This document shows positions 1 to 64,000 of a stretch of 64,000 bases of DNA, one piece after another. Under the pieces are notes generated by a model. That model was not told where the DNA came from, ran no database searches, and saw only the letters and a program-made list of their open reading frames with translations. Every line of letters starts with the position of its first letter. Position 1 is the first letter of the stretch. The translations under genes and the position numbers were made by a program. Source of the stretch: Methanosarcina vacuolata Z-761 (GTDB lineage Archaea > Halobacteriota > Methanosarcinia > Methanosarcinales > Methanosarcinaceae); the NCBI RefSeq assembly GCF_000969905.1, contig NZ_CP009520.1:1860001-1924000 (forward strand), read 5' to 3'.

Positions 1-804
1 ATTTTCATATCAACTTTCTTTTTACCTATTTTGTTTTTTCGATTTTAGGTTTTTTCGGTTCTTTTCACGGAATCCTTCAAATTTTCCTGAGACTGCAAGC
101 CATTCAGAAGATTCAATTGATGAAAGTCACGAAATCTGAGTATGGAAACAACGGGTTCAAGTATAGAGAACCGGGAAATAGCAGTTGTTTTAATAGGTGA
201 TAGTATTTATTACGAGTATATTATATTAATTATCTTAATTCGTTTACACAATCATCAATTAATTATCTGAATCCGATTATATTATTTGTTATAACTAAAT
301 TTATATTAATTGAATAATTATAATACATAAATTATTTTAAGTAAATTATAGTAATCGTCAGCATATATTAATCAAACTCTCTTAATCGTATTATATTAAT
401 AATTTTAAGTAATTATATATCATTTCAAGTGATAATGTCAACCATTTTAAGTAATTATGTTAATCGTTTTAAGTAATTATGTTAATCATTTTAAGTAATT
501 ATGTGAATCATTTTAAGTAATTATGTTAATCGCTTCAAGTAATTATGTTAATCGTTTTAAGTGATTATGTTAATCATTTTAAGTGATTGCATTATTAATG
601 GCTCAGTACTATAAATGCTCAAGTATGCAGCTTTCAAGTATGCAAATATATAGTAGAAAGATATTCTGAAGAGGGATCGTAAAATGGATTGTGAAGATCT
701 CTTTCACCGGGAAATTGGAATACCTCCGAAGAGTTGCAGATTTACATTCTATATTATGTTCCGACATTAATATATTTACCTAGATAGATGTAAGAGCGGA
801 AAAA
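1..804. other. AT-rich intergenic region before tatC
   Basis: No gene is supported here. The stretch is very AT-rich and is dominated from about position 390 by degenerate copies of a 22-bp repeat, listed separately. A short duplicated segment with the core CAAGTATGCA occurs twice near 618-645. An ACTATAAATG segment near 608 could be a TATA element for tatC, but this is only a guess from composition. Confidence 0.5.
437..590. repeat. Tandem repeat, 7 copies of a 22-bp unit
   Basis: Seven head-to-tail copies of a 22-bp unit of the form GTTAATCATTTTAAGTAATT-AT, starting at 437, 459, 481, 503, 525, 547 and 569, with one to four differences per copy. More degenerate copies extend upstream to about 390. 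There is no spacer diversity, so it is not a CRISPR array. It lies in the leader region of tatC. Confidence 0.9.
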
Positions 805-1587
805 ATGAACTCACAGAACACAGGCAACAGACCAACAGCTTCTACCGAAAAAAACTCGGGGATGAACTCTTATCCTTCCGGTGTCCCGGGAGATAATGAG
901 GAACCTCTCATGGTTCACCTGTTAGAGCTCAGAAACCGTCTAGCAATCGTTTTGATCTGGCTCTGTCTGGGAATACTTATTGCTTTCCCATTTTCAGCAA
1001 AAGGGATGCTGATTGTCTGGAAGGAATTTATAAATACTGACTTTTACATGACGGCTTACTCACCTCTTGAATGGACCTTTGCGCGCCTCAAGCTCTGCCT
1101 CGTTTTTGCTCTGGCCACTTCAATCCCTCTGCTCTTCTACGAGCTTTACAGGTTTGCAGGCAAAGGACTTTATCCACATGAGAAGCGCTTTTTCCTCAAG
1201 GTCATTCCTCTATCCTTCCTGCTTTTCATCTTTGGGACCTCTATAGGGTACTTTATCGTCCTGCCTGTCATGTTCAAATACATTCTATTTTACTCGGGAG
1301 ACATGGCTACAGCGCAGCTTTCCGTTCAGGATACTCTCTCAGCAGTAACTACAATTCTGTCAGGTTTCGGAATTGTATTCCAGCTTCCCTTGCTTGTGAT
1401 TTTTGCCGTGAAAATGGGGCTTATAGAATACGAGACTCTTAAAAAGCAAAGGATACTGGTCTACAGTGTGATTATGGCAATTTCACTTTTCCTTTCGCCT
1501 GATCCTACATTCATTGCCCAGATCCTTGTGGCGTTTTTATTGGGAATTCTCTTTGAGTTCAGCCTGCTACTTATCCGGCTATTTTGA
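805..1587 (+). CDS. tatC: Sec-independent protein translocase TatC
   Basis: TatC is the multi-spanning membrane receptor that binds twin-arginine signal peptides of folded proteins. The 260-residue protein has the family hallmarks: a HLLELRNRL motif before the first membrane helix (about residues 38-46), a YELYRF segment followed by GLYPHEKRFF (about 112-130), and the conserved LSPDPTFIAQ segment before the last helices. Several hydrophobic helices follow, as expected for the usual six. The N-terminal 30 residues are polar and not conserved; the SD before this ATG is weak, so an internal Met near residue 20 is possible. Two tatA genes follow on the same strand, giving a complete Tat unit. Confidence 0.95.
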   Translation: MNSQNTGNRPTASTEKNSGMNSYPSGVPGDNEEPLMVHLLELRNRLAIVLIWLCLGILIAFPFSAKGMLIVWKEFINTDFYMTAYSPLEWTFARLKLCLVFALATSIPLLFYELYRFAGKGLYPHEKRFFLKVIPLSFLLFIFGTSIGYFIVLPVMFKYILFYSGDMATAQLSVQDTLSAVTTILSGFGIVFQLPLLVIFAVKMGLIEYETLKKQRILVYSVIMAISLFLSPDPTFIAQILVAFLLGILFEFSLLLIRLF

Positions 1588-1717
1588 TAGCTAGTTTGCC
1601 TATTTATAGGACCCTTTATTTTTAAAAACAGGTGTTTTTAAAAGGATCTCCGAACAAGCCAGTCCTACCGATCTTATTACAAGAACTTTTATATTTGATT
1701 GTTGATAATAACCAACA

Positions 1718-2170
1718 ATGATAGGCACACAGGAATTAATAGTAATTCTTATTGTAGCTCTCTTCCTCTTTGGGCCGCAGAAGCTTCCTGAGCTTGCACG
1801 ATCGTTAGGAAGTGCAATGGGAGAATTTAAAAAAGCACAGCGCGCTTCTGAGCTTGAGCTCAATCAATTTGATGCCTACACCAGAAAAGCTGCGAATACA
1901 GCTGCTTCTGAGGAAAAAGAGAAAGGGACGGAACAAAAAGATACTCCCAGCAGCAGTAAAAAAACAAACACCGATACAAAGCTGGAAACCGGTACAGAAT
2001 TGAAAACCGATACAGAGCTGAAAACCGATACAGAGCTGAAAACCGGTACAGAATTGAAAACCGATACAGAGCTGAAAACCGGTACAGACACGAAAATCGA
2101 TACAGATCTGGAAAACAAGCCGGAAGCCGGAAAATCTGTTTCTGAACAGGAAGAGCTCCGGAAAATCTGA
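1718..2170 (+). CDS. tatA: Twin-arginine translocase subunit TatA/E with repeat tail
   Basis: TatA forms the pore-like oligomer recruited by TatC. Residues 1-40 hold the membrane helix and the hinge/amphipathic helix typical of the family (FGPQKLPELARSLG, then GEFKKA). The tail is unusual: after residue 60 it is polar and contains about ten hexapeptides of the type TELKTD/TELKTG (roughly residues 85-130), coded by near-identical 18-bp repeats. No SD precedes the ATG; instead a TTTATAT stretch lies about 26 bases upstream, which would suit a leaderless transcript. Length is 150 residues against about 60-100 for most TatA proteins, and the repeat tail accounts for the excess. Confidence 0.92.
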   Translation: MIGTQELIVILIVALFLFGPQKLPELARSLGSAMGEFKKAQRASELELNQFDAYTRKAANTAASEEKEKGTEQKDTPSSSKKTNTDTKLETGTELKTDTELKTDTELKTGTELKTDTELKTGTDTKIDTDLENKPEAGKSVSEQEELRKI

Positions 2171-2419
2171 AATCCAGGATTAAATCGGGATAAAAGTAGA
2201 TAAACCTGAGTCGAAAACCAAAATGGGATAAATTTAATAAATATAAGAAGCAAAATAAAAACTATTAAATATATAAAATCTGCAAAATAGTAAATAAAAA
2301 TAGAAACTTTATATAACATAAAAAATCTTAGCTTAACTTATAGATATTTACAATTTTTAGATCATTATCACCTGCTGAATTATATTTATTTAAGAAAACG
2401 AAAAGCTTGAGGTTAAGCC

Positions 2420-2725
2420 ATGATAGGCACACAAGAACTCATAATGATTTTTGCAGTAGTTGTACTCCTTTTCGGAGCTACTAAACTTCCGGAGCTAGCC
2501 AGGTCCATGGGAAGTTCAGTGGGCGAATTTAAGAAAGCTCAGAAGGAATCCGAGCTAAACCTTAAAGAATTTGAAAAATCCATAACAGAACCCACAGCTC
2601 CAAAGAGCAAGGTACAGGAAACTGCCCAGAAACTTGGGATTGACATAAAAGGTAAGACCGATGATCAGCTTCTGGATGAGATCCAGAAAGCCGCAGAAAA
2701 ACCAAAAGAGGTCTCAGAACCCTGA
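2420..2725 (+). CDS. tatA: Twin-arginine translocase subunit TatA/E, second copy
   Basis: This is a second TatA/E paralogue of 101 residues, with an N-terminal helix almost identical in plan to the upstream copy (MIGTQELIMIFAVVVLLFG, then KLPELARSMG and GEFKKAQ). Its tail lacks the TELKTD repeats and ends in a charged helix. An SD-like GAGGT lies shortly before the ATG, unlike the upstream tatA. The 250-base gap between the two tatA genes suggests separate transcripts. Two TatA-type proteins could give TatA and TatB-like roles, although archaea usually manage with TatA and TatC only; that division is inference. Confidence 0.92.
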   Translation: MIGTQELIMIFAVVVLLFGATKLPELARSMGSSVGEFKKAQKESELNLKEFEKSITEPTAPKSKVQETAQKLGIDIKGKTDDQLLDEIQKAAEKPKEVSEP

Positions 2726-2879
2726 AAAATCCTGAAAAGTGAATTTCTTTTTTCTTTTCATGGCATTATTCCAGGTTTAACCTTTTTTAATGAAGCCTGT
2801 CATTTTTATTTTAACCGATATTTTTATTTTTTTCCCCGCCTGAATAAAGGTAGTGAAACAACTTAATAGGAGTGCTTTT

Positions 2880-3401
2880 GTGGCAGAACTAATCACTGAA
2901 GTAGACAAAAACGATAACGTTCTCGGGCTGCGCGAACGAGAGGAATTTTATTCGGGAAAGCATATCCACAGAGCTGCCCAACTTATCCTTCTCAACCCTG
3001 AAAATAAAATGCTTATCCAGAAAAGGGCACCTCAAAAACGGTGGTTTCCGGGCCGTTATACATATTCGGTAAGCGGTACTGTAGCAAATGAGTCTTATGA
3101 AGCCTGCATGGCACGGGAAATGCTTGAAGAAATAGGAATCTCGGTTCCCTTCCAAAAATTATTTAAAATTCCCTGTATCATCGAAAACAAAGGAGCCTTC
3201 CATATGGTATTTTCAGGCCTATGCTCGGAAAAAACTGCAAGCTTAATTCGGCCTGACCCGGAAGAAGCCGTATCTGTAGAATGGGTTGAACTTGAAGAAC
3301 TGCACAGGGCTGTCAAAACTGAACCTGAGAAATATACGCCTTCCCTGCGAGAAGGAATTATAAAAATTTTCCACGAAGGGTGCGAAAAATATATTTTTTG
3401 A
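2880..3401 (+). CDS. Nudix hydrolase, isopentenyl-diphosphate-isomerase-like subgroup
   Basis: Nudix proteins hydrolyse or isomerise nucleoside-diphosphate-linked substrates using a metal held by the Nudix helix. The box is visible as ESYEACMAREMLEEIGI, with the conserved REMLEE and G. The glycine that normally begins the motif is shifted by one residue (SGTVANE). The overall pattern, with HRAAQLILLN and KRAPQKRWFPG before the box, resembles IDI-like Nudix enzymes of the YfcD type; the true substrate is unknown. The start is taken as GTG at 2880 because AGGAG lies 7 bases upstream; an in-frame GTG at 2853 would add nine residues but has poorer spacing. Confidence 0.85.
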   Translation: MAELITEVDKNDNVLGLREREEFYSGKHIHRAAQLILLNPENKMLIQKRAPQKRWFPGRYTYSVSGTVANESYEACMAREMLEEIGISVPFQKLFKIPCIIENKGAFHMVFSGLCSEKTASLIRPDPEEAVSVEWVELEELHRAVKTEPEKYTPSLREGIIKIFHEGCEKYIF

Positions 3402-3416
3402 GATATAATTTTTTCT

Positions 3417-3570
3417 GGTATTTTATTCTTGGTATTTTATTCTTGGTATTTTATTCTTGGTATTTTATTCTTGGTATTTTATTCTTGGTATTTTATTCTT
3501 GGTATTTTATTCTTGGTATTTTATTCTTGGTATTTTATTCTTGGTATTTTATTCTTGGTATTTTATTCTC
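3417..3570. repeat. Tandem repeat, 11 copies of a 14-bp unit
   Basis: Eleven essentially perfect head-to-tail copies of GGTATTTTATTCTT fill most of the gap between the Nudix gene and the convergent amrS-like gene. Because 14 is not a multiple of three, the array reads through as open frames in more than one phase, coding a repetitive hydrophobic peptide; I regard those frames as artefacts. Confidence 0.95.
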
Positions 3571-3595
3571 ATCTATCGTTTGCTGAATAATCCGC

Positions 3596-4648
3596 TTAAT
3601 AGTCGTATTCACCCGGTGCATGTTTTGAACCGGCATATTCACCTACAATGGGAATGTGTTCCCCACATTTCGGGCAGGTTTTCTCAGGTGTGATCTCATA
3701 CTTTTCAATGTCGAAATAGCCACGCTTGATCAACATTTTTCCGCAGTTCGGGCAGAAAGTATTGTTGCGGTCACTGCCAGGAACGTTGCCCATGTAAACA
3801 TACTTCATTCCTTCTTCAGTTGCAATTTTACAGGCTTCCTGCATGGTTTTTACAGGCGTCGGGTAGAGGTCCTGCATCTTGTACTGGGGATGGAAACGAG
3901 TAAAATGCAGTGGAGTCTCAGGTCCGAGATTTTTATACACCCATTTTGAAAGTTCCCTTATTTCATCAAGGGAATCGTTTACACTTGGAATAATGAGGTT
4001 TGTAATCTCAACATGTATTCCAAGTTGTTTTGCAAGGGCAGAAGCTTCGAGCACAGGGGCGAGTTTTGCGCTGGCGACATCGTGGTAGAATTTTTCAGTG
4101 AATGCTTTGATATCGATATTCGCGGCATCCAGATAGGGTGCTATATTCCTGAGAGCATCAGGCGTCATATACCCATTTGTCACATAGATTGTTCCAAGCC
4201 CTGCCTCTTTTGCCATTTTCGCACACTCATAGGTATACTCGTGCCAGATTGTTGGCTCATTATAGGTCCAGGCAATGGAGCTTGAACGTGAGAGAAGCGC
4301 CCTTTCAACAAGTTCTTCAGGTGGAATATCCATTGTGTAAGCATCTTCCAGGCAGACCTGAGAAATTGACCAGTTCTGGCAGTGCTTACATCGGAAATTG
4401 CACCCTATTGACCCGACAGAATGAACATAAGACCCTGGATAAAAGTGATAAAGAGGTTTTTTTTCGACAGGGTCAACAGCCTCGCTTGAGACCGTCCCAT
4501 AAATAAGAGTATATAGTTTTCCGTCCCTGTTTTCCCGGACTCCGCAAAAGCCCCTTTTTCCCTGGGAAATTTTGCAACTATGGGCACAGAGCTTGCAGTG
4601 TACTTTATTATCTCCGATTTTCTCGTAGAGCATGGCTTCTTTTATCAC
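3596..4648 (-). CDS. amrS: AmmeMemoRadiSam-type radical SAM enzyme (AmrS-like)
   Basis: This belongs to the radical SAM family once annotated as pyruvate-formate-lyase activating enzyme and now named AmrS, which occurs with the MEMO and AMMECR1 families. Counting from the longest open frame (354 residues, ATG at 4660), an N-terminal CKLCAHSC motif lies at about 22-29, the radical SAM cluster motif CNFRCKHC at 87-94, and a C-terminal zinc-ribbon-like pair (CPNCGK and CPKCGE) near 308-335. I prefer the GTG at 4648, which has GGGGAT four bases upstream; ATG at 4660 has no SD and ATG at 4633 is also possible. The MEMO and AMMECR1 partners are not in this window, so the substrate stays open. Confidence 0.88.
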   Translation of the reverse strand: MIKEAMLYEKIGDNKVHCKLCAHSCKISQGKRGFCGVRENRDGKLYTLIYGTVSSEAVDPVEKKPLYHFYPGSYVHSVGSIGCNFRCKHCQNWSISQVCLEDAYTMDIPPEELVERALLSRSSSIAWTYNEPTIWHEYTYECAKMAKEAGLGTIYVTNGYMTPDALRNIAPYLDAANIDIKAFTEKFYHDVASAKLAPVLEASALAKQLGIHVEITNLIIPSVNDSLDEIRELSKWVYKNLGPETPLHFTRFHPQYKMQDLYPTPVKTMQEACKIATEEGMKYVYMGNVPGSDRNNTFCPNCGKMLIKRGYFDIEKYEITPEKTCPKCGEHIPIVGEYAGSKHAPGEYDY

Positions 4649-4804
4649 AGCAATCCCCATTTAGAAATTGCTTTACAGCATAATAATGTTGCTGTTTCAT
4701 ATTTTTCCAGTTTTTCGGGAAGAAATGGTCAACTTACGGGTAAGTTTCTGCACCTGGTAATACTATCTGGAACAATAGGGTTTAAAACAAAGCTATCCGA
4801 AAAA

Positions 4805-4969
4805 AGCGATCTGGAACAAAGTGATCTGAAACAAAGTGATCTGAAACAAAGTGATCTGAAACAAAGTGATCTGAAACAAAGTGATCTGAAACAAAGTGAT
4901 CTGTAACAAAGCGTTCTAGAACAAAGCGACCTGAAACACAACGGTCTGGAACAAAGCGATCTGAAACAA
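4805..4969. repeat. Tandem repeat, 11 copies of a 15-bp unit
   Basis: Eleven copies of a 15-bp unit AGTGATCTGAAACAA lie between the histidine kinase stop codon and the start of the amrS-like gene. The central five or six copies are identical and the outer ones drift (for example AGCGTTCTAGAACAA). As 15 is a multiple of three the array is open in several frames, but no start, SD or non-repeat coding sequence supports a protein. Confidence 0.93.
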
Positions 4970-5009
4970 TCTCATGCTTTGATGCCATTGCCTGTGCAGA
5001 AAAAACAGT

Positions 5010-7481
5010 TTAAAATTTGTTTTCCACTTTGAACCTCATGCTGAACTCGGTTCCGTTTTCTTTCTTCAGTTCGATTTCGCCTTCCAGCTGATTAACCAGA
5101 ATGCTTACCAGTTGCAGGCCAAGGGTTTCAGGATTTTCGAAGTTTATGGTTTCCGGGATACCTTTCCCGTTATCCGAGACCGTAAGGTTAAATTCTGTAC
5201 TTTTGCCTTCCGGACCTTTCTCTTCTTTGAGGCATCCGGACTCGTTGTTTCTGGAAAGTCTGATCCGAATTTCTCCGTTTTTCCCGTATGGAAACGCATG
5301 CTTCAGGGAATTTGAGACAAGTTCATTGACAATTAGCCCTAAAGGCACAGTAATATCCATGTCAAAGAAAATATCCTCCTCCAGCTCCGTTTTGAGACTA
5401 ATAGCTGCATCTCCAAGCCTGTAAGTCTGGAAAAGGTTGTCGATGAGTTTCTTAAGATACGGTGAAAAGTTAAGCTTCTCAGTTCCTTCTCCTTCATGCA
5501 ATTCCTCATGGATTAGAGCAATGGAGATTACCCGGTCCTGGCTTTCCCTGAAGGCTTCAAGGACCTCAAAATTCTTAACGCATTCCATGCTGTTGAACTT
5601 TTCAGCCTGGAGGTCCAGCAGGGAGGAAATTACCTGGAGATTGTTCTTGATGCGGTGGTGAATTTCTCTCTGGCGGGCAATTTTAATGTTCGCAAGAAAT
5701 TCCTCGGTTTCCTTCCTTTCGGTTATGTCGTAAATCGTGCCCTGATAGTATTTCGGTTTCCCATCTTTTCCCAGGACTTTCTGGTAAATTTCGTGTAACC
5801 ATCGGATTTTTCCGTCCCTGTGTATTATGCGAAAATCAACTTTAGTGTGTTTTATAAAAGGTGAATTCCGAATCCTTTCCTCTTCTTTGAGGAGTAAAGG
5901 CAGATCCTCAGGAAGGATTATCTCTTTCCACTTAGCCCTGGACATAAGTTCTTCTTCGGTATGTCCTGTGATCTCTTCAACAGCTCCGTTCATGAATATG
6001 GGAATGAAATTCTTGTCTGTCTGGAAAGCAATCCCCTGAAAATTCTGTATGAGAGAACGATATTTCATTTCACTCGCTTCAACTTTTTCCAGCGTGCATT
6101 TCCATTCTGTGATGTCTTTCATCACACCAATAGCCCTGTAAACTTTCCCCTCGTCATCTTTTAGCCAGACGCCCCGGGCTTCAACGTATATATATTTTCC
6201 ATCTTTCTTCCTGAACCTGAACTCTGCATGAATTCTCGCTTTTTTCTTGAAGAAGTTCTCCATACTTTCAATCGTCTCGGTCCTGTCTTCAGGGTGAAGA
6301 TGCTCTATCCAGAACGATTCATTAAAGTTTTTAAACTCTTCAGGAGAGTATCCTGTTACTTCCCGGATGGCTCCTGCCCATTCTACTTCGTGTGTATCGG
6401 GCCTGAAATCAAACACTAATTGCCCTGTCTGCTCGGTTGCGGTGCGGTATCTTTCCTCGCTTTCTTGCAGGCTTTTGCTGGCAAGTTTCTGTTCTGTTAT
6501 ATCTTTTACTACTCCAGTGACCCTGCTGATACTTCCGCTTGAGCCCAGTATATCGGTTCCGCTTTCCTCAAGATAAGCATAGTCGCCGTTCTTTTTTCGG
6601 AACCGGTATTCCAGATGGAAGTTTACCCCGTTTTTCATATGGTTTTCATTGTTTATCCAGAGCTTATACCTGTCCTCAGGGTGAACGTATTCCATCCATG
6701 AGTTCACACCTGCATCTTTTAATTCTTCAGGCGTGTATCCCGTAACTTCTTCAACCGAGCCGAGCAAGTCTACTTTATCAGCCATCATGTCGCAATTGTA
6801 TACCATGTGCCCTGTTTTTTCCAGAATGGTCTTGTACATTTTCTCATTTTTCTTAATTTGTTCATTCAATTTATTTTTGGAACTAAGGCTCTCTTTCAGA
6901 ATGTTTTCAGTCTTTCTGAGCTCGGTTATATCCTGCATTACAGTAATAATCCCAATAGTCTCCCCATTCTCGTCGCATAAGGCTGATTTATTTAAAATAA
7001 AAGTTTTTGTTGTCCCGTCCGCAACTATGAGTTCCTGTTCTAAGGTTCTCGTTCCACCATGATTCAGGATTTCATTTTCGATTTGGGCCCATTCGTTACA
7101 TCTTTCCAGGAGGTCCCTCTTTTTTACAATATATTTTCTGGGACTCTCTATAAATTTCCGGACGAGTTCGCGGAGTGTTCTCCCGATAATCTTTTCTTTT
7201 GGAAGGCCAAGCATCTTCCTTGAATGCGCTTCATTTACTAGAAGGAAAACACCATTTTTATCCTTGTATGAAATAGGATTGACCATAGTGTCAAGTATAT
7301 TTTCTATAATATGAGGACTATCCAGAAAAATAAGACCTGAGATCTTGCTTTTTTCACCAGATACTTGAACCTGGCTACAAGCCACATTATTTGAGGCTTT
7401 TAGCTTGTTTGTCTTTTTATCTTCGTTTACCAGTGCTGTCGTTCCTTCCTGACATTCTGGTTCTTCATCATAGTCCTTCAT
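5010..7481 (-). CDS. Cytoplasmic sensor histidine kinase with four PAS domains (HisKA_2 type)
   Basis: A two-component sensor kinase of 823 residues from the preferred start. Four PAS/PAC modules follow one another (about residues 55-190, 215-330, 340-455 and 465-590), each ending in the usual DITE-type PAC motif. Then come a HisKA_2 phosphoacceptor region with REIHHRIKNNLQ and a C-terminal HATPase domain with the N-box GLIVNELVSNSLKHAF and the G1 box DNGKGIPE. No membrane helix is visible, so it probably senses an intracellular signal such as redox state or a ligand. ATG at 7481 has GGGGAAG just upstream; a longer frame from 7523 lacks this. No response regulator is adjacent. Confidence 0.93.
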   Translation of the reverse strand: MKDYDEEPECQEGTTALVNEDKKTNKLKASNNVACSQVQVSGEKSKISGLIFLDSPHIIENILDTMVNPISYKDKNGVFLLVNEAHSRKMLGLPKEKIIGRTLRELVRKFIESPRKYIVKKRDLLERCNEWAQIENEILNHGGTRTLEQELIVADGTTKTFILNKSALCDENGETIGIITVMQDITELRKTENILKESLSSKNKLNEQIKKNEKMYKTILEKTGHMVYNCDMMADKVDLLGSVEEVTGYTPEELKDAGVNSWMEYVHPEDRYKLWINNENHMKNGVNFHLEYRFRKKNGDYAYLEESGTDILGSSGSISRVTGVVKDITEQKLASKSLQESEERYRTATEQTGQLVFDFRPDTHEVEWAGAIREVTGYSPEEFKNFNESFWIEHLHPEDRTETIESMENFFKKKARIHAEFRFRKKDGKYIYVEARGVWLKDDEGKVYRAIGVMKDITEWKCTLEKVEASEMKYRSLIQNFQGIAFQTDKNFIPIFMNGAVEEITGHTEEELMSRAKWKEIILPEDLPLLLKEEERIRNSPFIKHTKVDFRIIHRDGKIRWLHEIYQKVLGKDGKPKYYQGTIYDITERKETEEFLANIKIARQREIHHRIKNNLQVISSLLDLQAEKFNSMECVKNFEVLEAFRESQDRVISIALIHEELHEGEGTEKLNFSPYLKKLIDNLFQTYRLGDAAISLKTELEEDIFFDMDITVPLGLIVNELVSNSLKHAFPYGKNGEIRIRLSRNNESGCLKEEKGPEGKSTEFNLTVSDNGKGIPETINFENPETLGLQLVSILVNQLEGEIELKKENGTEFSMRFKVENKF

Positions 7482-7927
7482 TTTTCTTCCCCAGAGTTTC
7501 TCGAAAATCAAGTTTTTTGGCACTCAAATTAACAGATAGGCTCTATGTTTTTAATGGACGGAATATCTGGTTAAATAAATATTGATAAAGTTAAAACAAG
7601 TTTCCTGATGTTTTCTATGTTCAATTTACAATAAATCAATAAATTAAATTACATTTCATGATAATTAATAGTTATCTCTTCAGGAAAGAAAGGAAAAAGT
7701 AATTTTTGAAATTCGGAAATAATAAAAAAGTAACTGAGAAAAAAGTAATCTTCTTCAGGTTGTCTCAAAACTCGACCCGTTTCTACAATTGGGTAATTGG
7801 AATTGTTGACTTTAAATTCAGATCGAAGATTATTCTGAAATTCAGGTATTTATTTGCCTTGAAGTATAGTACATTATCCTATTTGTAGAATCAAATGTAG
7901 TTTTGAGACAACTTGTTCCTGCAAATT
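7482..7927. other. Intergenic region with a MITE
   Basis: No gene is supported. Apart from the 154-bp inverted-repeat element listed separately, the sequence is AT-rich. It includes the presumed promoter of the histidine kinase gene. Confidence 0.5.
7759..7912. mobile_element. MITE-like element with 14-bp terminal inverted repeats
   Basis: A 154-bp segment begins with GTTGTCTCAAAACT and ends with its exact reverse complement. It has no coding capacity. The termini resemble the end of the IS1182-type remnant near 42748-42761 (GGGCTGTCTCAAAA), so it may be a non-autonomous derivative of a related IS. No clear target duplication is visible. Confidence 0.7.
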
Positions 7928-9202
7928 TCAGGTTGCTTTCCGTGCAAACACAATCCTTGAACCGTCCGTCATGTCAAGAGCACGGAAGACTTCAAGCCCA
8001 TAATTGTCAAGCAGCTCTATATACTCATTAAAGGGGACGCTATTTTCGAAACTGTAACCTGATCCTCCTTTTTTCACACCTTCAAAAGTCCAGAGGTTCC
8101 AGTCAAGGCTGAGAAGTGGGCTTGATTTTATTTTTTCGTCAGGCATCTGCCTGGTTACGAAAATGCCTCCAGGGTTTAAGGCTTCCGAAAGCTTGGGGAC
8201 AAGGGAAGGCACTTTTCCGCCGGGGTTAAAGGAAGAAAAGATAAGGTCATAGCCACTTCCGATTTCATCTTTAAAAAAATCTCCCGGAATTGTACTCACT
8301 CTTGAAGCCCCATATTTCTCGATGAAATATCCTGTTTCGCCAGTAACGGGTGGAAGGTCGAAAACAAAAGCCTGAAGGTCTTCATTCAGCTTTGAAAAAG
8401 CGATTGCATAAAGCCCATGCCCCCCTCCTATGTCAAGCAGCCTTTTGACATTTGTAAAATCAACATTTTCCATGACAACAGTTACAGTTTCCTGAAGCAG
8501 ACCACAGCGTGCGTTTTCAGCCATACAGTGGACAATTTCCCCAAAAAAAGGCCCTTTCTCGACAATATCGGGCCCCTGCTTCATAATCTGAGGAATGCGA
8601 GCCCAGCGTTCAACATTTCGAATCCTTTCGGCAAGGTAATGCTGCTGAGAAAACGGAGAACTTTCCATGAGATAAGTTGCACTGAGTTCAGAGACAAGGT
8701 ACACTGCCTCGCCACTCTTTGTTCCATTGTCATGGTCCTCAGATCCGGTTTCGGATTTACCGTTATCTTGACTGGCGACTGCATCTATTTTTCCAATCTG
8801 CGCCTTCTCTTCTTCCTTACCCATTCCCTCCTCAAATCTGTCAAGGAACCCGAGACTATGGAGGGCTTCACAGAAATGAGGCATGAGCAGAGGATCACAG
8901 CCAAGTTTTTCAGCCAGGTCCTCTGCTGACAAAGGAGATTTAAGTGCTTCAAACACTCCGAGCTCAAGAGCCGAAACAATCAGCCTGTATTCTTTTAAAC
9001 CCTGAATTGAAGAATCCATAAACTTAAAAAAGCGATCGAAATCGATCTCAGGCTTTTGCATTAAATCCAGAATTTTTCCAGCCTCTTCTTCATTTTTAAG
9101 CTTTACACTGGGGTCAAATTCATTTTCTAATCTGTTTTTATCTGTATCCTGTGCATTAACTTCAGTATCAGGTTCTGCTTTATCATCAATTTTACTTTCC
9201 AT
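7928..9202 (-). CDS. SAM-dependent methyltransferase with dimerisation domain (O-methyltransferase fold)
   Basis: A 424-residue protein with the plan of plant/bacterial O-methyltransferases: a charged, poorly conserved N-terminus (1-60), a winged-helix dimerisation region (about 65-140, containing ALELGVFEALKSPLSAEDLA), and a Rossmann SAM-binding domain with motif I LLDIGGGHGLYAIAF at about 255-270 and the later segment ALNPGGIFVTRQM. An insert around residues 140-165 is acidic and repetitive. AGGAGAT precedes the ATG. The acceptor substrate cannot be deduced; such proteins in methanogens have been linked to small-molecule and cofactor methylation. Confidence 0.85.
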   Translation of the reverse strand: MESKIDDKAEPDTEVNAQDTDKNRLENEFDPSVKLKNEEEAGKILDLMQKPEIDFDRFFKFMDSSIQGLKEYRLIVSALELGVFEALKSPLSAEDLAEKLGCDPLLMPHFCEALHSLGFLDRFEEGMGKEEEKAQIGKIDAVASQDNGKSETGSEDHDNGTKSGEAVYLVSELSATYLMESSPFSQQHYLAERIRNVERWARIPQIMKQGPDIVEKGPFFGEIVHCMAENARCGLLQETVTVVMENVDFTNVKRLLDIGGGHGLYAIAFSKLNEDLQAFVFDLPPVTGETGYFIEKYGASRVSTIPGDFFKDEIGSGYDLIFSSFNPGGKVPSLVPKLSEALNPGGIFVTRQMPDEKIKSSPLLSLDWNLWTFEGVKKGGSGYSFENSVPFNEYIELLDNYGLEVFRALDMTDGSRIVFARKAT

Positions 9203-9633
9203 GCCCTATCTCCTTTTTATTAATTCTTCCAGACTTTTCACAGATCAATTTTAAAAAGTTACTATTCTCATATATTTACCCACTGTAAATATTAATCTAA
9301 TAAAATATTGTAATAATTAATAAGATAAGAAATTTGCTTTATATTAATATCAGTAAACATTGTTAACTAAAGGTACTACTCTAAGAAAATAAAGCTTAAG
9401 GTGAAGATTGAAACAATCGAAAAATGTTATTATAACGAACTGGTACACACGGCAATCTGTATAGAAACTTTCTTTCTCGCCTTAAACATTGTTAAGATAA
9501 TTTGGATCAGTTAGAGTTAGGATCAGTTAGAGTTAGGATCAGTTAGAGTTAGGACCAGTTAGAGTTAGGACCAGTTAGAGTCAGGATCAGTTAGAGTTAG
9601 GATCAGTTAGAGTTAGGATCAGTTAGAGTTAAA
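9203..9633. other. Intergenic region between divergent units, with a tandem repeat
   Basis: AT-rich sequence without a supported gene; it should contain the promoter of the minus-strand methyltransferase gene. The last 130 bases are the 16-bp tandem array listed separately. Confidence 0.5.
9504..9631. repeat. Tandem repeat, 8 copies of a 16-bp unit
   Basis: Eight copies of GGATCAGTTAGAGTTA, with only T/C changes in three copies. The array abuts the degraded kinase fragment at 9634. Confidence 0.95.
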
Positions 9634-9834
9634 GTGAGAATTAGAATTAATAGGGAATTAGTTTTGAAATATAGTTCGGATTTCTACAGATATATACAGA
9701 AACCCTTAAAATTAGAACTTGAGCAGGTTTACCTAGCAATGGATACAGCTGTTCCTCTAGAAATCGTAGTAACCGAATTTGTTTCAAATGCCCTGAACTC
9801 TAAACTGAATTTTTCACACCGAAAAAAAGGTTAA
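9634..9834 (+). pseudogene. Fragment of a histidine kinase ATPase domain
   Basis: The 66-residue frame contains LELEQVYLAMDTAVPLEIVVTEFVSNALN in two pieces, which matches the start of a HisKA_2-type HATPase N-box (compare GLIVNELVSNSLKHAF in the intact kinase at 5010-7481). The sensing, phosphoacceptor and remaining ATPase parts are absent, and the text after the N-box is unrelated. I read it as the remnant of a deleted kinase gene, not a working protein. Confidence 0.7.
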
Positions 9835-9858
9835 AAAACAATAAATTTAAAAAAAACT

Positions 9859-10044
9859 TTAGATTGATGCGTCAACGTAATCGACCGGTCTTTTAAAAAC
9901 AGCTGCTATCATACCATTTTCGTCGATATCATCCGCAAATTTGATGAGCTCCCAGCCTTCAGTCCCGAGGCTGTTAAGATCTTCTTTTGCCTTTGACCAC
10001 TCACTGAACCTTATCTCTTTAACATCGTATTCCCAGATGGTCAC
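9859..10044 (-). CDS. Small DUF4177-like protein
   Basis: A 61-residue protein starting at GTG (TIWEYDVKEIRFSEW) and containing the LNSLGTEGWELIKF motif that marks the DUF4177 family of small soluble proteins of unknown function. GGAGATGA lies about ten bases before the GTG. A second, diverged member occurs at 21947-22159. Confidence 0.75.
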   Translation of the reverse strand: MTIWEYDVKEIRFSEWSKAKEDLNSLGTEGWELIKFADDIDENGMIAAVFKRPVDYVDASI

Positions 10045-10432
10045 TCTAATTCATCTCCAGTAAAGTTGGGTAATATTAACTCATATATTAAGTGGTGGCA
10101 TCTGCTATATTTATCTTTTTAAAAAATAGATTTGCGATTAAATCAACTAAAGTTGATTTGTAAATTATTTGTAAATTATTTGTAAATTATTTGTAAATTA
10201 TTTGTAAATTATTTGTAAATTATTTGTAAATTATTTGTAAATTGATTAAGAATCGACCTATAAATCTACCTTACTTAAATCTTATAACTAAGCCTATATT
10301 CAGGTTTTTTAAGGAACAAATAAAAAGGAAAAATTGTTGAGAATTGTTTTTCTGAAGTTAATTTCTTTAGCCGAGGTTGAATTTCAGCCAATCTTTAAAA
10401 TAACTCAAATCTCAATCCGTCTTTAAATTCGC
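10045..10432. other. Intergenic region with an 11-bp tandem repeat
   Basis: No gene seen. It holds the 11-bp tandem array and AT-rich sequence before the convergent end of the DUF362 gene. Confidence 0.5.
10156..10243. repeat. Tandem repeat, 8 copies of an 11-bp unit
   Basis: Eight perfect copies of ATTTGTAAATT. A non-repeat copy of the theme (AAAGTTGATTTGTAAATT) begins the array. Confidence 0.95.
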
Positions 10433-11542
10433 TCAAATCTCAACAAGTTCATACTCACGGCTTCCAAACTCGATTTCTTCTCCATACGTGAGCTGGTGGG
10501 TTCCATTGATCATTGGCCATGCTCCCTTGAACTTATCGGCTCCTGCTTCGTGGTTGCATTGAAGAGAGGAGTTGACAAGCCCTTTCTGCCGATTTACGAG
10601 GTCATAGCTTGCCTGGTCAAGGGCAACAGGGTCTTTTGAGGCAATAATTCCGATATCCGGTACTATCGGAGCATCACTCCAGGGTACGCAGTCGCAGTCA
10701 GGTGTAATTTTAAGCAGGAAATTTATGTAACCTACTTTTCCTTCTTTTCCTTTTACTGCCCCATAAGCGTACTCAGTAAGACATTCCAGGAAGTTCGGGA
10801 TATCATGTTCCCAATCTATAGTTATAGCTCCGGCAGGGCAAACTTCCATGCACTGTCCGCAGCTTATACAGATATTGGGATCAATCATTGAGACTTCTCC
10901 CAGAAGAGAAGAAGCTCCTACAGGACAGATTTTAACACATTTCTGGCAGCCTATACACTTATCCTGAATAACATGCGGGCTTGTACTGAAATGCTGTTCC
11001 TTCTTGCCGGCTGCAGGTGCACAACCCATAGCGAGGTTCTTGATAGCTCCTCCAAAACCAGCTACTATATGCCCCTTGAAGTGGGACATCACAATCATAG
11101 AATCCGCAGCAGCAATATCCGCACCTATTTTTACGGACTTAAAATGTTTCTTCCCGATCTCCACATCTGCAACGTTCTGGCTTCTCAAACCGTCTGATAT
11201 GATAAGCGGAGCCCTGACAACGGAATAATCAAAACCGTGTTCAATTGCAGTCGTCAGGTGGTCAACTGCATTATGCCGGCTGCCTGAATAAAGAGTATTT
11301 GTGTCCGTAACAAACGGTTTTGCTCCGGCTGCCCGGATTTTTTCTACGACCTGCCGCACAAAGACCGGATTTATATATCCGTCACTTCCGTACTCTCCAA
11401 AATGAATTTTGATTGCAGTCAGATCACCTTCTCCAAGGAGTTCAGCAAAACCTGCTTCGTCAAAAAGCTTCTGGATCTTGCTGATCGTATTCTCCTCTGG
11501 ATTTCTTGCTCTGAGATCTGCAAAATAAACTTTACTTGCCAT
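10433..11542 (-). CDS. DUF362 protein with two 4Fe-4S clusters
   Basis: A 369-residue iron-sulfur protein. The N-terminal and outer parts form the DUF362 domain (ADLRARNPEENTISKIQKLF, HFGEYGSDGY, TNTLYSG, HFKGH, GGAIKNLAMG). Two 4Fe-4S binding motifs, CIGCQKCVKICP and CISCGQCMEVCP, lie near residues 195-240. Such proteins are common in anaerobes and are assumed to be cytoplasmic electron carriers; the partner is unknown. The start at 11542 is fixed by a perfect AGGAGG a few bases upstream; a longer frame from 11608 would add 22 residues with no SD. Confidence 0.9.
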   Translation of the reverse strand: MASKVYFADLRARNPEENTISKIQKLFDEAGFAELLGEGDLTAIKIHFGEYGSDGYINPVFVRQVVEKIRAAGAKPFVTDTNTLYSGSRHNAVDHLTTAIEHGFDYSVVRAPLIISDGLRSQNVADVEIGKKHFKSVKIGADIAAADSMIVMSHFKGHIVAGFGGAIKNLAMGCAPAAGKKEQHFSTSPHVIQDKCIGCQKCVKICPVGASSLLGEVSMIDPNICISCGQCMEVCPAGAITIDWEHDIPNFLECLTEYAYGAVKGKEGKVGYINFLLKITPDCDCVPWSDAPIVPDIGIIASKDPVALDQASYDLVNRQKGLVNSSLQCNHEAGADKFKGAWPMINGTHQLTYGEEIEFGSREYELVEI

Positions 11543-11844
11543 ATCAGTGCCTCCTAAATCTGAATTAATGTTTTTATAAAACTGTGAAGTTAAAAAAGTG
11601 TTGTTCATTTTTAGGTATTGCGCTGTTTGTGCTCTGTTTAGAAAAAAATAGAGAGAACGAAAAACGCTGCTTCAGTAGATCAGCTTCAGTCGATTAAGAG
11701 CCTATCCGAAAAGTGGTTGCCTGTTATAACTTTTACAATATGCAATATGCAAAATCAGAACGGACGCCCGGATATTTAGACCTATTGTAACTTTTCGATA
11801 TGCATTACTGAATTTTCGGATAGGCTCTAAAAATACACTTCATC
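11543..11844. other. Intergenic region with a MITE
   Basis: Between the DUF362 start and the rsgA stop. Apart from the 130-bp inverted-repeat element listed separately, no feature is visible. Confidence 0.5.
11698..11827. mobile_element. MITE with 15-bp terminal inverted repeats
   Basis: A 130-bp segment with exact termini GAGCCTATCCGAAAA and TTTTCGGATAGGCTC. The pairing extends two or three bases outside (TTAA/TTTA), which may reflect a TA target. It has no coding capacity and is probably a derivative of a full IS elsewhere in the genome. Confidence 0.8.
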
Positions 11845-12954
11845 TCACAGTTTTCCCATAGATTTCTTATATTTCTTAATATCCAACGCTATATTCTTCC
11901 ATTTTTCCTTTTCAAGCCGTTTCAGCCCAATTTCTGCTTTTTTTGACTGGAATATGAGTTCTCCAGTTAATCTGTGATAACTGGCAAGCCGTTCCTCAGA
12001 AATAACCCCTTCCTCAACCGCCTTCAGGACAGCGCAGCCCGGCTCGTCGCGGTGAGTGCAGTCTTTAAACTTACAATTGCGGGCTGCGTCAACGATCTCG
12101 GAAAAAGCTTTCTCAAGCCCTTCTGCAGAGTCTCCGAGCTGTATTTCCCTGATCCCGGGGTTGTCTATAAGGACTGCTCCGTTTGGAAGCAGAAAGAGCT
12201 GGCGGACTGTTGTTGTATGCCTGCCTTTTTCATCGTCTTTCCGGATATCTCCGGTTTTCTGGACAGTTTCACCAAGAAAAGCGTTGATAAGCGTGGATTT
12301 TCCGACGCCTGAGGAACCGATTAATGCAACTGTTTCCCCAGGGTTGAGGTAAGGGCTAAGTTCGTCAAGCCCGGTTTTTGAAAGGGCGCTTAATGGAATA
12401 ACCGGCACGTCACCTGCAATGGACCGGATTTTTTCTACCAGCCGGGTTGGGTTATCTTCAAGGTCGATTTTGTTAAGTAAAATCACAGGGTTTGCCCCGG
12501 AAGAATACACAATGGCAAGATACCTCTCAAGCCTTCGAAGGTTGAGGTCCTTACCAACCGACGTCACGATAAAAATGGTATCAAGGTTTGCAGCAATTAC
12601 CTGCTCTCCGCTCCCGTCTCCTGCTGCTCCTCTTGAAAGGCAGGTCCTCCTGGGCAGGATATTCACAACCATGCGTGAGCCCAGTTCAGGCTGGTCAAGC
12701 AAAACGACAAAATCCCCTACCACCGGCTGCTTCCCAATTTTCAGAAGTGCACCTGAGATTCCAGCCTGTACGACAGCTCCAGAGACAAGGACCTCGCAGA
12801 CCGTTTTATGCCTTGATGCAACTCTTCCGGGAGTGTAAGGGCCTTTGTAGGCAGAAAATGCCAGTTCAAGATCTTCGTTCCATCCTGGAATTTTATCGGC
12901 GTCAGAGTGAACTGAATTATGACCTGAATTTTCCGTTTCGCTATGATTGTTCAT
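11845..12954 (-). CDS. rsgA: Ribosome small-subunit maturation GTPase RsgA
   Basis: RsgA (YjeQ) is a circularly permuted GTPase that assists late maturation of the 30S subunit. The order of motifs shows the permutation: G4 NKIDLED (about residue 160) comes before the P-loop [16 protein letters not shown] (about 213) and G3 [11 protein letters not shown] (about 262). An OB-fold lies in the first 110 residues and a zinc knuckle [14 protein letters not shown] near 295-310. Length (369) is typical. Clear homologues are mainly bacterial, so the archaeal gene was probably acquired by transfer, although it is widespread in Methanosarcina. A partly deleted duplicate lies 0.6 kb upstream. Confidence 0.95.
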
Positions 12955-13136
12955 AAGATGGAAGTATCTGGTTAAATGGATAAATATTTTGATATCTTGT
13001 CCTGTAAAAATTCAATTGTGCCTGAAAATTCTTTCTTATTCCGGCTGAAAAAGTTCCCTGTTGGAGAACTGACTTCATTTTAAACTCTTTTTTTCTTTTC
13101 AAACTCTTTTTATAGTAAAGTGGCAAATTCAAAATA

Positions 13137-13445
13137 ATGATCGATTCTGCATCTCTACGAATAATTGTAATTTTTATTGTCATTGTTATAGCCGTTTTAC
13201 TTATATTCTCACGTTTAGGGAAAAGGCTCGATAAGGCTGACAAATGCATTAAAAGCTGTGCTAAAGAGGAAGAAAATGAGAGCGAAAATGAAAAAGAAGA
13301 CGCAATGGCGATTGGACTTTCCCTTGGCATGTCATTTGGTTTGATACTTGGCCTTATGATGGACAATCTAACCCTGGGGATTGCTCTCGGACCTGCCCTT
13401 GGAATGGCTTTTGGAGCTTTATATGGGAAAAAAGAGAAGAAATAG
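13137..13445 (+). CDS. Small membrane protein with glycine-zipper C-terminus
   Basis: A 102-residue protein with one N-terminal membrane helix (about residues 8-25), a charged central linker rich in Glu and Lys (40-55), and a C-terminal hydrophobic hairpin with regularly spaced glycines (GLSLGMSFGLILGLMM, then GIALGPALGMAFGALYG). No SD is evident close to the ATG. The glycine pattern suggests helix packing in the membrane, but no function is recognised. Confidence 0.65.
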   Translation: MIDSASLRIIVIFIVIVIAVLLIFSRLGKRLDKADKCIKSCAKEEENESENEKEDAMAIGLSLGMSFGLILGLMMDNLTLGIALGPALGMAFGALYGKKEKK

Positions 13446-13570
13446 TACGTGATTCAATCAGAGTGGAGATATAAGAGCAGTTGATCCGCTTATTCAAATG
13501 TTAGATGATTTTATACAAATACATATGTAAGAAAGTATTCAGCAGAAGATCTTAAGGGCCTATCTTTTCT

Positions 13571-13991
13571 TGAATTTTTCCTTTTAAAGTCGTTTAAGCC
13601 CAATTTCCGCTTTTTTGATTGGACTATGAGCTCTTCAGCTAATCTGTGATAGCTGGTAAGCCGTTCTTCTGGAATAAGCCCGTCTTCAACTGCCTCTTCC
13701 TGGGCAGAATATTCACAACCATGCGTGAGCCCAGTTCAGATTGGTCAAGCAAAACGACAAAATCCCCTACAACCGGCTACTTCCCAATTTTCAGAAGTGC
13801 ACCTGAGATTCCAGCCTGTACGACAGCTCCAGAGACAAGGACCTCGCAGACAGTTTTATGCCTTAATGCAACTCTTCCGGGAGTGTAGGGGCCTTTGTAG
13901 GCAGAAAAAGCCAGTTCAAGATCTTCGTTCCATCCTGGAATTTTATTGGGGTCACAGTGAACTGAACTTTCCTTGTCGTTATGATTGTTCA
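13571..13991 (-). pseudogene. Truncated duplicate of rsgA
   Basis: This segment is a diverged copy of the intact rsgA at 11845-12954. Bases 13571-13697 match the 3' end of the gene and 13698-13991 match its 5' end, including the [20 protein letters not shown] region. The central GTPase part (about 615 bp of the intact gene) is missing at one sharp junction. Homology continues upstream through the promoter region to about 14075. The remaining 5' frame stops after the OB-fold region. It is a segmental duplication followed by an internal deletion. Confidence 0.9.
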
Positions 13992-14659
13992 TAAGATGGA
14001 AGTATCCGATTAAATGGATAAATATTTTGATATTTGTTCTGTAAAAATTCAATTGTGCTTGAAAATTCCTTCTTATTCCGACTTGTGCTGAAGGGGAGAA
14101 AGTGATAATTTTCAATAACTTTTTCCTTAAGTCACAAGTCAAACCGCAATGCTCTAAGCCTTAAACGAAAAGCACCCGAAACAACTTTAAGCTCTTCTGT
14201 TACTGTTTCCTATGAAATATATTGTAGCTATTGCACTTTCGTGGGTTCTTTTTAGGTGATATATTCGGTTAAGATACTATCTATAAGAAATGTGCTATTT
14301 TCGTTGCTTTTTCTGTTAATCTCCAAATGTAAATCAAGATGGATAGATGATTGCAGTAGTCATTTTACGTTAACAGATTCCCTAACCGAATAGAATTACA
14401 ATTTATGCAGACGTTTCGATTAGATGCTTTACTTTTCAAGATCATTGTCACTACTATAAATTTACTTTTATAGATCAATCTAAATTTTTATTTCAGTCGA
14501 ATACCCCGCTAGCTTGCTGCGGGGTGCGCCAGCGCAACTTTGATTAATATTTATATGTTAGTGTTTAATTCAACGTAACAAAACAATAAATTCTTTAATT
14601 TAAAACAACATGGAATAATAACTAATGATAACCCGAAATACACGTAATGTGGTATAAAA
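13992..14659. other. Intergenic region with a GC-rich hairpin
   Basis: No gene is supported. The first about 85 bases duplicate the rsgA upstream region. Near 14504-14525 a GC-rich inverted repeat (CCCCGC and GCGGGG around a short loop) stands out in AT-rich DNA. A segment near 14349-14393 recurs, diverged, near 16670-16712 on the far side of the pentapeptide-repeat gene. Confidence 0.5.
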
Positions 14660-16552
14660 ATGAAAGTTCGGACTTTAATTTTTTGTATTATATTGTCAAC
14701 CGTAGTAGTTCTCTTATTATCTACAGCAACTCAGGCAACCGAATATAGAGATGTTAAAGCGGAAGAAATATTAAAACAGATTGAAAATAGAGAAGAGGTG
14801 AATCTTACAAACTGCCACATAACTGGTGAATTTAACGTAAGTACAATTAAACTTGAAACTGTCCCAAACCCATATTTTTATAAATTATTGAATGAAGGGT
14901 ATGGCCAAAAAACTATTATTTCTTATGGAGTAAATGAAAATTCAAGTGTTATTAAAAGCAATATTACAATAAAAAATTCAACTTTTGATACTTATACAGA
15001 TTTCTCAAATGTTTTATTTAATAATTCTGTTTCTTTTGAGGGAACAAATTTTTTCACTGTTAACTTTTGTGGTTCAACTTTTAACAATTATGCAGACTTC
15101 TCTAATGCAAGTTTTGATAAATTTTGCAATTTCTGGGGGGTGAATTTTGGCAATAATGCTACCTTTAGAGACGTGATTTTTGGTAATTCTGCGAATTTTG
15201 GGAGTGCGATTTTTAGCAATAATGCTACCTTTATAAATACAACCTTCAATGATTATACAGACTTCTCTAATGCAAGTTTTGGTAATTCTACGAATTTTAG
15301 AGATGCAACCTTTGACGATTATACAGACTTCTCTAATGCGAATTTTGATGGTATTACATACTTCTCTAATACGCATTTTGGTGATTTTACAGACTTTTCC
15401 GATGCGAAATTTTGTAATTTTGGTAATTTTACATGGGTGAATTTGGGCAATAATACTACCTTTATAGATACGATTTTTGGTAATTCTGCTAACTTCTCTA
15501 ATGCGAATTTTGGTAATAATGTAAACTTATGGAATGCAACTTTTGACAATTATACAGACTTCTATAATACAACTTTTGATAGTTCTGCAAACTTTATGGA
15601 TGTAAATTTTGGCAATTATTCCAATTTTCAGGATGCGCAATTTGGGGACTCTATAAAATTCTCTTGGACAAATTTTGGCAATTATTCCAATTTTCAGTAT
15701 GCGCAATTTGGGGACTCTATAAAATTCTCTTGGACAAATTTTGGCAATTCTGTTACTTTCTCTGAGGCTAATTTTGGTAATTCTGCTGATTTCTCTAATG
15801 CGAACTTTGGTAATTTTATGAATTTTCAAAGTGTGCGGTTTGGCAAATTTGCTACCTTCATTGATATACGTTTTACCGATACTATCAAATTCATAGTGCC
15901 AGATGCATCTGAAAATATAATAACTGACGGAAAAACATGCTCATTGTTCAGGAAAAACTACGATAGTGAAACACGATATAAAGACGCAGACAACATATAT
16001 TACAACTATCGGATACATGACCAAGAAAGAAAGAGTAGGAGAGATATTTCAAAATGGATTGATTTTATTTGCTGGATTATCTGTGGCTATGGTCTAAGAC
16101 CCTGGAATGCTATTATGTGTGGTTTTGGAATTATAGGTTTCTTTTCTATTGTGTATGCAAATCCTATTATATACAAAAAAATACCTATCCCTTTACCCCA
16201 TATATCATTAAAAAGAAGCAATAGGTTAATACCTTTTATAGATTTTAAAAACTCTACAATTTTGAAGATATATATTCCTGTATCTTGGAATATATCATGG
16301 GAAAAAACAAGTGATCGAGTAGTAACTGTTAAATTTCAAGAACCTGCTATTGTAAATGGTTGTAATCAGAGGCAAAAGGTATCTACACGTGATATTGTTA
16401 GCTATAGTATTAGAACATTCCTTTTTATGAACAATGGAAAATGGTACAATCGAGATAATTTCGGAAAATGGGTCATTGCTGAAGGAGTTCTTGGCTGGAG
16501 TATTCTGGGGATTCTTATGGCAACTATTACCAAGTTGATTATAAGGATTTAA
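14660..16552 (+). CDS. Secreted/membrane pentapeptide-repeat protein with channel-like C-terminus
   Basis: A 630-residue protein. Residues 1-27 form a signal peptide ending TATQA. From about 95 to 415 it is built of pentapeptide-type repeats (NFGN-YTDFSNA-SFGNS pattern), predicted to fold as a right-handed quadrilateral beta-helix. A polar linker (about 425-465) precedes a C-terminal membrane part: a helix at about 478-500 (GFGIIGFFSIVYA) and a last helix GWSILGILMATITKLIIR. The segment VSYSIRTFLFMNNGKW followed by this last helix has the shape of the pore and second helix of an Ion_trans_2 channel but lacks a TVGYG-like filter. Neighbouring AT-rich, low-SD context suggests accessory DNA. The role is unknown. 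Confidence 0.8.
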   Translation: MKVRTLIFCIILSTVVVLLLSTATQATEYRDVKAEEILKQIENREEVNLTNCHITGEFNVSTIKLETVPNPYFYKLLNEGYGQKTIISYGVNENSSVIKSNITIKNSTFDTYTDFSNVLFNNSVSFEGTNFFTVNFCGSTFNNYADFSNASFDKFCNFWGVNFGNNATFRDVIFGNSANFGSAIFSNNATFINTTFNDYTDFSNASFGNSTNFRDATFDDYTDFSNANFDGITYFSNTHFGDFTDFSDAKFCNFGNFTWVNLGNNTTFIDTIFGNSANFSNANFGNNVNLWNATFDNYTDFYNTTFDSSANFMDVNFGNYSNFQDAQFGDSIKFSWTNFGNYSNFQYAQFGDSIKFSWTNFGNSVTFSEANFGNSADFSNANFGNFMNFQSVRFGKFATFIDIRFTDTIKFIVPDASENIITDGKTCSLFRKNYDSETRYKDADNIYYNYRIHDQERKSRRDISKWIDFICWIICGYGLRPWNAIMCGFGIIGFFSIVYANPIIYKKIPIPLPHISLKRSNRLIPFIDFKNSTILKIYIPVSWNISWEKTSDRVVTVKFQEPAIVNGCNQRQKVSTRDIVSYSIRTFLFMNNGKWYNRDNFGKWVIAEGVLGWSILGILMATITKLIIRI

Positions 16553-17212
16553 TATATCTTACAGTCAGTGTGTCTATTTTTTGAAAAATCACAAATCTCG
16601 ATAAGTTATTCAGTAAAAAATTCAATATCTTAAGAATTAAATTACATTCAGTATACAAAAACTCGAGGATTGCAATAGTCATTTTAATGTTAACAGATTC
16701 CTTGATTGAATACAAATGGATGGAAAAATTATGAAACAGAACGAAAAAAAAACATTCAATTTTTTAGCTTCAACCAGTTTGTTATTGTTTATTGGAGACT
16801 TTTTATTATTTTCTGGTTTTTTGAATGATGGTGGTCAACTGTCATCGGAATCAATGTCAAATTTTGACGATCCTATAAGATATTAAAAAGTCTCGTTTAT
16901 TGTTTTTCATCTTTGTGTTGATGACTACTGTACAAAGTTCTTCATCCGCGACATATGAATATATCTAATTTGGTCCCGTTGTAAAAAATCTGGCTTTGTT
17001 AAACATCAGTGAAAATTTCCACAGTTGGGAAAGTTAATCAATCTCTCCACGGAGAAAATGGTACACAATCGAGGAAATATTATTTTTGCAACAGAACCCA
17101 ACCGTTGGACCATTTTACTTCATAGCTGGTATGTGTATGTTTTGTACTTCATTATGATGCCATCATTCGGATTGTATAAATTATTTACAACAGATTGAAA
17201 ATTGGAGTTAAA
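16553..17212. other. Intergenic region with possible small or decayed genes
   Basis: Contains one possible small gene (listed separately). Between 16895 and 17040 a frame reads like a signal peptide (LFFIFVLMTTVQSSSSA) but is stopped by TAA after six more residues and continues in the same frame as FGPVVKNLALLNI, so it looks like a decayed secreted-protein gene. Confidence 0.4.
16716..16886 (+). CDS. Possible small membrane protein
   Basis: A 56-residue frame (51 residues from a second ATG at 16731) with a single hydrophobic stretch (STSLLLFIGDFLLFSGFL) and a polar C-terminus. No convincing SD is visible and I know no homologue, so coding status is uncertain. Confidence 0.3.
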   Translation: MDGKIMKQNEKKTFNFLASTSLLLFIGDFLLFSGFLNDGGQLSSESMSNFDDPIRY

Positions 17213-18187
17213 ATGAAACTGCCACTGAAAATTATATATATATTCTTAATCTTCGCTCTGCTGACATCGTGTGTAGCAGCAACTAAAACCAAAGATCTCC
17301 CGACAAAAGAAGAAATAACTGATTTTATTGCTGGTATACCAGTATCTGATAACTATATTATCACAGTATTTAATGCCGTGATAGATAAACAGCCGACATG
17401 GAACTGTGATATATGGGTAGATAAAGATGGTAATCAGCTACTCAGTTTGTATTATGTAGATCCAGACTCAACAAAAGGATACGGTAGCATATACTTCAAT
17501 GAGTTAGGAAAAGATATCTCCAGGCAAGACAAGCAAGGACTTGAACTCAAACTGGTAAAAATATATGTAGGAAAGTCTTTATCTGAAGAAACAACTGATG
17601 ATTATAATACAACTACTGTAAACAATTATGATAGTGAAGAATCTGAAATCGCAGAACCTGAACCAGAAAAACTTGCAGACACATCAGATGAACTGGCGGA
17701 AGAATCTTCTACAAGTGTGAACTTTCACGGTGAAAAAACGTCAGTCATTAAGGGAGAAGATATCCTGCTCAAGCTTTCAGCCGTGAATCCTATCACAAAA
17801 CCTATCATGCATGTCCAGGCAATTATTATTCCTCCATCTGGGATGAGTGTCTCTTCTTCAGAGTTTGTCGAGTCTGGCGCGGGACAGTACACAACTACAT
17901 ATGACCTTGAACCCGGCAGGGAAAAAGATATTGAAGTGAGAATTGCAGCCACCCAAGTTGGTAATTTCAATGTCATAGGCAGAGTAATTTATTATTTTGG
18001 AGAAAACAAAAAGGATGCAGTAGCTGAAACTCTTAATCTTCCTATTCAAGTAAACAAAGCTCTAGGTACTCAATCCTCCACGCTTGAGGATAAGTCAGTT
18101 ACCATTCCTGTTCCTGATATACCTGGATTTGGAGCGGCAAGTCTAATAATGATGTTAATGCTTGCGTTTTTATTAAGAAGAAATTGA
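17213..18187 (+). CDS. Surface protein with PGF-type C-terminal anchor
   Basis: A 324-residue exported protein. It starts with a signal peptide (KIIYIFLIFALLTSCVAA). The mature part has an alpha/beta domain (about 30-135), a Glu/Asp/Thr-rich linker (about 140-180) and an Ig-like beta domain (about 185-280). The end carries IPGFGAASLIMMLMLAFLLRR, the PGF motif, membrane helix and basic tail expected of a PGF-CTERM signal processed by archaeosortase A. The ATG at 17213 has GGAG five bases upstream; a TTG at 17195 is less likely. Its ligand or role is unknown. Confidence 0.8.
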   Translation: MKLPLKIIYIFLIFALLTSCVAATKTKDLPTKEEITDFIAGIPVSDNYIITVFNAVIDKQPTWNCDIWVDKDGNQLLSLYYVDPDSTKGYGSIYFNELGKDISRQDKQGLELKLVKIYVGKSLSEETTDDYNTTTVNNYDSEESEIAEPEPEKLADTSDELAEESSTSVNFHGEKTSVIKGEDILLKLSAVNPITKPIMHVQAIIIPPSGMSVSSSEFVESGAGQYTTTYDLEPGREKDIEVRIAATQVGNFNVIGRVIYYFGENKKDAVAETLNLPIQVNKALGTQSSTLEDKSVTIPVPDIPGFGAASLIMMLMLAFLLRRN

Positions 18188-18639
18188 ATCAAAGTTGCGT
18201 GGCAAAAGTTCATTGAGAAAGCTTTGGCTATTACGGTAAGAATGATCATCAATATATATTGAGCAAATTTTAACTTCTTCAATTATATTGAAGTTCTGCT
18301 GAACTCCAACCTTTAAGAAAGCAAAATTAGTGAACCACTGGTCTTCACATTATGCTTATACTCTACACTTCATCTGGGTATTTCTGCAGCTTATCCGCAA
18401 GTTTGCCAATATGAATACCATCAACAAATGCATGATGAACCTGGACTGCAAACGGCATCATAAATTTGCCTTCTCTTTCCTGATATTTCCCCCAATCAAA
18501 TATTGGCTGCGCTTTTTCCTTATTTTCAAAATACGTGTGCAAAAGTGTCTTTGTAACAGCAAATATAAAAGTCTTAAAATTAAAACACCTCAATAAGAAT
18601 CCAATTTTCGTTTTCAACCTCATGGAACCTGCATAATAT
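18188..18639. other. Intergenic region with a CAT remnant
   Basis: Apart from the chloramphenicol acetyltransferase fragment, only AT-rich sequence is seen. Confidence 0.4.
18363..18527 (-). pseudogene. C-terminal fragment of a chloramphenicol acetyltransferase-family gene
   Basis: The frame reads FDWGKYQEREGKFMMPFAVQ, then VHHAFVDGIHIGKLADKL, then a stop. HHAFVDG is the HHxxxDG active-site signature at the C-terminus of the CAT family. The N-terminal three quarters of the enzyme are missing; sequence upstream of about 18527 does not resemble CAT. The fragment is a deletion remnant and cannot encode a functional acetyltransferase. Confidence 0.82.
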
Positions 18640-19770
18640 ATGACAAACGTACTGACTCTAACACCAGGAACATTTCTTCAGAGTAGTTTTGATAAAGTCG
18701 GCGATGGCCGGAAATACGAAGAAATAGAGCTCAAAACGACAGGAACGAAAACAACATTTACGGCCAAAACCCCTATTCAGCTACATCCTGGCACGACCAT
18801 AACCGGAGATGAAAAAGCAATCATCCAGCTAATACCATATGCTTCGACGTGCCTCTGGAAGCCACAGGTACCAGTTTTCAGTTTCTCTGGCGAAAATTAT
18901 CTGTTTGAAGGGTTCACGTTTGATGGGCTGGCTGATAAGCAGAGTGTGCTTCATGGGAAAGGTTACCATAATCTATTTGGAGGAAACAGAGCTTCAAAAG
19001 TCAAAATTCGGAACGTGAAAATTCAAAATTCAAAGGGTGATGGTGTCAGGATTCTGGACTCAAAAGACGTAACTGTCTATGGAAACAAAATATACGGCGT
19101 CGGACATGATGGTTTCTATTGTGAAAGGTGTGTTGACGTAGAAGCTTCAGGAAATGAGATCTATACAAGGATCAATTCAGGCCTGCGTTCTAAAGGTTCC
19201 AGGAATGTAATTTTCCACGACAACATAATAAAGAGCACTAAGAAGTACAAACCTCGTACAGGCCCAGGCATTCAGGTAGAAAACTCTAGGGCAAACGAAA
19301 CTACATCGAATATCCAGATACTCAACAACGTTATTGATGGGTGTCAGGGTCCAGGGATCTGGGCTGCTGGTCATACTGCTCCTGCTTTAGATGCAGCAAC
19401 CGGACTTACAATTAAAGGGAATACCATAACAAACTGTGGACAAATGCCTGTATTTGAAAACAAAGAAACTGCTGATAGACTTTCAGCCGTTGCCGGAATA
19501 TGCCTCGATGGGTGGACAGAGGTAGACATTCGGGAAAATGTCCTGGGTGGTAACTGTAACGGCATCCGAATAGGGACCTACATAACTACTTCTGCGGGAT
19601 CCGGGTATGTTTTGCGTCTTACAGGCAACGAAATAAAGAATACTGTAGCTCCTTTTAATAGGGATGCGTACGCAGGGTATGCAATCGCTGTTACGGTGCC
19701 TGGTAAATTCAATGTTATAAGTGAAGGAAACACGTTCAGCGGGAACTTAAAAGATGTCTTTAGAACTTAA
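18640..19770 (+). CDS. Right-handed parallel beta-helix repeat protein
   Basis: A 376-residue protein with repeated NosD/PbH1-type rungs (VKIRNVKIQNSKGDGVRI, VTVYGNKIYGVGHDGFY, VEASGNEIYT, LTIKGNTITNC and others), forming a parallel beta-helix of about 12 turns from residue 75 on. This fold is typical of polysaccharide-active enzymes and surface proteins. There is no signal peptide in the given frame, which is odd for this class; perhaps the 5' end is altered or the protein is cytoplasmic. Catalytic residues cannot be assigned. GC content is higher than in the flanking DNA. Confidence 0.8.
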   Translation: MTNVLTLTPGTFLQSSFDKVGDGRKYEEIELKTTGTKTTFTAKTPIQLHPGTTITGDEKAIIQLIPYASTCLWKPQVPVFSFSGENYLFEGFTFDGLADKQSVLHGKGYHNLFGGNRASKVKIRNVKIQNSKGDGVRILDSKDVTVYGNKIYGVGHDGFYCERCVDVEASGNEIYTRINSGLRSKGSRNVIFHDNIIKSTKKYKPRTGPGIQVENSRANETTSNIQILNNVIDGCQGPGIWAAGHTAPALDAATGLTIKGNTITNCGQMPVFENKETADRLSAVAGICLDGWTEVDIRENVLGGNCNGIRIGTYITTSAGSGYVLRLTGNEIKNTVAPFNRDAYAGYAIAVTVPGKFNVISEGNTFSGNLKDVFRT

Positions 19771-19988
19771 TTAGAAATGGGGTACTGTGAAGTTGATAGT
19801 ACTCTCTATTGGATCATCGGTCATGCGTCTTCGGTTAAGTAAGGGATTGTGACAAACTGCGTCATAATCTACAGAACTTCCCCTACACTGCTTATAGAAA
19901 TAGAACATTTTTTGTTATGGCAACTTTAAGGAAAAAAATACTGCGATAATTTTACAGTTGCATACACTTTTTTAAAGATACCTGTAGT

Positions 19989-20065
19989 CACGAGGCTAAA
20001 TAATGCAACTGCCCAATAGATACAATGAAGTTTTCTGTTGCAACAATTACAGGCGTGACGATATA
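19989..20065. repeat. Dispersed repeat, copy A
   Basis: About 77 bp, including CTAAATAATGCAACTGCCCA, matching 34841-34914 with a few substitutions and small indels. No inverted termini or coding sequence are seen; it may be the end of an IS. Confidence 0.75.
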
Positions 20066-20086
20066 TTCCACATTAGATATTATCCC

Positions 20087-20100
20087 ACATTAGATATGCG
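20087..20100. repeat. Casposon target-site duplication, left copy
   Basis: The 14-bp sequence ACATTAGATATGCG abuts the left inverted repeat of the element and is identical to the copy at 23888-23901. Confidence 0.85.
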
Positions 20101-20180
20101 GGGATATAGGTAACTCAAATTTTTTGTACGCAAGTGCAAGAGTTACGCACAACCATATTTTTTAGAAAATTGTCCCAAAA
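20101..20180. repeat. Casposon left terminal inverted repeat
   Basis: The outer 15 bp match the right end perfectly in inverted orientation. The next 65 bp match in blocks with small gaps. Confidence 0.8.
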
Positions 20181-20479
20181 AATTAGTTTATTTTTATAAT
20201 CCCTGTTAAATAAACAACTCGAATTTTTTTACATAATTTTGTATAAAAAATATACAACCAATTCTTAAGTCTTGAATTCTTGGCTACTCTAATATCGTAT
20301 TATTTATAAATCGTTAGAATGATTCTCTTGTAAAATGACTCGTTTTTATAGTACCCTAAGACTTTACAGAACCCTAAATCAATAGCTTTAATACAAGTGT
20401 ACTATGAATGACCGGATTATAAAAAAATTTTTAAACCTTTAAATAGTTATAACGTTTTATCTATCGGGGATCGAGTTGA

Positions 20480-20938
20480 ATGTCGTTATTGGATGCGCTT
20501 AATAGCTTGGATCAAATAAACTGGTTTGTCTCCATATTAATTGGCATAGCAATCAGCGTTGTGGGTAATTTAATAACACCAGCAGCAAAAGATTTATTGA
20601 ATAAACAGTCAGAGAAAAGAATAAATGAGAAAATAAAACATCTAGAGCAGGTTAAAGAGGAAATTAATAATTATGCTGCAAATCCTCTTCGACTTATTTC
20701 TTATGTAAATGAATCTCTTCTTCAAATGTTCGTATTATTTGCTTTTGCAAACGTTCTTAATTTTATTAAATATTTTACTGATCCTTTGTACTTGTTAACT
20801 CAAATGATCACTGTTATGCTCTATTATTACGCGGCTATGATAGCTTTAAAGACCTTATCGACTTGTAAAAAAGTTAGGGATATAAATAAGCAAACCACTC
20901 TCATAAATGAAGAAATAAAAAAGCAGAAATCAAATTAG
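20480..20938 (+). CDS. Hypothetical membrane protein carried by the casposon
   Basis: A 152-residue protein with one N-terminal membrane helix (FVSILIGIAISVVGNLI, about 16-33), a central charged coiled-coil region (KRINEKIKHLEQVKEEINN, about 48-68), two further hydrophobic helices (about 80-125) and a Lys-rich tail. No family is recognised. GGGGATCGAG lies before the ATG. It is followed at once by MITE copy 1, which starts five bases after the stop codon. Confidence 0.6.
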   Translation: MSLLDALNSLDQINWFVSILIGIAISVVGNLITPAAKDLLNKQSEKRINEKIKHLEQVKEEINNYAANPLRLISYVNESLLQMFVLFAFANVLNFIKYFTDPLYLLTQMITVMLYYYAAMIALKTLSTCKKVRDINKQTTLINEEIKKQKSN

Positions 20939-20942
20939 GTAA

Positions 20943-21154
20943 CTGACTTTCCGCAGATGTTCATTCAATTTTCACAATTTTTCTTGCTATCGTTTTTTCT
21001 GAAAATTACCCTGCTTATTCAAGCTTCATTGAAAGATTCTAACCTCTATTTCCGGAAGTTTCAGTTGAGATAATAATTGTAAATTATTGAACAAATGCAC
21101 AAAAACGATAGCCGAAAAAATGTTCTTTTTTTCAAGACATCTGCGGAAGGTCGG
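20943..21154. mobile_element. MITE, 212 bp, copy 1
   Basis: Near-identical to copy 2 at 22768-22979. Ends are CTGACTTTCCGCAGATGT and ACATCTGCGGAAGGTCGG, an 18-bp inverted repeat with two mismatches. This copy has no visible target duplication and sits exactly at the point where the cas1 fragment begins, so it marks a deletion or recombination junction. Confidence 0.9.
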
Positions 21155-21155
21155 T

Positions 21156-21629
21156 TTCAGGTTCCTTGTGGATCTGGCAGTTATCAGCCTTATTGAAAGT
21201 GGAGCTATGGAAAGTAAGGATTTCATAAGGACAGAAAATTACAATCTGAGGCTTAAACCTACAGGAGCCAGGAAGATTGTTAATGAGTTTTCTAATATGC
21301 TGAACAAAAAAGTAAGTTACTAGGGAAAAGAAAGCATCTGGAGTTATGTTATTTTTCTGAAGGTAAGAGAATTAGCCCATTATCTTACAAGCAAAAAGGA
21401 AAAATTAGACTTTGTTAAGCCTGGATATGAAATTGAGAGAATTGATTCTTCTGAAATAAGGCAAAAAATCCTCAATATTTCTTATGTTGATTGGAAGAAA
21501 TTAGGGTTTTCTAAAGGTACTTTACATTACATGAAGCAGAATGCCAAGTCAGATAAACCCTTTACTCTTAATGTTCATGTACTGGAAAGAGTGAATAAGT
21601 GGGAGGCATTGGTTTCAAGTCAAAAGTAA
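21156..21629 (+). pseudogene. cas1: C-terminal part of cas1 (casposase) with an in-frame TAG
   Basis: From 21162 the frame reads FRFLVDLAVISLIESG, KDFIRTENYNLRLKPTGARK and, past one TAG (21321-21323), KVRELAHYLTSKKEKLDF, IDSSEIRQKILNISYVDW and KLGFSKGTLHYMKQNAKSDK. This is the end of the Cas1 catalytic domain plus a C-terminal helix-turn-helix-like extension, as found in casposon Cas1. The three catalytic residues (Glu, His, Asp) lie before this segment and are lost, as is the N-terminal domain. The break coincides with MITE copy 1. TAG can encode pyrrolysine in Methanosarcina, so it may not be a true stop, but the gene is dead in any case. No cas2 or CRISPR array is near. Confidence 0.85.
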
Positions 21630-21946
21630 AAAGGTGTATACTTTTACTGTAAAATGTAAAAATGTAAATTTTACAGTAGAATAGTAAAACGGCATCAAGA
21701 GCAATTGTAAATTTTACAGTAAAATAGTAAAACGGTATTATGAGCAATTGTAAATTTTACAGTAAATGAGCTGATCCCAAAACTCAAAATAACCTATTAG
21801 AATCTTGATTCTGAAGTAGTTAACCGAGATGCTGACAAGAAGATAACTTCTGAGAACTTTTATGTATTTGAGATTAAAAAAGGGTTTTGGGATGATCTCT
21901 ATAATTAATCCGTTAAGTAGATGGATTGAAATTTATTTTATGATTT
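21630..21946. other. Casposon interior without genes
   Basis: Holds the 43-bp repeats below. A short imperfect inverted repeat (GATCCCAAAACTC near 21773 and GGGTTTTGGGATGATC near 21882) bounds about 125 bp and could be another small MITE remnant. No gene is seen. Confidence 0.4.
21663..21770. repeat. 43-bp direct repeat, about 2.5 copies
   Basis: TGTAAATTTTACAGTA starts at 21663, 21706 and 21749. The intervening sequences are also alike (TAGTAAAACGG, then GAGCAAT), so this is a tandem repeat of a 43-bp unit and not repeat plus variable spacer. Confidence 0.8.
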
Positions 21947-22159
21947 TTACTCCAATCTTCTTTTAAAAAAATGATTCATTTTATTGTCAAAATGTGTAGT
22001 TGATACCAGTTCCCATCCATCTTTTCCTAGTTCTTCCATGACACTTATTGTGGATCTATTTTCTAATTCGATATCTTTTCCATTTGTGAATGAAAGGAAA
22101 CAGTAGTGTCCTTGTGAAGTCTGTACTGTTTCGTAAACACAATATTCGTATTTTGTCAT
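21947..22159 (-). CDS. Small DUF4177-like protein in the casposon
   Basis: A 70-residue protein (TKYEYCVYETVQTSQG at the start, MEELGKDGWELVSTTHF in the middle, basic end). The LGKDGWELV motif and length fit DUF4177-type proteins; the copy at 9859-10044 shares the motif but little else. The function is unknown. It is the only gene inside the element, besides the membrane protein, that looks intact. Confidence 0.65.
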   Translation of the reverse strand: MTKYEYCVYETVQTSQGHYCFLSFTNGKDIELENRSTISVMEELGKDGWELVSTTHFDNKMNHFFKRRLE

Positions 22160-22545
22160 AATGCATCGCCGTATGATTATATAAAGTGAAGACTTCTTAA
22201 CTTTATCTGTTATTTATTAGGGCTATTTTTGTATATATTACGTAGAACAATATATAGAATAAAGTTTCGAAAAAATATCCATCCTATCCTCAAATGTTTG
22301 CCGGTTTTGCGGAGGAACCCGGTATTCAATTTAAACCCTGTTTGACTAAAATAGCTGGGAACAATTTTATGTATATACCCTCCTTTTTTAATCCACGTTG
22401 CAAATTAAGGGAGAGGTTGGAGATATGGAAAGGATAATTAAAAAATACGAATCCGAAACCTTCCCAAATTAAAATCAATTATTTTTCATGATTATCTAAC
22501 AATAACCTAACAAATTAATTATACTAGATTCTCATTCTTCCATAC
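22160..22545. other. Intergenic region before mrr
   Basis: No gene is supported. AT-rich, with promoter-like sequence expected for the divergent DUF4177 and mrr genes. A GGTTGGAGAT SD-like motif precedes only a 15-codon frame near 22425. Confidence 0.4.
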
Positions 22546-23683
22546 ATGGCAATTCCTGATTTTCAAACAATAATGCTTCCTTTATTGATACGCTTAAAAG
22601 ACAAACAAACTTATAAAATTAGTGAATTAATTGAAATATTAGCTGATGAATTTAAGCTTACCGACGAAGAAAAAGAGATGATGTTTGAAAGTGGAAATAG
22701 TAAAATATTTAGGAATCGTGTAAGGTGGGCACGGCTTTATTTGAAAAAAGCTGATTTGATAAATGATCTGACTTTCCGCAGATGTCCATTCAATTTTCAC
22801 AATTTTTTTTGCTATCGTTTTTTCTGGAAATTACCCTGCTTATTTAAGCTTCATTGAAAGATTCTAACCTCTATTTCCGGAAGTTTCAGTTGAGATAATA
22901 ATTGTAAATTATTGAACAAATGCACAAAAACGATAGCCGAAAAAATGTTCTTTTTTTCAAGACATCTGCGGAAGGTCGGATGATCCAAAAAGAGGTTATT
23001 TAGTAATTACAGAACGGGGCTTAGAGGCTCTAAAATCAAACCTTAAAAAAATAGATCTTCGTTTTCTTGAACAGTATCCTGAATTTATAGAGTTTAAATA
23101 TCCTAGTAAAGATAAAGAGGAAACTGTGACTAAAGTTTCTTATTCTGAAGATGAAAACGTTGATGAGAAAACCCCTGATGAGTTAATAGAGGAAGGCTTT
23201 TCCCTTATAAGAAAAAGTTTGGCACAAGACTTATTATCGCGATTAAAAGAAAATTCGCCTCATTTTTTTGAAAATGCCATATTACTTTTATTAGAAGCAA
23301 TGGATTATGGTAAAGGAAAAGTAACAGGAAAAACGGGGGATGACGGAATAGATGGAATAATTCATCAAGATAAACTAGGCTTAGAAACTATTATCTTTCA
23401 AGCAAAAAGATATGCAGAAGATAATACAGTTGGATCCTCTATGTTAAGAGATTTTATAGGAGCTTTAGATTTAAAAGGTGTTACAAAAGGTGTCTTTATA
23501 ACTACATCAAAATTTTGACCAAACGCCAAGGATTCTGCTTCTAAATGCCGCAAGAATATTAGGTTGATAGATGGGAGTGAATTTGTTCAATTGATGATAG
23601 ATTATAACATAGGGGTTAGTACTTACAAGACGTATAATCTCAAAAAGTTGGACTCTGACTTTTTTATAGAGTTTGACGAATAA
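22546..23683 (+). pseudogene. mrr: mrr-type restriction endonuclease split by a MITE and a nonsense codon
   Basis: Mrr enzymes cleave modified DNA. Exon-like piece 1 (22546-22767) encodes the Mrr N-terminal winged helix (LLIRLKDKQTYKISELIEIL, RVRWARLYLKKADLIND). Piece 2 (from 22985) resumes in frame as PKRGYLVITERGLEALKS and runs to the catalytic domain TGDDGIDGIIHQDKLGLE with QAKRY, the D...QxK signature. Removing the 212-bp MITE and one 5-bp duplication restores a 306-codon frame, the usual Mrr length, but a TGA at 23516-23518 interrupts it; the frame continues to TAA at 23681 (NAKDSASKCRKNIRLIDGSE, YKTYNLKKLDSDFF). Two independent lesions make it inactive. Confidence 0.93.
22768..22979. 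mobile_element. MITE, 212 bp, copy 2 (inside mrr)
   Basis: The same 212-bp element as copy 1. It is flanked by a perfect 5-bp duplication, ATGAT, at 22763-22767 and 22980-22984. Excision with one ATGAT restores the mrr reading frame exactly, which proves insertion at this site. It contains no gene; the internal frame is closed. Confidence 0.95.
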
Positions 23684-23799
23684 CCCTCATTTTTTGTAGA
23701 TAGTTCTTTTGTTATGTTGTCGATTTAGGAATTTGTACTCAGAGTAGCGTACAAAAAAATCGACTTTTTTATTAAAAATTCATTATAAAAAATAAGTCT

Positions 23800-23887
23800 A
23801 TTTTTTGATTAGGGCAACTTTTTAAAATGAATCGGTTGTGCAGATTTCTTACACATGCGTTGCGTTTTTTCAAGTTACCTATATCCC
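23800..23887. repeat. Casposon right terminal inverted repeat
   Basis: Outer 15 bp (23873-23887) are the exact reverse complement of the left end; inner similarity continues to about 23800. Confidence 0.8.
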
Positions 23888-23901
23888 ACATTAGATATGC
23901 G
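23888..23901. repeat. Casposon target-site duplication, right copy
   Basis: ACATTAGATATGCG, identical to 20087-20100. Its last three bases are the 3' end of the tRNA-Leu gene (minus strand). Confidence 0.85.
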
Positions 23902-23982
23902 AGGGGTGGGATTTGAACCCACGAAATCCTTCGATACCGGATCTTAAGTCCGGCGCCTTTGACCGGGCTGGGCAACCCTCGC
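23899..23982 (-). tRNA. tRNA-Leu (anticodon UAA)
   Basis: On the minus strand the 84-base sequence has a 7-bp acceptor stem GCGAGGG/CCCTCGC, a D arm, an anticodon stem CCGGA/TCCGG around loop CTTAAGA (anticodon TAA), a long type II variable arm of about 16 bases typical of Leu, and a T arm GTGGG-TTCAAAT-CCCAC. No CCA is encoded and no intron is seen. The casposon is inserted directly at its 3' end and leaves the gene intact. Confidence 0.95.
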
Positions 23983-24078
23983 TCTTTGAAGAAAAGCAAG
24001 TTTATTTGAGCCGCAGAAATTCGTCATGCGGACATGCTTTAAATAAAGTTAAATTATTTAAAGTTTATTCTTTAGCTC

Positions 24079-24834
24079 ATGGAAATTACATTTCTTGGCA
24101 CTGGAGTTGCAATCCCTCAAAAAAATAGGGTACAGTCCGGAATACTTGTAAGGTTAGACGAAAAGCCATTGCTTATCGATTGCGGAAGCGGCGTATTGAA
24201 CAGGTTTCCTGAGGCTGGGGTTTCCCACACTGATGTGGATACAGTGTTGCTTTCTCACCTCCACCTTGACCACGTAGCTGACCTGCACCCTCTCATAAAG
24301 GCAAACTGGCTCCGCGGAAACACGAGTATGAAGGTCTACGGGCCTGAAGGAACCGAAGAATGGTTTTCAAAAGTGATTGACGCTTATGAATATCTCCAGG
24401 AAGAAGTGGACGTAGACGTTATTGAGCTCGCCCCCGGAAAAGAATTTACTCCCGAAGGATTCGATTGTGAGATCAGTTGCACGGCAGCCGCGCACAGCGT
24501 TCCGACTCTGGCTTACCGCGTGACTGGAGAAGACGGGGAATTCGTTTACTCCGCAGACACCGAGCCCTCAAGAGATGTAATGGACCTTGCATCCGAGGCC
24601 GATCTCCTGATCCACGAGTGCTCGTTTCCATCGGACATGAAAGTCACAAACCATACAACTCCCAGCTCACTTGCCGACATCCTGGAAGAGTATAATAATG
24701 AAATCGGAAGCATCTGCCTTACACATTTCTATCCGGAAATGCGGGGACACGAAAGAGAAGCAGTGCACCGCCTGAAAGGATATTTTGAAGGAAATGTGAT
24801 TCTTGCCGAAGACCTCATGAAACTTGAATTATGA
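24079..24834 (+). CDS. MBL-fold metallohydrolase (RNase Z-like)
   Basis: A 251-residue metallo-beta-lactamase-fold protein. The metal site motif SHLHLDH is at residues 59-65, with further ligands expected in AAAHSVPTLAYR (about 136-147), YSADTEPS (about 157-164) and the final THFYPEM His. The start MEITFLGTGVAIP is typical for RNase Z-like phosphodiesterases, but the length is shorter than RNase Z and the exosite arm is not evident, so tRNA 3' processing is only one option. It lies next to a tRNA gene, probably by chance. Confidence 0.88.
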   Translation: MEITFLGTGVAIPQKNRVQSGILVRLDEKPLLIDCGSGVLNRFPEAGVSHTDVDTVLLSHLHLDHVADLHPLIKANWLRGNTSMKVYGPEGTEEWFSKVIDAYEYLQEEVDVDVIELAPGKEFTPEGFDCEISCTAAAHSVPTLAYRVTGEDGEFVYSADTEPSRDVMDLASEADLLIHECSFPSDMKVTNHTTPSSLADILEEYNNEIGSICLTHFYPEMRGHEREAVHRLKGYFEGNVILAEDLMKLEL

Positions 24835-25438
24835 TAAGCACGAAGAGAGATGTGAAGTATAGAATAATCCATGAGGTACAAAGTGAAATCTCATCTGTAA
24901 ACAAAGGCTATACTGTTAAAAGGAGAGGCAATCCGAACAATAGTAAATCCTTCGGCAATCCTCGAATTTTACTCTTCATCCCTCCTCTTAAAAGAAGCTA
25001 AACTCAGAATTGGGTAGTGGGGGTGAGTCATCGACTAAATCTGAAAAAACAAGCTCACACTCCATGTTTGAAATAAATATGGAGAGATTTGGAGGCTCTT
25101 GGTTTTCAATAACTCACCCCCACGACCCAGAATTGTTATTCTTGACTTATACATTTCTGGATTTACTTATCAAATCATCCGACTGCATCCTGTCAGGTGA
25201 GTATGCAGCTCTATGATTAAATATCAGAAAAACAGATCACTTTCATACAGAAAAAGCTCTGAAATACCGCCTGTATGCGTTTAGTCTGTATATATTTATC
25301 ATGTATGAAATCCCAGCTGCACACATCTATCGTATCTGAAATATGATTCTCATGCATCTATTATCTCCAAAACATCTCCAAAACACCTCCAAAACATATC
25401 CGAAACACAAATCTATACTTTTATCACTGGTGATTATC
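24835..25438. other. Intergenic region with an inverted-repeat element
   Basis: No firm gene. Bases about 25005-25133 are bounded by an imperfect inverted repeat (AATTGGGTAGTGGGGGTGAGT and AACTCACCCCCACGACCCAG) around 80 bp; an open frame across it seems spurious. Near 25364-25405 a short repeat of (A)CTCCAAAACAT occurs three or four times. Confidence 0.5.
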
Positions 25439-25783
25439 ATGGCAAGAATACTCTCAGAAACGGACATTGGCATTCTGAAAACCGTTGCTCCAGAGTGCGA
25501 GGGGTATCTCTGTTCAGGCTCGGGAATGGCTTATCGTTCCATACTCCCTCCGCTGGCAAACCACTATGCAAAAGATGCTCAGGATTTCCTGCGGCGAATA
25601 AAACTACTATCTCGATATGACCTTGAATATCTTGTCAGGCTAATCTTATCAGGAGAAGAAAGCCTTGGCTGCGTACCGCTCGAGTATATCGAGCTTTTCA
25701 TAGAAAATGTCTCAGAAAGGCTGGGTGAGGAAATGGCGACTCAGGTGAGGGATTCCTATAACCGTTCAGAATGCCCGGATTAA
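25439..25783 (+). CDS. Conserved small soluble protein, unknown function
   Basis: A 114-residue acidic-to-neutral protein (ARILSETDIGILKTVAPECE, ANHYAKDAQDFLRRI, YDLEYLVRLILSGEESLGCV). It looks helical and lacks membrane segments. The frame is open for 32 codons further upstream but the repeat-rich upstream part and the GGTGAT just before 25439 favour this ATG. I do not recognise the family. Confidence 0.7.
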   Translation: MARILSETDIGILKTVAPECEGYLCSGSGMAYRSILPPLANHYAKDAQDFLRRIKLLSRYDLEYLVRLILSGEESLGCVPLEYIELFIENVSERLGEEMATQVRDSYNRSECPD

Positions 25784-25861
25784 ATTTTTATTAGTTAAGG
25801 TAAAAATGTAAAAAATTAAGATATTGTAAAAAGTAACAGTCTCAACTCTACACAACCCTGC

Positions 25862-27214
25862 TCAAACTCTCCCATATTTATCTTCAAGTCTTTCAATATC
25901 GTCTTCTCCTATATAGTCTCCCTGTGCGATCTCAATGAAAACAAGGTTTTGACTGCCTATATTCTTAATTCGATGAACCTTATTCACCGGAAGATCGACT
26001 GAATCTCCGGGAAGAACCCTAATTTCACTTCCGTTTTTGGTTACAAGTCCCTCTCCACTGATTACGTACCAGTGCTCGCTTCTATGAGAATGGCGCTGGA
26101 GTGAAATTTCACCCTGGGGAAAAACAGTAAGGCTTTTGACTTTATATCCAGGCTTATGCATAAACACCTCATAAAAACCCCAGGGCCTTTCTTCTTCACG
26201 TTTACACTTTTCCAGAATAGTTTCATACACCTTAATGTAATCATCTACCATTCTATCAACCGAAAAGCGTTTTTCCACATTTTCTCTGCATTTTTTACGG
26301 GATATGGATCCAAGTTTTTGCACAGCCTCGGCTGCCTCATCAACACTATTGACAAGAAATCCAGTCTCTCCATCCCGGATAAGTTCAGGCATTGCCCCCC
26401 TGTTTATCGCAATTACCGGTGTCCCGCTGGCCATAGCTTCAACTATGCCAATTCCGAAAGCCTCTTCATAATTAATCATATGCAGTAAAGCATAGGCATT
26501 TGACAGAAGTTCCTTCTTAAACTCAGGGTCAACATGCCCTTCATAAATAATCTGTTCATTATCCAGATAAGGCTGGACTTCTTTTTCAAAATAAGCCTGA
26601 TCTGCAATGAAACCAGCAATTCTAAGTCTTCTGCCAGTTTTTTTTGCGACCTCTATTGCTTCCCTTACGCCTTTATCTTTATGCAAGCGCGATAAAAAAA
26701 GTAGATAATCCTGGGGTTTCTCATTGAAGTAAAAGCTTTCTATGTCAATTCCGTGACGAACCGTTGCTATATAGTCCAGGTCATTGCATCGGTAGGCATC
26801 ACTTATGGATACGTAAAAAGTTCTATTATTGTACTTTTTATATACAGGCAAAATTTTCCGTGAAGAAATGCCGTGGATTGTTGTTACAACAGGCGTGTCC
26901 ACAAGTGTACTGTAGGTCAGAGGAAGATAATCGAAGTGATTATGGATTATATCGAATTCCTTTGCTCTCTCGAAAACTTCTGATATATGCAGGCCTTCAT
27001 ACACTTTTCGGATCATATCCTTGTCTTCTTCATAAGGTCTCGGGCATACAGCATGAAGCTTCGCTGCAGTGTGAGAATCTGCTGTGGCAAATAATGTAAC
27101 GTCAATACCTCTTTTTACAAGTCCTTCAGTTAATAAAGATACAATAGATTCCCATGGACCATATTTTTTAGGCGGCGTGCTCCAGGCAATCGGAGACAAC
27201 ATTGCAATTCTTAT
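25862..27214 (-). CDS. Glycosyltransferase family 4 fused to a mannose-6-phosphate-isomerase-type cupin
   Basis: Residues 1-345 form a GT-B glycosyltransferase of family 4: the N-terminal SPIAWSTPPKKYGPWE sugar-nucleotide region and the C-terminal EEAFGIGIVEAMASGTPVIA donor-binding motif. Residues 350-450 are a cupin (RPWGFYEVFMHKPGYKVK, HSHRSEHWYVISGEG) like the C-terminal half of bifunctional mannose-1-phosphate guanylyltransferase/isomerases. The first ATG (27202) has no SD within reach. GGGGG at 27222-27226 is 7 bases from an in-frame ATA at 27214, which gives the common N-terminus (M)RIAMLSP, so I suspect ATA is the start. It belongs to the minus-strand glycan locus with the two genes upstream. 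Confidence 0.85.
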   Translation of the reverse strand: MRIAMLSPIAWSTPPKKYGPWESIVSLLTEGLVKRGIDVTLFATADSHTAAKLHAVCPRPYEEDKDMIRKVYEGLHISEVFERAKEFDIIHNHFDYLPLTYSTLVDTPVVTTIHGISSRKILPVYKKYNNRTFYVSISDAYRCNDLDYIATVRHGIDIESFYFNEKPQDYLLFLSRLHKDKGVREAIEVAKKTGRRLRIAGFIADQAYFEKEVQPYLDNEQIIYEGHVDPEFKKELLSNAYALLHMINYEEAFGIGIVEAMASGTPVIAINRGAMPELIRDGETGFLVNSVDEAAEAVQKLGSISRKKCRENVEKRFSVDRMVDDYIKVYETILEKCKREEERPWGFYEVFMHKPGYKVKSLTVFPQGEISLQRHSHRSEHWYVISGEGLVTKNGSEIRVLPGDSVDLPVNKVHRIKNIGSQNLVFIEIAQGDYIGEDDIERLEDKYGRV

Positions 27215-27282
27215 ATTAATACCCCCAAAACCACTCCATATTCCCCTAATTTAATCCTTGTTTTTAATTTTACTGTTTAATT

Positions 27283-27377
27283 GTTGATTTTTGATTTTTG
27301 ATTTTTGATTTTTGATTTTTGATTTTTGATTTTTGATTTTTGATTTTTGATCTTTATATTTTGATTTTTGATTTTCA
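27283..27377. repeat. Tandem repeat of a 7-bp unit (TTTTTGA)
   Basis: About ten copies of TTTTTGA/TTTTGAT, then a break and two or three more. It lies between the GH130 gene end and the GT4-cupin gene start. Confidence 0.9.
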
Positions 27378-27397
27378 TACCCTATTTTTTATTTATC

Positions 27398-28432
27398 TCA
27401 TTTCAATTTTGAATAGCCTCTTTTCGGGTCAGTGGAACTTTCTATATCTTCTTCAAACCACCGGCAATACTCATCAGGGCACTGTTTCTCAGGACACTGG
27501 TGAATATATCTCAGGACATCTTGCACTTTTGCGATAGCTAACGATACGGAAGTATCCGCACTCCCGTAATAAATACGAATTTCATCGCCAACAAGTACCC
27601 ATCCGCAGGGGAAAACAACGTCATTGACGTCTCCACTGCGTTCGTACATTTCACGAGGCCCGAAAACCCAGCCTTCAGATCTGTGGAGCACTTTCCTGGG
27701 GTCATCAGGGTCAAGAAGGGCAAGTCCAAGCCGGTAACTTGCCTTAGCTGTTGTCTGGCGTACTCCGTGGTACATAATTAACCATCCGTCAGATACACGG
27801 ATTGGCTGTGGGGACAGGCCTATTTTGTTCGCGTCCCACCACCCACCTTCTCTGGCATATAGAAGAACCTCATGTTCTCCCCAGTATTTCATATCAGGCG
27901 AAAAGGAAATCCAGATATTTGCTTTTGCACCCGCAATGTTGGATACAGGTCTGTGTAACATTGCCCATCTGCCATTAAACCTTACAGGAAAAACTGCAGC
28001 GTCCTTGTTTTCAGGAGGCAGGGTAGCTCCCATTCTATCAAAATTCCGAAAGTCCTCAGTAAAGGCAAGTGCAGTTAAAGGGCCTGAATCCGAAAAAGCC
28101 GTATATGCCACAGCCCATTTTTCCATCTCATCTATATACGTTATGCGTGGGTCTTCGATACCATATATCTCTTCAGGGTAGCTTACAGGATCAGGAGCAA
28201 AGGTTGGTTCTGGATCAATTTCCCAACCATAAATTCCATTCTTACTCCTTGCTATTGTAAAGTGAGAAAAACCCCTGTGATCTTCGACCCTGACCAGTAA
28301 CAGTGTAGTGCCATCAACTATAGCAGCTGCAGGATTAAAAACTGAATGGGCCCTATAAGGCCAATCGTCAACGGTTAATATAGGATTTCTATCGTATCTT
28401 ACAAATAACTCCCCATGGTCTTTCCAGATCAT
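27398..28432 (-). CDS. Glycoside phosphorylase/hydrolase of family GH130
   Basis: A 344-residue five-bladed beta-propeller protein of the GH130 family, which mostly phosphorolyses beta-mannosides. Visible features are RYDRNPILTVDDWP, FNPAAAIVDG, LLLVRVEDHRG, YGIEDPRITYIDE (the GIEDPRI motif holds the proposed catalytic Asp), LHRPVS, and YHGVRQTT. No signal peptide is present, so it acts in the cytoplasm. Sitting between two GT4 genes, it may recycle or trim a mannose-containing oligosaccharide; the linkage is unknown. Confidence 0.88.
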   Translation of the reverse strand: MIWKDHGELFVRYDRNPILTVDDWPYRAHSVFNPAAAIVDGTTLLLVRVEDHRGFSHFTIARSKNGIYGWEIDPEPTFAPDPVSYPEEIYGIEDPRITYIDEMEKWAVAYTAFSDSGPLTALAFTEDFRNFDRMGATLPPENKDAAVFPVRFNGRWAMLHRPVSNIAGAKANIWISFSPDMKYWGEHEVLLYAREGGWWDANKIGLSPQPIRVSDGWLIMYHGVRQTTAKASYRLGLALLDPDDPRKVLHRSEGWVFGPREMYERSGDVNDVVFPCGWVLVGDEIRIYYGSADTSVSLAIAKVQDVLRYIHQCPEKQCPDEYCRWFEEDIESSTDPKRGYSKLK

Positions 28433-28439
28433 ATTGTTC

Positions 28440-28690
28440 TCTCATCCCCCAGATCATTTTATTCTTGCTCCCCAGATTATATTTCACATTCCTCAGATCA
28501 TTTTATTCTTGCTCCCCAGATTATACCAGATTATATTATTCTCACATTCCTTAGATCATTTCATTCTTGCTCCCCAGATCATGTTATTCTCTCATTCTCA
28601 GATCATGTTATTCTCTCATTCTCAGATCATGTTATTCTCTCATTCCCATACCATGTTATTCTCATTCCCAGATCATATTCTCTGACTCTC
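28440..28690. repeat. Imperfect tandem repeats (about 24 and 44 bp)
   Basis: Copies of CAGATCATGTTATTCTCTCA (24-bp period) occupy 28575-28660; upstream, longer units with CTTGCTCCCCAGAT recur at about 28459, 28508 and 28568. The whole gap between the GH130 start and the next gene's end is repeat DNA. Confidence 0.85.
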
Positions 28691-28719
28691 GGGATCGTAT
28701 ACCCTTTTACTTTCTTCTT

Positions 28720-31125
28720 TCACTCAACCTGATTTGCTGACAAAAAACTCTTTCTTTTCTGCAGAGTTCTATCATCTACCTCGTCGCTTACCCTGGACTG
28801 CAATATAGTACTGAAAGCTTTATCCATATGCTTATTTAAAGAGGTTAAAGCCATAAGGAAGCAAATTACGGATTCTGCGCCCTGGTTACAATTCATACCA
28901 TCGCGGTTGAGCCCATCACAGACCGCGCCTGTGGAATAATCATACATAACAGTTTGCAAACGATTTCTTCCAAGGAAGTATTCAAAAGAATATCTTGCAA
29001 GTTCCAGATACTGCCTGTCATGTACAATTTCATAAGCTGAAACATAGGCTTGAGTCAGATAACCTGCTTCGATGGGTTGCTGGTCAAAAATAGGCTTTTC
29101 CCCATTGTAAGAGTACCAGCCCTGGTTTCCAACCATGTCAAAAAAGTCACCTTTCCACTGGATCTCAGTAAGAAAATCCAGAGTGTCAAGGCCGACCTTA
29201 CGATAAGTTCGGTCTTTGGTGTAATTGTATGCCAGTAAAAGGGATTCACTAATTTTTGCATTACTATAGGTTACCGTAGGTTCGAACCAGTTCCAATCTT
29301 CTTTGTGGTTAGCCTCATATAAGTCGACCAGAGAATTCGCGTATCTGACAAATATGGATTCAAAGGTATCTTTACTTAAAAGGGAGTCTACAGACTTGAC
29401 GGCATCCCTGCGCGAATTAAATACCGATTCAAATTCATCGGTATCCACACCTGCCCTGAGCATTTCAGATAGGCCGCACATGGTATAGGCTTTTGCCCTT
29501 GGATAATTAAGCTTCTCCATCTCAGGCCTGGCTCTGCTCATAAGGGTATGGGCAAGCGTGCGTATATTTTTTGACAGATAAGGGCAGCTTACCACATGCC
29601 CAAGACCGTAGATAGCACGTCCGAGAGTATCTTCACTTCCTTTTTCATCCAGAAATTCCCGTTTATAGCTCATGAAGTTGTGGAAGTGACCCGTATCGGT
29701 CTGGGCGTGTTCAAGAAAACTCATATATGTGGTAATTAACTTCCAGAACTCTTCGGCTTTCTTCTGATTATCTATTAACTGTGTCAGTGCAACAAGAGCT
29801 CGGCCCACGTCATCAGTACTGTATCCGTAATGACGAGCCGGTACACCTAGATTGGTATGCTGAATAATGCCCACGTCGTCGGTTAACAATTTCAGGTAAT
29901 CAAGTTTTACTTCAGGCAGCTGGTTCGGAAGGAAATTAAACTTTTTCGAAGTGGAGTAGGCACTGGAATAAGCACTGTAATTCTTTAAAGCCCTGGTGAA
30001 AACCTTATTATATTGTTTACCTACGTTTTTCCATGTCATTTTTCGACCAAAATCATATGCCTTTTTGCGCATCTTATCACACTCTTCTGGATTTTTGATT
30101 AAATGCAAAAGAGATTTTCTTAAACCGCCTGTGTCTCCGAAATCTACAAGCAAACCGCGATTGTCAGAAAGCATTTCCTGAGCATACCAGTATGGAGTGG
30201 AAACTATTGCCTTTCCCATACCAATTGCATAGGTCAGAGCGCCGCTTACTATCTGCTCTCTGGAAAGGTAAGGAGATACGTAAATATCACTGGCAAGGAT
30301 ATAATTACAGAGTTCTTCTTTCTCGACAAATTTGTCATGGAATACTACATTTTTTTCAAGTCCGAGTTCTGAGACCTTGTTCTGGAGGTATTGCCTGTAT
30401 GTTTCTCCAAAGTTCTTTTTAATTACAGGATGCGTAGCACCCAGTATGAGGTAAACTAGGTCAGGGTACTGGCTTATGACTTCAGGAAGAGCATCAAGCA
30501 TACTTTCGATACCTTTATTCTGGCTCAACAGGCCGAAAGTTAAGACAAGTGGAGATCCCTTCAGGTTCAATCTATTTTTATATTTACTGCAGTTGTTAAA
30601 AGGGTAGTCAGGTACTCCGTGAAAGATTAATTCTATTTTATCCTCAGGAACTTTATAAACGTCTTTTAACATTTTGACTGCAGTCTGGCTCATTACAATC
30701 AGCTTTTCGGAATACCTGATGAGTTTTTCCGTGGATGCTCGATACTCAGGTTCAGGTTCTCGGATTACAGTATGCATTGTGCTTATCACAGGTTTGTTGA
30801 TTCCTGAAAGAAGAGTAAAAATATAGTCTCCCGCATTTCCCCAGAAAAGTCCAAATTCGTGCTGCAGACATACGATATCAATATCAGATTGGTTTATATA
30901 ATCCGCAGCCCGGTAATAATCCTCGATCCTGTCCCTCTGTATTTGAAAAACGACTTCTTCAGGATAAATATGGGTCTCAGAGGGATCGTTCAAAGCAATT
31001 ACTTCACAGTGAACGTCATTATCTTCCCCATACACTGAATTTAAAAGATCAGATGTGAATGTGGCAATTCCACACTCTTTTGGAACATAGGTTCCTATAA
31101 ATAATACTTTCAATTGCTTATTCAA
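28720..31125 (-). CDS. Glycosyltransferase family 4 fused to an alpha/alpha-toroid domain
   Basis: An 801-residue fusion. Residues 1-385 are a GT4 enzyme (VLFIGTYVPKECGIATFTSD start, HGVPDYPF, LTFGLLSQNKGIESMLDALP, YVSPYLSREQIVSGALTYAI). Residues about 400-790 form a helical toroid-type domain (SYKREFLDEKGSEDTLGRA, GWYSYNGEKPIFDQQPIEAG, GAVCDGLNRDGMNCNQGAES), as seen downstream of GT4 domains in mannan/glucan-type synthases; its activity is unassigned. The start is TTG at 31125 with GGGGG six bases upstream, in a leader (GGGGGTATTAAT) shared with the GT4-cupin gene. Confidence 0.85.
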   Translation of the reverse strand: MNKQLKVLFIGTYVPKECGIATFTSDLLNSVYGEDNDVHCEVIALNDPSETHIYPEEVVFQIQRDRIEDYYRAADYINQSDIDIVCLQHEFGLFWGNAGDYIFTLLSGINKPVISTMHTVIREPEPEYRASTEKLIRYSEKLIVMSQTAVKMLKDVYKVPEDKIELIFHGVPDYPFNNCSKYKNRLNLKGSPLVLTFGLLSQNKGIESMLDALPEVISQYPDLVYLILGATHPVIKKNFGETYRQYLQNKVSELGLEKNVVFHDKFVEKEELCNYILASDIYVSPYLSREQIVSGALTYAIGMGKAIVSTPYWYAQEMLSDNRGLLVDFGDTGGLRKSLLHLIKNPEECDKMRKKAYDFGRKMTWKNVGKQYNKVFTRALKNYSAYSSAYSTSKKFNFLPNQLPEVKLDYLKLLTDDVGIIQHTNLGVPARHYGYSTDDVGRALVALTQLIDNQKKAEEFWKLITTYMSFLEHAQTDTGHFHNFMSYKREFLDEKGSEDTLGRAIYGLGHVVSCPYLSKNIRTLAHTLMSRARPEMEKLNYPRAKAYTMCGLSEMLRAGVDTDEFESVFNSRRDAVKSVDSLLSKDTFESIFVRYANSLVDLYEANHKEDWNWFEPTVTYSNAKISESLLLAYNYTKDRTYRKVGLDTLDFLTEIQWKGDFFDMVGNQGWYSYNGEKPIFDQQPIEAGYLTQAYVSAYEIVHDRQYLELARYSFEYFLGRNRLQTVMYDYSTGAVCDGLNRDGMNCNQGAESVICFLMALTSLNKHMDKAFSTILQSRVSDEVDDRTLQKRKSFLSANQVE

Positions 31126-32436
31126 TTAATACCCCCACACTTAAAGTGACTCAGTTGCATTCTCTGATTCTTACTAGCTGTATAGTTTTCCAGTTACATG
31201 CTTCATGTTCTCCGTGAAACCATATTATCTGCATACTAATCCTCATACTATGCATCACAAAATTCATTCGAGCTTGAATAAAGCTATATATATTTTTCTT
31301 AAATACATGACTACCGTGAAAATATATAGCCAAATATCCATAAAATATAGCTCTATACCAGGCACAGGTAATCACTAGTATCTTGAAAATTTAGTTATTG
31401 GTCACATGTTAACTCTGAATCGCTATCTGCTGATGAAAAGCTATCAAAGGTTTGCTCAATAATTAAATTTTCATGACACTGGTAACTCAGATGATTACTA
31501 AATAGCGATAGATTTATGGTCCCCACCCAATCACTCACTTCGCTAAATTTCAACAAAGTAGGTAATAAAATACTGATTAGACACTGATTAGACCTAATAA
31601 TTGTATTCGATGCTATTTAATATTATTTATAAATATAATTGCTTGTGTTAACAGAATAAGTTCAACAGAAAATTGTGGAAAGATAGTGCCTGAGAAGCTA
31701 TGAAATGGTTTTTTCTATCACTGGTCTTTTTCCTAATCAGCACCAATTCAATACTGAATTTTAGCTTTTGTTCATTGTCTTTTCTGTTAGAATTTTTTTC
31801 CAGTGATTTGTTTGAAATTCTTTAACATGTGTTGATTTTTTATCCACACTGGCTTTATCCAAATCTGAATATATTTATGCATTAATAGTAAAATATAAAA
31901 CAAAGATATGGAATTGTTCCAATTTTTTGAGTAAAAAACCTGAGTTTTAGACTGAAGAATACTGAAAGTTAAAAGAGGAAAAATTTCTTAGAGTATAATT
32001 TCTTAGAGTATAATTTCTTAGAGTATAATTTCTTAGAGTATAATTTCTTAGAGTATAATTTCTTAGAGTATAATTTCTTAGAGTATAATTTCTTAGAGTA
32101 TACTAACTGATGCATTATAGGTTTTAATCGCAGCAAATAGGTCTATGTTATACAAAAATTTTAGAGAATGAGAATATTATTCTAGGTGCTATTCCTTCCA
32201 AAAAAGAAACTTGCTGTTCAGCCAGCGTTTTTATAAATATGACCATTTAATTCACTTAAGAAATTATGACGAAATTATGCTGAGAAAGCTAAAATGTCTT
32301 TTTTAAATACTCAGACTTTTATATTTAATGTATAATACTTTTTAGTGTAGTGTATATATGAATCAAGGTATAGAAGTCAATTATGAGATAATCAAAGCAT
32401 TAAAGCCTGAAAAATAGTAATAAAGCAGGTGATTGT
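31126..32436. other. Long intergenic region with a 15-bp tandem repeat
   Basis: About 1.3 kb without a firm gene. The promoter of the glycan locus should lie in the first 200 bases. A 41-codon hydrophobic frame at 31700-31825 (WFFLSLVFFLISTNS) has no supporting evidence. The 15-bp array at 31987-32106 is listed separately. Confidence 0.5.
31987..32106. repeat. Tandem repeat, 8 copies of a 15-bp unit
   Basis: Seven perfect copies and one partial copy of CTTAGAGTATAATTT. Confidence 0.95.
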
Positions 32437-33078
32437 TTGAAAACCGTCTTTGAAAACCATCGAAATCCTGATCTGGCAGGGAGCCGAAGGTTTTTAAAAC
32501 TGATACAATATGAGCTGTTATCCCTCGCTATATGTGTCGGCCGTGCTGTCTCAAAAGTTCTCGATATTTGTGCCTTCCCTGAGCTTATGGATCATTTATG
32601 GCAAATTGTCAAAACTAATGCCCGGGACCTTACCACAATAGAAGAAAAGGAAGCTCGAAGCATATTTGGAGATAAAATTGATTACCAGAAGGTACATATC
32701 GACGAAGCTTCGTTTCTCGCTTGGTTAGGGACAAAGCTAAAGAGATGCTCAGGTATGGGGATTACAACTTTTCATACAATTAACTTCAATAGAAAGCTTA
32801 ACACGGCAGCAGGCAGCTCCGATATGAAATGGCTTATACATGAATTAACTCATGTGGCGCAGATGGAACACACAGGTTCGCAATATCTGGTTGAAGCATT
32901 TCATGCTCAGGCAAGTGAAGGATATGCATATAGAGCTGGGGAAAAAAAGCATTTCCATGAGTATAATCGTGAGCAGCAAGCTTGTATTGTTGCAGATTAT
33001 TACATTTCACGCTTTTCGGGCGGCTCAACTGCAGATTATGATTCATATATTGCAGAACTGAGAGCTGGGGCTTTATAA
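32437..33078 (+). CDS. HELTH-motif protein (DUF4157-like metallopeptidase fold)
   Basis: A 213-residue protein starting at TTG, with AGGTGAT five bases before it. The key motif IHELTHVAQMEHTGSQ (about residues 131-146) is a HExxH zinc motif of the type found in DUF4157/eCIS-core-like proteins; the region before it (HTINFNRKLNTAAG) and after it (EAFHAQASEGYAYRAGEKK) fits this family. There is no signal peptide. Whether it is an active protease is unknown; a third metal ligand could be the Glu or His downstream. Confidence 0.75.
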   Translation: MKTVFENHRNPDLAGSRRFLKLIQYELLSLAICVGRAVSKVLDICAFPELMDHLWQIVKTNARDLTTIEEKEARSIFGDKIDYQKVHIDEASFLAWLGTKLKRCSGMGITTFHTINFNRKLNTAAGSSDMKWLIHELTHVAQMEHTGSQYLVEAFHAQASEGYAYRAGEKKHFHEYNREQQACIVADYYISRFSGGSTADYDSYIAELRAGAL

Positions 33079-33733
33079 ACTTTAATAGAAAACATAATAG
33101 AACCCTTAGCTACTCTTGAGTTTTCCAATTAGTTTTCAAGCTGAATACATAATGGTATACATTTATTATTTAGTATCACTTGGACTCAAAACCGATTATT
33201 TCCTATGCTTCAAATGCCGTAATAAATCAAGAAGGTGAAGTGGAAAGAATCAATCACTGGGTAAATAAAAAGTGGAAAAAGAGTGGAAAATCGGTGGAGA
33301 TATTTATATACCAATGAAAAAAACTCAAATTTCTATACGAGATTGGAAGGAAAAACAGGTAGGAATATATCTGAGAAACCAGAACATCAAAGATGAGACT
33401 TTTGATTATCAGTATAAAAAAAGAGCTGAATGTGAAAAGATACATTGACATATTAAGGGTACAGTAAAATTCGATATCAGAAAGGTAAGAAATCAGAGTA
33501 GAAAACAAAACTCTACTCTCTATTGAGTTTCATAGCATATCAATTACTGGTGTTGACAGAAATGCAAAATAAGGTTGGAGATAAGCATTTATTTGGGAAG
33601 TACTTTTAAAGAAATGGATATCAAATTAGATTAGAGGTTTTAAAAGCTAATTTGAGATCTTATTATGACAAATCTATTTGTTTGCGTATCTTCATAAACG
33701 ATAAAGTACAATAATATTTTGGGGTGAATAACT
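33079..33733. other. Intergenic region
   Basis: No gene, repeat or hairpin stands out in this AT-rich stretch. Open frames here have no start signal or coding character. Confidence 0.4.
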
Positions 33734-34006
33734 ATGCATAAATTAATGAAAATAGTGGGCTGTATCTTAGCAGCAATAGGACTTGCCTGCGTTATAAAAT
33801 ATATAATGCATTGCAAAGAATGTTGCTGTTTGTCTGGTTGGCATAAAACAAAAGCAGAAGACGAAAAATCAACTGGTTCAACTGTATCGCATGGAATAAA
33901 AGTAGAGGATGAAAAACCAACTGGTTCAACTGTACAACCTGAAACAAAAGTAGAGGATAAAAAATCAACTGGTTCAAGATACGGTTCTAATCCGATACGT
34001 TATTGA
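33734..34006 (+). CDS. Small Cys-rich membrane protein with 19-20-residue repeats
   Basis: A 90-residue protein with an N-terminal hydrophobic helix (MKIVGCILAAIGLACVIKYI), a Cys cluster (CKECCC) and then three polar repeats of the type KVEDEKPTGSTV. GGGGTGA precedes the ATG at good spacing. The repeats are also visible in the DNA. No known family. Confidence 0.6.
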   Translation: MHKLMKIVGCILAAIGLACVIKYIMHCKECCCLSGWHKTKAEDEKSTGSTVSHGIKVEDEKPTGSTVQPETKVEDKKSTGSRYGSNPIRY

Positions 34007-35038
34007 ATTCTACAGAATAATAATTGTACCAGTAACTTTTTTGCAAAAAAGCTTGACCAAAAATTTGACAGCTATATGTAGTATAGTTTACCGCAAGCTT
34101 TTTGCAAAAAAGATTGACCAAAACCAGTAGACATATGGAGAGTAATTAATAGCAAGCACGGTGATTCCCCTAATTTTTAAGAAGATCTGCATTCAGTAAG
34201 CTTGCCAAGAGTCACATGACTTTATGACTTTTATATTTTAACTCCCTCTCTAATTTCCCATTTAATTTTCATTGACTTGATAGTTTGTACCCTTTTGGGG
34301 GATCCTTTTCTCTTGACATTATTAAATTATCTATTGTTTGGAGCTGTTACTACATATTTCTTCCAATTGATTCCCTTTTTTGAATATTTTTGACTTGAAA
34401 TTTTTGTTTTCTCATTATCCACTTTGATCAATGGGTAATTATTGAGACTGTCCTGCATTTTTACTTTCAAAATTGAATACTTGCCGGTAACCATGAAGAA
34501 AATTCAGTAAAATCCTACTCATATTTTTGTCAGGAACCCTCAATCTGCTTGCTCTTGCTCTTGCTCTCATATCATTATCCTGGTTCAATATTCTTGCAAC
34601 CTATCCACCCCGCATTCAATATATTCAATGGATTATGAAACTTCATGATCAAAATGGCACCATGAAGTGAAATCTTATGAAATTTCATAAATGTTATCTT
34701 GTACGACAACAGAATAAGCATCGTAAGCATAATCAATGCCATCTGGTGATGCCATGCATTTCAGCTTCTCACTATGTATTCAGATAGTTCACAATATCCT
34801 TTTACAGTCAGAAAAAGGGATGTAAACCTTCAAACCATTCACGAAGCTAAATAATGCAACTGCCCAATAAGGTACAATGAAGTTTTTTTCTGCAATAATT
34901 ACAGCGTGACTATATGTGATAGAGTCGCCAACAAATCTAGATGCCATCTCTGGCTCAATTCATCAGAGAAAAAAGTTCATTGAGTGGAAATTGAGGGACT
35001 TCCACTCAATTTGAAGAGGATACATTAATACTTTTAAA
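34007..35038. other. Intergenic region with dispersed repeats
   Basis: About 1 kb without a gene. It contains a local direct repeat of TTTTGCAAAAAAG-TTGACCAAAA (about 34038 and 34096), the dispersed repeat copy at 34841-34914, and a segment at about 34925-35030 that recurs at 35675-35765. It looks like accumulated transposon debris. Confidence 0.5.
34841..34914. repeat. Dispersed repeat, copy B
   Basis: Matches 19989-20065 (see copy A). Confidence 0.75.
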
Positions 35039-35344
35039 TTACTTTTTTTCCACTTTTTCTTCTTTTAACACCATTTTTGCAATCATGAAGACCACGAATG
35101 CAATAATTACAAAATTTATCAGTTCTCCCAGAAAAGCCCCCCATCCCAGTACTATTGGCCCAATTTCTAGAGTTGCAGTTTTCCAGGCTCCTCCCGGCAC
35201 AAAAAGTGTGATAATCGGCATTACGATATTATCCACAAGAGACTTTATAAGAGCCGTGGATGCGATACCCATAATGAAAGCAATTGCAAGTGGAATTACC
35301 TTGTATTCATAAAGAAAATCCTTAAACTCACTTAGAAGCCCCAT
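35039..35344 (-). CDS. mscL: Large-conductance mechanosensitive channel family protein (MscL)
   Basis: A 101-residue protein with the MscL plan: N-terminal amphipathic helix (LSEFKDFLYEY), TM1 (AIAFIMGIASTALIKSLVDNI), a short periplasmic loop, TM2 (GAFLGELINFVIIAFVVFMI) and a charged C-terminus. It would release osmolytes under hypo-osmotic stress. The start at 35344 has GAGGGG just upstream; the open frame extends 28 codons further without support. Confidence 0.9.
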   Translation of the reverse strand: MGLLSEFKDFLYEYKVIPLAIAFIMGIASTALIKSLVDNIVMPIITLFVPGGAWKTATLEIGPIVLGWGAFLGELINFVIIAFVVFMIAKMVLKEEKVEKK

Positions 35345-35894
35345 ATTACCCCTCTCAAACAGCGAAATGACATATGAAATAAAAATAATTATAAAATTAT
35401 CACTGTTCAATCCATTTATTCTTTGCATCCTTTATTAATAAATTGTCCAGGAATGAATTTCATATTGAAGTTATGACTGAAAATCAGTTTAAGGAATTAT
35501 TCGATTGCAAGTAACTGGTAAAAATCCAGGGTTTTGAAAGTTGGGAAAAATCGTCATCATTTGAGAGGACAAAAACAAACATAAAATGAGAGTTAACAGA
35601 ATTAAAATTTAAACTTATAGAGGGAAGTGCGCCAATTTTCTGTAAAGTCACAAATGTTAAAAAGTTATTGGGTAGAAAATTCCATGCCTAGCTCAACTCA
35701 TTAGATAAAAAAGTTCATAGAATGGAAGGTGAGAGATTTCCACTCAATTTGAAGAGGACACGAATTTTTCCATTTTTTCAAATTTTTCAAATTAATTTTG
35801 GAAAAAGCCGGTCGTTTCCGCACGACCGGTGAGAGCCCGGGGTTTTGAGATCGATATATTTCCAGCAGGGGTCACTGAAAAGATATTTATGGTT
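35345..35894. other. Intergenic region with an inverted-repeat-free dispersed segment
   Basis: Holds the second copy (35675-35765) of the segment at 34925-35030, with shared block TTCCACTCAATTTGAAGAGG. A short GC-rich palindrome (GGTCGTTTCCGCACGACC) lies near 35810 and could act as a terminator for the minus-strand gene that ends at 35895. Confidence 0.5.
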
Positions 35895-36539
35895 TTATTC
35901 CTTTTTTTCCAGGCAGATAAGCTCTTCGGCGTATGGAAGCGTCTCTTTTATCCAGTCGCAGAACTCCCTCCACTCATCAAGCTTGTGGTAGCGGCGCTGG
36001 AAGTAAATGTTTCTGAGCTCAGCATAATTGGTTATGACGGTCCTTTTCTGCAGAAACGCACTCGGCAGGTCCTGGACGAGTTCTCTGAAAATCGCTTTCC
36101 GGTATGCGTTGTCCTCTTCACTATCTCCCTCACGGGATTTGTAGGCTTTGATAAGGTCGTTCAGGTGCCGGATCTGGTCGTTCCTATAATCTGTCAGGGT
36201 GTCAAACGAAAAATCGTGAGGTGCGAGCTCCTTGCTGGTCAGCTTGTGCATTGTTGAAGTGGAGTTCTTTTCTGCGAACTTGTAGGTGTCAAACTCTTTC
36301 CACCAGTAGAGAGGGGCAGTCAGGTCAAAACAGACCGTAATGAACCTTAAAAATTTACCGTGCTCGTTCCCCGCAAGGGTCAGGCGCTGGGCCAGGTTCA
36401 GGTCCTTTTCCCCGAGCTTGCAATTTCCTGCCTCATCAGGCTTACTGCTGTCCATAAGGTGCCAGGAGTTCATAGGGTTCCGCATGCCGAGAATGGCATA
36501 ATAGATATTGTATGTACCGTGTAATTTCATCTTAATCAT
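35895..36539 (-). CDS. Conserved protein of a family shared with bacterial phages (possibly ThyX-like)
   Basis: A 214-residue soluble protein. The segment ITVCFDLTAPLYWWKEFDTY followed by STSTMHKL resembles a family common in Firmicutes and their phages that I cannot name with confidence; the arrangement recalls flavin-dependent thymidylate synthase-like folds, but the RHR-type motif is not evident. The start at 36539 has AGAGG seven bases upstream; two earlier in-frame Met codons lack it. GC content is higher than in its surroundings, which suggests transfer. Confidence 0.6.
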   Translation of the reverse strand: MIKMKLHGTYNIYYAILGMRNPMNSWHLMDSSKPDEAGNCKLGEKDLNLAQRLTLAGNEHGKFLRFITVCFDLTAPLYWWKEFDTYKFAEKNSTSTMHKLTSKELAPHDFSFDTLTDYRNDQIRHLNDLIKAYKSREGDSEEDNAYRKAIFRELVQDLPSAFLQKRTVITNYAELRNIYFQRRYHKLDEWREFCDWIKETLPYAEELICLEKKE

Positions 36540-37368
36540 AAAAGCGCCTCTTAAACCCATTACAATAAGCAATTTATAAATTTGTTTGTTGCAACTGTTG
36601 TAAACGATTCATCAATCGAGGTGATAAGCAATTTATAAATCTATCCATGACAGATAAACTAACTCGTGTATACGGACTGATTTTTAACAAATGAAATGGT
36701 TTAAACAAATCGATTTATCTTGAAAAGCTAACTATTTTTAAAAAACTAACTATTTTTAAAAAGCTAACCATTTTTAAAAAGCTAACCATTTTTAAAAAGT
36801 TAACTATTTTTAAAAAACTAACCGACTTTAAAAACTGAAAAACTGAAAAACTGAAAAACTGAATTCAGTAGTTTAAGAAATAGCCATCGTTTTCCGGGGG
36901 GAAATTATTTAAGAAAAATAGGCGCCTTCTTAATCCATGCTTTATCCTTTCAAGTATAACCTTTCTGCAACATCTGGATATTTCTATTTGACAATGAGTA
37001 GTGACATTGTATATTATCAGTACGAGCCTGTTAACCTGGAAAAACTGGTAATCCCCTCTAATAAGAAGGAAGAAACCTCGTAAATATGAAATCTCTTGAT
37101 TTTGAGTCAATGTTTTTGAGACAAAACTTCGGGCTATTTTTTTCAAGCTCGTTATGGTCAGTTATTATCGAATCCGTATGGTTCACATATTTTAATTAGG
37201 CCCAATGAATAAAAATAAATCAGGTATGCTCTTTTTCCACTTTAACCTCTATTTTTTCCAGGCTATTTCGTGACACTGCCTCTTGCGTGGAATCTCCGGA
37301 TAAAGGAAAGTGGCTTTTTTCTCCGATCTTACATCCATAATTCTCATACCCGTACACGACTTTAAAAA
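36540..37368. other. Intergenic region with tandem repeats
   Basis: No supported gene. A 17-bp direct repeat (ATAAGCAATTTATAAAT) occurs near 36566 and 36624, and the 17-bp and 8-bp tandem arrays below fill 36721-36862. The remaining open frames show no coding signs. Confidence 0.5.
36721..36862. repeat. Tandem repeats, 17-bp unit then 8-bp unit
   Basis: Six to seven copies of AAAAAGCTAACCATTTT with point changes, followed by four copies of CTGAAAAA. Confidence 0.9.
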
Positions 37369-38598
37369 TTATTTAAATAGTTTGTTATATATTCCGAAAA
37401 TCGTGCTTGAGATATGTTTTTGCTTTGTGTTCCCGGAGATGCTGGATATGAAAGGATCGATCACCCGGTTATAAAAGGTCTTTGATAGTTCTACGCCTGT
37501 CGTGTCGACGTACTTGTAAAACAGATAACTCAAGGGTATTATTAATAGCACAGACAAGAAACACGAAATAAAAGCAGCCATCCAGTATGGTAATATAGGG
37601 TGCAGTGCGAGGAATAGCGCGCAGGTGAAACTGCTTATTATCAGGAAATGTATCAAGTACAGCGAGTAGGATATTTTGCCGAGAAACACTGGCACTGGAG
37701 AAGAAAAGACTTGTTGCAGCCGTCGGCTGTTCAATAGAACATACATTATCATTCCGGCGCCCAGAATATGATACGTCAACTTTGGAATTTCAAAGAGGCC
37801 GTTATTGAGAAAACCGTACAATGAATCATTTGTCACGGTGCCTACAGGATACGAGCCTAGAAACAGTCCTGAAAACAGTATAATATATAATATTATTTTG
37901 TTATCGGTTTTAAAAATAGACTTTTTACTGTTAAATGTGTCTGCAAGCCCCATTCCTATTATAAAAGCAAAATAGTAGGAATTGAAGAAAAACACAGATG
38001 CAGCAAGGTAGAATGTCCATCGGTTACGTTTCATCCCGAACAGTATGGTCATTGCGAAAACAAGCATAGACCCATAAAATTCTGTGGTCATTGTCCATAA
38101 AACCGGGTTATAGGTGTCATCACCTGTAAAAAACGATCCCCACACCGCCTGCTTAACTGCATCGACAATGTCTGGCGTAAAAGTCCAGTAGTTGTCGTAG
38201 TTATTATTTCCGGAAACCGTTACGGTTTCAATATAGTAATGGAATACTCCAGTTGATGCCAGTAATAAAGATAATATTGTTACTGCTAGCACCGGAACAA
38301 ACAACCGGATATATCGGCGAACTGCGCCACTTACAATTATTTTTTTGTCTTTAGTTCTAAAGTATTTTTGAGTTAATACGTAGCCACTGAGAACAAAGAA
38401 GATACAGACCGAAAAATTTCCGGCACCAATTAATCCCAGTGGTGTACTCGAGAAAATCTGTTCAAGATTCCCCAGATGTGAAGGCATTCGATCACTATAA
38501 ATCATCGCCGGGACTAATATGATGAAGAAATGCATTATCATCACATTAATCGCAGCTATACCACGCAGCCCATCAAGATAGTTTATCTTCTCGTTCAT
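37369..38598 (-). CDS. Membrane acyltransferase (acyltransferase 3 family)
   Basis: A 409-residue protein with about ten membrane helices. It opens with INYLDGLRGIAAINVMIMHFF, where the LDGLRG...H pattern and His are the family signature, and has the later FFVLSGYVL motif. These enzymes move acyl groups, usually acetyl, from CoA onto surface or exported carbohydrates. No SGNH domain is attached. The target glycan is unknown; the GT4/GH130 locus lies 6 kb away and any link is speculative. Confidence 0.88.
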   Translation of the reverse strand: MNEKINYLDGLRGIAAINVMIMHFFIILVPAMIYSDRMPSHLGNLEQIFSSTPLGLIGAGNFSVCIFFVLSGYVLTQKYFRTKDKKIIVSGAVRRYIRLFVPVLAVTILSLLLASTGVFHYYIETVTVSGNNNYDNYWTFTPDIVDAVKQAVWGSFFTGDDTYNPVLWTMTTEFYGSMLVFAMTILFGMKRNRWTFYLAASVFFFNSYYFAFIIGMGLADTFNSKKSIFKTDNKIILYIILFSGLFLGSYPVGTVTNDSLYGFLNNGLFEIPKLTYHILGAGMIMYVLLNSRRLQQVFSSPVPVFLGKISYSLYLIHFLIISSFTCALFLALHPILPYWMAAFISCFLSVLLIIPLSYLFYKYVDTTGVELSKTFYNRVIDPFISSISGNTKQKHISSTIFGIYNKLFK

Positions 38599-39230
38599 AC
38601 TTATTGCTCAAAGAGAATTTTATTCAAACAGAACCCATGAATTTCCATAACAAAACCGTATTTAATGACCGCATTTAATAAATGAAACTCAGCTCCAGCT
38701 TAATCGCGTAAGACCCTTAATTATTTTTTGATAAATCTCTCTCAAATAACGAGAACTGCAGATAAAATAAGTCTTTCCATTTGTTCCAGTTCCTTTTTTA
38801 ATGGGTCTGTCTTTTGAATCTGAAGGGATTTTGGAAATAAGTATTGATGCTTAATATTGATGTTCAACACTAAATTCCAGATCAAGGCTTCGGATTGGAA
38901 AAATCCTTTTATTTGCTTTATGTTTTCGGCTCTTCGCTATTACGTATGGATAAGATGATTTTCAACTCAAGACCGCATCGGTTTTCATAAGAATATTATG
39001 AGGATATCCACACAAAACAACGAAGAGCCATTTTCTAGCGTAAAAAGAGTCTACTGAACATACAAAGTAAAGAGGATAATACTGGGAATCACTTATCATA
39101 GGAAATGTTTTCCCATATTGAACAAAAATTTTGAAAACAAAATAAAAATTCAAAAACTTAAATAAAAATTCCGAAATGGATTCCTTCGAATCCAAACACT
39201 CTTTGTCTATTTTATTAAATATCGTAAACT
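38599..39230. other. Intergenic region
   Basis: No gene is supported. A 90-codon frame at 38962-39234 touches the next gene by a TTGA overlap, but its composition (Phe- and Lys-rich, no motif) makes it doubtful. Confidence 0.35.
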
Positions 39231-39536
39231 TCAATCTTTCAGGATGGTACTTGTATCATCACAGTTAGCTATGAACACTCCATTGTCTAGGATGCCGCCT
39301 GGAACATTAATTATTCTGTCCTCTATCCAGATTCTGTAATTCTCAGAAATTAAACATCCTACCTCTTTTTGGAATATTGAAGAGTGTTTGAAGTAGTTCA
39401 ATTTTACAGTATCTGGGGTTTCCTCATATAGTCCACATTCTTTAAACTTTTTATTTATATAGACGTCGAATGTACCATCATCGTGGAGAATAAAATGGGT
39501 TGTCTTATTGGTGTATTTTCTGGGCATAGGGATCAC
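39231..39536 (-). CDS. Hypothetical protein
   Basis: A 101-residue frame (PRKYTNKTTHFILHDDGTFD, SENYRIWIEDRIINVPGG) with a mixed, plausible amino acid composition and no membrane helix. It begins at GTG (39536) or at ATG (39527). No family is recognised; it sits in IS-rich DNA. Confidence 0.45.
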   Translation of the reverse strand: MIPMPRKYTNKTTHFILHDDGTFDVYINKKFKECGLYEETPDTVKLNYFKHSSIFQKEVGCLISENYRIWIEDRIINVPGGILDNGVFIANCDDTSTILKD

Positions 39537-39856
39537 ATTTTTAATACGTTAAGTTACATGAATTCATTTTTCCACTTAATTAAATGGATTTTGCTTTGAG
39601 TTCTTTCTATTTCATATCTATAATATTTTTGCATTGGCCATTGGTTAAGGATTCATGTCCGTCTCCTGTTACTCTTTTTTAACTCAATTCTTTCATTTTT
39701 TATTCAAACGATTCATCTCTAAATCTTTCTCTATTTACATGCGGATCTAATGCTTGACTTTCATACTTTGCTTTCAAAGATGACTGATTTTACGTTATCC
39801 TGCGGCTTTATCTGTGTATGCCTAATAAAAGAATAATCCTACCAATAACGATTCTA
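39537..39856. other. Intergenic region beside an IS
   Basis: No gene. AT-rich sequence between a hypothetical gene and the transposase. Confidence 0.35.
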
Positions 39857-41572
39857 TTACGATGGCAGATATTTCTCCAGATTCAGAAAAGAAAATAACG
39901 ATGCTTGTTTAGTGTCCATTTCTTCCACAATAATTTTGCTTTTTTTGGATTCTTTTTCCTGAACTACTGCAATCTTAATTTCAGACAGTTTTTCAATCAG
40001 TTGTTTCATAGAAAACCCATATATCTTTGCTTCCCAGGCCAAATATCTGTAGAAAAGCAGGCCAATCATAGCCAAAAATACATGAACCCTTATATTTTCA
40101 TCCTTGTGGTGATAAACTGGTCCTACAGGGACAAGTAAATGGTCGTTCAACAGCTTAAAATCGTCTTCAACAAGATTTTTACTGTTATATGTTTTCACTA
40201 TCTTTTTAGTATGCCACTCCTGCTTATCCGTAAACAGAATATTCTTACCAAACGTTTTTTCACACCTTTTTTCGTTTTCCTCATCAACCCAGAACTTCAA
40301 CTGAGGTTTTTTCTTACCTTCAGGAGCTGCAATTATTTCGTATTTTATGACAGTCCTGAATTTTTTCAGAATAATTTCTGAAACTTCATTTTCGACACTG
40401 CTTCTGTTTCTCTCTTTTCCTTTACTGCTTTCTAATCTTCTCTGCAGGTCTTGGAGTTGATCAATTATTTTTGATTTGTTTGTTTCATAAGTGCTTTTTT
40501 GAAGTTTGTAAGTCCCTTCATTATAGGTAATTACGGTTGTGAATTCTGTTCCGTAGAACTGATGTTTTGTCCGGCACCCAAAAATCTCGCTACCTTTTGT
40601 GTTTTTATACAAGTAATTATACCTTGAAAGTGGAACATCAAGGAGTTCCTCAGCCTGATTTGCTTTTGCGGCTCCTACAAAACTCATTTTTGAGATTACC
40701 TTTTCAATGTTATCCTTAGAGTTGTTACCTTTATCGAAAACAAGAACAAGATCTTCAGAACAGATATTTAATTCAGTCAGTCGATTTATGATTTTGTCTA
40801 CAATGCCCGAAAATTCTTCCGAATCAGGAACATTTCCAGGATAAGTTTCGTGAATAAAGGGTATATTGTTTTCATTTACAGCCAGTGATACACAAATTTG
40901 ATTTTTGTCTTTACGATGCTTTTTGTTATATCCTTTATGAAGCAGTTCACTTTTTTCATCATAATTAGTGGCAAAGGTAAACCAGTTTGATTCATCAACA
41001 AACATTATTGATGGAGTTAACCCCTTCTCAACAAGAACCCGACAAAGGTCGTCTTCAATCTTTTTCATCGTATCTGAATCAATGTAACTCATTTGGTTCA
41101 GGAAATTCTGGCAATTTAGTTTGTGAGGAAACTTCCACATGAAAGATATTGGGGATTTTTTGAACCAGTCTTCGATCCCGTTTTCACTTAAAATGCCGTG
41201 ACTTTTCCCAATTATATCGAGTAAAAGGTATTCTCCAACACTCAATCCATCTATTAATTTTTTGTCAGTATGCTTGTTTACTATGTCAATGAATCCAAGT
41301 TCTTCATTTACATGAAGGAGTGCGGCAAGCTTGCCGTACTCAAAAGACTTAAGTTTATCATAAGGCATCGATTCACATTGTTTTTTCATTTCAAGTATTT
41401 TTTCTGCACTACCCAGATAAATCTGAAAAACAGTCTTTACCTTTCCGTTAACCCTGGCAGCTTCTACAATGTACCAGTAAGGTTTGCCTTTGATAAGTTT
41501 CTTTCTCAAAAATACCATACTCTTTAATTAGGATCAACATTTATAAATACTTTTCCAATTAAATCGTTAGTA
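39846..41572. mobile_element. IS1634-family insertion sequence
   Basis: The element contains one transposase gene. Candidate short termini are TAACGATTCTATTA at 39846 and the inverted ACTAACGATTTAATTG near 41558-41573; these are weak and the true ends are uncertain. A direct repeat TTAGGATCAAC also occurs at 41527 and 41606. Confidence 0.5.
39857..41518 (-). CDS. IS1634-family transposase
   Basis: A full-length 553-residue DDE transposase. It starts VFLRKKLIKGKPYWYIVEAA, typical of the IS1634 group, and contains the DDE-type signatures IMFVDESNWFTF (first Asp), EDLVLVFDKGNNS (second Asp) and the later DGK/E region with LVEDDFKLLNDHLLVPV and a C-terminal segment HVFLAMIGLLFYRYL. It appears intact and could be active. 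Confidence 0.92.
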   Translation of the reverse strand: MVFLRKKLIKGKPYWYIVEAARVNGKVKTVFQIYLGSAEKILEMKKQCESMPYDKLKSFEYGKLAALLHVNEELGFIDIVNKHTDKKLIDGLSVGEYLLLDIIGKSHGILSENGIEDWFKKSPISFMWKFPHKLNCQNFLNQMSYIDSDTMKKIEDDLCRVLVEKGLTPSIMFVDESNWFTFATNYDEKSELLHKGYNKKHRKDKNQICVSLAVNENNIPFIHETYPGNVPDSEEFSGIVDKIINRLTELNICSEDLVLVFDKGNNSKDNIEKVISKMSFVGAAKANQAEELLDVPLSRYNYLYKNTKGSEIFGCRTKHQFYGTEFTTVITYNEGTYKLQKSTYETNKSKIIDQLQDLQRRLESSKGKERNRSSVENEVSEIILKKFRTVIKYEIIAAPEGKKKPQLKFWVDEENEKRCEKTFGKNILFTDKQEWHTKKIVKTYNSKNLVEDDFKLLNDHLLVPVGPVYHHKDENIRVHVFLAMIGLLFYRYLAWEAKIYGFSMKQLIEKLSEIKIAVVQEKESKKSKIIVEEMDTKQASLFSFLNLEKYLPS

Positions 41573-41629
41573 TTAGACCTTTTAAAGTGAATTTAGTAGT
41601 TAGGATCAACAAATTAAAGAGAAATGAAA

Positions 41630-42315
41630 AGGCATCTGATAGTGGTTTTGAGGAGAAATCCAAGCAAAAATCGCACTTCTTTGAAAGTAAAGTCATATAC
41701 ACCCATTATCATTTCAAAAATTCTTTGAATTCCACATATATGCAGAATTACTGTCAATAAATCTGATGCATTCTCTGCAAATATGGATCCATATTCTTCC
41801 GGATTCTTGAAACAAAATATTCTCCATTTTCTTCAACCCTTGCAAACATTTGAGTTTTGTAAAAACCAAGATCAACAAGCAGAACACGATCTTTGATCCA
41901 GGGACCTATTTTTAATGTTTTGATCTCAGCTGTTTTTCAGAATACAGGGCAACTGTTTTAGGTATGTTAGCAACTGCGCTTACCATAACTCTCACTTTTA
42001 TGCCTGCAGCTATTGTTCTTGCTCTTGCTGCTGGAAACTTATCTGCTAAAGAAGAGTGGAGACGAACAATTGTACTGTCCTGAATGATAACATCCTGGAA
42101 GGTTTCGAGTTTTTTACTAAGTTTTCTTCCAGAATCTTTTGCAAGCTTCTCTATGCCGTGAATAACACACTGACGAAGAAACTCAACAAGTTATGGAGTG
42201 ATACGCCAGAACTCAGAGTTAAAACCCAAAAGGTGATGATAGGGTCAATTTTACGTTCACGTACATGAGAACAGCTTCTTTGGCAGTTTGCCTTAAACTC
42301 TTCGGGAAACATTTT
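41630..42315 (-). pseudogene. IS4-family transposase remnant
   Basis: Read on the minus strand in several frames: MFPEEFKANCQRSC, KIDPIITFWVLTLSSGVSLH, then after a frameshift LETFQDVIIQDSTIVRLHSS with LADKFPAARARTIAAGIKVR, then another shift to GPWIKDRVLLVDLGFYKTQM and RVEENGEYFVSRIRKNMD. The QDSTIVRLHSSLADKFPAAR and VLLVDLGFYK blocks carry the first two Asp of the IS4 DDE triad. At least two frameshifts and stops show it is inactive. Confidence 0.85.
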
Positions 42316-42454
42316 CCGAAGAGAGTCTTCAAGAGGATGGGAAACGAGGAGACATAGATACAGAGGTGATAATATTATTATAAAAGCATGTACAGGAAAT
42401 GGAATTTAATGCTTAACCGATGACGCATGGATGTTTATCAGGTAACCCCTAAAA

Positions 42455-42772
42455 TCAGATTTTTAGAAGAAGTCTTGGATGATAGGCAGGGCAACCTTTT
42501 TCAGAGTAAGTGGATTCAATTGCGTTAATATCAACAACATCAGAAAGATCATTTACTACTCTGGAAATGTGGCCTTCAGGGATAAAATCTTCCAGATTAA
42601 GTGGAGTAGAAATTGCTGCTTTTGATCGTACTTTTTGAACACAGGAAAGACTGAATTTATTTTTTCTTAAAAAGTATACTTTTATATATATATCTAAGGA
42701 AAATAAATATTGTGATTTTTGTAATCCAAATGTACAACTAAGAGTAATTTTGAGACAGCCCGTAATAATCAT
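42455..42772 (-). pseudogene. IS1182/DUF772-type transposase N-terminal remnant
   Basis: The frame contains TPLNLEDFIPEGHISRVVND, LSDVVDINAIESTYSEKGCP and AYHPRLLLKI, the DUF772 N-terminal region of IS1182-type (IS5 superfamily) transposases, and stops immediately after. The 5' IS terminus, GGGCTGTCTCAAAA on the minus strand, is visible at 42748-42761. The catalytic part is gone. Confidence 0.85.
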
Positions 42773-42860
42773 TTTTAAAAATTGATTGTGTTTTATAAAA
42801 AGGTTTAAATATTACTATGAGTAAGGCTCATTACTATTAAATAGAGTTCTTTGAATTCGA

Positions 42861-43592
42861 ATGATAAAGATGTTAAAATTGAAAAACGAAAGAAAAGAAA
42901 GAAAAATAAGTTTATGTAATTTCACTTCTGAGTCGGTGGAGCTTGGGATACTTCTTGCAATTGTAGGGGGATTTCTTGATGCTTATACATTCGTTGGAAG
43001 AGGCGGGGTTTTCGCCAATGCCCAGACTGGAAATGTCGTGCTTATGGGCATAGAAGCTGCAACAGGAGAATGGGGGCAGGCAGTGCTTCATGCTGTACCT
43101 ATTCTGGCATTCATGGTCGGAGTAGTAGTTGCCGAGATGATTAAAAATCCTTCAATGCGCCTGTTTATAACAGATTCCGAAAAAGCAGTTTTAATTCTTG
43201 AAACTGTAGTCCTTTTTATCGTAGGCTTTATACCTTACACAAGCCCAAATATCATTGTAACAGTTGCTGTTTCGTTTGTTTCTTCGGTTCAGATATCTTC
43301 ATTTCGCAAACTCATTGGTTCTACATATAGTACAACAATGGTTACAGGAAATTTACGTTCAGCTACACAGGAAGCGTATATTGCTTTCACGAAAAAAGAC
43401 AATGAATCGGCTCGTAGAACCGTTCGATATTCTACAATTAACCTTTCGTTTCTAGCAGGAGCTATTTTAGGAGGGTTGCTTACATCATTTATTGGTGTTA
43501 AAGCCATATGGATACCTGTTATTGTGCTGATATGCTCTGTACTTTTATTCAGTAACGAGCGTAAGGATCAGAAGGCTAACATTGAAATCTAA
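42861..43592 (+). CDS. YoaK family (DUF1275) membrane protein
   Basis: A 243-residue protein with about six membrane helices. The family signature VGGFLDAYTFVGRGGVFANA followed by QTGNVV is clear at about residues 34-60, and TMVTGNLRS at about 155. DUF1275 proteins are presumed transporters of unknown substrate. The first 25 residues are basic; a start nearer to SVELGILLAI is possible. Confidence 0.88.
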   Translation: MIKMLKLKNERKERKISLCNFTSESVELGILLAIVGGFLDAYTFVGRGGVFANAQTGNVVLMGIEAATGEWGQAVLHAVPILAFMVGVVVAEMIKNPSMRLFITDSEKAVLILETVVLFIVGFIPYTSPNIIVTVAVSFVSSVQISSFRKLIGSTYSTTMVTGNLRSATQEAYIAFTKKDNESARRTVRYSTINLSFLAGAILGGLLTSFIGVKAIWIPVIVLICSVLLFSNERKDQKANIEI

Positions 43593-43905
43593 GACTCAGT
43601 GAATTAGTAATAGTAGATTGGTGAACCACTGAAAACAAATCCTGAAATTCATGACAGTGAAACAGATAGAGCAGTAAAGGCTATAGCAGTAACAGATAGA
43701 GCAGTAACAGATAGAGTAATGAGTCACTTACAATATATGTAGTGGTTCTTGACAAAGATTAGTGAATTCGTGACAAAAATCAGTAATTGACAAAGATTAG
43801 TGAATTCGTGACAAAGATTAGTAAATTCGTGACAAAAATCAGTAAATTACTGACAAAAAAGCTTTTGCGTAATCTATATCAGCTTTCAGTGCAGGGAAGG
43901 TAGCA
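43593..43905. other. Intergenic region with short direct repeats
   Basis: Contains GATAGAGCAGTAACA repeated two or three times (43669-43715) and four copies of TTAGTGAATTCGTGACAAA-like units (43755-43855). No gene. It leads into rlmE. Confidence 0.6.
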
Positions 43906-44697
43906 ATGGCAAGAGATAGAAGAGATTATTATTATCACCAGGCAAAAGAGGAAGGATACCGGTCCAGGGCTTCCTTCAAGCTCAAGCAGATTAACGAAAG
44001 ACACCATATTATCAATCGGGGAGACTCGGTTGTTGATCTGGGTGCAGCCCCAGGCGGATGGCTCCAGGTTGCAAAGGAACTGTCTGGAGGGAAGGTCCTT
44101 GGTGTGGATCTTCAGAGAATTGTGCCTATTGAAGGCGTCGAGACCATTCAGGGCAATATAAATGCAGAATCAACCATACAGAAGATTATTAAGACTGTAG
44201 GGGCAAAAGGAGCTGATGTGGTACTTTGTGACGCAGCCCCTAACCTGTCCGGAAACTGGTCTTATGACCATGCAAGGTCAATCGAGCTTGCAACTTCAGC
44301 TCTGGAATGCGCAAAAAAAATTCTCAAGCCCAAAGGGAATTTCGTTGTGAAGGTTTTCCAGGGAGATATGTTTAACGATTACATGCAGAAGGTAAGGGAT
44401 AATTTTGTCCGGACAATGGCTTATTCTCCGAAAGCCTCGCGGTCCCAGAGTGCTGAAATCTACGTTATCGGAAAGAAATTCCTTACAGCTCCACTCCGCA
44501 AAGGAAACAAATTCGTTGTGGATATCGAAAAGCTGGGCTCAAGTGGAGACGGGGCTGTGCTCATTGAAGGGTTTGTTGTCTTCGTAAAGGAAGTTGAGGT
44601 CGGAGAAAAAGTCAGGATCAAAATAACAGATGTAAAGCCCAACTTCGCTTTTGCCGATGTCGCAGAGAGGCTTGGAAAAACCGAAACGCCTGAGTAA
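43906..44697 (+). CDS. rlmE: 23S rRNA 2'-O-methyltransferase RlmE (FtsJ/RrmJ) with TRAM domain
   Basis: A 263-residue protein. Residues 1-200 are the RrmJ-type SAM methyltransferase: YRSRASFKLKQIN (catalytic Lys), VVDLGAAPGGWLQVAKE (SAM motif I), VVLCDAAPNLSGNWSYDHA (catalytic Asp) and GNFVVKVFQG (catalytic Lys). The C-terminal 60 residues (KGNKFVVDIEKLGSSGDGA onward) are a TRAM RNA-binding domain, a fusion usual in euryarchaea. It methylates the ribose of U2552 (E. coli numbering) in 23S rRNA. GGGAAGG precedes the ATG. Confidence 0.95.
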   Translation: MARDRRDYYYHQAKEEGYRSRASFKLKQINERHHIINRGDSVVDLGAAPGGWLQVAKELSGGKVLGVDLQRIVPIEGVETIQGNINAESTIQKIIKTVGAKGADVVLCDAAPNLSGNWSYDHARSIELATSALECAKKILKPKGNFVVKVFQGDMFNDYMQKVRDNFVRTMAYSPKASRSQSAEIYVIGKKFLTAPLRKGNKFVVDIEKLGSSGDGAVLIEGFVVFVKEVEVGEKVRIKITDVKPNFAFADVAERLGKTETPE

Positions 44698-44872
44698 TTT
44701 TATTAGACATATCAGTTAACACAAGCTATATAATTTAGCAAGAACCTATATATTTAAGTAGTTAAATACCCAGCTTAACTATTAAATATATTGGTTAATT
44801 GAATTAGCAGTTAGTAAAATTAATAAGAGTCTACCCCGATTTTAAAAAACACTTTCAAACACGGTGATCCGG

Positions 44873-45520
44873 TTGATTGATCTTCACACTCACACAATTT
44901 TCAGTGACGGGGAACTGATCCCCAGCGAACTTGTCAGACGGGCGGTTATTCACGGCTATGAGGCTATTGCACTTACCGACCATGCTGATTACACTAATCT
45001 TGAACAGCTTATCGAAGCGGGACAGAAAGCAAAATACCTTGAAAGTGAATGGGATATCCGCGTTCTAACCGGGGTTGAACTGACACATGTGCCGCCACGG
45101 AAAATAGCCCCTCTTGCAAAAAAAGCAAAAGAGCTAGGTGCAGAAATTGTGGTCGTGCACGGGGAGACCACCTCCGAGCCAGTTGCCCCCGGAACAAACG
45201 CAGCATCTGTTGCCTGTGAATATGTGGACATCCTGGCTCACCCGGGCCTGATCTCCGAGGAAGATGTCGAGACCGCTAAAGAGAACAATGTCTGCCTTGA
45301 GATTACAGCCAGGAACGGGCACAATCGGACAAACGGCCATGTCGCCAGGCTTGCTCTTGAGATTGGTGCAACGCTTCTTGTAAATACCGACACACATGCC
45401 CCTGAAGACCTTATCACTGATGAAATTGCCCTGAAGATCGCAATGGGGGCAGGGCTTACTGAGGCAAGGGCAAGAGAAGCGTTAAAAGCATCCGCAAAAA
45501 AGGTAGCAGATATTGTTTAA
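44873..45520 (+). CDS. PHP-domain phosphoesterase
   Basis: A 215-residue PHP-domain protein starting IDLHTHTIFSDGELIPSELV, with metal-ligand motifs LHTHT, ALTDHADY, GVELTH, VVHGET, LAHPG and NTDTHAPED. It resembles the family around histidinol phosphatases and PolX PHP domains and is a probable metal-dependent phosphoesterase. A GTG at 44864 is possible, but GGTGATCC (44863-44870), a strong match to the 16S 3' end, lies where an SD would serve TTG at 44873, so I choose TTG. Confidence 0.88.
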   Translation: MIDLHTHTIFSDGELIPSELVRRAVIHGYEAIALTDHADYTNLEQLIEAGQKAKYLESEWDIRVLTGVELTHVPPRKIAPLAKKAKELGAEIVVVHGETTSEPVAPGTNAASVACEYVDILAHPGLISEEDVETAKENNVCLEITARNGHNRTNGHVARLALEIGATLLVNTDTHAPEDLITDEIALKIAMGAGLTEARAREALKASAKKVADIV

Positions 45521-46465
45521 ACTGTAGTTTCATACTTTTTTTCAATTTCTTCCTTTCAATTTCTTCCTTTCAATTTTTTCCTTTCAATTTTTTCCTTTCA
45601 ATTTTTTCCTTTCAATTTTTTCCTTAATTTCTTCCGTGTTTTTTCTTAATTTTCTCATTTTGAATTTATTTATAGTTCGTTTTCGTCTTTCTTTCAGTTT
45701 ATCCCTTGTTTCTACTATTTCCTTGTTTCCTCAGCTTATCCAGTTTTTATTATATTGAGCGCATCTCAAAACTTGATTTAATTTTCGGTATTGCTGCTGA
45801 TATTACAACTCCAAAGCATGATTTTTCCAGTACACTGCTTGTCCTTAGTAATCAATTTATAATTAAGTCAATTAAAGTGTTAATTGTTAGAGACTTTGGT
45901 AATACAGCTTATATTGATGTTTAGAGATTGTTATATTGATGTTTAGGGGTTGTAAAGTTTGGAATTCAGTCGTATGTAAAATTTAACGATTGGAGTCCAA
46001 AATCCAGAGCTCAATTAGTTGCTTACAAGAGATCTAAAAAAGTAATTTCGAGTTTTGGGATCAGCTTATTAAATAAGAAAAATAATTGTTAAATCCGCGC
46101 TAGATATTTTAAACAAGAAATAAATTGAACAGAAAAATATTAAAGAAAGAAATGAATATTGGCAAATATAAAAAGGTTTTTTATTGTTTGTGGCATTTTC
46201 TTTTCGAAAAGTAAATGCTATATGAAATATGTAGCGTACTTTATAGTAAAACTCTCGGTCTTCTATTTAGCTGAATTTTCAATATTTTAGGAGGAGGTTT
46301 CACCTCAAAGGATCTAACTGTTTATATTATGTAAAATGTTAGATCTGGATTTGCAGTAAACTTCCAAACCCCCAGAATTGGATTACTGGTATTGAAAATT
46401 CAGGACTTACAGATACAATCCCTTGAGATTGAGAGTTAAAGTTCGAGAATATCTGAGGTACTATA
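45521..46465. other. Intergenic region with a tandem repeat and a possible MITE
   Basis: No gene is convincing. The 14-bp array is listed separately. Bases about 45758-46070 are bounded by GAGCGCATCTCAAAACT and CGAGTTTTGGGATCAGCTT, an imperfect inverted repeat whose right end (GCTGATCCCAAAACTC inverted) also occurs near 21770 inside the casposon; this may be an IS-derived element. Confidence 0.45.
45540..45623. repeat. Tandem repeat, 6 copies of a 14-bp unit
   Basis: Six copies of TTTCAATTTTTTCC (first two with TTTCTTCC) directly after the PHP gene. The pyrimidine-rich array could also serve as a T-rich terminator for that gene. Confidence 0.9.
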
Positions 46466-46807
46466 ATGAAAAAAATGAGTTTTTTAGTGATCGGCTTGCT
46501 ACTTATGTCAATAGTAGCCATGTCAGGATGTGCTGATAACAAGACATCTGACAATACTGCCCCTGCAGAAGAGAATGCAGACAATATGTCAGCTAATACT
46601 ACTATGCCTCCAGGAGAAGACGCAGGCCAGATGCCAGTTGACAACGCTACCATGCCCCCTGAAGGTGCTCCAGGTAACATGTCCGGTAATGGGTCCATGC
46701 CTCAAGGTGCTCCAGGTAACATGTCCGGTAACGGTTCCATGCCTCAAGGCGCCCCAGGTAACATGTCAATGCCTCCTCAGGCAGGAAATGCAAGCAATAT
46801 GTCATAA
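46466..46807 (+). CDS. Small secreted lipoprotein with Asn/Met/Pro-rich repeats
   Basis: A 113-residue protein. The signal peptide ends in a lipobox (VAMSGC), so Cys22 is probably lipid-modified. The mature part is low-complexity, rich in Asn, Met, Pro and Gly, with three repeats of GAPGNMSGNGSMPQ and many N-x-S/T sequons (NMS, NTT, NAT, NGS) suited to N-glycosylation. No catalytic motif is seen. TTAGTAATAC-like sequence before the ATG has only a weak SD. Such proteins often sit in the cell envelope; metal binding through Met is possible but unproved. Confidence 0.75.
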   Translation: MKKMSFLVIGLLLMSIVAMSGCADNKTSDNTAPAEENADNMSANTTMPPGEDAGQMPVDNATMPPEGAPGNMSGNGSMPQGAPGNMSGNGSMPQGAPGNMSMPPQAGNASNMS

Positions 46808-47178
46808 TTTAACCAGTTGGAACATAGCTTTCAAACTGGTCAAACAAGGCTGAGGGTAATTGGTTAGATAACAACTTTACTACCTTTGCCTTAACCTTTT
46901 TTATTACTTTTAAACTCATACCTTCAATTCATCCTGCCCGACTTCAACTCAACAAGGATATTTTCCTACAACCGTATTGATGTAATCTGTTTCTTGCGGT
47001 ATATTGATTTGATCTCTTTTGCGGTGTCAACGTTACATCTTTTGACGCAAAATGGAGTAGTGGGAGAATACTCATTTTGCAGGATTGATCAATAACTCAA
47101 GGATAAGACCCGCATAGTCCTATATTATAAAAGCGTATAATATAAAAATCAAGATTTCATTTTTCGAGGTGTATTAGC
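46808..47178. other. Intergenic region with a hairpin before the dikinase gene
   Basis: An inverted repeat, GCAAAATGGAGTA (47047-47059) and TACTCATTTTGC (47069-47080), can form a 12-bp stem with a 9-base loop about 100 bases before the phosphotransferase gene. No other feature stands out. Confidence 0.55.
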
Positions 47179-49866
47179 ATGAACGTTTATGTAATGCACT
47201 TTAATGAAGTCGACAGGACAAATTTGCCTGAAGTCGGGGGAAAAGGTGCTAATCTGGGAGAAATGGTCAAAGCAGGATTTCCTGTTCCGCCGGGTTTTTG
47301 CATTACAACGTCGGCTTACTGTGATTTTATTGCAGCAAGCAATGAGATGGACAAATTTTTTGATTTGCTTGACCAGTTGAAACTGGATCAACCGGACGAA
47401 ATTAGCAGGCTGGGAAAACTGATAAGGGACCATTTATTAACCATCCCCATATCCCAAACAATCAAATTCTCTATCCTTGATGCATGGAAAATAGTGGGTG
47501 AAGAAAAGGCTTATGCCGTTCGGTCCAGCGCCACAGCCGAAGATTTGCCGACTGCCTCTTTTGCCGGCCAGCAGGAAACCTATTTGAACGTAAAAGGGAT
47601 GAATCAACTCCTTCAGGCTGTGCGGGAATGCTGGAGTTCTCTATTTGCCGACAGGGCAATTATCTACCGAATTAAACATGGATTTGGCCACCGTTCTGTC
47701 TATTTATCCATAGTGGTGCAGCAAATGATATTTCCGGAGGTTTCCGGGCTTATGTTTACCGTGGACCCTGTCACCGGGCACAGGAATACTATTTCCATTG
47801 ATGCCAGCTTCGGGTTGGGTGAAGCTCTTGTCTCAGGAATTGTTTCAGCCGACTCTTATCAGGTCCGCGAGAACCAGATTGTCAAAAAGCAAATCGCAGA
47901 AAAGAAGAAAGCTGTTTATCCGGTCACAGAAGGAGGAACAGTAACCAGAGAACTTGCTCCTGAACTCCAGAACAAGCAGGCTCTATCCGATGATAAAATT
48001 CTGGAACTGGCCCAACTTGGGCAAAGGATAGAAAAACACTACTGCTCAGAGCAGGACATCGAGTGGTGTCTGGCAGGGAATAAGTTCTATATCTTACAGA
48101 GCCGTCCTATCACTACTCTTTATCCGATTCCTAAAGTACATGACAATAAACTTCACGTATTTTTGTCTATTGCTCACCTGCAAATGATGACAGATGCCAT
48201 GAAACCTATGGGGATTTCTGTTTTTTGGGAGATATTTCCCTTTGGAAAAAACTCCGTACCCTTTTCCAATTCAATGATTGTGGAAGCGGGAGGAAGGCTT
48301 TTTTATGACGTTACCCCTCTTTTGTACAGTAAAGCTCTTCGGCGGTATTTTATCTGGAGAATTGCTATTGTAGACGAACTAATGAGAGATGCCCTGGAAA
48401 AAATAGTATCAAGCGAGATATTTCAACAAGAAGCAAAAGCAAACAAAGATACGACGAGACAGGTTTTTAAATTATTCAAACCGATTCTTCCGCTCTATTT
48501 AAAGGGTATCCCGATTATTGTTAACAATTTATTTTTCCTCGATCCCTCCGGCATCATTGAGCGAGCTACAGCTCCACCGGAAGAGATAATCAATAAGCAT
48601 AGGCACAGCATTATGCAGGCCTCAGGGATAGAGCGAATTAAAAGAGTTCAGGAAAGTATGGGCAAGTTGCTACAGGAACTGATTGGCAGCATGATGTACG
48701 TACCGTTACCATTCATTGTCCTGCCCATTGCCAGCCGGTTGACCAGACTATGGCTGGATGAGAACCTTGATGTTGATACGCTGAATAAATCCCTGCCTGG
48801 TAACGTGACAGGTGAGATGGGGTTAATGATTGGGGATCTGGCCGATACCGCACGAAAATATCCTGAAGTGGTAGATTTTCTGGAAAAATCGGAAGACAGC
48901 ACTTTCTATCAGGACACTTTCTATCAGGGACTTAGTAAAGTAAAGGGCGGAGATATATTCGGGACCGAACTGGAAAGGTTCATGGAACTGTATGGCATGC
49001 GCTGCCCGGGTGAAATCGATATTTCAAACGTTCGATGGTGGGAAGCCCCTACCCTTCTTGTTCCGTCCATTATAAACCATATTAAAAGCAATGCTCCGGG
49101 TGAGCACCGAAACCGGTTCAGACAGGGCAGAAAAGAAGCGCAGGAAGTCGTACAAAAACTTATGGAAAGTATTAGCAACACCCCTGCCGGAAGCCTCAAA
49201 GCAAGACTAATGTCCAGGCTTCTTTCCATTTACCGAAATTCCACAGGCTTGCGTGAGTTTCCCAAGTATGTTATTGTTCGATTTTTTGATATCTATCGAC
49301 AGGCTATCCTGGCAGAGGCCCTGGCTTTACATCAGAGAGGAATTTTGGAAAAAGAAGAGGATGTATTTTATTTATATCTCGATGAACTGGTTGCATTGCT
49401 AGAAAATCATTTTAGTGAGGACCTGACGCGGTTTATAGACTCCCGTAAAAAAGCCTGCGAGCAGTACCAGAAAATGACCCCTCCCAGGGTTATGACCAGC
49501 GAAGGAGAAGTTATTACAGGTGTTAGGATCGATATTGAGGCTCCAATAGGGGCTTTAATCGGGACTCCTGTTTCCGCCGGGGTTGCGGAAGGGTACGTAA
49601 AGGTTATCCTCAGACCCGAAGCCGCAAAGCTGAAAAAAGGGGATATTTTAGTAGCGCCTTTTACCGATCCTGGCTGGACTCCACTGTTTTATTCCGTTGA
49701 AGCCCTGGTGGTCGAGGTTGGGGGTATGATGACACATGGTTCAGTAATTGCGCGAGAGTATGGTATTCCTGCGGTTGTCGGTATCGAAAATGCAACCAAA
49801 ATCTTAAAAGACGGCCAGTACGTCCGCGTTGATGGTACCAGGGGTTTTGTACAGGTCCTTAAGTGA
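47179..49866 (+). CDS. Rifampicin-phosphotransferase-like / PEP-synthase-related enzyme
   Basis: An 895-residue protein. Residues 1-315 are a PPDK/PEP-synthase N-terminal ATP-binding domain (GGKGANLGEMVKAGFPVPPG, YAVRSSATAEDLPTASFAGQ, SGLMFTVDP, EQDIEWCLAGNKFYILQSRP). The middle, about 320-770, is alpha-helical and matches no TIM barrel. The swivelling His domain is at the very end, with MMTHGSVIAREYGIPAVVG; His near 853 would be phosphorylated. True PEP synthase has the His domain in the centre and a C-terminal PEP barrel, so this order, ATP-grasp/linker/His, is that of rifampicin phosphotransferases (Rph). The physiological substrate in a methanogen is unknown; it need not be rifampicin. 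Confidence 0.85.
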   Translation: MNVYVMHFNEVDRTNLPEVGGKGANLGEMVKAGFPVPPGFCITTSAYCDFIAASNEMDKFFDLLDQLKLDQPDEISRLGKLIRDHLLTIPISQTIKFSILDAWKIVGEEKAYAVRSSATAEDLPTASFAGQQETYLNVKGMNQLLQAVRECWSSLFADRAIIYRIKHGFGHRSVYLSIVVQQMIFPEVSGLMFTVDPVTGHRNTISIDASFGLGEALVSGIVSADSYQVRENQIVKKQIAEKKKAVYPVTEGGTVTRELAPELQNKQALSDDKILELAQLGQRIEKHYCSEQDIEWCLAGNKFYILQSRPITTLYPIPKVHDNKLHVFLSIAHLQMMTDAMKPMGISVFWEIFPFGKNSVPFSNSMIVEAGGRLFYDVTPLLYSKALRRYFIWRIAIVDELMRDALEKIVSSEIFQQEAKANKDTTRQVFKLFKPILPLYLKGIPIIVNNLFFLDPSGIIERATAPPEEIINKHRHSIMQASGIERIKRVQESMGKLLQELIGSMMYVPLPFIVLPIASRLTRLWLDENLDVDTLNKSLPGNVTGEMGLMIGDLADTARKYPEVVDFLEKSEDSTFYQDTFYQGLSKVKGGDIFGTELERFMELYGMRCPGEIDISNVRWWEAPTLLVPSIINHIKSNAPGEHRNRFRQGRKEAQEVVQKLMESISNTPAGSLKARLMSRLLSIYRNSTGLREFPKYVIVRFFDIYRQAILAEALALHQRGILEKEEDVFYLYLDELVALLENHFSEDLTRFIDSRKKACEQYQKMTPPRVMTSEGEVITGVRIDIEAPIGALIGTPVSAGVAEGYVKVILRPEAAKLKKGDILVAPFTDPGWTPLFYSVEALVVEVGGMMTHGSVIAREYGIPAVVGIENATKILKDGQYVRVDGTRGFVQVLK

Positions 49867-50691
49867 AATGAATCTTAATCAGGCACTTCAAAAAGGGCAG
49901 GATAATTACCTTCAAAAAGGGCAGGATAATTCTATTTTTTAAGGCAGGAAGTTCTTCATCTAATTTTATACCATAAGGTGTTTTCACCTTAGAAGGTAGA
50001 AAGCTGGTCGATTGATAAAACATAAACTTCTATAAGGTTAGCTCTTTCAAGGTTAGCTCTCAAGGTTAACTCCTTCAAAGTGTTTCCACCAGATGGGTGG
50101 AACAGGTCATGACTGTTTTAGAGTAGAGGTAATCTCAGACTCTTCTGTTTTCTGAATTACTAACGAGCTGGACGAAAATTACTAAAAAGCTGGAAGAAAA
50201 TTACAAAAGAGCTGGAAGAAAATTACAAAAGAGCTGGAAGAAAATTACAAAAGAGCTGGAAGAAAATTACAAAAGAGCTGGAAGAAAATTACAAAAGAGC
50301 TGGAAGAAAATCAGTATTAAGACCGGCAATTTCAATACTCATTGATATATATGAAGACTGGATTACTGGAAAAATGTATATACTAATGGAGCCAGTAATG
50401 GATCAATAATCAAAAAAAATACTAAGGGGTACAGAGCAAATTATACAGAAAAAATAAGCATATTGCTGAAAAATATCTTCTACTGCTCAGGATTTAACTT
50501 TAGTGTTACTCTCAGGAGTTATCATATTTTTTTTGGACCTGAACTCTGGCTGATCACAGGTACGAGATCTTAGGTACGATATCTTAAGATGTATGCCTTG
50601 AACTTTTCATAATTCAACAATTCAATTCACATTAAATATTTTAATTAAATATTTTAATCAAAAAGTTCATTTATTAGTAGGGAAGCCCTAA
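49867..50691. other. Intergenic region with hairpin and tandem repeats
   Basis: No gene. A direct repeat (TTCAAAAAGGGCAGGATAAT) occurs at 49890 and 49910. A small hairpin, AAGGTG-TTTT-CACCTT, lies at 49975-49990 and may end the upstream transcript. The 22-bp array is listed separately. The region should hold the antiporter promoter near 50600-50690. Confidence 0.5.
50165..50318. repeat. Tandem repeat, 7 copies of a 22-bp unit
   Basis: Seven copies of GAGCTGGAAGAAAATTACAA-AA (period 22), the first two slightly diverged. Confidence 0.95.
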
Positions 50692-52530
50692 ATGATCGAA
50701 CCTATATTTTTGATGGAAATAATTGTTGCCTTGCTCGTTCTATCCATGCTGGCACAGGTCCTTACCCACTATTTTCAGATACCTTTTATAATCTTTCTTT
50801 TTATTGAAGGAATAATAGTAGGACCTGAAGTTCTAAACCTCTTAAACCCGGCTCTTTACTCCGATGTGCTAAGTGCTATCGTTTCGATCTGCGTTTCTGT
50901 GATAGTCTTTGACGGAGGATTCCAGATCGACTGGAAGCACATGAGAGGAGTTAAAAAAAGTGTTATTAAATTAAGTACATTAGGAGTTTTTATCACTTTT
51001 ATCGGGATAACCATACTGACACATCTTCTTATAAATATCCCTATTCCAATTGCTGCTCTTTTTGGAGCTCTTGTTACTGCAACTGGTCCCAGTGTTGTTG
51101 GTCCAATAATCAGGAACATAGGGATTTGCCATAGGGTTGCCAAAATCCTGGAATTTGAGAGTGTCTTAAACGATGCTGTAAGTGTAATCCTAACTGCACT
51201 GGTTTTTGAAGGGATTACAGCTGAGATTTCCGGAACTGGTGCAGTTATTTTTATGCTGCAAAGAGTTGGGATGGGGTTAATTATAGGGGGCTTATGTGGG
51301 TTTATTCTACGCTGGTTTTTTACCAGAGGCATATCCATTGGCAAACAGCCTGCAAGGTTGTTCACTCTTACTTTTATCTTTGCTTGCTATGTATTGTCAG
51401 AAACTATAGGCAATGAGTCGGGGATTCTTGCAGTGGCTGTCTTTGGGATCATTATGGGATCTACCGAATTTCCCCAGAAGAAGATGATAGAAGAATTCAA
51501 TAATAATCTAGCGGTTTTAATGATCTCTCTGATTTTCATCTTGCTTGCAGCAATGCTCAAGTTCTGGTACATCATGGAGATCGGGCTAAAAGGGATTGCC
51601 CTGGTCTTGCTTATAGCACTATTTGTCCGTCCTGTGGCTGTATTTATCTCGATGCGGAGTTCAAAAATAAGTACTAAAGAAAAAATGTTCATATCTTTTG
51701 TGGGGCCAAGGGGAGTGGTTCCTACTTCGATTGCAACGTATTTTGCAATTAAACTGGATGAAATGGGGATTGCAGGAGGCCAAACTATTGTAGGACTGGT
51801 CTTCCTGACCGTTATTATTACTGTTTTCCTGACAGGTAGTATGTCAAAAAAAGTAGCTCAGATACTGGAGATAATTCCTATGGAAATTTTGATTATTGGA
51901 GGAGGAAAAATAGGCCGTATCCTTGCCGAAAGGTTTGATAACAGAGGAGAAAATGTGTCAGTTATAGACATCTCGGAAGAGGAATGTAACAAATGCAGGG
52001 AATTAGGAATCAGGACTGTTCAGGGTAATGCAGCAGATATAGCTATTCTGAAAAAAGCCGGGATTGAAAATGCCAAATATGTAGTTGTAACTACAAAAAA
52101 GGATGATGCAAATCTTCTTTTTTGTCAGATTGCAAAGGCAAAGTTTGGGTTTAAGGGAGAACAATTAATTGTTAGGGTAAATTACGTAGAAAATCTCCAG
52201 GCATTCTGGGATCTCGGAATTCGAGCGATGAGCACTACAATGACAACTGCTGCGGTCATGGAAAATATGATTGGCGGTAATGACCTATTTTCGATGTGTG
52301 AAATCGGAAATAGGGGCAATATTATGGAAGTTAAGGTTACCAATCCAAAAGTCGTGGGAAAAACTATAAAGGAAATAAATTTTCCAGAAAAAAGCCTCAT
52401 GGTTATGATACAACGGGGAAGCGAATCGATTATCGCATATAGCAGCTTGAAACTTGAATATAACGATATTGCAACGATTATTGCTGATAAGAGTTCAGGT
52501 AAGTATGTTTCTGATATTCTGTTTAAATAA
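50692..52530 (+). CDS. Cation/proton antiporter with RCK (TrkA-N/TrkA-C) regulatory module
   Basis: A 612-residue protein. Residues 1-395 are a CPA-type antiporter with about 12 membrane helices; motifs include ATGPSVVGPIIRN (TM5 region), FESVLNDAVSVILTALVF (the ND pair expected to bind the cation) and SFVGPRGVVPTSIATYFA. From about 398 a Rossmann RCK domain follows (MEILIIGGGKIGRILAERFD, VQGNAADIAILKKAGIENAK) and then a TrkA-C domain (about 535-612). NhaP/KefB-like proteins with this layout exchange Na+ or K+ for H+ under nucleotide or NAD(H) control; the ion cannot be told from the sequence. The direct repeat near its stop codon (52508-52580) duplicates the last codons. Confidence 0.92.
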   Translation: MIEPIFLMEIIVALLVLSMLAQVLTHYFQIPFIIFLFIEGIIVGPEVLNLLNPALYSDVLSAIVSICVSVIVFDGGFQIDWKHMRGVKKSVIKLSTLGVFITFIGITILTHLLINIPIPIAALFGALVTATGPSVVGPIIRNIGICHRVAKILEFESVLNDAVSVILTALVFEGITAEISGTGAVIFMLQRVGMGLIIGGLCGFILRWFFTRGISIGKQPARLFTLTFIFACYVLSETIGNESGILAVAVFGIIMGSTEFPQKKMIEEFNNNLAVLMISLIFILLAAMLKFWYIMEIGLKGIALVLLIALFVRPVAVFISMRSSKISTKEKMFISFVGPRGVVPTSIATYFAIKLDEMGIAGGQTIVGLVFLTVIITVFLTGSMSKKVAQILEIIPMEILIIGGGKIGRILAERFDNRGENVSVIDISEEECNKCRELGIRTVQGNAADIAILKKAGIENAKYVVVTTKKDDANLLFCQIAKAKFGFKGEQLIVRVNYVENLQAFWDLGIRAMSTTMTTAAVMENMIGGNDLFSMCEIGNRGNIMEVKVTNPKVVGKTIKEINFPEKSLMVMIQRGSESIIAYSSLKLEYNDIATIIADKSSGKYVSDILFK

Positions 52531-52582
52531 GTTCACGCAAGGTTTTTGATATTCTGTTTAAATAAGTTTAAGCAAGGTTTCA
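52508..52582. repeat. Direct repeat of about 37 bp at the antiporter stop codon
   Basis: The segment TGATATTCTGTTTAAATAAG plus flanks is repeated with 37-bp spacing, so the last codons and stop of the antiporter gene occur again just downstream. Confidence 0.85.
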
Positions 52583-52788
52583 AAATATGGCATTGGTAAT
52601 CGGTTAAGGAATTTTCTTGCCTGAAAGCTATTGATATTGCATTAGAAGCCGGCCTTAAATTTTGGCCTATTTATATAAAATCGATATCCGATTCCAGCTC
52701 GTGATTTATTTAAATATTTGGTAAATGTTGAGGAAATTGACGCAATTTGTCATGATTCCTCACTTAACCAAAGATGCATGGAAAGTTT

Positions 52789-53415
52789 TTAAAGAGTAAT
52801 CAATCTTACCCTTCCTCTGCTAACTTCGAGTTTGAACTTTCGGTTAATGTAATCTTTTGCAGGTCCTTTTCCATGTATGAGGAGTTCTACCAGATCTTCA
52901 GGTTCATCAATATCCGTACCTGCAAAGAAAGAGTCATATATTTCAAAATTCTGTCCGGAATCGGCTGCAATTGAACAATGAGTCAGAAAACTCGAACCAT
53001 AGTACCTTACCCTGTAGTTAGAGGGGTTCTTTATATAAAGGGCATTAGTACCTCCACCTTTTCCAGGAACGATGCAAACATCCTTTTTAGTCGAAACAAT
53101 CTCTATTATGTGCTTAGAAGAAAGAAGCGGAAGATCAGCCATAACAATAATAACCGGCTCCTCAGCCTGTTCAAGGTACCCGTTAAGGGCTTCATTCAGG
53201 TCATTTTTGTCCAGAAGCACGTTGGCTTTCGTCATATTCTCAAGCCCGTATATAGAAGGACTGAGAATATCGATTGTTCCAACTCCCGCTTCCTTAAGGG
53301 TGTCTATCACCTGATTCAGCATCAGTTCCACAAACTCTTCTCTCTCTTCCCGAGTCAGGACAGGGGACAATCTGGATTTTGCACTGCATTTTTTATAAGG
53401 GATTACGGCTTTCAT
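52789..53415 (-). CDS. cofC: 2-phospho-L-lactate guanylyltransferase CofC
   Basis: CofC activates 2-phospholactate (or phosphoenolpyruvate) with GTP for F420 side-chain assembly. The 208-residue protein shows the nucleotidyltransferase fold: KAVIPYKKCSAKSRLSPVL (nucleotide-binding signature with Lys and Arg), EEPVIIVMADLPLLSSKHI (metal-binding Asp) and CIVPGKGGGTNALYIKNPS. AGGAG lies five bases before the ATG. It is on the same strand as the cofH/cofG cluster 0.4 kb upstream, so the F420 genes are grouped but separated by hairpins. Confidence 0.94.
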   Translation of the reverse strand: MKAVIPYKKCSAKSRLSPVLTREEREEFVELMLNQVIDTLKEAGVGTIDILSPSIYGLENMTKANVLLDKNDLNEALNGYLEQAEEPVIIVMADLPLLSSKHIIEIVSTKKDVCIVPGKGGGTNALYIKNPSNYRVRYYGSSFLTHCSIAADSGQNFEIYDSFFAGTDIDEPEDLVELLIHGKGPAKDYINRKFKLEVSRGRVRLITL

Positions 53416-53823
53416 CTTGACTCCTGAAAATCTAAGTTCAGAAATAAATATAAATAAATATTAACTCAATTCACTGAAATTTATATGAAGAAGCGTAAAA
53501 CCCCCGCGTCCCGGAAAGATAAACTCGTTTTTCTTATGGTTCCGGCTTGCAGCAATTTCAACCGCTCTGACTTAATATTAAATCATAACCACACTGAGAA
53601 AGGCGCACAGGAAGAAGTAACTTCACAAAATTCACCCTCTCAGGCAAAACTTAATTTTTCTATATTCTAAATTTACATTCTACACTCTACATTCTAAATT
53701 AGTCCGCTTGAGCGAACGAAGTGAGCGAAACGGACAGCTCCCGAGTCTAAACTCGGGAGCTGCAACCTTGCCTGAATGACCTCATGCCGTCCTCCCGAGA
53801 CGGGACTCGGGAGCTGCAACCTT
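53416..53823. other. Intergenic region with strong hairpins
   Basis: Contains the hairpins listed below. An open frame on the plus strand at 53485-53670 (KKRKTPASRKDKLVFLMV) has no SD and is doubtful. Confidence 0.5.
53696..53822 (-). terminator. Cluster of hairpins after the cofH/cofG operon
   Basis: Three stems stand in a row: GTCCG...CGGAC (about 53702-53735), CTCCCGAGT-CTAA-ACTCGGGAG (about 53738-53760) and CTCCCGAG-ACGGG-ACTCGGGAG (about 53790-53814). The last two are each followed by the same GCTGCAACCTT. They begin directly after the cofH stop codon, so they may end or protect the operon transcript. They could equally be a small repeat family. Confidence 0.55.
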
Positions 53824-54951
53824 TCACAAAATAGGAAGGGGATTGACTTTATTAGAAAAATCTCGTTCTATTTTCCGGTATAGAGTATCCCTCTGCACAG
53901 GGGTTCTTCCTGCTCCTTTTATCATCCATTCGAACTCGGCAGGAGATACATATTCTCCATTACTGCCTCCCGAGGCTGTGGAGATCTGGTCTTCCATAAG
54001 CGTGCCTCCGAGGTCGTTTGCTCCGCACTGTAAGGCTACCTGAGCGAGTTTCTTTCCTAACTTTACCCACGTGGCCTGAATATTGTTAACGTAAGTATGT
54101 AAAATTACGCGGGAAATAGCTATGAGCTGAAGGTCTTCAAGCCCTGTGGTCGAGAATTTTCCGGATGCAATCATCTTTTCCCCTACAGGGTTATTGTAAG
54201 GCAAAAACGCCATTGGTATAAGTTCCGTAAACCCGCCTGTCTCTTTCTGGATTTCACGGATGATAAAGACATGGTCCAGGCGTTCTTCAAGGGTTTCAAC
54301 ATGTCCGTACATGATAGTGGAATTAGTGGAAATCCCTGCTTTATGTGCTGCAGTTATGGTATCAATCCACTGCTGGGTATTGATTTTTCCAGGGCAGATA
54401 ATCTTTCTTACCCTGTCGGAAAGGATCTCGGCCGAAGTCCCGGTAAGGGAATCAAGCCCACTTTTTTTAAGTCTTCGCAGGGCTTCTTCAACCGACATGC
54501 CTGAGATTCCTGCTGCGTAATTTACTTCCATAGGGGACAGGGCATGAATACACAGGTCAGGGAATTCGGCTTTTACTGATTCTATAATCTCAAGATAGAA
54601 CTCTACATCAGCTTCCGGGATATATCCACCCTGGATGCATACCTCCACAGCTCCTGCTTTTCTCGCTTCTCCTGCTTTTTCCAGGATTTCTTCAACGCTC
54701 AGGATATACCCTTTCTCTGTCCTGTAGGCACAGAACCCGCAGTTTCCCACACATTTATTTGTGATATAGATATTCCTGTTCACTACATAACTAACAGTAT
54801 CGCCTACCGTACTGGCACGCAGATTATTGGCGAGCTCAAACAGCTCAAAAGGGTTTCCTTCAAGCAGAAGGAGGGCATCCTCTTTAGTACATTTTCCCTG
54901 GTATGCCCTTTCAATTACATCTTCTGGAGTTGTCGGTTTTTTCGTGTACAT
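53824..54951 (-). CDS. cofH: CofH paralogue 1 (radical SAM, F420 precursor synthase subunit 2)
   Basis: CofH is the radical SAM enzyme that joins tyrosine-derived hydroxybenzyl to 5-amino-6-ribitylamino-uracil in the synthesis of the F420 chromophore precursor Fo. The protein has 375 residues from the start I prefer (ATG at 54951). The cluster motif CVGNCGFC is at residues 67-74 in this numbering, followed by the family's CIQGGYIPE and GANDLGGTLMEDQIS. A longer frame adds nine residues. It is closely similar to the upstream cofH, showing a tandem duplication; both keep all three cluster cysteines. Confidence 0.93.
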   Translation of the reverse strand: MYTKKPTTPEDVIERAYQGKCTKEDALLLLEGNPFELFELANNLRASTVGDTVSYVVNRNIYITNKCVGNCGFCAYRTEKGYILSVEEILEKAGEARKAGAVEVCIQGGYIPEADVEFYLEIIESVKAEFPDLCIHALSPMEVNYAAGISGMSVEEALRRLKKSGLDSLTGTSAEILSDRVRKIICPGKINTQQWIDTITAAHKAGISTNSTIMYGHVETLEERLDHVFIIREIQKETGGFTELIPMAFLPYNNPVGEKMIASGKFSTTGLEDLQLIAISRVILHTYVNNIQATWVKLGKKLAQVALQCGANDLGGTLMEDQISTASGGSNGEYVSPAEFEWMIKGAGRTPVQRDTLYRKIERDFSNKVNPLPIL

Positions 54952-55040
54952 CCGATCATCCTTTTTAAAATTCCTCATTTCCCTGAGTGTTATTCAACTA
55001 TCTACTGCTTTTATCCGTACAATTTGAAGAGGATACCAGC

Positions 55041-56171
55041 TTATTCTGAGGCTCTACACCCTGTAATTCTGTTAGAGTTCCCGGAAGTCAATTCATGTAC
55101 TCCTTTGTAAAGGGTTGTCCTCTCTTTTGGAACTCTTCCGGCTCCGTAGATCATCCATTCCAGTTCTTCAACAGAGATACTTTCTCCATTAGGAGCTCCT
55201 GCCAATCTGGAAATACTCTCTTCCATGAGTGTACCTCCCAGGTCATTTGCACCACAGTGAAGAGCAAACTGGGAAAGCTTCTTCCCCAGTTTTACCCAGC
55301 TTGCCTGAATATTATCTACGTGCCCGTGAAGAAGGATACGTGAAACAGCATAGATTTTCAGGTCATCGAGGCCAGGAGTAGCATACCTGCCCTCTCGGAT
55401 CATTTTTTCACCAATCGGATTATTATAAGGCATAAAAGGCAGAGGCACAAACTCGGTAATTCCGCCAGTCTCTTTCTGAATATCCCTGATAGTCAGGATG
55501 TGCTCAATTCTCTCTTCAGGAGTTTCGACATGCCCGTACATCATGGTTGCCGTGGTAGGGATTCCTGTAGCATGTGCCTGTGTGACCACTTCAATCCACT
55601 CCGCAGTCTTGAGTTTTGAAGGGCAAATAATTTTCCTGACACGGTCAGAGAGAATTTCGGCTGCAGTTCCGGGCATTGTATCAAGCCCGCTTCGTTTCAG
55701 CTTTGAAAGGGCTTCACTTACTTTTATGCCACTGACACGAGAAGCATGGTAAACCTCCATCGGGGAAAAAGCGTGAATATGCATTTCCGGAAATTCGGCT
55801 TTTATGGTTTCTGCAATTTCCTGGTAAAAGTCAAGGCCCACATCCGGAAGAAGACCTCCCTGGATACAAACTTCGGTAGCTTTTTCCTTCTCAGCTTCTC
55901 TAACCTTTTCCATAATTCCTTCTATGCTGAGGACCTTACCATCGTTTGTCCTGAATGCACAGAACCCGCAGGTGCCTACACAGCGGCTTGTGAAATTTAT
56001 GTTTCGGTTTACTACGTAAGTAACCGTATCTCCTGCCGTAAGAGAGCGAAGTTCGTCCGCAAACCTGAAGAGTTCAAAAGGAGGTACCTCCAGAAGCAGG
56101 AGACCATCTTCTTTTGTGCTCTTCCCCTGGTATGCTCGTTCTATGAGATCTTCGGGAATCCTGTTGTTCAT
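55041..56171 (-). CDS. cofH: CofH paralogue 2
   Basis: The second CofH, 376 residues, with motif CVGTCGFC (cysteines 64, 68, 71), CIQGGLLPD and GANDLGGTLMEESIS. Its SD, GGAGG, is formed by the last codons of cofG, and only three bases separate the two genes, so they are translationally linked. The two CofH proteins are alike along their whole length; one may be a spare, or they may have different roles. Confidence 0.94.
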   Translation of the reverse strand: MNNRIPEDLIERAYQGKSTKEDGLLLLEVPPFELFRFADELRSLTAGDTVTYVVNRNINFTSRCVGTCGFCAFRTNDGKVLSIEGIMEKVREAEKEKATEVCIQGGLLPDVGLDFYQEIAETIKAEFPEMHIHAFSPMEVYHASRVSGIKVSEALSKLKRSGLDTMPGTAAEILSDRVRKIICPSKLKTAEWIEVVTQAHATGIPTTATMMYGHVETPEERIEHILTIRDIQKETGGITEFVPLPFMPYNNPIGEKMIREGRYATPGLDDLKIYAVSRILLHGHVDNIQASWVKLGKKLSQFALHCGANDLGGTLMEESISRLAGAPNGESISVEELEWMIYGAGRVPKERTTLYKGVHELTSGNSNRITGCRASE

Positions 56172-56174
56172 TTT

Positions 56175-57176
56175 TCAATTCCTCCGCATGCCCTCTGTCC
56201 AGGGCTTTTTCCTGTAACCGTCAGCATCAGAGAGTTGTTCTATAAGCCCGCCTATCCTGTCCGAATACCATTCATTTCTTACATACTGAGGGTAAATTGG
56301 CAGGCGTTCCCTGAGCAAAATAGGACTTAGTTTCCTTTGCAAGTCCTTCACATCCGGCCATTCAGCTTCAGGATTAATCCAGTCAATTGTCAGTGGAGAT
56401 ATGCCTCCCAGGTCAGTTACTCCTTTTGCGATAAGGGCTTTGGGGTCTATAAGGTTTGGGGCGACCTGCACTGCTATGTCAGAAGGAAGGATCTGTCTGG
56501 CCAGGCATATAGTGTCAATCATTTCTTCTATTGAAGGAGCAGGAAAGTTTTCCATAGTTGTCCCGGGTTTTGGGGCAAAGTTCTGGATAATAACTTCCTG
56601 GATGTGCCCGTATTCCCTATGAAGAGACGCAATAGCTTCAAGGGACTCAATTCTATCTTCCCTTTTTTCCCCAATTCCTATAAGAAGGCCGGTAGTATAG
56701 GGGATCTGGAGTTTTCCTGCTTCTCGAATGGTATTAAGCCTGAGTTCGGGAAGTTTGCCGGGGCAGTCCTTATGGGCGTCCAGGGTTGCCGTGCTCTCAA
56801 GCATAAGCCCCATGCTTGCATTCAAAGGCTTTAAAGCCTTCAGCTCCGAGCGCGTCATAATCCCTGCATTCGTATGAGGAAGGATTCCAATATCGATTGC
56901 AGCCTCACAGAGAATGAGAAGGTATTCAAGCGTGGAAGAATAACCGAGTTCTTTAAGCCATTTCCTGTACTCCGAAACCTCCTCTGCATATTCCCCAAAG
57001 GTGAAAAGAGCTTCGGTACACCCTGCATTTGCCCCGTTTTCAAGTACAGGAAGAATTTCTCCGGGTCTCATGAGCCTGGCGCCTGGTTGTCCGGGCTCCC
57101 GCCGAAAACCGCAGTAACCACAGTGGTTCCTGCAAATATTGGTCACAGGAACGAAAACGTTTTTCGAGTAGGTCAC
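56175..57176 (-). CDS. cofG: CofG, 7,8-didemethyl-8-hydroxy-5-deazariboflavin synthase subunit 1
   Basis: CofG completes Fo formation with a second radical SAM step. The 333-residue frame has CRNHCGYC (cysteines 15, 19, 22) close to its start, the DLGGISPLTIDWINPEAEWP segment and the family pattern FAPKPGTTM. The GTG at 57176 has no SD. An AGGTG at 57208-57212 lies 4-7 bases before in-frame ATC/ATT codons (57203/57200), so translation may begin there on a non-AUG codon; see findings. Confidence 0.94.
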   Translation of the reverse strand: MTYSKNVFVPVTNICRNHCGYCGFRREPGQPGARLMRPGEILPVLENGANAGCTEALFTFGEYAEEVSEYRKWLKELGYSSTLEYLLILCEAAIDIGILPHTNAGIMTRSELKALKPLNASMGLMLESTATLDAHKDCPGKLPELRLNTIREAGKLQIPYTTGLLIGIGEKREDRIESLEAIASLHREYGHIQEVIIQNFAPKPGTTMENFPAPSIEEMIDTICLARQILPSDIAVQVAPNLIDPKALIAKGVTDLGGISPLTIDWINPEAEWPDVKDLQRKLSPILLRERLPIYPQYVRNEWYSDRIGGLIEQLSDADGYRKKPWTEGMRRN

Positions 57177-57234
57177 AAAATTGGGATTTTTTGGTGGAAT
57201 GATAAAACACCTGATGAGTTTGTTTTCTGAAATT

Positions 57235-58512
57235 TTAGTCCAGGATTTTCTTCATGGTAGCAACTACACCAAGAGCTACACCTTCAACTTCAATGCCGCC
57301 TTTTCCTTTGGCTCCATCCCCTACAACGTAAAGTCCGGGAATAGGGGTCTCATTACCAGGATCCGTGCCTGAGGCAGCCCTGTTTACCGGCCAGTTGTCG
57401 TGGTATGACTGGATAAGCAGGACTTCGTATTTTTTATTGGGAAAGATTTCTTTAAGGTCCTGAAGCCCCAGTTCAATTTCAGCTTCGAGATTTTTCACGT
57501 TCTCAGGGGCTACGTGTTGATGGGACATTGTAAGATGCTTGCCAGGTGGAGCGAGTCTCGGATCGACCTGCGTAACTTCATTTATCCCATTTACTCTTTT
57601 TGCATATGGGGTTAGAAGGACACCCGAATGCCCTACAAGAGGCTCGTCTGCAGCAAGACATATCTTTATCCCGGCAGAAGGCTTCAGGGTTTCAAGTCTT
57701 CTGAGGTATTCTGAAGCTTTTTCGCCTGACAGGGCCTCCGCACAGAGACATGCAGTTGCAGCATGCCCTAAATTGCTGATGACCAGGTCTGCTTTATGAG
57801 CCTCCTCACCAACAAGAACACCCGCAGCTTTTCCGTTTTCTACAAGGATTTTGGAAACCTCGGTCTCGGTATGAATCTTTCCGTCATGTGCAGCAATCAC
57901 ACTTTCCAGAGCATCGATTACTCCTTTGCATCCTCCAATAGGAACTCCTGGGCCGCCGAATCTGTACATGTTTTCAATGATTTCGAAAACTTCTTCCACA
58001 GAAACTTCGTCACTTCTAAGGCTCAATGCCCAGCCACAGAAAGCGTCGGCAAATTTCTCAAGCCAGTCATCTTTAAACTGTGACCTGAGCCATGCCTGCA
58101 AAGTGCTTCCTGTTGGGCGGTTCTTTCGCGTACTTACTATAAGAAGGGCGATCTTCAGGCGGTCTTTATGCGAGAGAAGTGTGGAAAAATCGTTAAACAA
58201 AATATCTTTGAAGCCTTTCTCATAATCCTTGCTGCCTTTTTTCAGAGGCACGCGTACAGTTGTATTATCTGCCCTAACAATTTTTACATCGGCTCCGACT
58301 TCGTTGAGGAACTTGGCAAGAGGGCCTGCAGGTCCATGGGGCAGGACATGGAAAGCTCCGCTTGAAACCTGGAATCCCTTGTAACTGAGGTTTGTAAACC
58401 TTCCTCCTGTGATGGGAAGCCTTTCAAAAACATCTACCTGGTACCCTGCCTTTGAGAGCCTGGCCGCACTTAAGAGCCCGCCAAGTCCTGCGCCAATCAC
58501 AATCGCTTTCAT
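57235..58512 (-). CDS. FAD/NAD(P)-binding oxidoreductase (phytoene-desaturase-like)
   Basis: A 425-residue amine-oxidase/phytoene-desaturase-type flavoprotein. The FAD-binding motif VIGAGLGGLLSAARLSKAGY is at residues 4-23 and the closing FAD motif LYVVGDGAKGKGGIEVEGVA near 395. It overlaps the upstream ferredoxin gene by ATGA and stands 58 bases before cofG. Substrate unknown; the partner is likely the ferredoxin. It may act in the methanophenazine or isoprenoid area or in F420 metabolism, but that is guesswork from its neighbours. Confidence 0.88.
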   Translation of the reverse strand: MKAIVIGAGLGGLLSAARLSKAGYQVDVFERLPITGGRFTNLSYKGFQVSSGAFHVLPHGPAGPLAKFLNEVGADVKIVRADNTTVRVPLKKGSKDYEKGFKDILFNDFSTLLSHKDRLKIALLIVSTRKNRPTGSTLQAWLRSQFKDDWLEKFADAFCGWALSLRSDEVSVEEVFEIIENMYRFGGPGVPIGGCKGVIDALESVIAAHDGKIHTETEVSKILVENGKAAGVLVGEEAHKADLVISNLGHAATACLCAEALSGEKASEYLRRLETLKPSAGIKICLAADEPLVGHSGVLLTPYAKRVNGINEVTQVDPRLAPPGKHLTMSHQHVAPENVKNLEAEIELGLQDLKEIFPNKKYEVLLIQSYHDNWPVNRAASGTDPGNETPIPGLYVVGDGAKGKGGIEVEGVALGVVATMKKILD

Positions 58513-58670
58513 GCCAACACCTCTATAGCCTTAACAGGGCAGTAAAGAGCGCAGATTCCGCAGTCTATGCAGGCGTCAGTAGCTTGTGCCTTTCCTTTTA
58601 CCTCTATTGCTCCTTGTTTACAAAAAGAAGCACACTGGCCGCATCCTACACAATTATCATTAATCTTCAT
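58509..58670 (-). CDS. Small 2[4Fe-4S] ferredoxin
   Basis: A 53-residue ferredoxin. Two complete cluster motifs are visible: CVGCGQCASFC (cysteines 7, 10, 13, 17) and CIDCGICALYC (34, 37, 40, 44), the second followed by Pro. The stop codon overlaps the start of the flavoprotein gene by ATGA, so they are co-translated. It may be the electron donor or acceptor of that enzyme. Confidence 0.95.
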   Translation of the reverse strand: MKINDNCVGCGQCASFCKQGAIEVKGKAQATDACIDCGICALYCPVKAIEVLA

Positions 58671-59641
58671 GCGATTCCACCAGTTTTTCTATCATGAAAA
58701 GACTTATTATAATGTATTGGTACAGTATGTTCTCAGGGTCATGCTAAAAAGTATAGTATTCTCTTTCCATGAATACGGAGACCCTATGTGTACCCGGTAG
58801 TATGTAATTTATTTATTTTCTGTCAACTATTCTTATACTGCTTCACTAATGATTCTGCTATTGATTTTATCATATCTCGTAAAATATAAGGTGGACCATT
58901 CCATATTTAGTGGGGTTCCATTCCAGATTCTGCAGCAAGATGGCCTAACTTTTATTATTTCTTTATTATTTTTATTTTATGTGATGCATGAAAAACCTTT
59001 TATTCTGGGAATTTCTCATGATTTTTATATTATTATATATGAATGTTTTATTCAATCTAAAATAATTAAAGTCTATATATACTTATTGTGCTTCTATGAA
59101 GCTTACTTATATATATTATAAATAATATTATTTATGTTTGGGGAACTGGAAGGGAATAACATATACATAACTTGCAGAATTCCGTAAACGGAATAGGACT
59201 TTATTCCAATTTTTTAAACATATCCATATTCTAAAAACAGATTTTAATTATTTGAACTTAATATTTATATAATATTAATTATCTAGCAAATAGCGATAAG
59301 TAACTCCTCATTCGTTTGCAGCAATTAGTATGAGGTTCTGTAATTTTAAGCAATTATAATTATTAATTATATTAATCTCAATCAATTGGACCTATGCTGC
59401 CTGAAACAGGAATTCCCCTGAACTTCTGGCAATTATCATACAATTCCGGGCAAAGAAATCTAAATTTTCAAAGCCTGGAAGCAAATGCCTGTACAAAGGG
59501 ATCTTTTTATCGAAATTAAAGATCTCTGTGGACTCAGGCATCTATCAAAGGACCTGTGTCTGGACCGAAAACAATTTCCCTAAACCCGGTTGTCTGGACG
59601 CAGTTTTGTTGTCTAAAAACCCCAAATTCGTGTCATGTAAT

Positions 59642-59776
59642 GCTGCACTTAATTCAGGTTGCTGCACTTAATTCAGGTTGCTGCACTTAATTCAGGTTGC
59701 TGCACTTAATTCAGGTTGTTGCACTTAATTCAGGTTGCTGCACTTTGATTCAGGTTGCTGCACTTTAACAGGTGAT
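59642..59776. repeat. Tandem repeat in the fpoA leader, 7 copies of a 19-20-bp unit
   Basis: Copies of GCTGCACTTAATTCAGGTT start at 59642, 59661, 59680, 59699, 59718, 59737 and 59757. The last has become GCTGCACTTTAACAGGTGAT, in which CAGGTGAT is the SD of fpoA. The array lies immediately before the start codon. Confidence 0.93.
59770..59776 (+). promoter_or_regulatory. Ribosome binding site of fpoA
   Basis: AGGTGAT, a full match to the archaeal 16S 3' end, lies 4 bases before the ATG at 59781. It rules out the GTG at 59772 as the start. Confidence 0.85.
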
Positions 59777-59780
59777 ATTA

Positions 59781-60155
59781 ATGTCTGAAATAATTGATAG
59801 CTACATACCAGTTGCAATATTCCTTGTCGTGGCACTTGTTATGCCTCCAATGACAATGTTTATGGTAAAGCAACTGAGCCCGAGGAGCAAGGCAGCCGGC
59901 AAATACACGACATATGAGTCGGGTTCGGTTCCCACAGGAACTGCAAGGATCCAGTTCAATGTTGAGTATTATCTTTATGCAATTGCATTTGTGCTCTTTG
60001 ATATAGAGGTGCTTTTTCTTTACCCATGGGTTACGGTCTATAAGGGGCATGGGATCACCTCTCTTGCAGTGGTTGAGATGTTTGCCTTTATTTTTATACT
60101 GCTCTTCGGATACATTTATCTCTGGAAAAAGGGGGCCCTTACATGGGTGAAGTGA
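59781..60155 (+). CDS. fpoA: F420H2 dehydrogenase subunit FpoA
   Basis: FpoA is the NuoA-like membrane subunit of the proton-pumping F420H2:methanophenazine oxidoreductase. The 124-residue protein has three membrane helices (SYIPVAIFLVVALVMPPMTM; YYLYAIAFVLFDIEVLFLYP; VEMFAFIFILLFGYIYLW) with the conserved FDIEVLFLYPW motif. It starts the operon and overlaps fpoB by 13 bases. The Fpo input module FpoF is not in this window. Confidence 0.96.
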   Translation: MSEIIDSYIPVAIFLVVALVMPPMTMFMVKQLSPRSKAAGKYTTYESGSVPTGTARIQFNVEYYLYAIAFVLFDIEVLFLYPWVTVYKGHGITSLAVVEMFAFIFILLFGYIYLWKKGALTWVK

Positions 60156-60697
60156 AGGAGAAAAAAACGAGTAAACCCTATGAGACCTCGGAAGAAGAAA
60201 TTCCTGGAGTTCTTACAACAACAGGCAATGCGATCAGTGATTTTCTCAAGAAAACTAAGGTTCAGGACTTTATTAACTGGGGTAGGAAAAATTCGCTATG
60301 GTTTATGACCCAGCCAATGGGCTGTTGCGGAGTCGAGATGATTGCAATGGGCTGTGCCCACTATGATACGGACCGCTTTGGAATTATTCCGAGAAACTCT
60401 CCAAGGCAGGCTGATGTTATGCTCATAAGCGGCTACGTGACAAAGAAATACCTGCCTGCTTTAAAAAGACTCTGGGAACAGATGCCTTCTCCTAAATGGG
60501 TCATCGCTTTTGGAGACTGTTCAATTAGTGGCGGCCCATTCTATGAGTCATATAGTACTGTCCAGAATATTGATGAGATATTTCCAATCGATGTCTTTGT
60601 CCCAGGGTGTCCTCCAAGGCCAGAAGCAATGCTTCAGGGATTTGTGGAACTACAGGAAAAAATCAAAGCCAAAAAAGACCTGGGCTCGGAGTATTAA
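60143..60697 (+). CDS. fpoB: F420H2 dehydrogenase subunit FpoB
   Basis: NuoB-like iron-sulfur subunit of 184 residues. The four cysteines for the terminal 4Fe-4S cluster are at 61, 62 (MGCCGVEM), 126 (GDCSISGG) and 156 (PGCPPRPE). It sits on the cytoplasmic side next to FpoD and passes electrons towards methanophenazine. The first 40 residues are a charged extension. Confidence 0.96.
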   Translation: MGEVKEKKTSKPYETSEEEIPGVLTTTGNAISDFLKKTKVQDFINWGRKNSLWFMTQPMGCCGVEMIAMGCAHYDTDRFGIIPRNSPRQADVMLISGYVTKKYLPALKRLWEQMPSPKWVIAFGDCSISGGPFYESYSTVQNIDEIFPIDVFVPGCPPRPEAMLQGFVELQEKIKAKKDLGSEY

Positions 60698-60744
60698 GGT
60701 TACTGAGGTTCTTCTGAAATTTCAGAGTTATTTGAGGGAAAATT

Positions 60745-61221
60745 ATGGATGTCACAGAAATTCTCAAGTTATTAACAGGCACATTTCCTGAGGCAATCTC
60801 CGAAGCCGCAGCCGAGTCCGAAATCCGTGCCAGGGCATATGTGGGCAGGGAGAAGGTGAAAGAAGTTTGCCAGTACCTTAAGGATTCCCTTCAATTTGAC
60901 CACCTCTGCTCAGTCTGCGGGGTGGACTACATAAAAAGGAATGAGTTTGAGGTAGTCTATCATATAGCATCATATAATCATCCTGTGGTTCTGACGCTTA
61001 AGGCCAGGCTTCCGAGAGAAAGTCCGGAAATCGAATCCGTTGTATCGGTGTACTGGAATGCAAACTGGTATGAAAGGGAAACTTACGAGCTTTTCGGGAT
61101 TCTATTCAAAAACCACCCTAACCTGAAGCCACTTGTACTTCCCGAAGATATGCTTGGAGAATGGCCCCTCAGGAAAGATTACGAGGGCTTTCCGAATAAG
61201 ACGGCCAGAAACCTGGTGTGA
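60745..61221 (+). CDS. fpoC: F420H2 dehydrogenase subunit FpoC
   Basis: NuoC-like subunit of 158 residues, with the YHIASYNHPVVLTLKARLPR region and the C-terminal NWYERETYELFGILFKNHPN motif of the 30-kDa subunit family. It is a structural partner of FpoD; NuoC and NuoD are fused in some bacteria but separate here. Confidence 0.96.
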   Translation: MDVTEILKLLTGTFPEAISEAAAESEIRARAYVGREKVKEVCQYLKDSLQFDHLCSVCGVDYIKRNEFEVVYHIASYNHPVVLTLKARLPRESPEIESVVSVYWNANWYERETYELFGILFKNHPNLKPLVLPEDMLGEWPLRKDYEGFPNKTARNLV

Positions 61222-61230
61222 GGGTGAAAA

Positions 61231-62355
61231 ATGGAAGAACGGCTTGAACCAGATGAGATGATCGTACACCTGGGCCCTCAGCATCCCATGCAGCCCGGCC
61301 CCTTCAGGCTAAACCTGAGGTTAAAAGGGGAAACAGTAGTGGATGCTGACATAGAACTGGGTTTCATTCATAAAGGTATTGAAAAGATTCTGGAGAATAA
61401 GACTTACCTCCAGGGAATAACAATCGTGGACAGGATCTGCTATCTTGTGGCTCTTGTAAACGAAGAATGTTTTGTAGGCTGTACCGAGAAATTACTTGGC
61501 ATCGAACCGCCTGAAAGGTCTCAATATATCCGGGTTATTCTTGACGAGCTTACAAGAATTCAGAGCCATCTGCTGGGTATGGGCGAGTTTGGAGAATTCA
61601 TTGGTTTTGTTTCCATGTTCATGTACACGGTAAGGGAACGAGAAGAAGTCCTGAGCCTGATTGATATGATCACGGGAGCCAGAATTACTCACAGCTATCT
61701 CAAGTTCGGAGGAGTACGCGACGACCTTCCGGATGGGTTTAAAGAAAAAGCAATCTCTGTCCTCAACAAACTCAAAAAATCAGTTGACGATTTTGAGGAA
61801 ATGTTCCACACGGACAGGATCTACAGGGAAAGAACTGTCGGAGTTGGCGTCCTGACTGCTGATGTCGCAAAGAACCTTGGGGTTTCAGGGCCTGCTTTGC
61901 GTGCAACCGGTGTACCTTTCGATATCCGGAAAAATGAACCTTATCTGGTTTATAAAGACCTTGACTTCAAAGTCTGCACTGAAACTGCAGGAGACTGTTT
62001 TGCAAGAGTCCAGGTCAGACTTAATGAGATCCGGGAAAGTATCTATATCCTGGAACAGTGTTTCGACCAGATTCCCAGCGGCCCTCTCTTCCCCGAAGGT
62101 TCCCTGTACGGCAGGAGAACCCCTGTAATGAGAGTTCCTGCCGGTGAGGTGTTCTACAGGGTGGAAGACCCAAGAGGGGAAATGGGAATGTACATGATTT
62201 CCGACGGTTCGGACAAGCCATACAGAGTAAAGATTAGAGGCCCCTACTATCCTACCCTGCAAGCTCTGCCTCCCCTTATAATAGGCACGACTGTTGCAGA
62301 TGTAGCAGCAATCTCAGGCAGCATGGACGGGTGTACCAGTGAAGCGGACAGGTGA
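61231..62355 (+). CDS. fpoD: F420H2 dehydrogenase subunit FpoD
   Basis: NuoD-like (49-kDa) subunit of 374 residues, related to the large subunit of NiFe hydrogenases but without the nickel ligands. Motifs include HLGPQHPMQPGPFRL, ELGFIHKGIEKI and the C-terminal TVADVAAISGSMDGCTSEADR. With FpoB it forms the quinone-type (methanophenazine) binding site. Its end contains the SD of fpoH. Confidence 0.96.
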   Translation: MEERLEPDEMIVHLGPQHPMQPGPFRLNLRLKGETVVDADIELGFIHKGIEKILENKTYLQGITIVDRICYLVALVNEECFVGCTEKLLGIEPPERSQYIRVILDELTRIQSHLLGMGEFGEFIGFVSMFMYTVREREEVLSLIDMITGARITHSYLKFGGVRDDLPDGFKEKAISVLNKLKKSVDDFEEMFHTDRIYRERTVGVGVLTADVAKNLGVSGPALRATGVPFDIRKNEPYLVYKDLDFKVCTETAGDCFARVQVRLNEIRESIYILEQCFDQIPSGPLFPEGSLYGRRTPVMRVPAGEVFYRVEDPRGEMGMYMISDGSDKPYRVKIRGPYYPTLQALPPLIIGTTVADVAAISGSMDGCTSEADR

Positions 62356-62360
62356 TTCTG

Positions 62361-63401
62361 ATGACAGTAGTAATTCCTGAATATATAACCCCTTTAATTC
62401 CCTGGATCAGAGGAATATTTGGCCTTGTTCTGATTGGAATTATTTTCGTCGGAGCAATGGGAGCTGTCTGGCTTGAACGGAAGCTTTCTGCTGACATCCA
62501 GACAAGGATGGGGCCCTGCCGCGTAGGAAAATATGGGCTCTTGCAGCTTGTAGCCGATGCAATCAAGCTTTTTACGAAAGAAGACTTAAAGCCGCTGAAT
62601 GCTGACAGTTTACTTTTTAATAATGCTAATATTTTCATGCTTGGTTCGGTTTTTCTTATGCTTGTCGCCCTTCCTGTGGGCGCGGTCTTTATTAATGGGG
62701 TCGAATACACGCTTGCGGTCACCCAGATGGACATCAGCGTGCTTTACATCGAAGCGGTGTCCGCATTATCCATTTTCGGAATTTTCATGGTGGCTTACGG
62801 CTCGAATAACAAATACTCCCTGCTTGGGGCTTTTCGAAACTTTGCACGAATGGTAGGATATGAAGTACCTCTTGGAATAACTGTCATAAGTGTAGCTGCT
62901 ATGACAGGTTCGCTTAATATCGTAGACATTTCGACTGCACAGGGCCTGCGCTGGAATATTTTCCTGCAGCCCCTGGGATGTTTTGTATTCTTTGTATCAC
63001 TAATGGCTGATATGGGAAGACTCCCCTTTGACCAGAACGAGTCCGAAGAAGAACTGATAGCAGGGTGGATTACGGAATACTGTGGAATGCGTTTCGGGCT
63101 GGGTTTCTTTGCCGAATACATCCACATGATCCTTGGTTCTTTCCTTGTAGCCCTTCTCTTCCTCGGCGGCTGGAACGTACCAGGCTTTATTGCAAACAAC
63201 TCTTTCTTTGGCATTATTGCTCCAACAGGCTTCCTCATTGTAAAAGTTGTCTTTGTACTTATGGTAATTATAGGGCTCAGATGGGCTGTCCCGAGGTTCA
63301 GGATTGACCAGGTTGTTGACCTGAGCTGGAAAAAATTGCTTCCTCTTGCCCTTTTAAACCTTGTCTGGGCTGTAGGGCTCGGACTCTACCTGGGGGCGTG
63401 A
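62361..63401 (+). CDS. fpoH: F420H2 dehydrogenase subunit FpoH
   Basis: NuoH-like membrane subunit of 346 residues with eight membrane helices, linking the peripheral arm to the proton channel. Motifs: WLERKLSADIQTRMGPCRVG at about 40-60, and MADMGRLPFDQNESEEELIA, the acidic loop. The ATG at 62361 has AGGTGATT four bases upstream, partly within the fpoD stop; a GTG at 62352 is excluded. Confidence 0.96.
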   Translation: MTVVIPEYITPLIPWIRGIFGLVLIGIIFVGAMGAVWLERKLSADIQTRMGPCRVGKYGLLQLVADAIKLFTKEDLKPLNADSLLFNNANIFMLGSVFLMLVALPVGAVFINGVEYTLAVTQMDISVLYIEAVSALSIFGIFMVAYGSNNKYSLLGAFRNFARMVGYEVPLGITVISVAAMTGSLNIVDISTAQGLRWNIFLQPLGCFVFFVSLMADMGRLPFDQNESEEELIAGWITEYCGMRFGLGFFAEYIHMILGSFLVALLFLGGWNVPGFIANNSFFGIIAPTGFLIVKVVFVLMVIIGLRWAVPRFRIDQVVDLSWKKLLPLALLNLVWAVGLGLYLGA

Positions 63402-63405
63402 AATT

Positions 63406-63816
63406 ATGGTCCTTAAAAACATTAAATACGCAATTAGAAACATCACAAGGCCTCCCGTAACCAGGATGTACCCGGAAAAACAAAGCGAGCTTTCCGACCG
63501 GTTCAGGGGGCTTCAGATACTCGATAAAAGTAAATGCATAGGCTGTGGCATCTGTGCCAATACATGCCCCAATGCCGCAATCAAGATCGTAAAAGCTCCG
63601 ATTGCACCAGGCAGCACAAAACAACGCTGGTTCCCTCAGATTGACATCGGACACTGTCTTTTCTGCGGGCTATGTATCGACCAGTGCCCGAAAGAAGCGC
63701 TTTCCAGCGGCAAGGAATACGCTAAAGGTCTCGTTAAATGGAAGCACAAAGACCTGCTCATGACCCCTGAAAAACTTGCAAGGGAAGTCGATATTGAGGA
63801 AGGTGACGAGAAATGA
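63406..63816 (+). CDS. fpoI: F420H2 dehydrogenase subunit FpoI
   Basis: NuoI-like ferredoxin subunit of 136 residues with two 4Fe-4S motifs, CIGCGICANTCP (44-55) and CLFCGLCIDQCP (84-95). It carries electrons from the F420H2-oxidising input (FpoF) to FpoB. It overlaps fpoJ by ATGA. Confidence 0.96.
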   Translation: MVLKNIKYAIRNITRPPVTRMYPEKQSELSDRFRGLQILDKSKCIGCGICANTCPNAAIKIVKAPIAPGSTKQRWFPQIDIGHCLFCGLCIDQCPKEALSSGKEYAKGLVKWKHKDLLMTPEKLAREVDIEEGDEK

Positions 63817-64000
63817 TCGGACTCGAAACAATGGGAGAAGCCCTGAAAATGGCTGTCTTCTGGGTTCTTGCCATCTCTACAGTATTCTTTGCAGTCTTCG
63901 TAGTAACTGCAAAAGATATTGTCCGGGCCGGGCTTGCCCTGATCATGTGCATGTTTGGAATTGCAGCTCTCTACATCCTTTTGAATGCCCAGTTCCTGGG
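63813..64000 (+). CDS. fpoJ: F420H2 dehydrogenase subunit FpoJ (5' part)
   Basis: The N-terminal 62 codons of the NuoJ-like membrane subunit: a short amphipathic start (IGLETMGEALKM), helix 1 (AVFWVLAISTVFFAVFVVTA), then KDIVRAGLALIMCMFGIAAL. The window ends here, so the gene and the rest of the operon continue beyond it. The ATGA overlap with fpoI indicates translational coupling. Confidence 0.93.
   Translation, partial: MIGLETMGEALKMAVFWVLAISTVFFAVFVVTAKDIVRAGLALIMCMFGIAALYILLNAQFL

Follow-up and report, generated by a model that had tools for sequence, protein, structure and literature searches.

How does a gene for a restriction nuclease come to lie broken twice over within a casposon, and what does its decay say about the element that carried it? 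This question is raised by an mrr gene of Methanosarcina vacuolata Z-761, in a stretch of 64,000 nucleotides (contig NZ_CP009520.1, positions 1,860,001 to 1,924,000) that we call the window and whose own numbering is used throughout (Table 1). Spliced together, the two mrr parts (22546-22767 and 22985-23683) give 306 codons and a stop, with the TGA at 23516 as the sole internal stop. The Mrr_cat domain scores 114 bits when this TGA is read through, the final 54 codons matching the end of Mrr_cat weakly (0.088), and the piece 5' of the TGA matches the PADLOC model mREase_IV at E = 1.4e-30. Residues D193, D197, Q213 and K215 are present, and none of the four varies in any of 70 outgroup rows, which comprise 68 distinct sequences; we take this D...QxK set, of the PD-(D/E)xK type, to be the catalytic residues. 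Both domains (Mrr_N and Mrr_cat) and the D...QxK residues match a type IV-like restriction nuclease, which the gene is predicted to have encoded formerly, and with a MITE and a TGA in its frame it is now a pseudogene of the Mrr family.

An earlier, sequence-only reading had described mrr as casposon cargo that a MITE splits and a TGA truncates, and had regained the 306-codon frame, except for the TGA, by excising the MITE with one copy of ATGAT. These parts stand: the gene has both Mrr domains, the lesions are two and independent, and the surrounding element has 14-bp target duplications and inverted ends. Its further claims, that the MITE is recent relative to drift in the frame and that methylation conflict may explain the loss, are not supported and are taken up below. 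The number of lesions depends on the TGA being real. If it were a sequencing or assembly error, the MITE would be the single lesion, and that there is one nonsense codon in a frame otherwise clean would suit such an error; however, the genome is recorded as 99.99% complete in 2 contigs, the joined frame has no further stops, and the casposase remnant of the same element has its own internal TAG, so that a nonsense change is not unique there. We consider an error very unlikely. Even less credible is that the upstream 103-aa or the downstream 130-aa ORF yields a working shortened protein, such as a DNA-binding Mrr_N fragment: both open from a possible start codon, but the Mrr_N piece continues into MITE sequence and the nuclease piece misses the end of Mrr_cat at the TGA.

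The insertion in mrr belongs to a repeat with 24 matches in its own genome, eight of them full-length at 93-100% identity and one full-length at 67%, and the pattern of its ends occurs at 25 genomic sites as against none for a reversed control pattern. It is short, with inverted ends, a flanking duplication, many copies and no transposase, as is a MITE. The seven other full copies include six with 6-bp duplications (five perfect, one with a mismatch) and one with none; the latter, the only one of the eight near-identical full copies without a duplication, is the copy at 20943-21154. The 5-bp flank at mrr is one base under the family norm, and the joined frame is unchanged either way. Within the host genome, no parent IS of the MITE was found: paired end-pattern sites lie about 195-245 bp apart, and none are spaced like a full IS.

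The casposon that holds mrr is 3,787 bp long, with inverted ends at 20101 and 23887. Both ends start with GGGATATAGGTAACT, share their first 15 nt and are alike at 70% over about 130 nt, and the 14-bp target duplications, at the 3' end of a tRNA-Leu gene, are perfect. For five euryarchaeal casposons, the duplication has been reported to overlap the target by four to seven nt (PMC4046053). A recognisable casposon end adjoins the same tRNA-Leu in four of 12 stretches fetched from other genomes of the genus (L175, L177, L178 and L179; L and G are our handles for loci and genomes, G000 being the host). That the interval contains neither PolB nor a full Cas1 had raised the suspicion that "casposon" is a misreading, which was dropped given the target duplications and terminal repeats. 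The 152-aa ORF near the left end probably encodes a membrane protein and matches none of the non-core ORFs in the 28 casposons delimited below. Just outside the left target duplication, at 20066-20080, is an imperfect additional copy of it, perhaps from an earlier insertion.

Table 1. Features of the casposon and its mrr gene in window coordinates
Feature	Position	Strand	Evidence or remark
Left target-site duplication	20087..20100	.	ACATTAGATATGCG; identical to 23888-23901
Left casposon end (terminal inverted repeat)	20101..20229	+	GGGATATAGGTAACTC...; inverted match to 23753-23887; compared with the MetMaz-C1 repeat (PMC10359463, accessible text)
Left-bay cargo ORF, 152 aa	20480..20938	+	ORF; sub-threshold Pfam matches only
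MITE copy at deletion junction	20943..21154	+	ends by pattern; flanks GGTAA / TTTCA, no target duplication
Casposase (Cas1-solo) remnant	21155..21626	+	codons 250-407 of an intact 407-aa relative, 92% identity, one internal TAG; Cas_Cas1 E = 1.1e-5
Right-bay ORF, 70 aa, DUF4177-like	21947..22159	-	DUF4177 E = 2.7e-5, 24.7 bits, cut-off 25
mrr 5' part (Mrr_N)	22546..22767	+	Mrr_N E = 8.7e-21
MITE flank duplication, left copy	22763..22767	.	ATGAT; identical to 22980-22984
MITE in mrr, 212 bp	22768..22979	+	ends CTGACTTTCCGCAGATG / CCGACCTTCCGCAGATG; genomic repeat
MITE flank duplication, right copy	22980..22984	.	ATGAT; identical to 22763-22767
mrr 3' part (Mrr_cat nuclease domain)	22985..23683	+	Mrr_cat E = 3.5e-24 for the piece preceding the TGA
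In-frame TGA, codon 252 of 306	23516..23518	+	joined mrr frame
Right casposon end (terminal inverted repeat)	23753..23887	-	inverted match to left end
Right target-site duplication	23888..23901	.	ACATTAGATATGCG; reaches 4 nt into the 3' end of tRNA-Leu
tRNA-Leu (anticodon TAA), casposon target	23898..23982	-	ARAGORN

Where a casposon would have a complete casposase gene, this one has only the 3' portion with its TAG. From the left end to this remnant is 1.05 kb, compared with 5.7-8.9 kb from the left end to the start of the casposase in 28 delimited relatives. Against three of these (L179, L218 and L219), the window casposon aligns just in the 3' region of the casposase and at the ends, with no similarity over polB-HNH-p213-HTH, and the scanned ORFs of the element yielded no match to PolB; given these absences, it reads as a non-autonomous derivative. 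Nor does the host genome contain a complete casposase gene at E <= 1e-20, only two fragments (that of the window and one at C2:2447153). The host's one full Cas1 adjoins two 46-nt repeats, 93% alike and with starts separated by 71 nt, an arrangement resembling the border of a CRISPR array.

We propose that the Mrr nuclease gene was carried as right-bay cargo of a MetMaz-C1-like casposon that inserted at the 3' end of tRNA-Leu(TAA). Two copies of the MITE, lying in the left bay and in the casposase gene respectively, would then have recombined, deleting the polB-HNH-HTH-casposase block and stranding the element, as its one junction suggests. In a genome that yielded no intact casposase gene, the cargo would neither travel nor be selected with the element, and mrr would have taken a further copy of this MITE as well as a nonsense mutation; the scheme implies no order of immobilisation, MITE and TGA. 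With its terminal repeats well formed, the casposon may still be mobilisable in trans if a casposase arrives from elsewhere. A mini-casposon with ends of this type has proved mobile in M. mazei (PMC10359463). A sister element with both MITEs in place was not found among the relatives examined. We hold the decay of a stranded casposon to be the probable account of the dead mrr gene, and do so with good confidence.

Orphan 3' pieces of casposase genes occur elsewhere in the host genome (G000:C2:2447153-2447491 and 3020348-3020512), and in other genomes of the family many of the casposase fragments listed likewise cover the 3' part of the gene. A single in-frame TAG is found in the fragments at G013:C8:141331, G036:C24:126496 and G037:C54:14312, as well as in the G000 remnant; in pyrrolysine-using archaea, we presume, such a codon could be read through rather than be a lesion.

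The sequence-only reading had suggested that the loss of mrr may stem from a conflict with the host's own methylation. In such a selective account, an Mrr made toxic by cutting host-methylated DNA would favour inactivating mutations. Two independent lesions within an otherwise conserved frame and six N6_Mtase (adenine methyltransferase) matches above cut-off in the host accord with this view, and toxicity in Dam+ E. coli is on record for modification-dependent nucleases from other families (PMC11037411). However, the same genome retains an intact Mrr (44% identity, 314-aa open frame) and a further Mrr_cat ORF without stops, and the casposase and core genes are gone too, so that the decay is not specific to mrr. 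A conflict with the host would predict the purging of Mrr-family nucleases; since two intact Mrr_cat genes persist beside the six N6_Mtase matches, decay without selection fits better. Hence we regard methylation conflict as improbable, although a conflict specific to the target of the window Mrr alone is possible, and the decay of a casposon that has lost its mobility genes is the simpler account. Another Mrr_cat gene of the host, at G000:C2:2542865-2543188, has one in-frame TAA.

The nearest intact homologue that we found is in Methanolobus sp. UBA118 (L047:8001-8918), with 78% amino-acid identity over 306 residues to the window pseudogene. As judged from the ORFs, the Methanolobus gene sits between fumarase-like and DNA polymerase D-like genes and has no casposon genes as neighbours; a pattern search of its surroundings gave no casposon ends. 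Between the two sequences, dN/dS is 0.09 with dS at 1.4, near saturation, and the differences number 46, 30 and 132 at the first, second and third codon positions, values that speak for constraint until recently. The outgroups comprised 70 rows, or 11 rows (10 distinct sequences) when limited to the same genus, and left out a stop-containing relative (L130) as well as matches with fewer than 270 aligned residues. Among 69 columns conserved in at least 90% of the 70 rows, two are changed in the window only, one in Methanolobus only and four in both. Amino-acid changes average 9.8 for the window and 13.5 for Methanolobus with all 70 rows, but range over 12-14 and 9-12, respectively, with the same-genus rows only. 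Because the sign of the rate difference flips with the choice of outgroup, we limit our claim to a recent death with little drift: the frame appears, from these alignments, to have died recently, with little or no excess change, so that both lesions look young, and the slightly higher number of window-branch changes under same-genus outgroups possibly reflects some drift after inactivation. That the MITE is recent relative to drift elsewhere in the frame is therefore not borne out, there being little drift to compare it with at the conserved columns.

The window mrr is absent from all 29 other genomes of the genus that were searched, and with no second copy among them the MITE and the TGA cannot be ordered. 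Across 30 genomes of the genus including its own, the search gave any match in 19, and the other long matches are 42-45% identical; in IMG/VR there was no relative of the gene, and of six pattern stretches none was confirmed. The chromosomal Mrr of the genus (G000:C2:4360341 and relatives; 12 long matches in 12 genomes, 10 of them without stops) is of the same family and length as the window mrr, but at 42-45% identity it would be a distant paralogue and not the source of the casposon copy. That the gene is the genus's own chromosomal mrr, moved locally, was ruled out, since the host paralogue is 44% identical and the Methanolobus homologue 78%.

A full casposase used as query against 111 genomes of the family gave matches at 1e-20 in 76; many of these matches are fragments, and the weaker ones may include CRISPR Cas1. 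Survey loci were drawn from the long casposase matches listed, leaving out G055 (two), G084 and G075, and 40 of the 41 loci examined contain 45 casposase matches of at least 370 residues, which by their coordinates are 43 distinct genes. Twenty-eight casposons could be delimited by a 14-bp duplication (26 perfect, two with one mismatch) together with inverted ends; for the other 15 casposase genes the scan found no ends, some being cut by the end of the locus or contig. The core polB-HNH-p213-HTH-casposase is present in 28 of 28, with polB split in four and HTH in two. On each side of the core, every one of the 28 has at least one non-core ORF of at least 130 aa, so that neither bay is empty; bay ORFs were called mechanically, and in L217 two of the three left ORFs lie inside polB and are IS-like. 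The window mrr, located between casposase and right end, occupies a cargo position seen in all 28 relatives, and it is one right-bay immune passenger.

One of these casposons, L219, comes close to MetMaz-C1 of Methanosarcina mazei Go1: its terminal repeat is the same, its duplication reads as the reverse complement of that published, and it has five core plus three cargo ORFs compared with eight reported genes; MetMaz-C1 has cas1, polB and other genes, duplication ATAATCTTAATGCG and repeat GGGATATAGGTAACTCAAAAAAACGCAACGC (PMC10359463). The window casposon resembles MetMaz-C1 in its 14-bp duplication and its terminal repeat, but measures 3.8 kb, lacks polB, HNH and HTH as well as casposase codons 1-249, and carries different cargo (the 152-aa ORF, the 70-aa ORF and mrr). 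The casposon of G009, a genome of the same genus as the host, has the duplication and repeat of MetMaz-C1. In G011 (L179:1195-15077), two casposons stand in tandem, the right end of one abutting a 14-bp duplication common to the next, complete element, and both casposase genes are full-length and without stops.

Of the 16 casposon pairs with the most similar casposases (90-96% identity), 13 have no cargo in common at 1e-5, and the three that do are the type I group L234/L241/L243, in which L241 and L243 are 95% identical in M, 92% in R and just 38% in S. Any cargo is common to 18 of the 378 casposon pairs. Where casposases are at least 75% identical, eight of 57 pairs have right-bay cargo in common, which counts against full turnover. 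In six sister pairs, the aligned part opens no more than about 95 bp from the 3' end of polB and closes no more than about 175 bp from that of the casposase gene; in L251/L252 and L245/L247 it also skips part of the HTH region. Outside the core, similarity at the tips extends over about 30-43 nt in L251/L252, L226/L227 and L245/L247 and about 40-110 nt in L219/L217 and L219/L179, with none in L219/L218 at the alignment cut-off used.

What fills the bays is often immune. The right bay of five casposons (L228, L232, L234, L241 and L243) holds type I restriction-modification genes, with M in five of five and R in four of five at 1e-40 in single scans and S by tally; the 1,074-aa ORF of L234 has no PADLOC match at 1e-40. 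L242 carries a type IIG enzyme (4.8e-284), the left bay of L249 a CBASS cyclase (4.8e-105) with a 2TM effector (7.7e-58), L223 a PifA-like KAP protein on the left and SIR2 on the right, L230 a KAP protein, L217 an NsnB/OLD-like ATPase, L179 an RT_III-A reverse transcriptase (3.5e-105) and L218 an Mrr_cat protein (Pfam 8.4e-10), while L226 and L237 match the candidate families PDC-S31 and PDC-S14, respectively. In total, at least 14 of the 28 casposons have at least one known or candidate immune gene (PADLOC, 1e-10 or better), four of them (L218, L226, L230 and L237) wholly or mainly through candidate families; since single scans covered 32 of the 101 cargo proteins, the count of 14 is a minimum. 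Many cargo proteins have no defence match: in one batch of 10 scanned singly, eight had no match, one matched TPR only and one a candidate family, and in another batch of 10 one was without a match. Two left-bay ORFs, L179:5627-6610 and L228:1953-3026, are 43% identical and have no PADLOC match; the first has a RES domain, which the tally places in two cargo members.

For comparison, the cargo (101 proteins) and the flanks (129 proteins) were scanned set by set, an approach that yields tallies per model and not counts per protein. Before the scan, 28 of 157 flank ORFs were set aside as lying in or beside a neighbouring casposon (all eight of L226, all seven of L252, four of L245 and three each of L179, L227 and L229). 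No PADLOC model matched more than one flank protein, whereas at least 25 models matched five cargo proteins; almost every one of these 25 is a model of type I M or S, so that about ten proteins account for them. Flank defence genes comprise matches to BrxB, BrxC, BrxL, REase_I and GajB models, one protein each, and ResIII and HSDR_N are found in four and two flank proteins compared with five and six cargo proteins. Resting on set tallies rather than a formal enrichment test, the richness of casposon cargo in immune genes is suggestive.

On balance, we lean toward regarding the casposons of Methanosarcinaceae as carriers of immunity cassettes, with a fixed core, two bays that are always filled, wholesale and fast replacement of cargo, and a richness in anti-virus genes. 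Each bay would run from a short terminal repeat to the 3' end of the adjoining core gene, polB or casposase, and recombination between tandem casposons, as in L179, could reshuffle left and right bays. The mrr pseudogene itself would be a case of ordinary decay that points to a testable pattern of two cargo slots, often immune in content. If this is true, transposons thought to be the source of the CRISPR integrase also shuttle other immune systems, the broken mrr preserves one of these passengers as a fossil, and casposons offer a natural laboratory for the pairing of integrase and immune cargo in the genetically tractable Methanosarcina.

The transposase of Tn7-like transposons differs from the casposase, a Cas1 homologue. 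Tn7-like transposons with defence cargo combine, as here, a transposon core with variable immune cargo (PMC8649781), but casposons use the Cas1 homologue and here have two bays, one on each side of the core. Variable gene content was recognised in the founding paper of 2014, which, in its accessible text, describes genes "implicated in defense functions" and their horizontal acquisition, lists Sir2-like, KAP and methyltransferase genes with one restriction nuclease, and reports that IS elements parasitise casposons (PMC4046053). OLD and HEPN nucleases were found in thaumarchaeal casposons in 2019 (PMC6563490), a review treats methyltransferases and tandem casposons (PMC9939771), and one group mentions an unpublished casposon survey (PMC9966878). 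In the literature searched, consisting of partial texts and without the 2016 GBE paper and the 2017 review, we found no account of the exact two-bay architecture, of its turnover between near-identical elements, or of complete type I restriction-modification, IIG, CBASS or DRT-type genes as casposon cargo.

Elsewhere in the window, a minus-strand ORF at 13777-14142 repeats the N-terminal part of the neighbouring RsgA-like GTPase (11845-12954), which by ORF reading is a partial gene duplication, and a transposase-like ORF of 553 aa, presumably IS1634-like, lies on the minus strand at 39857-41518.
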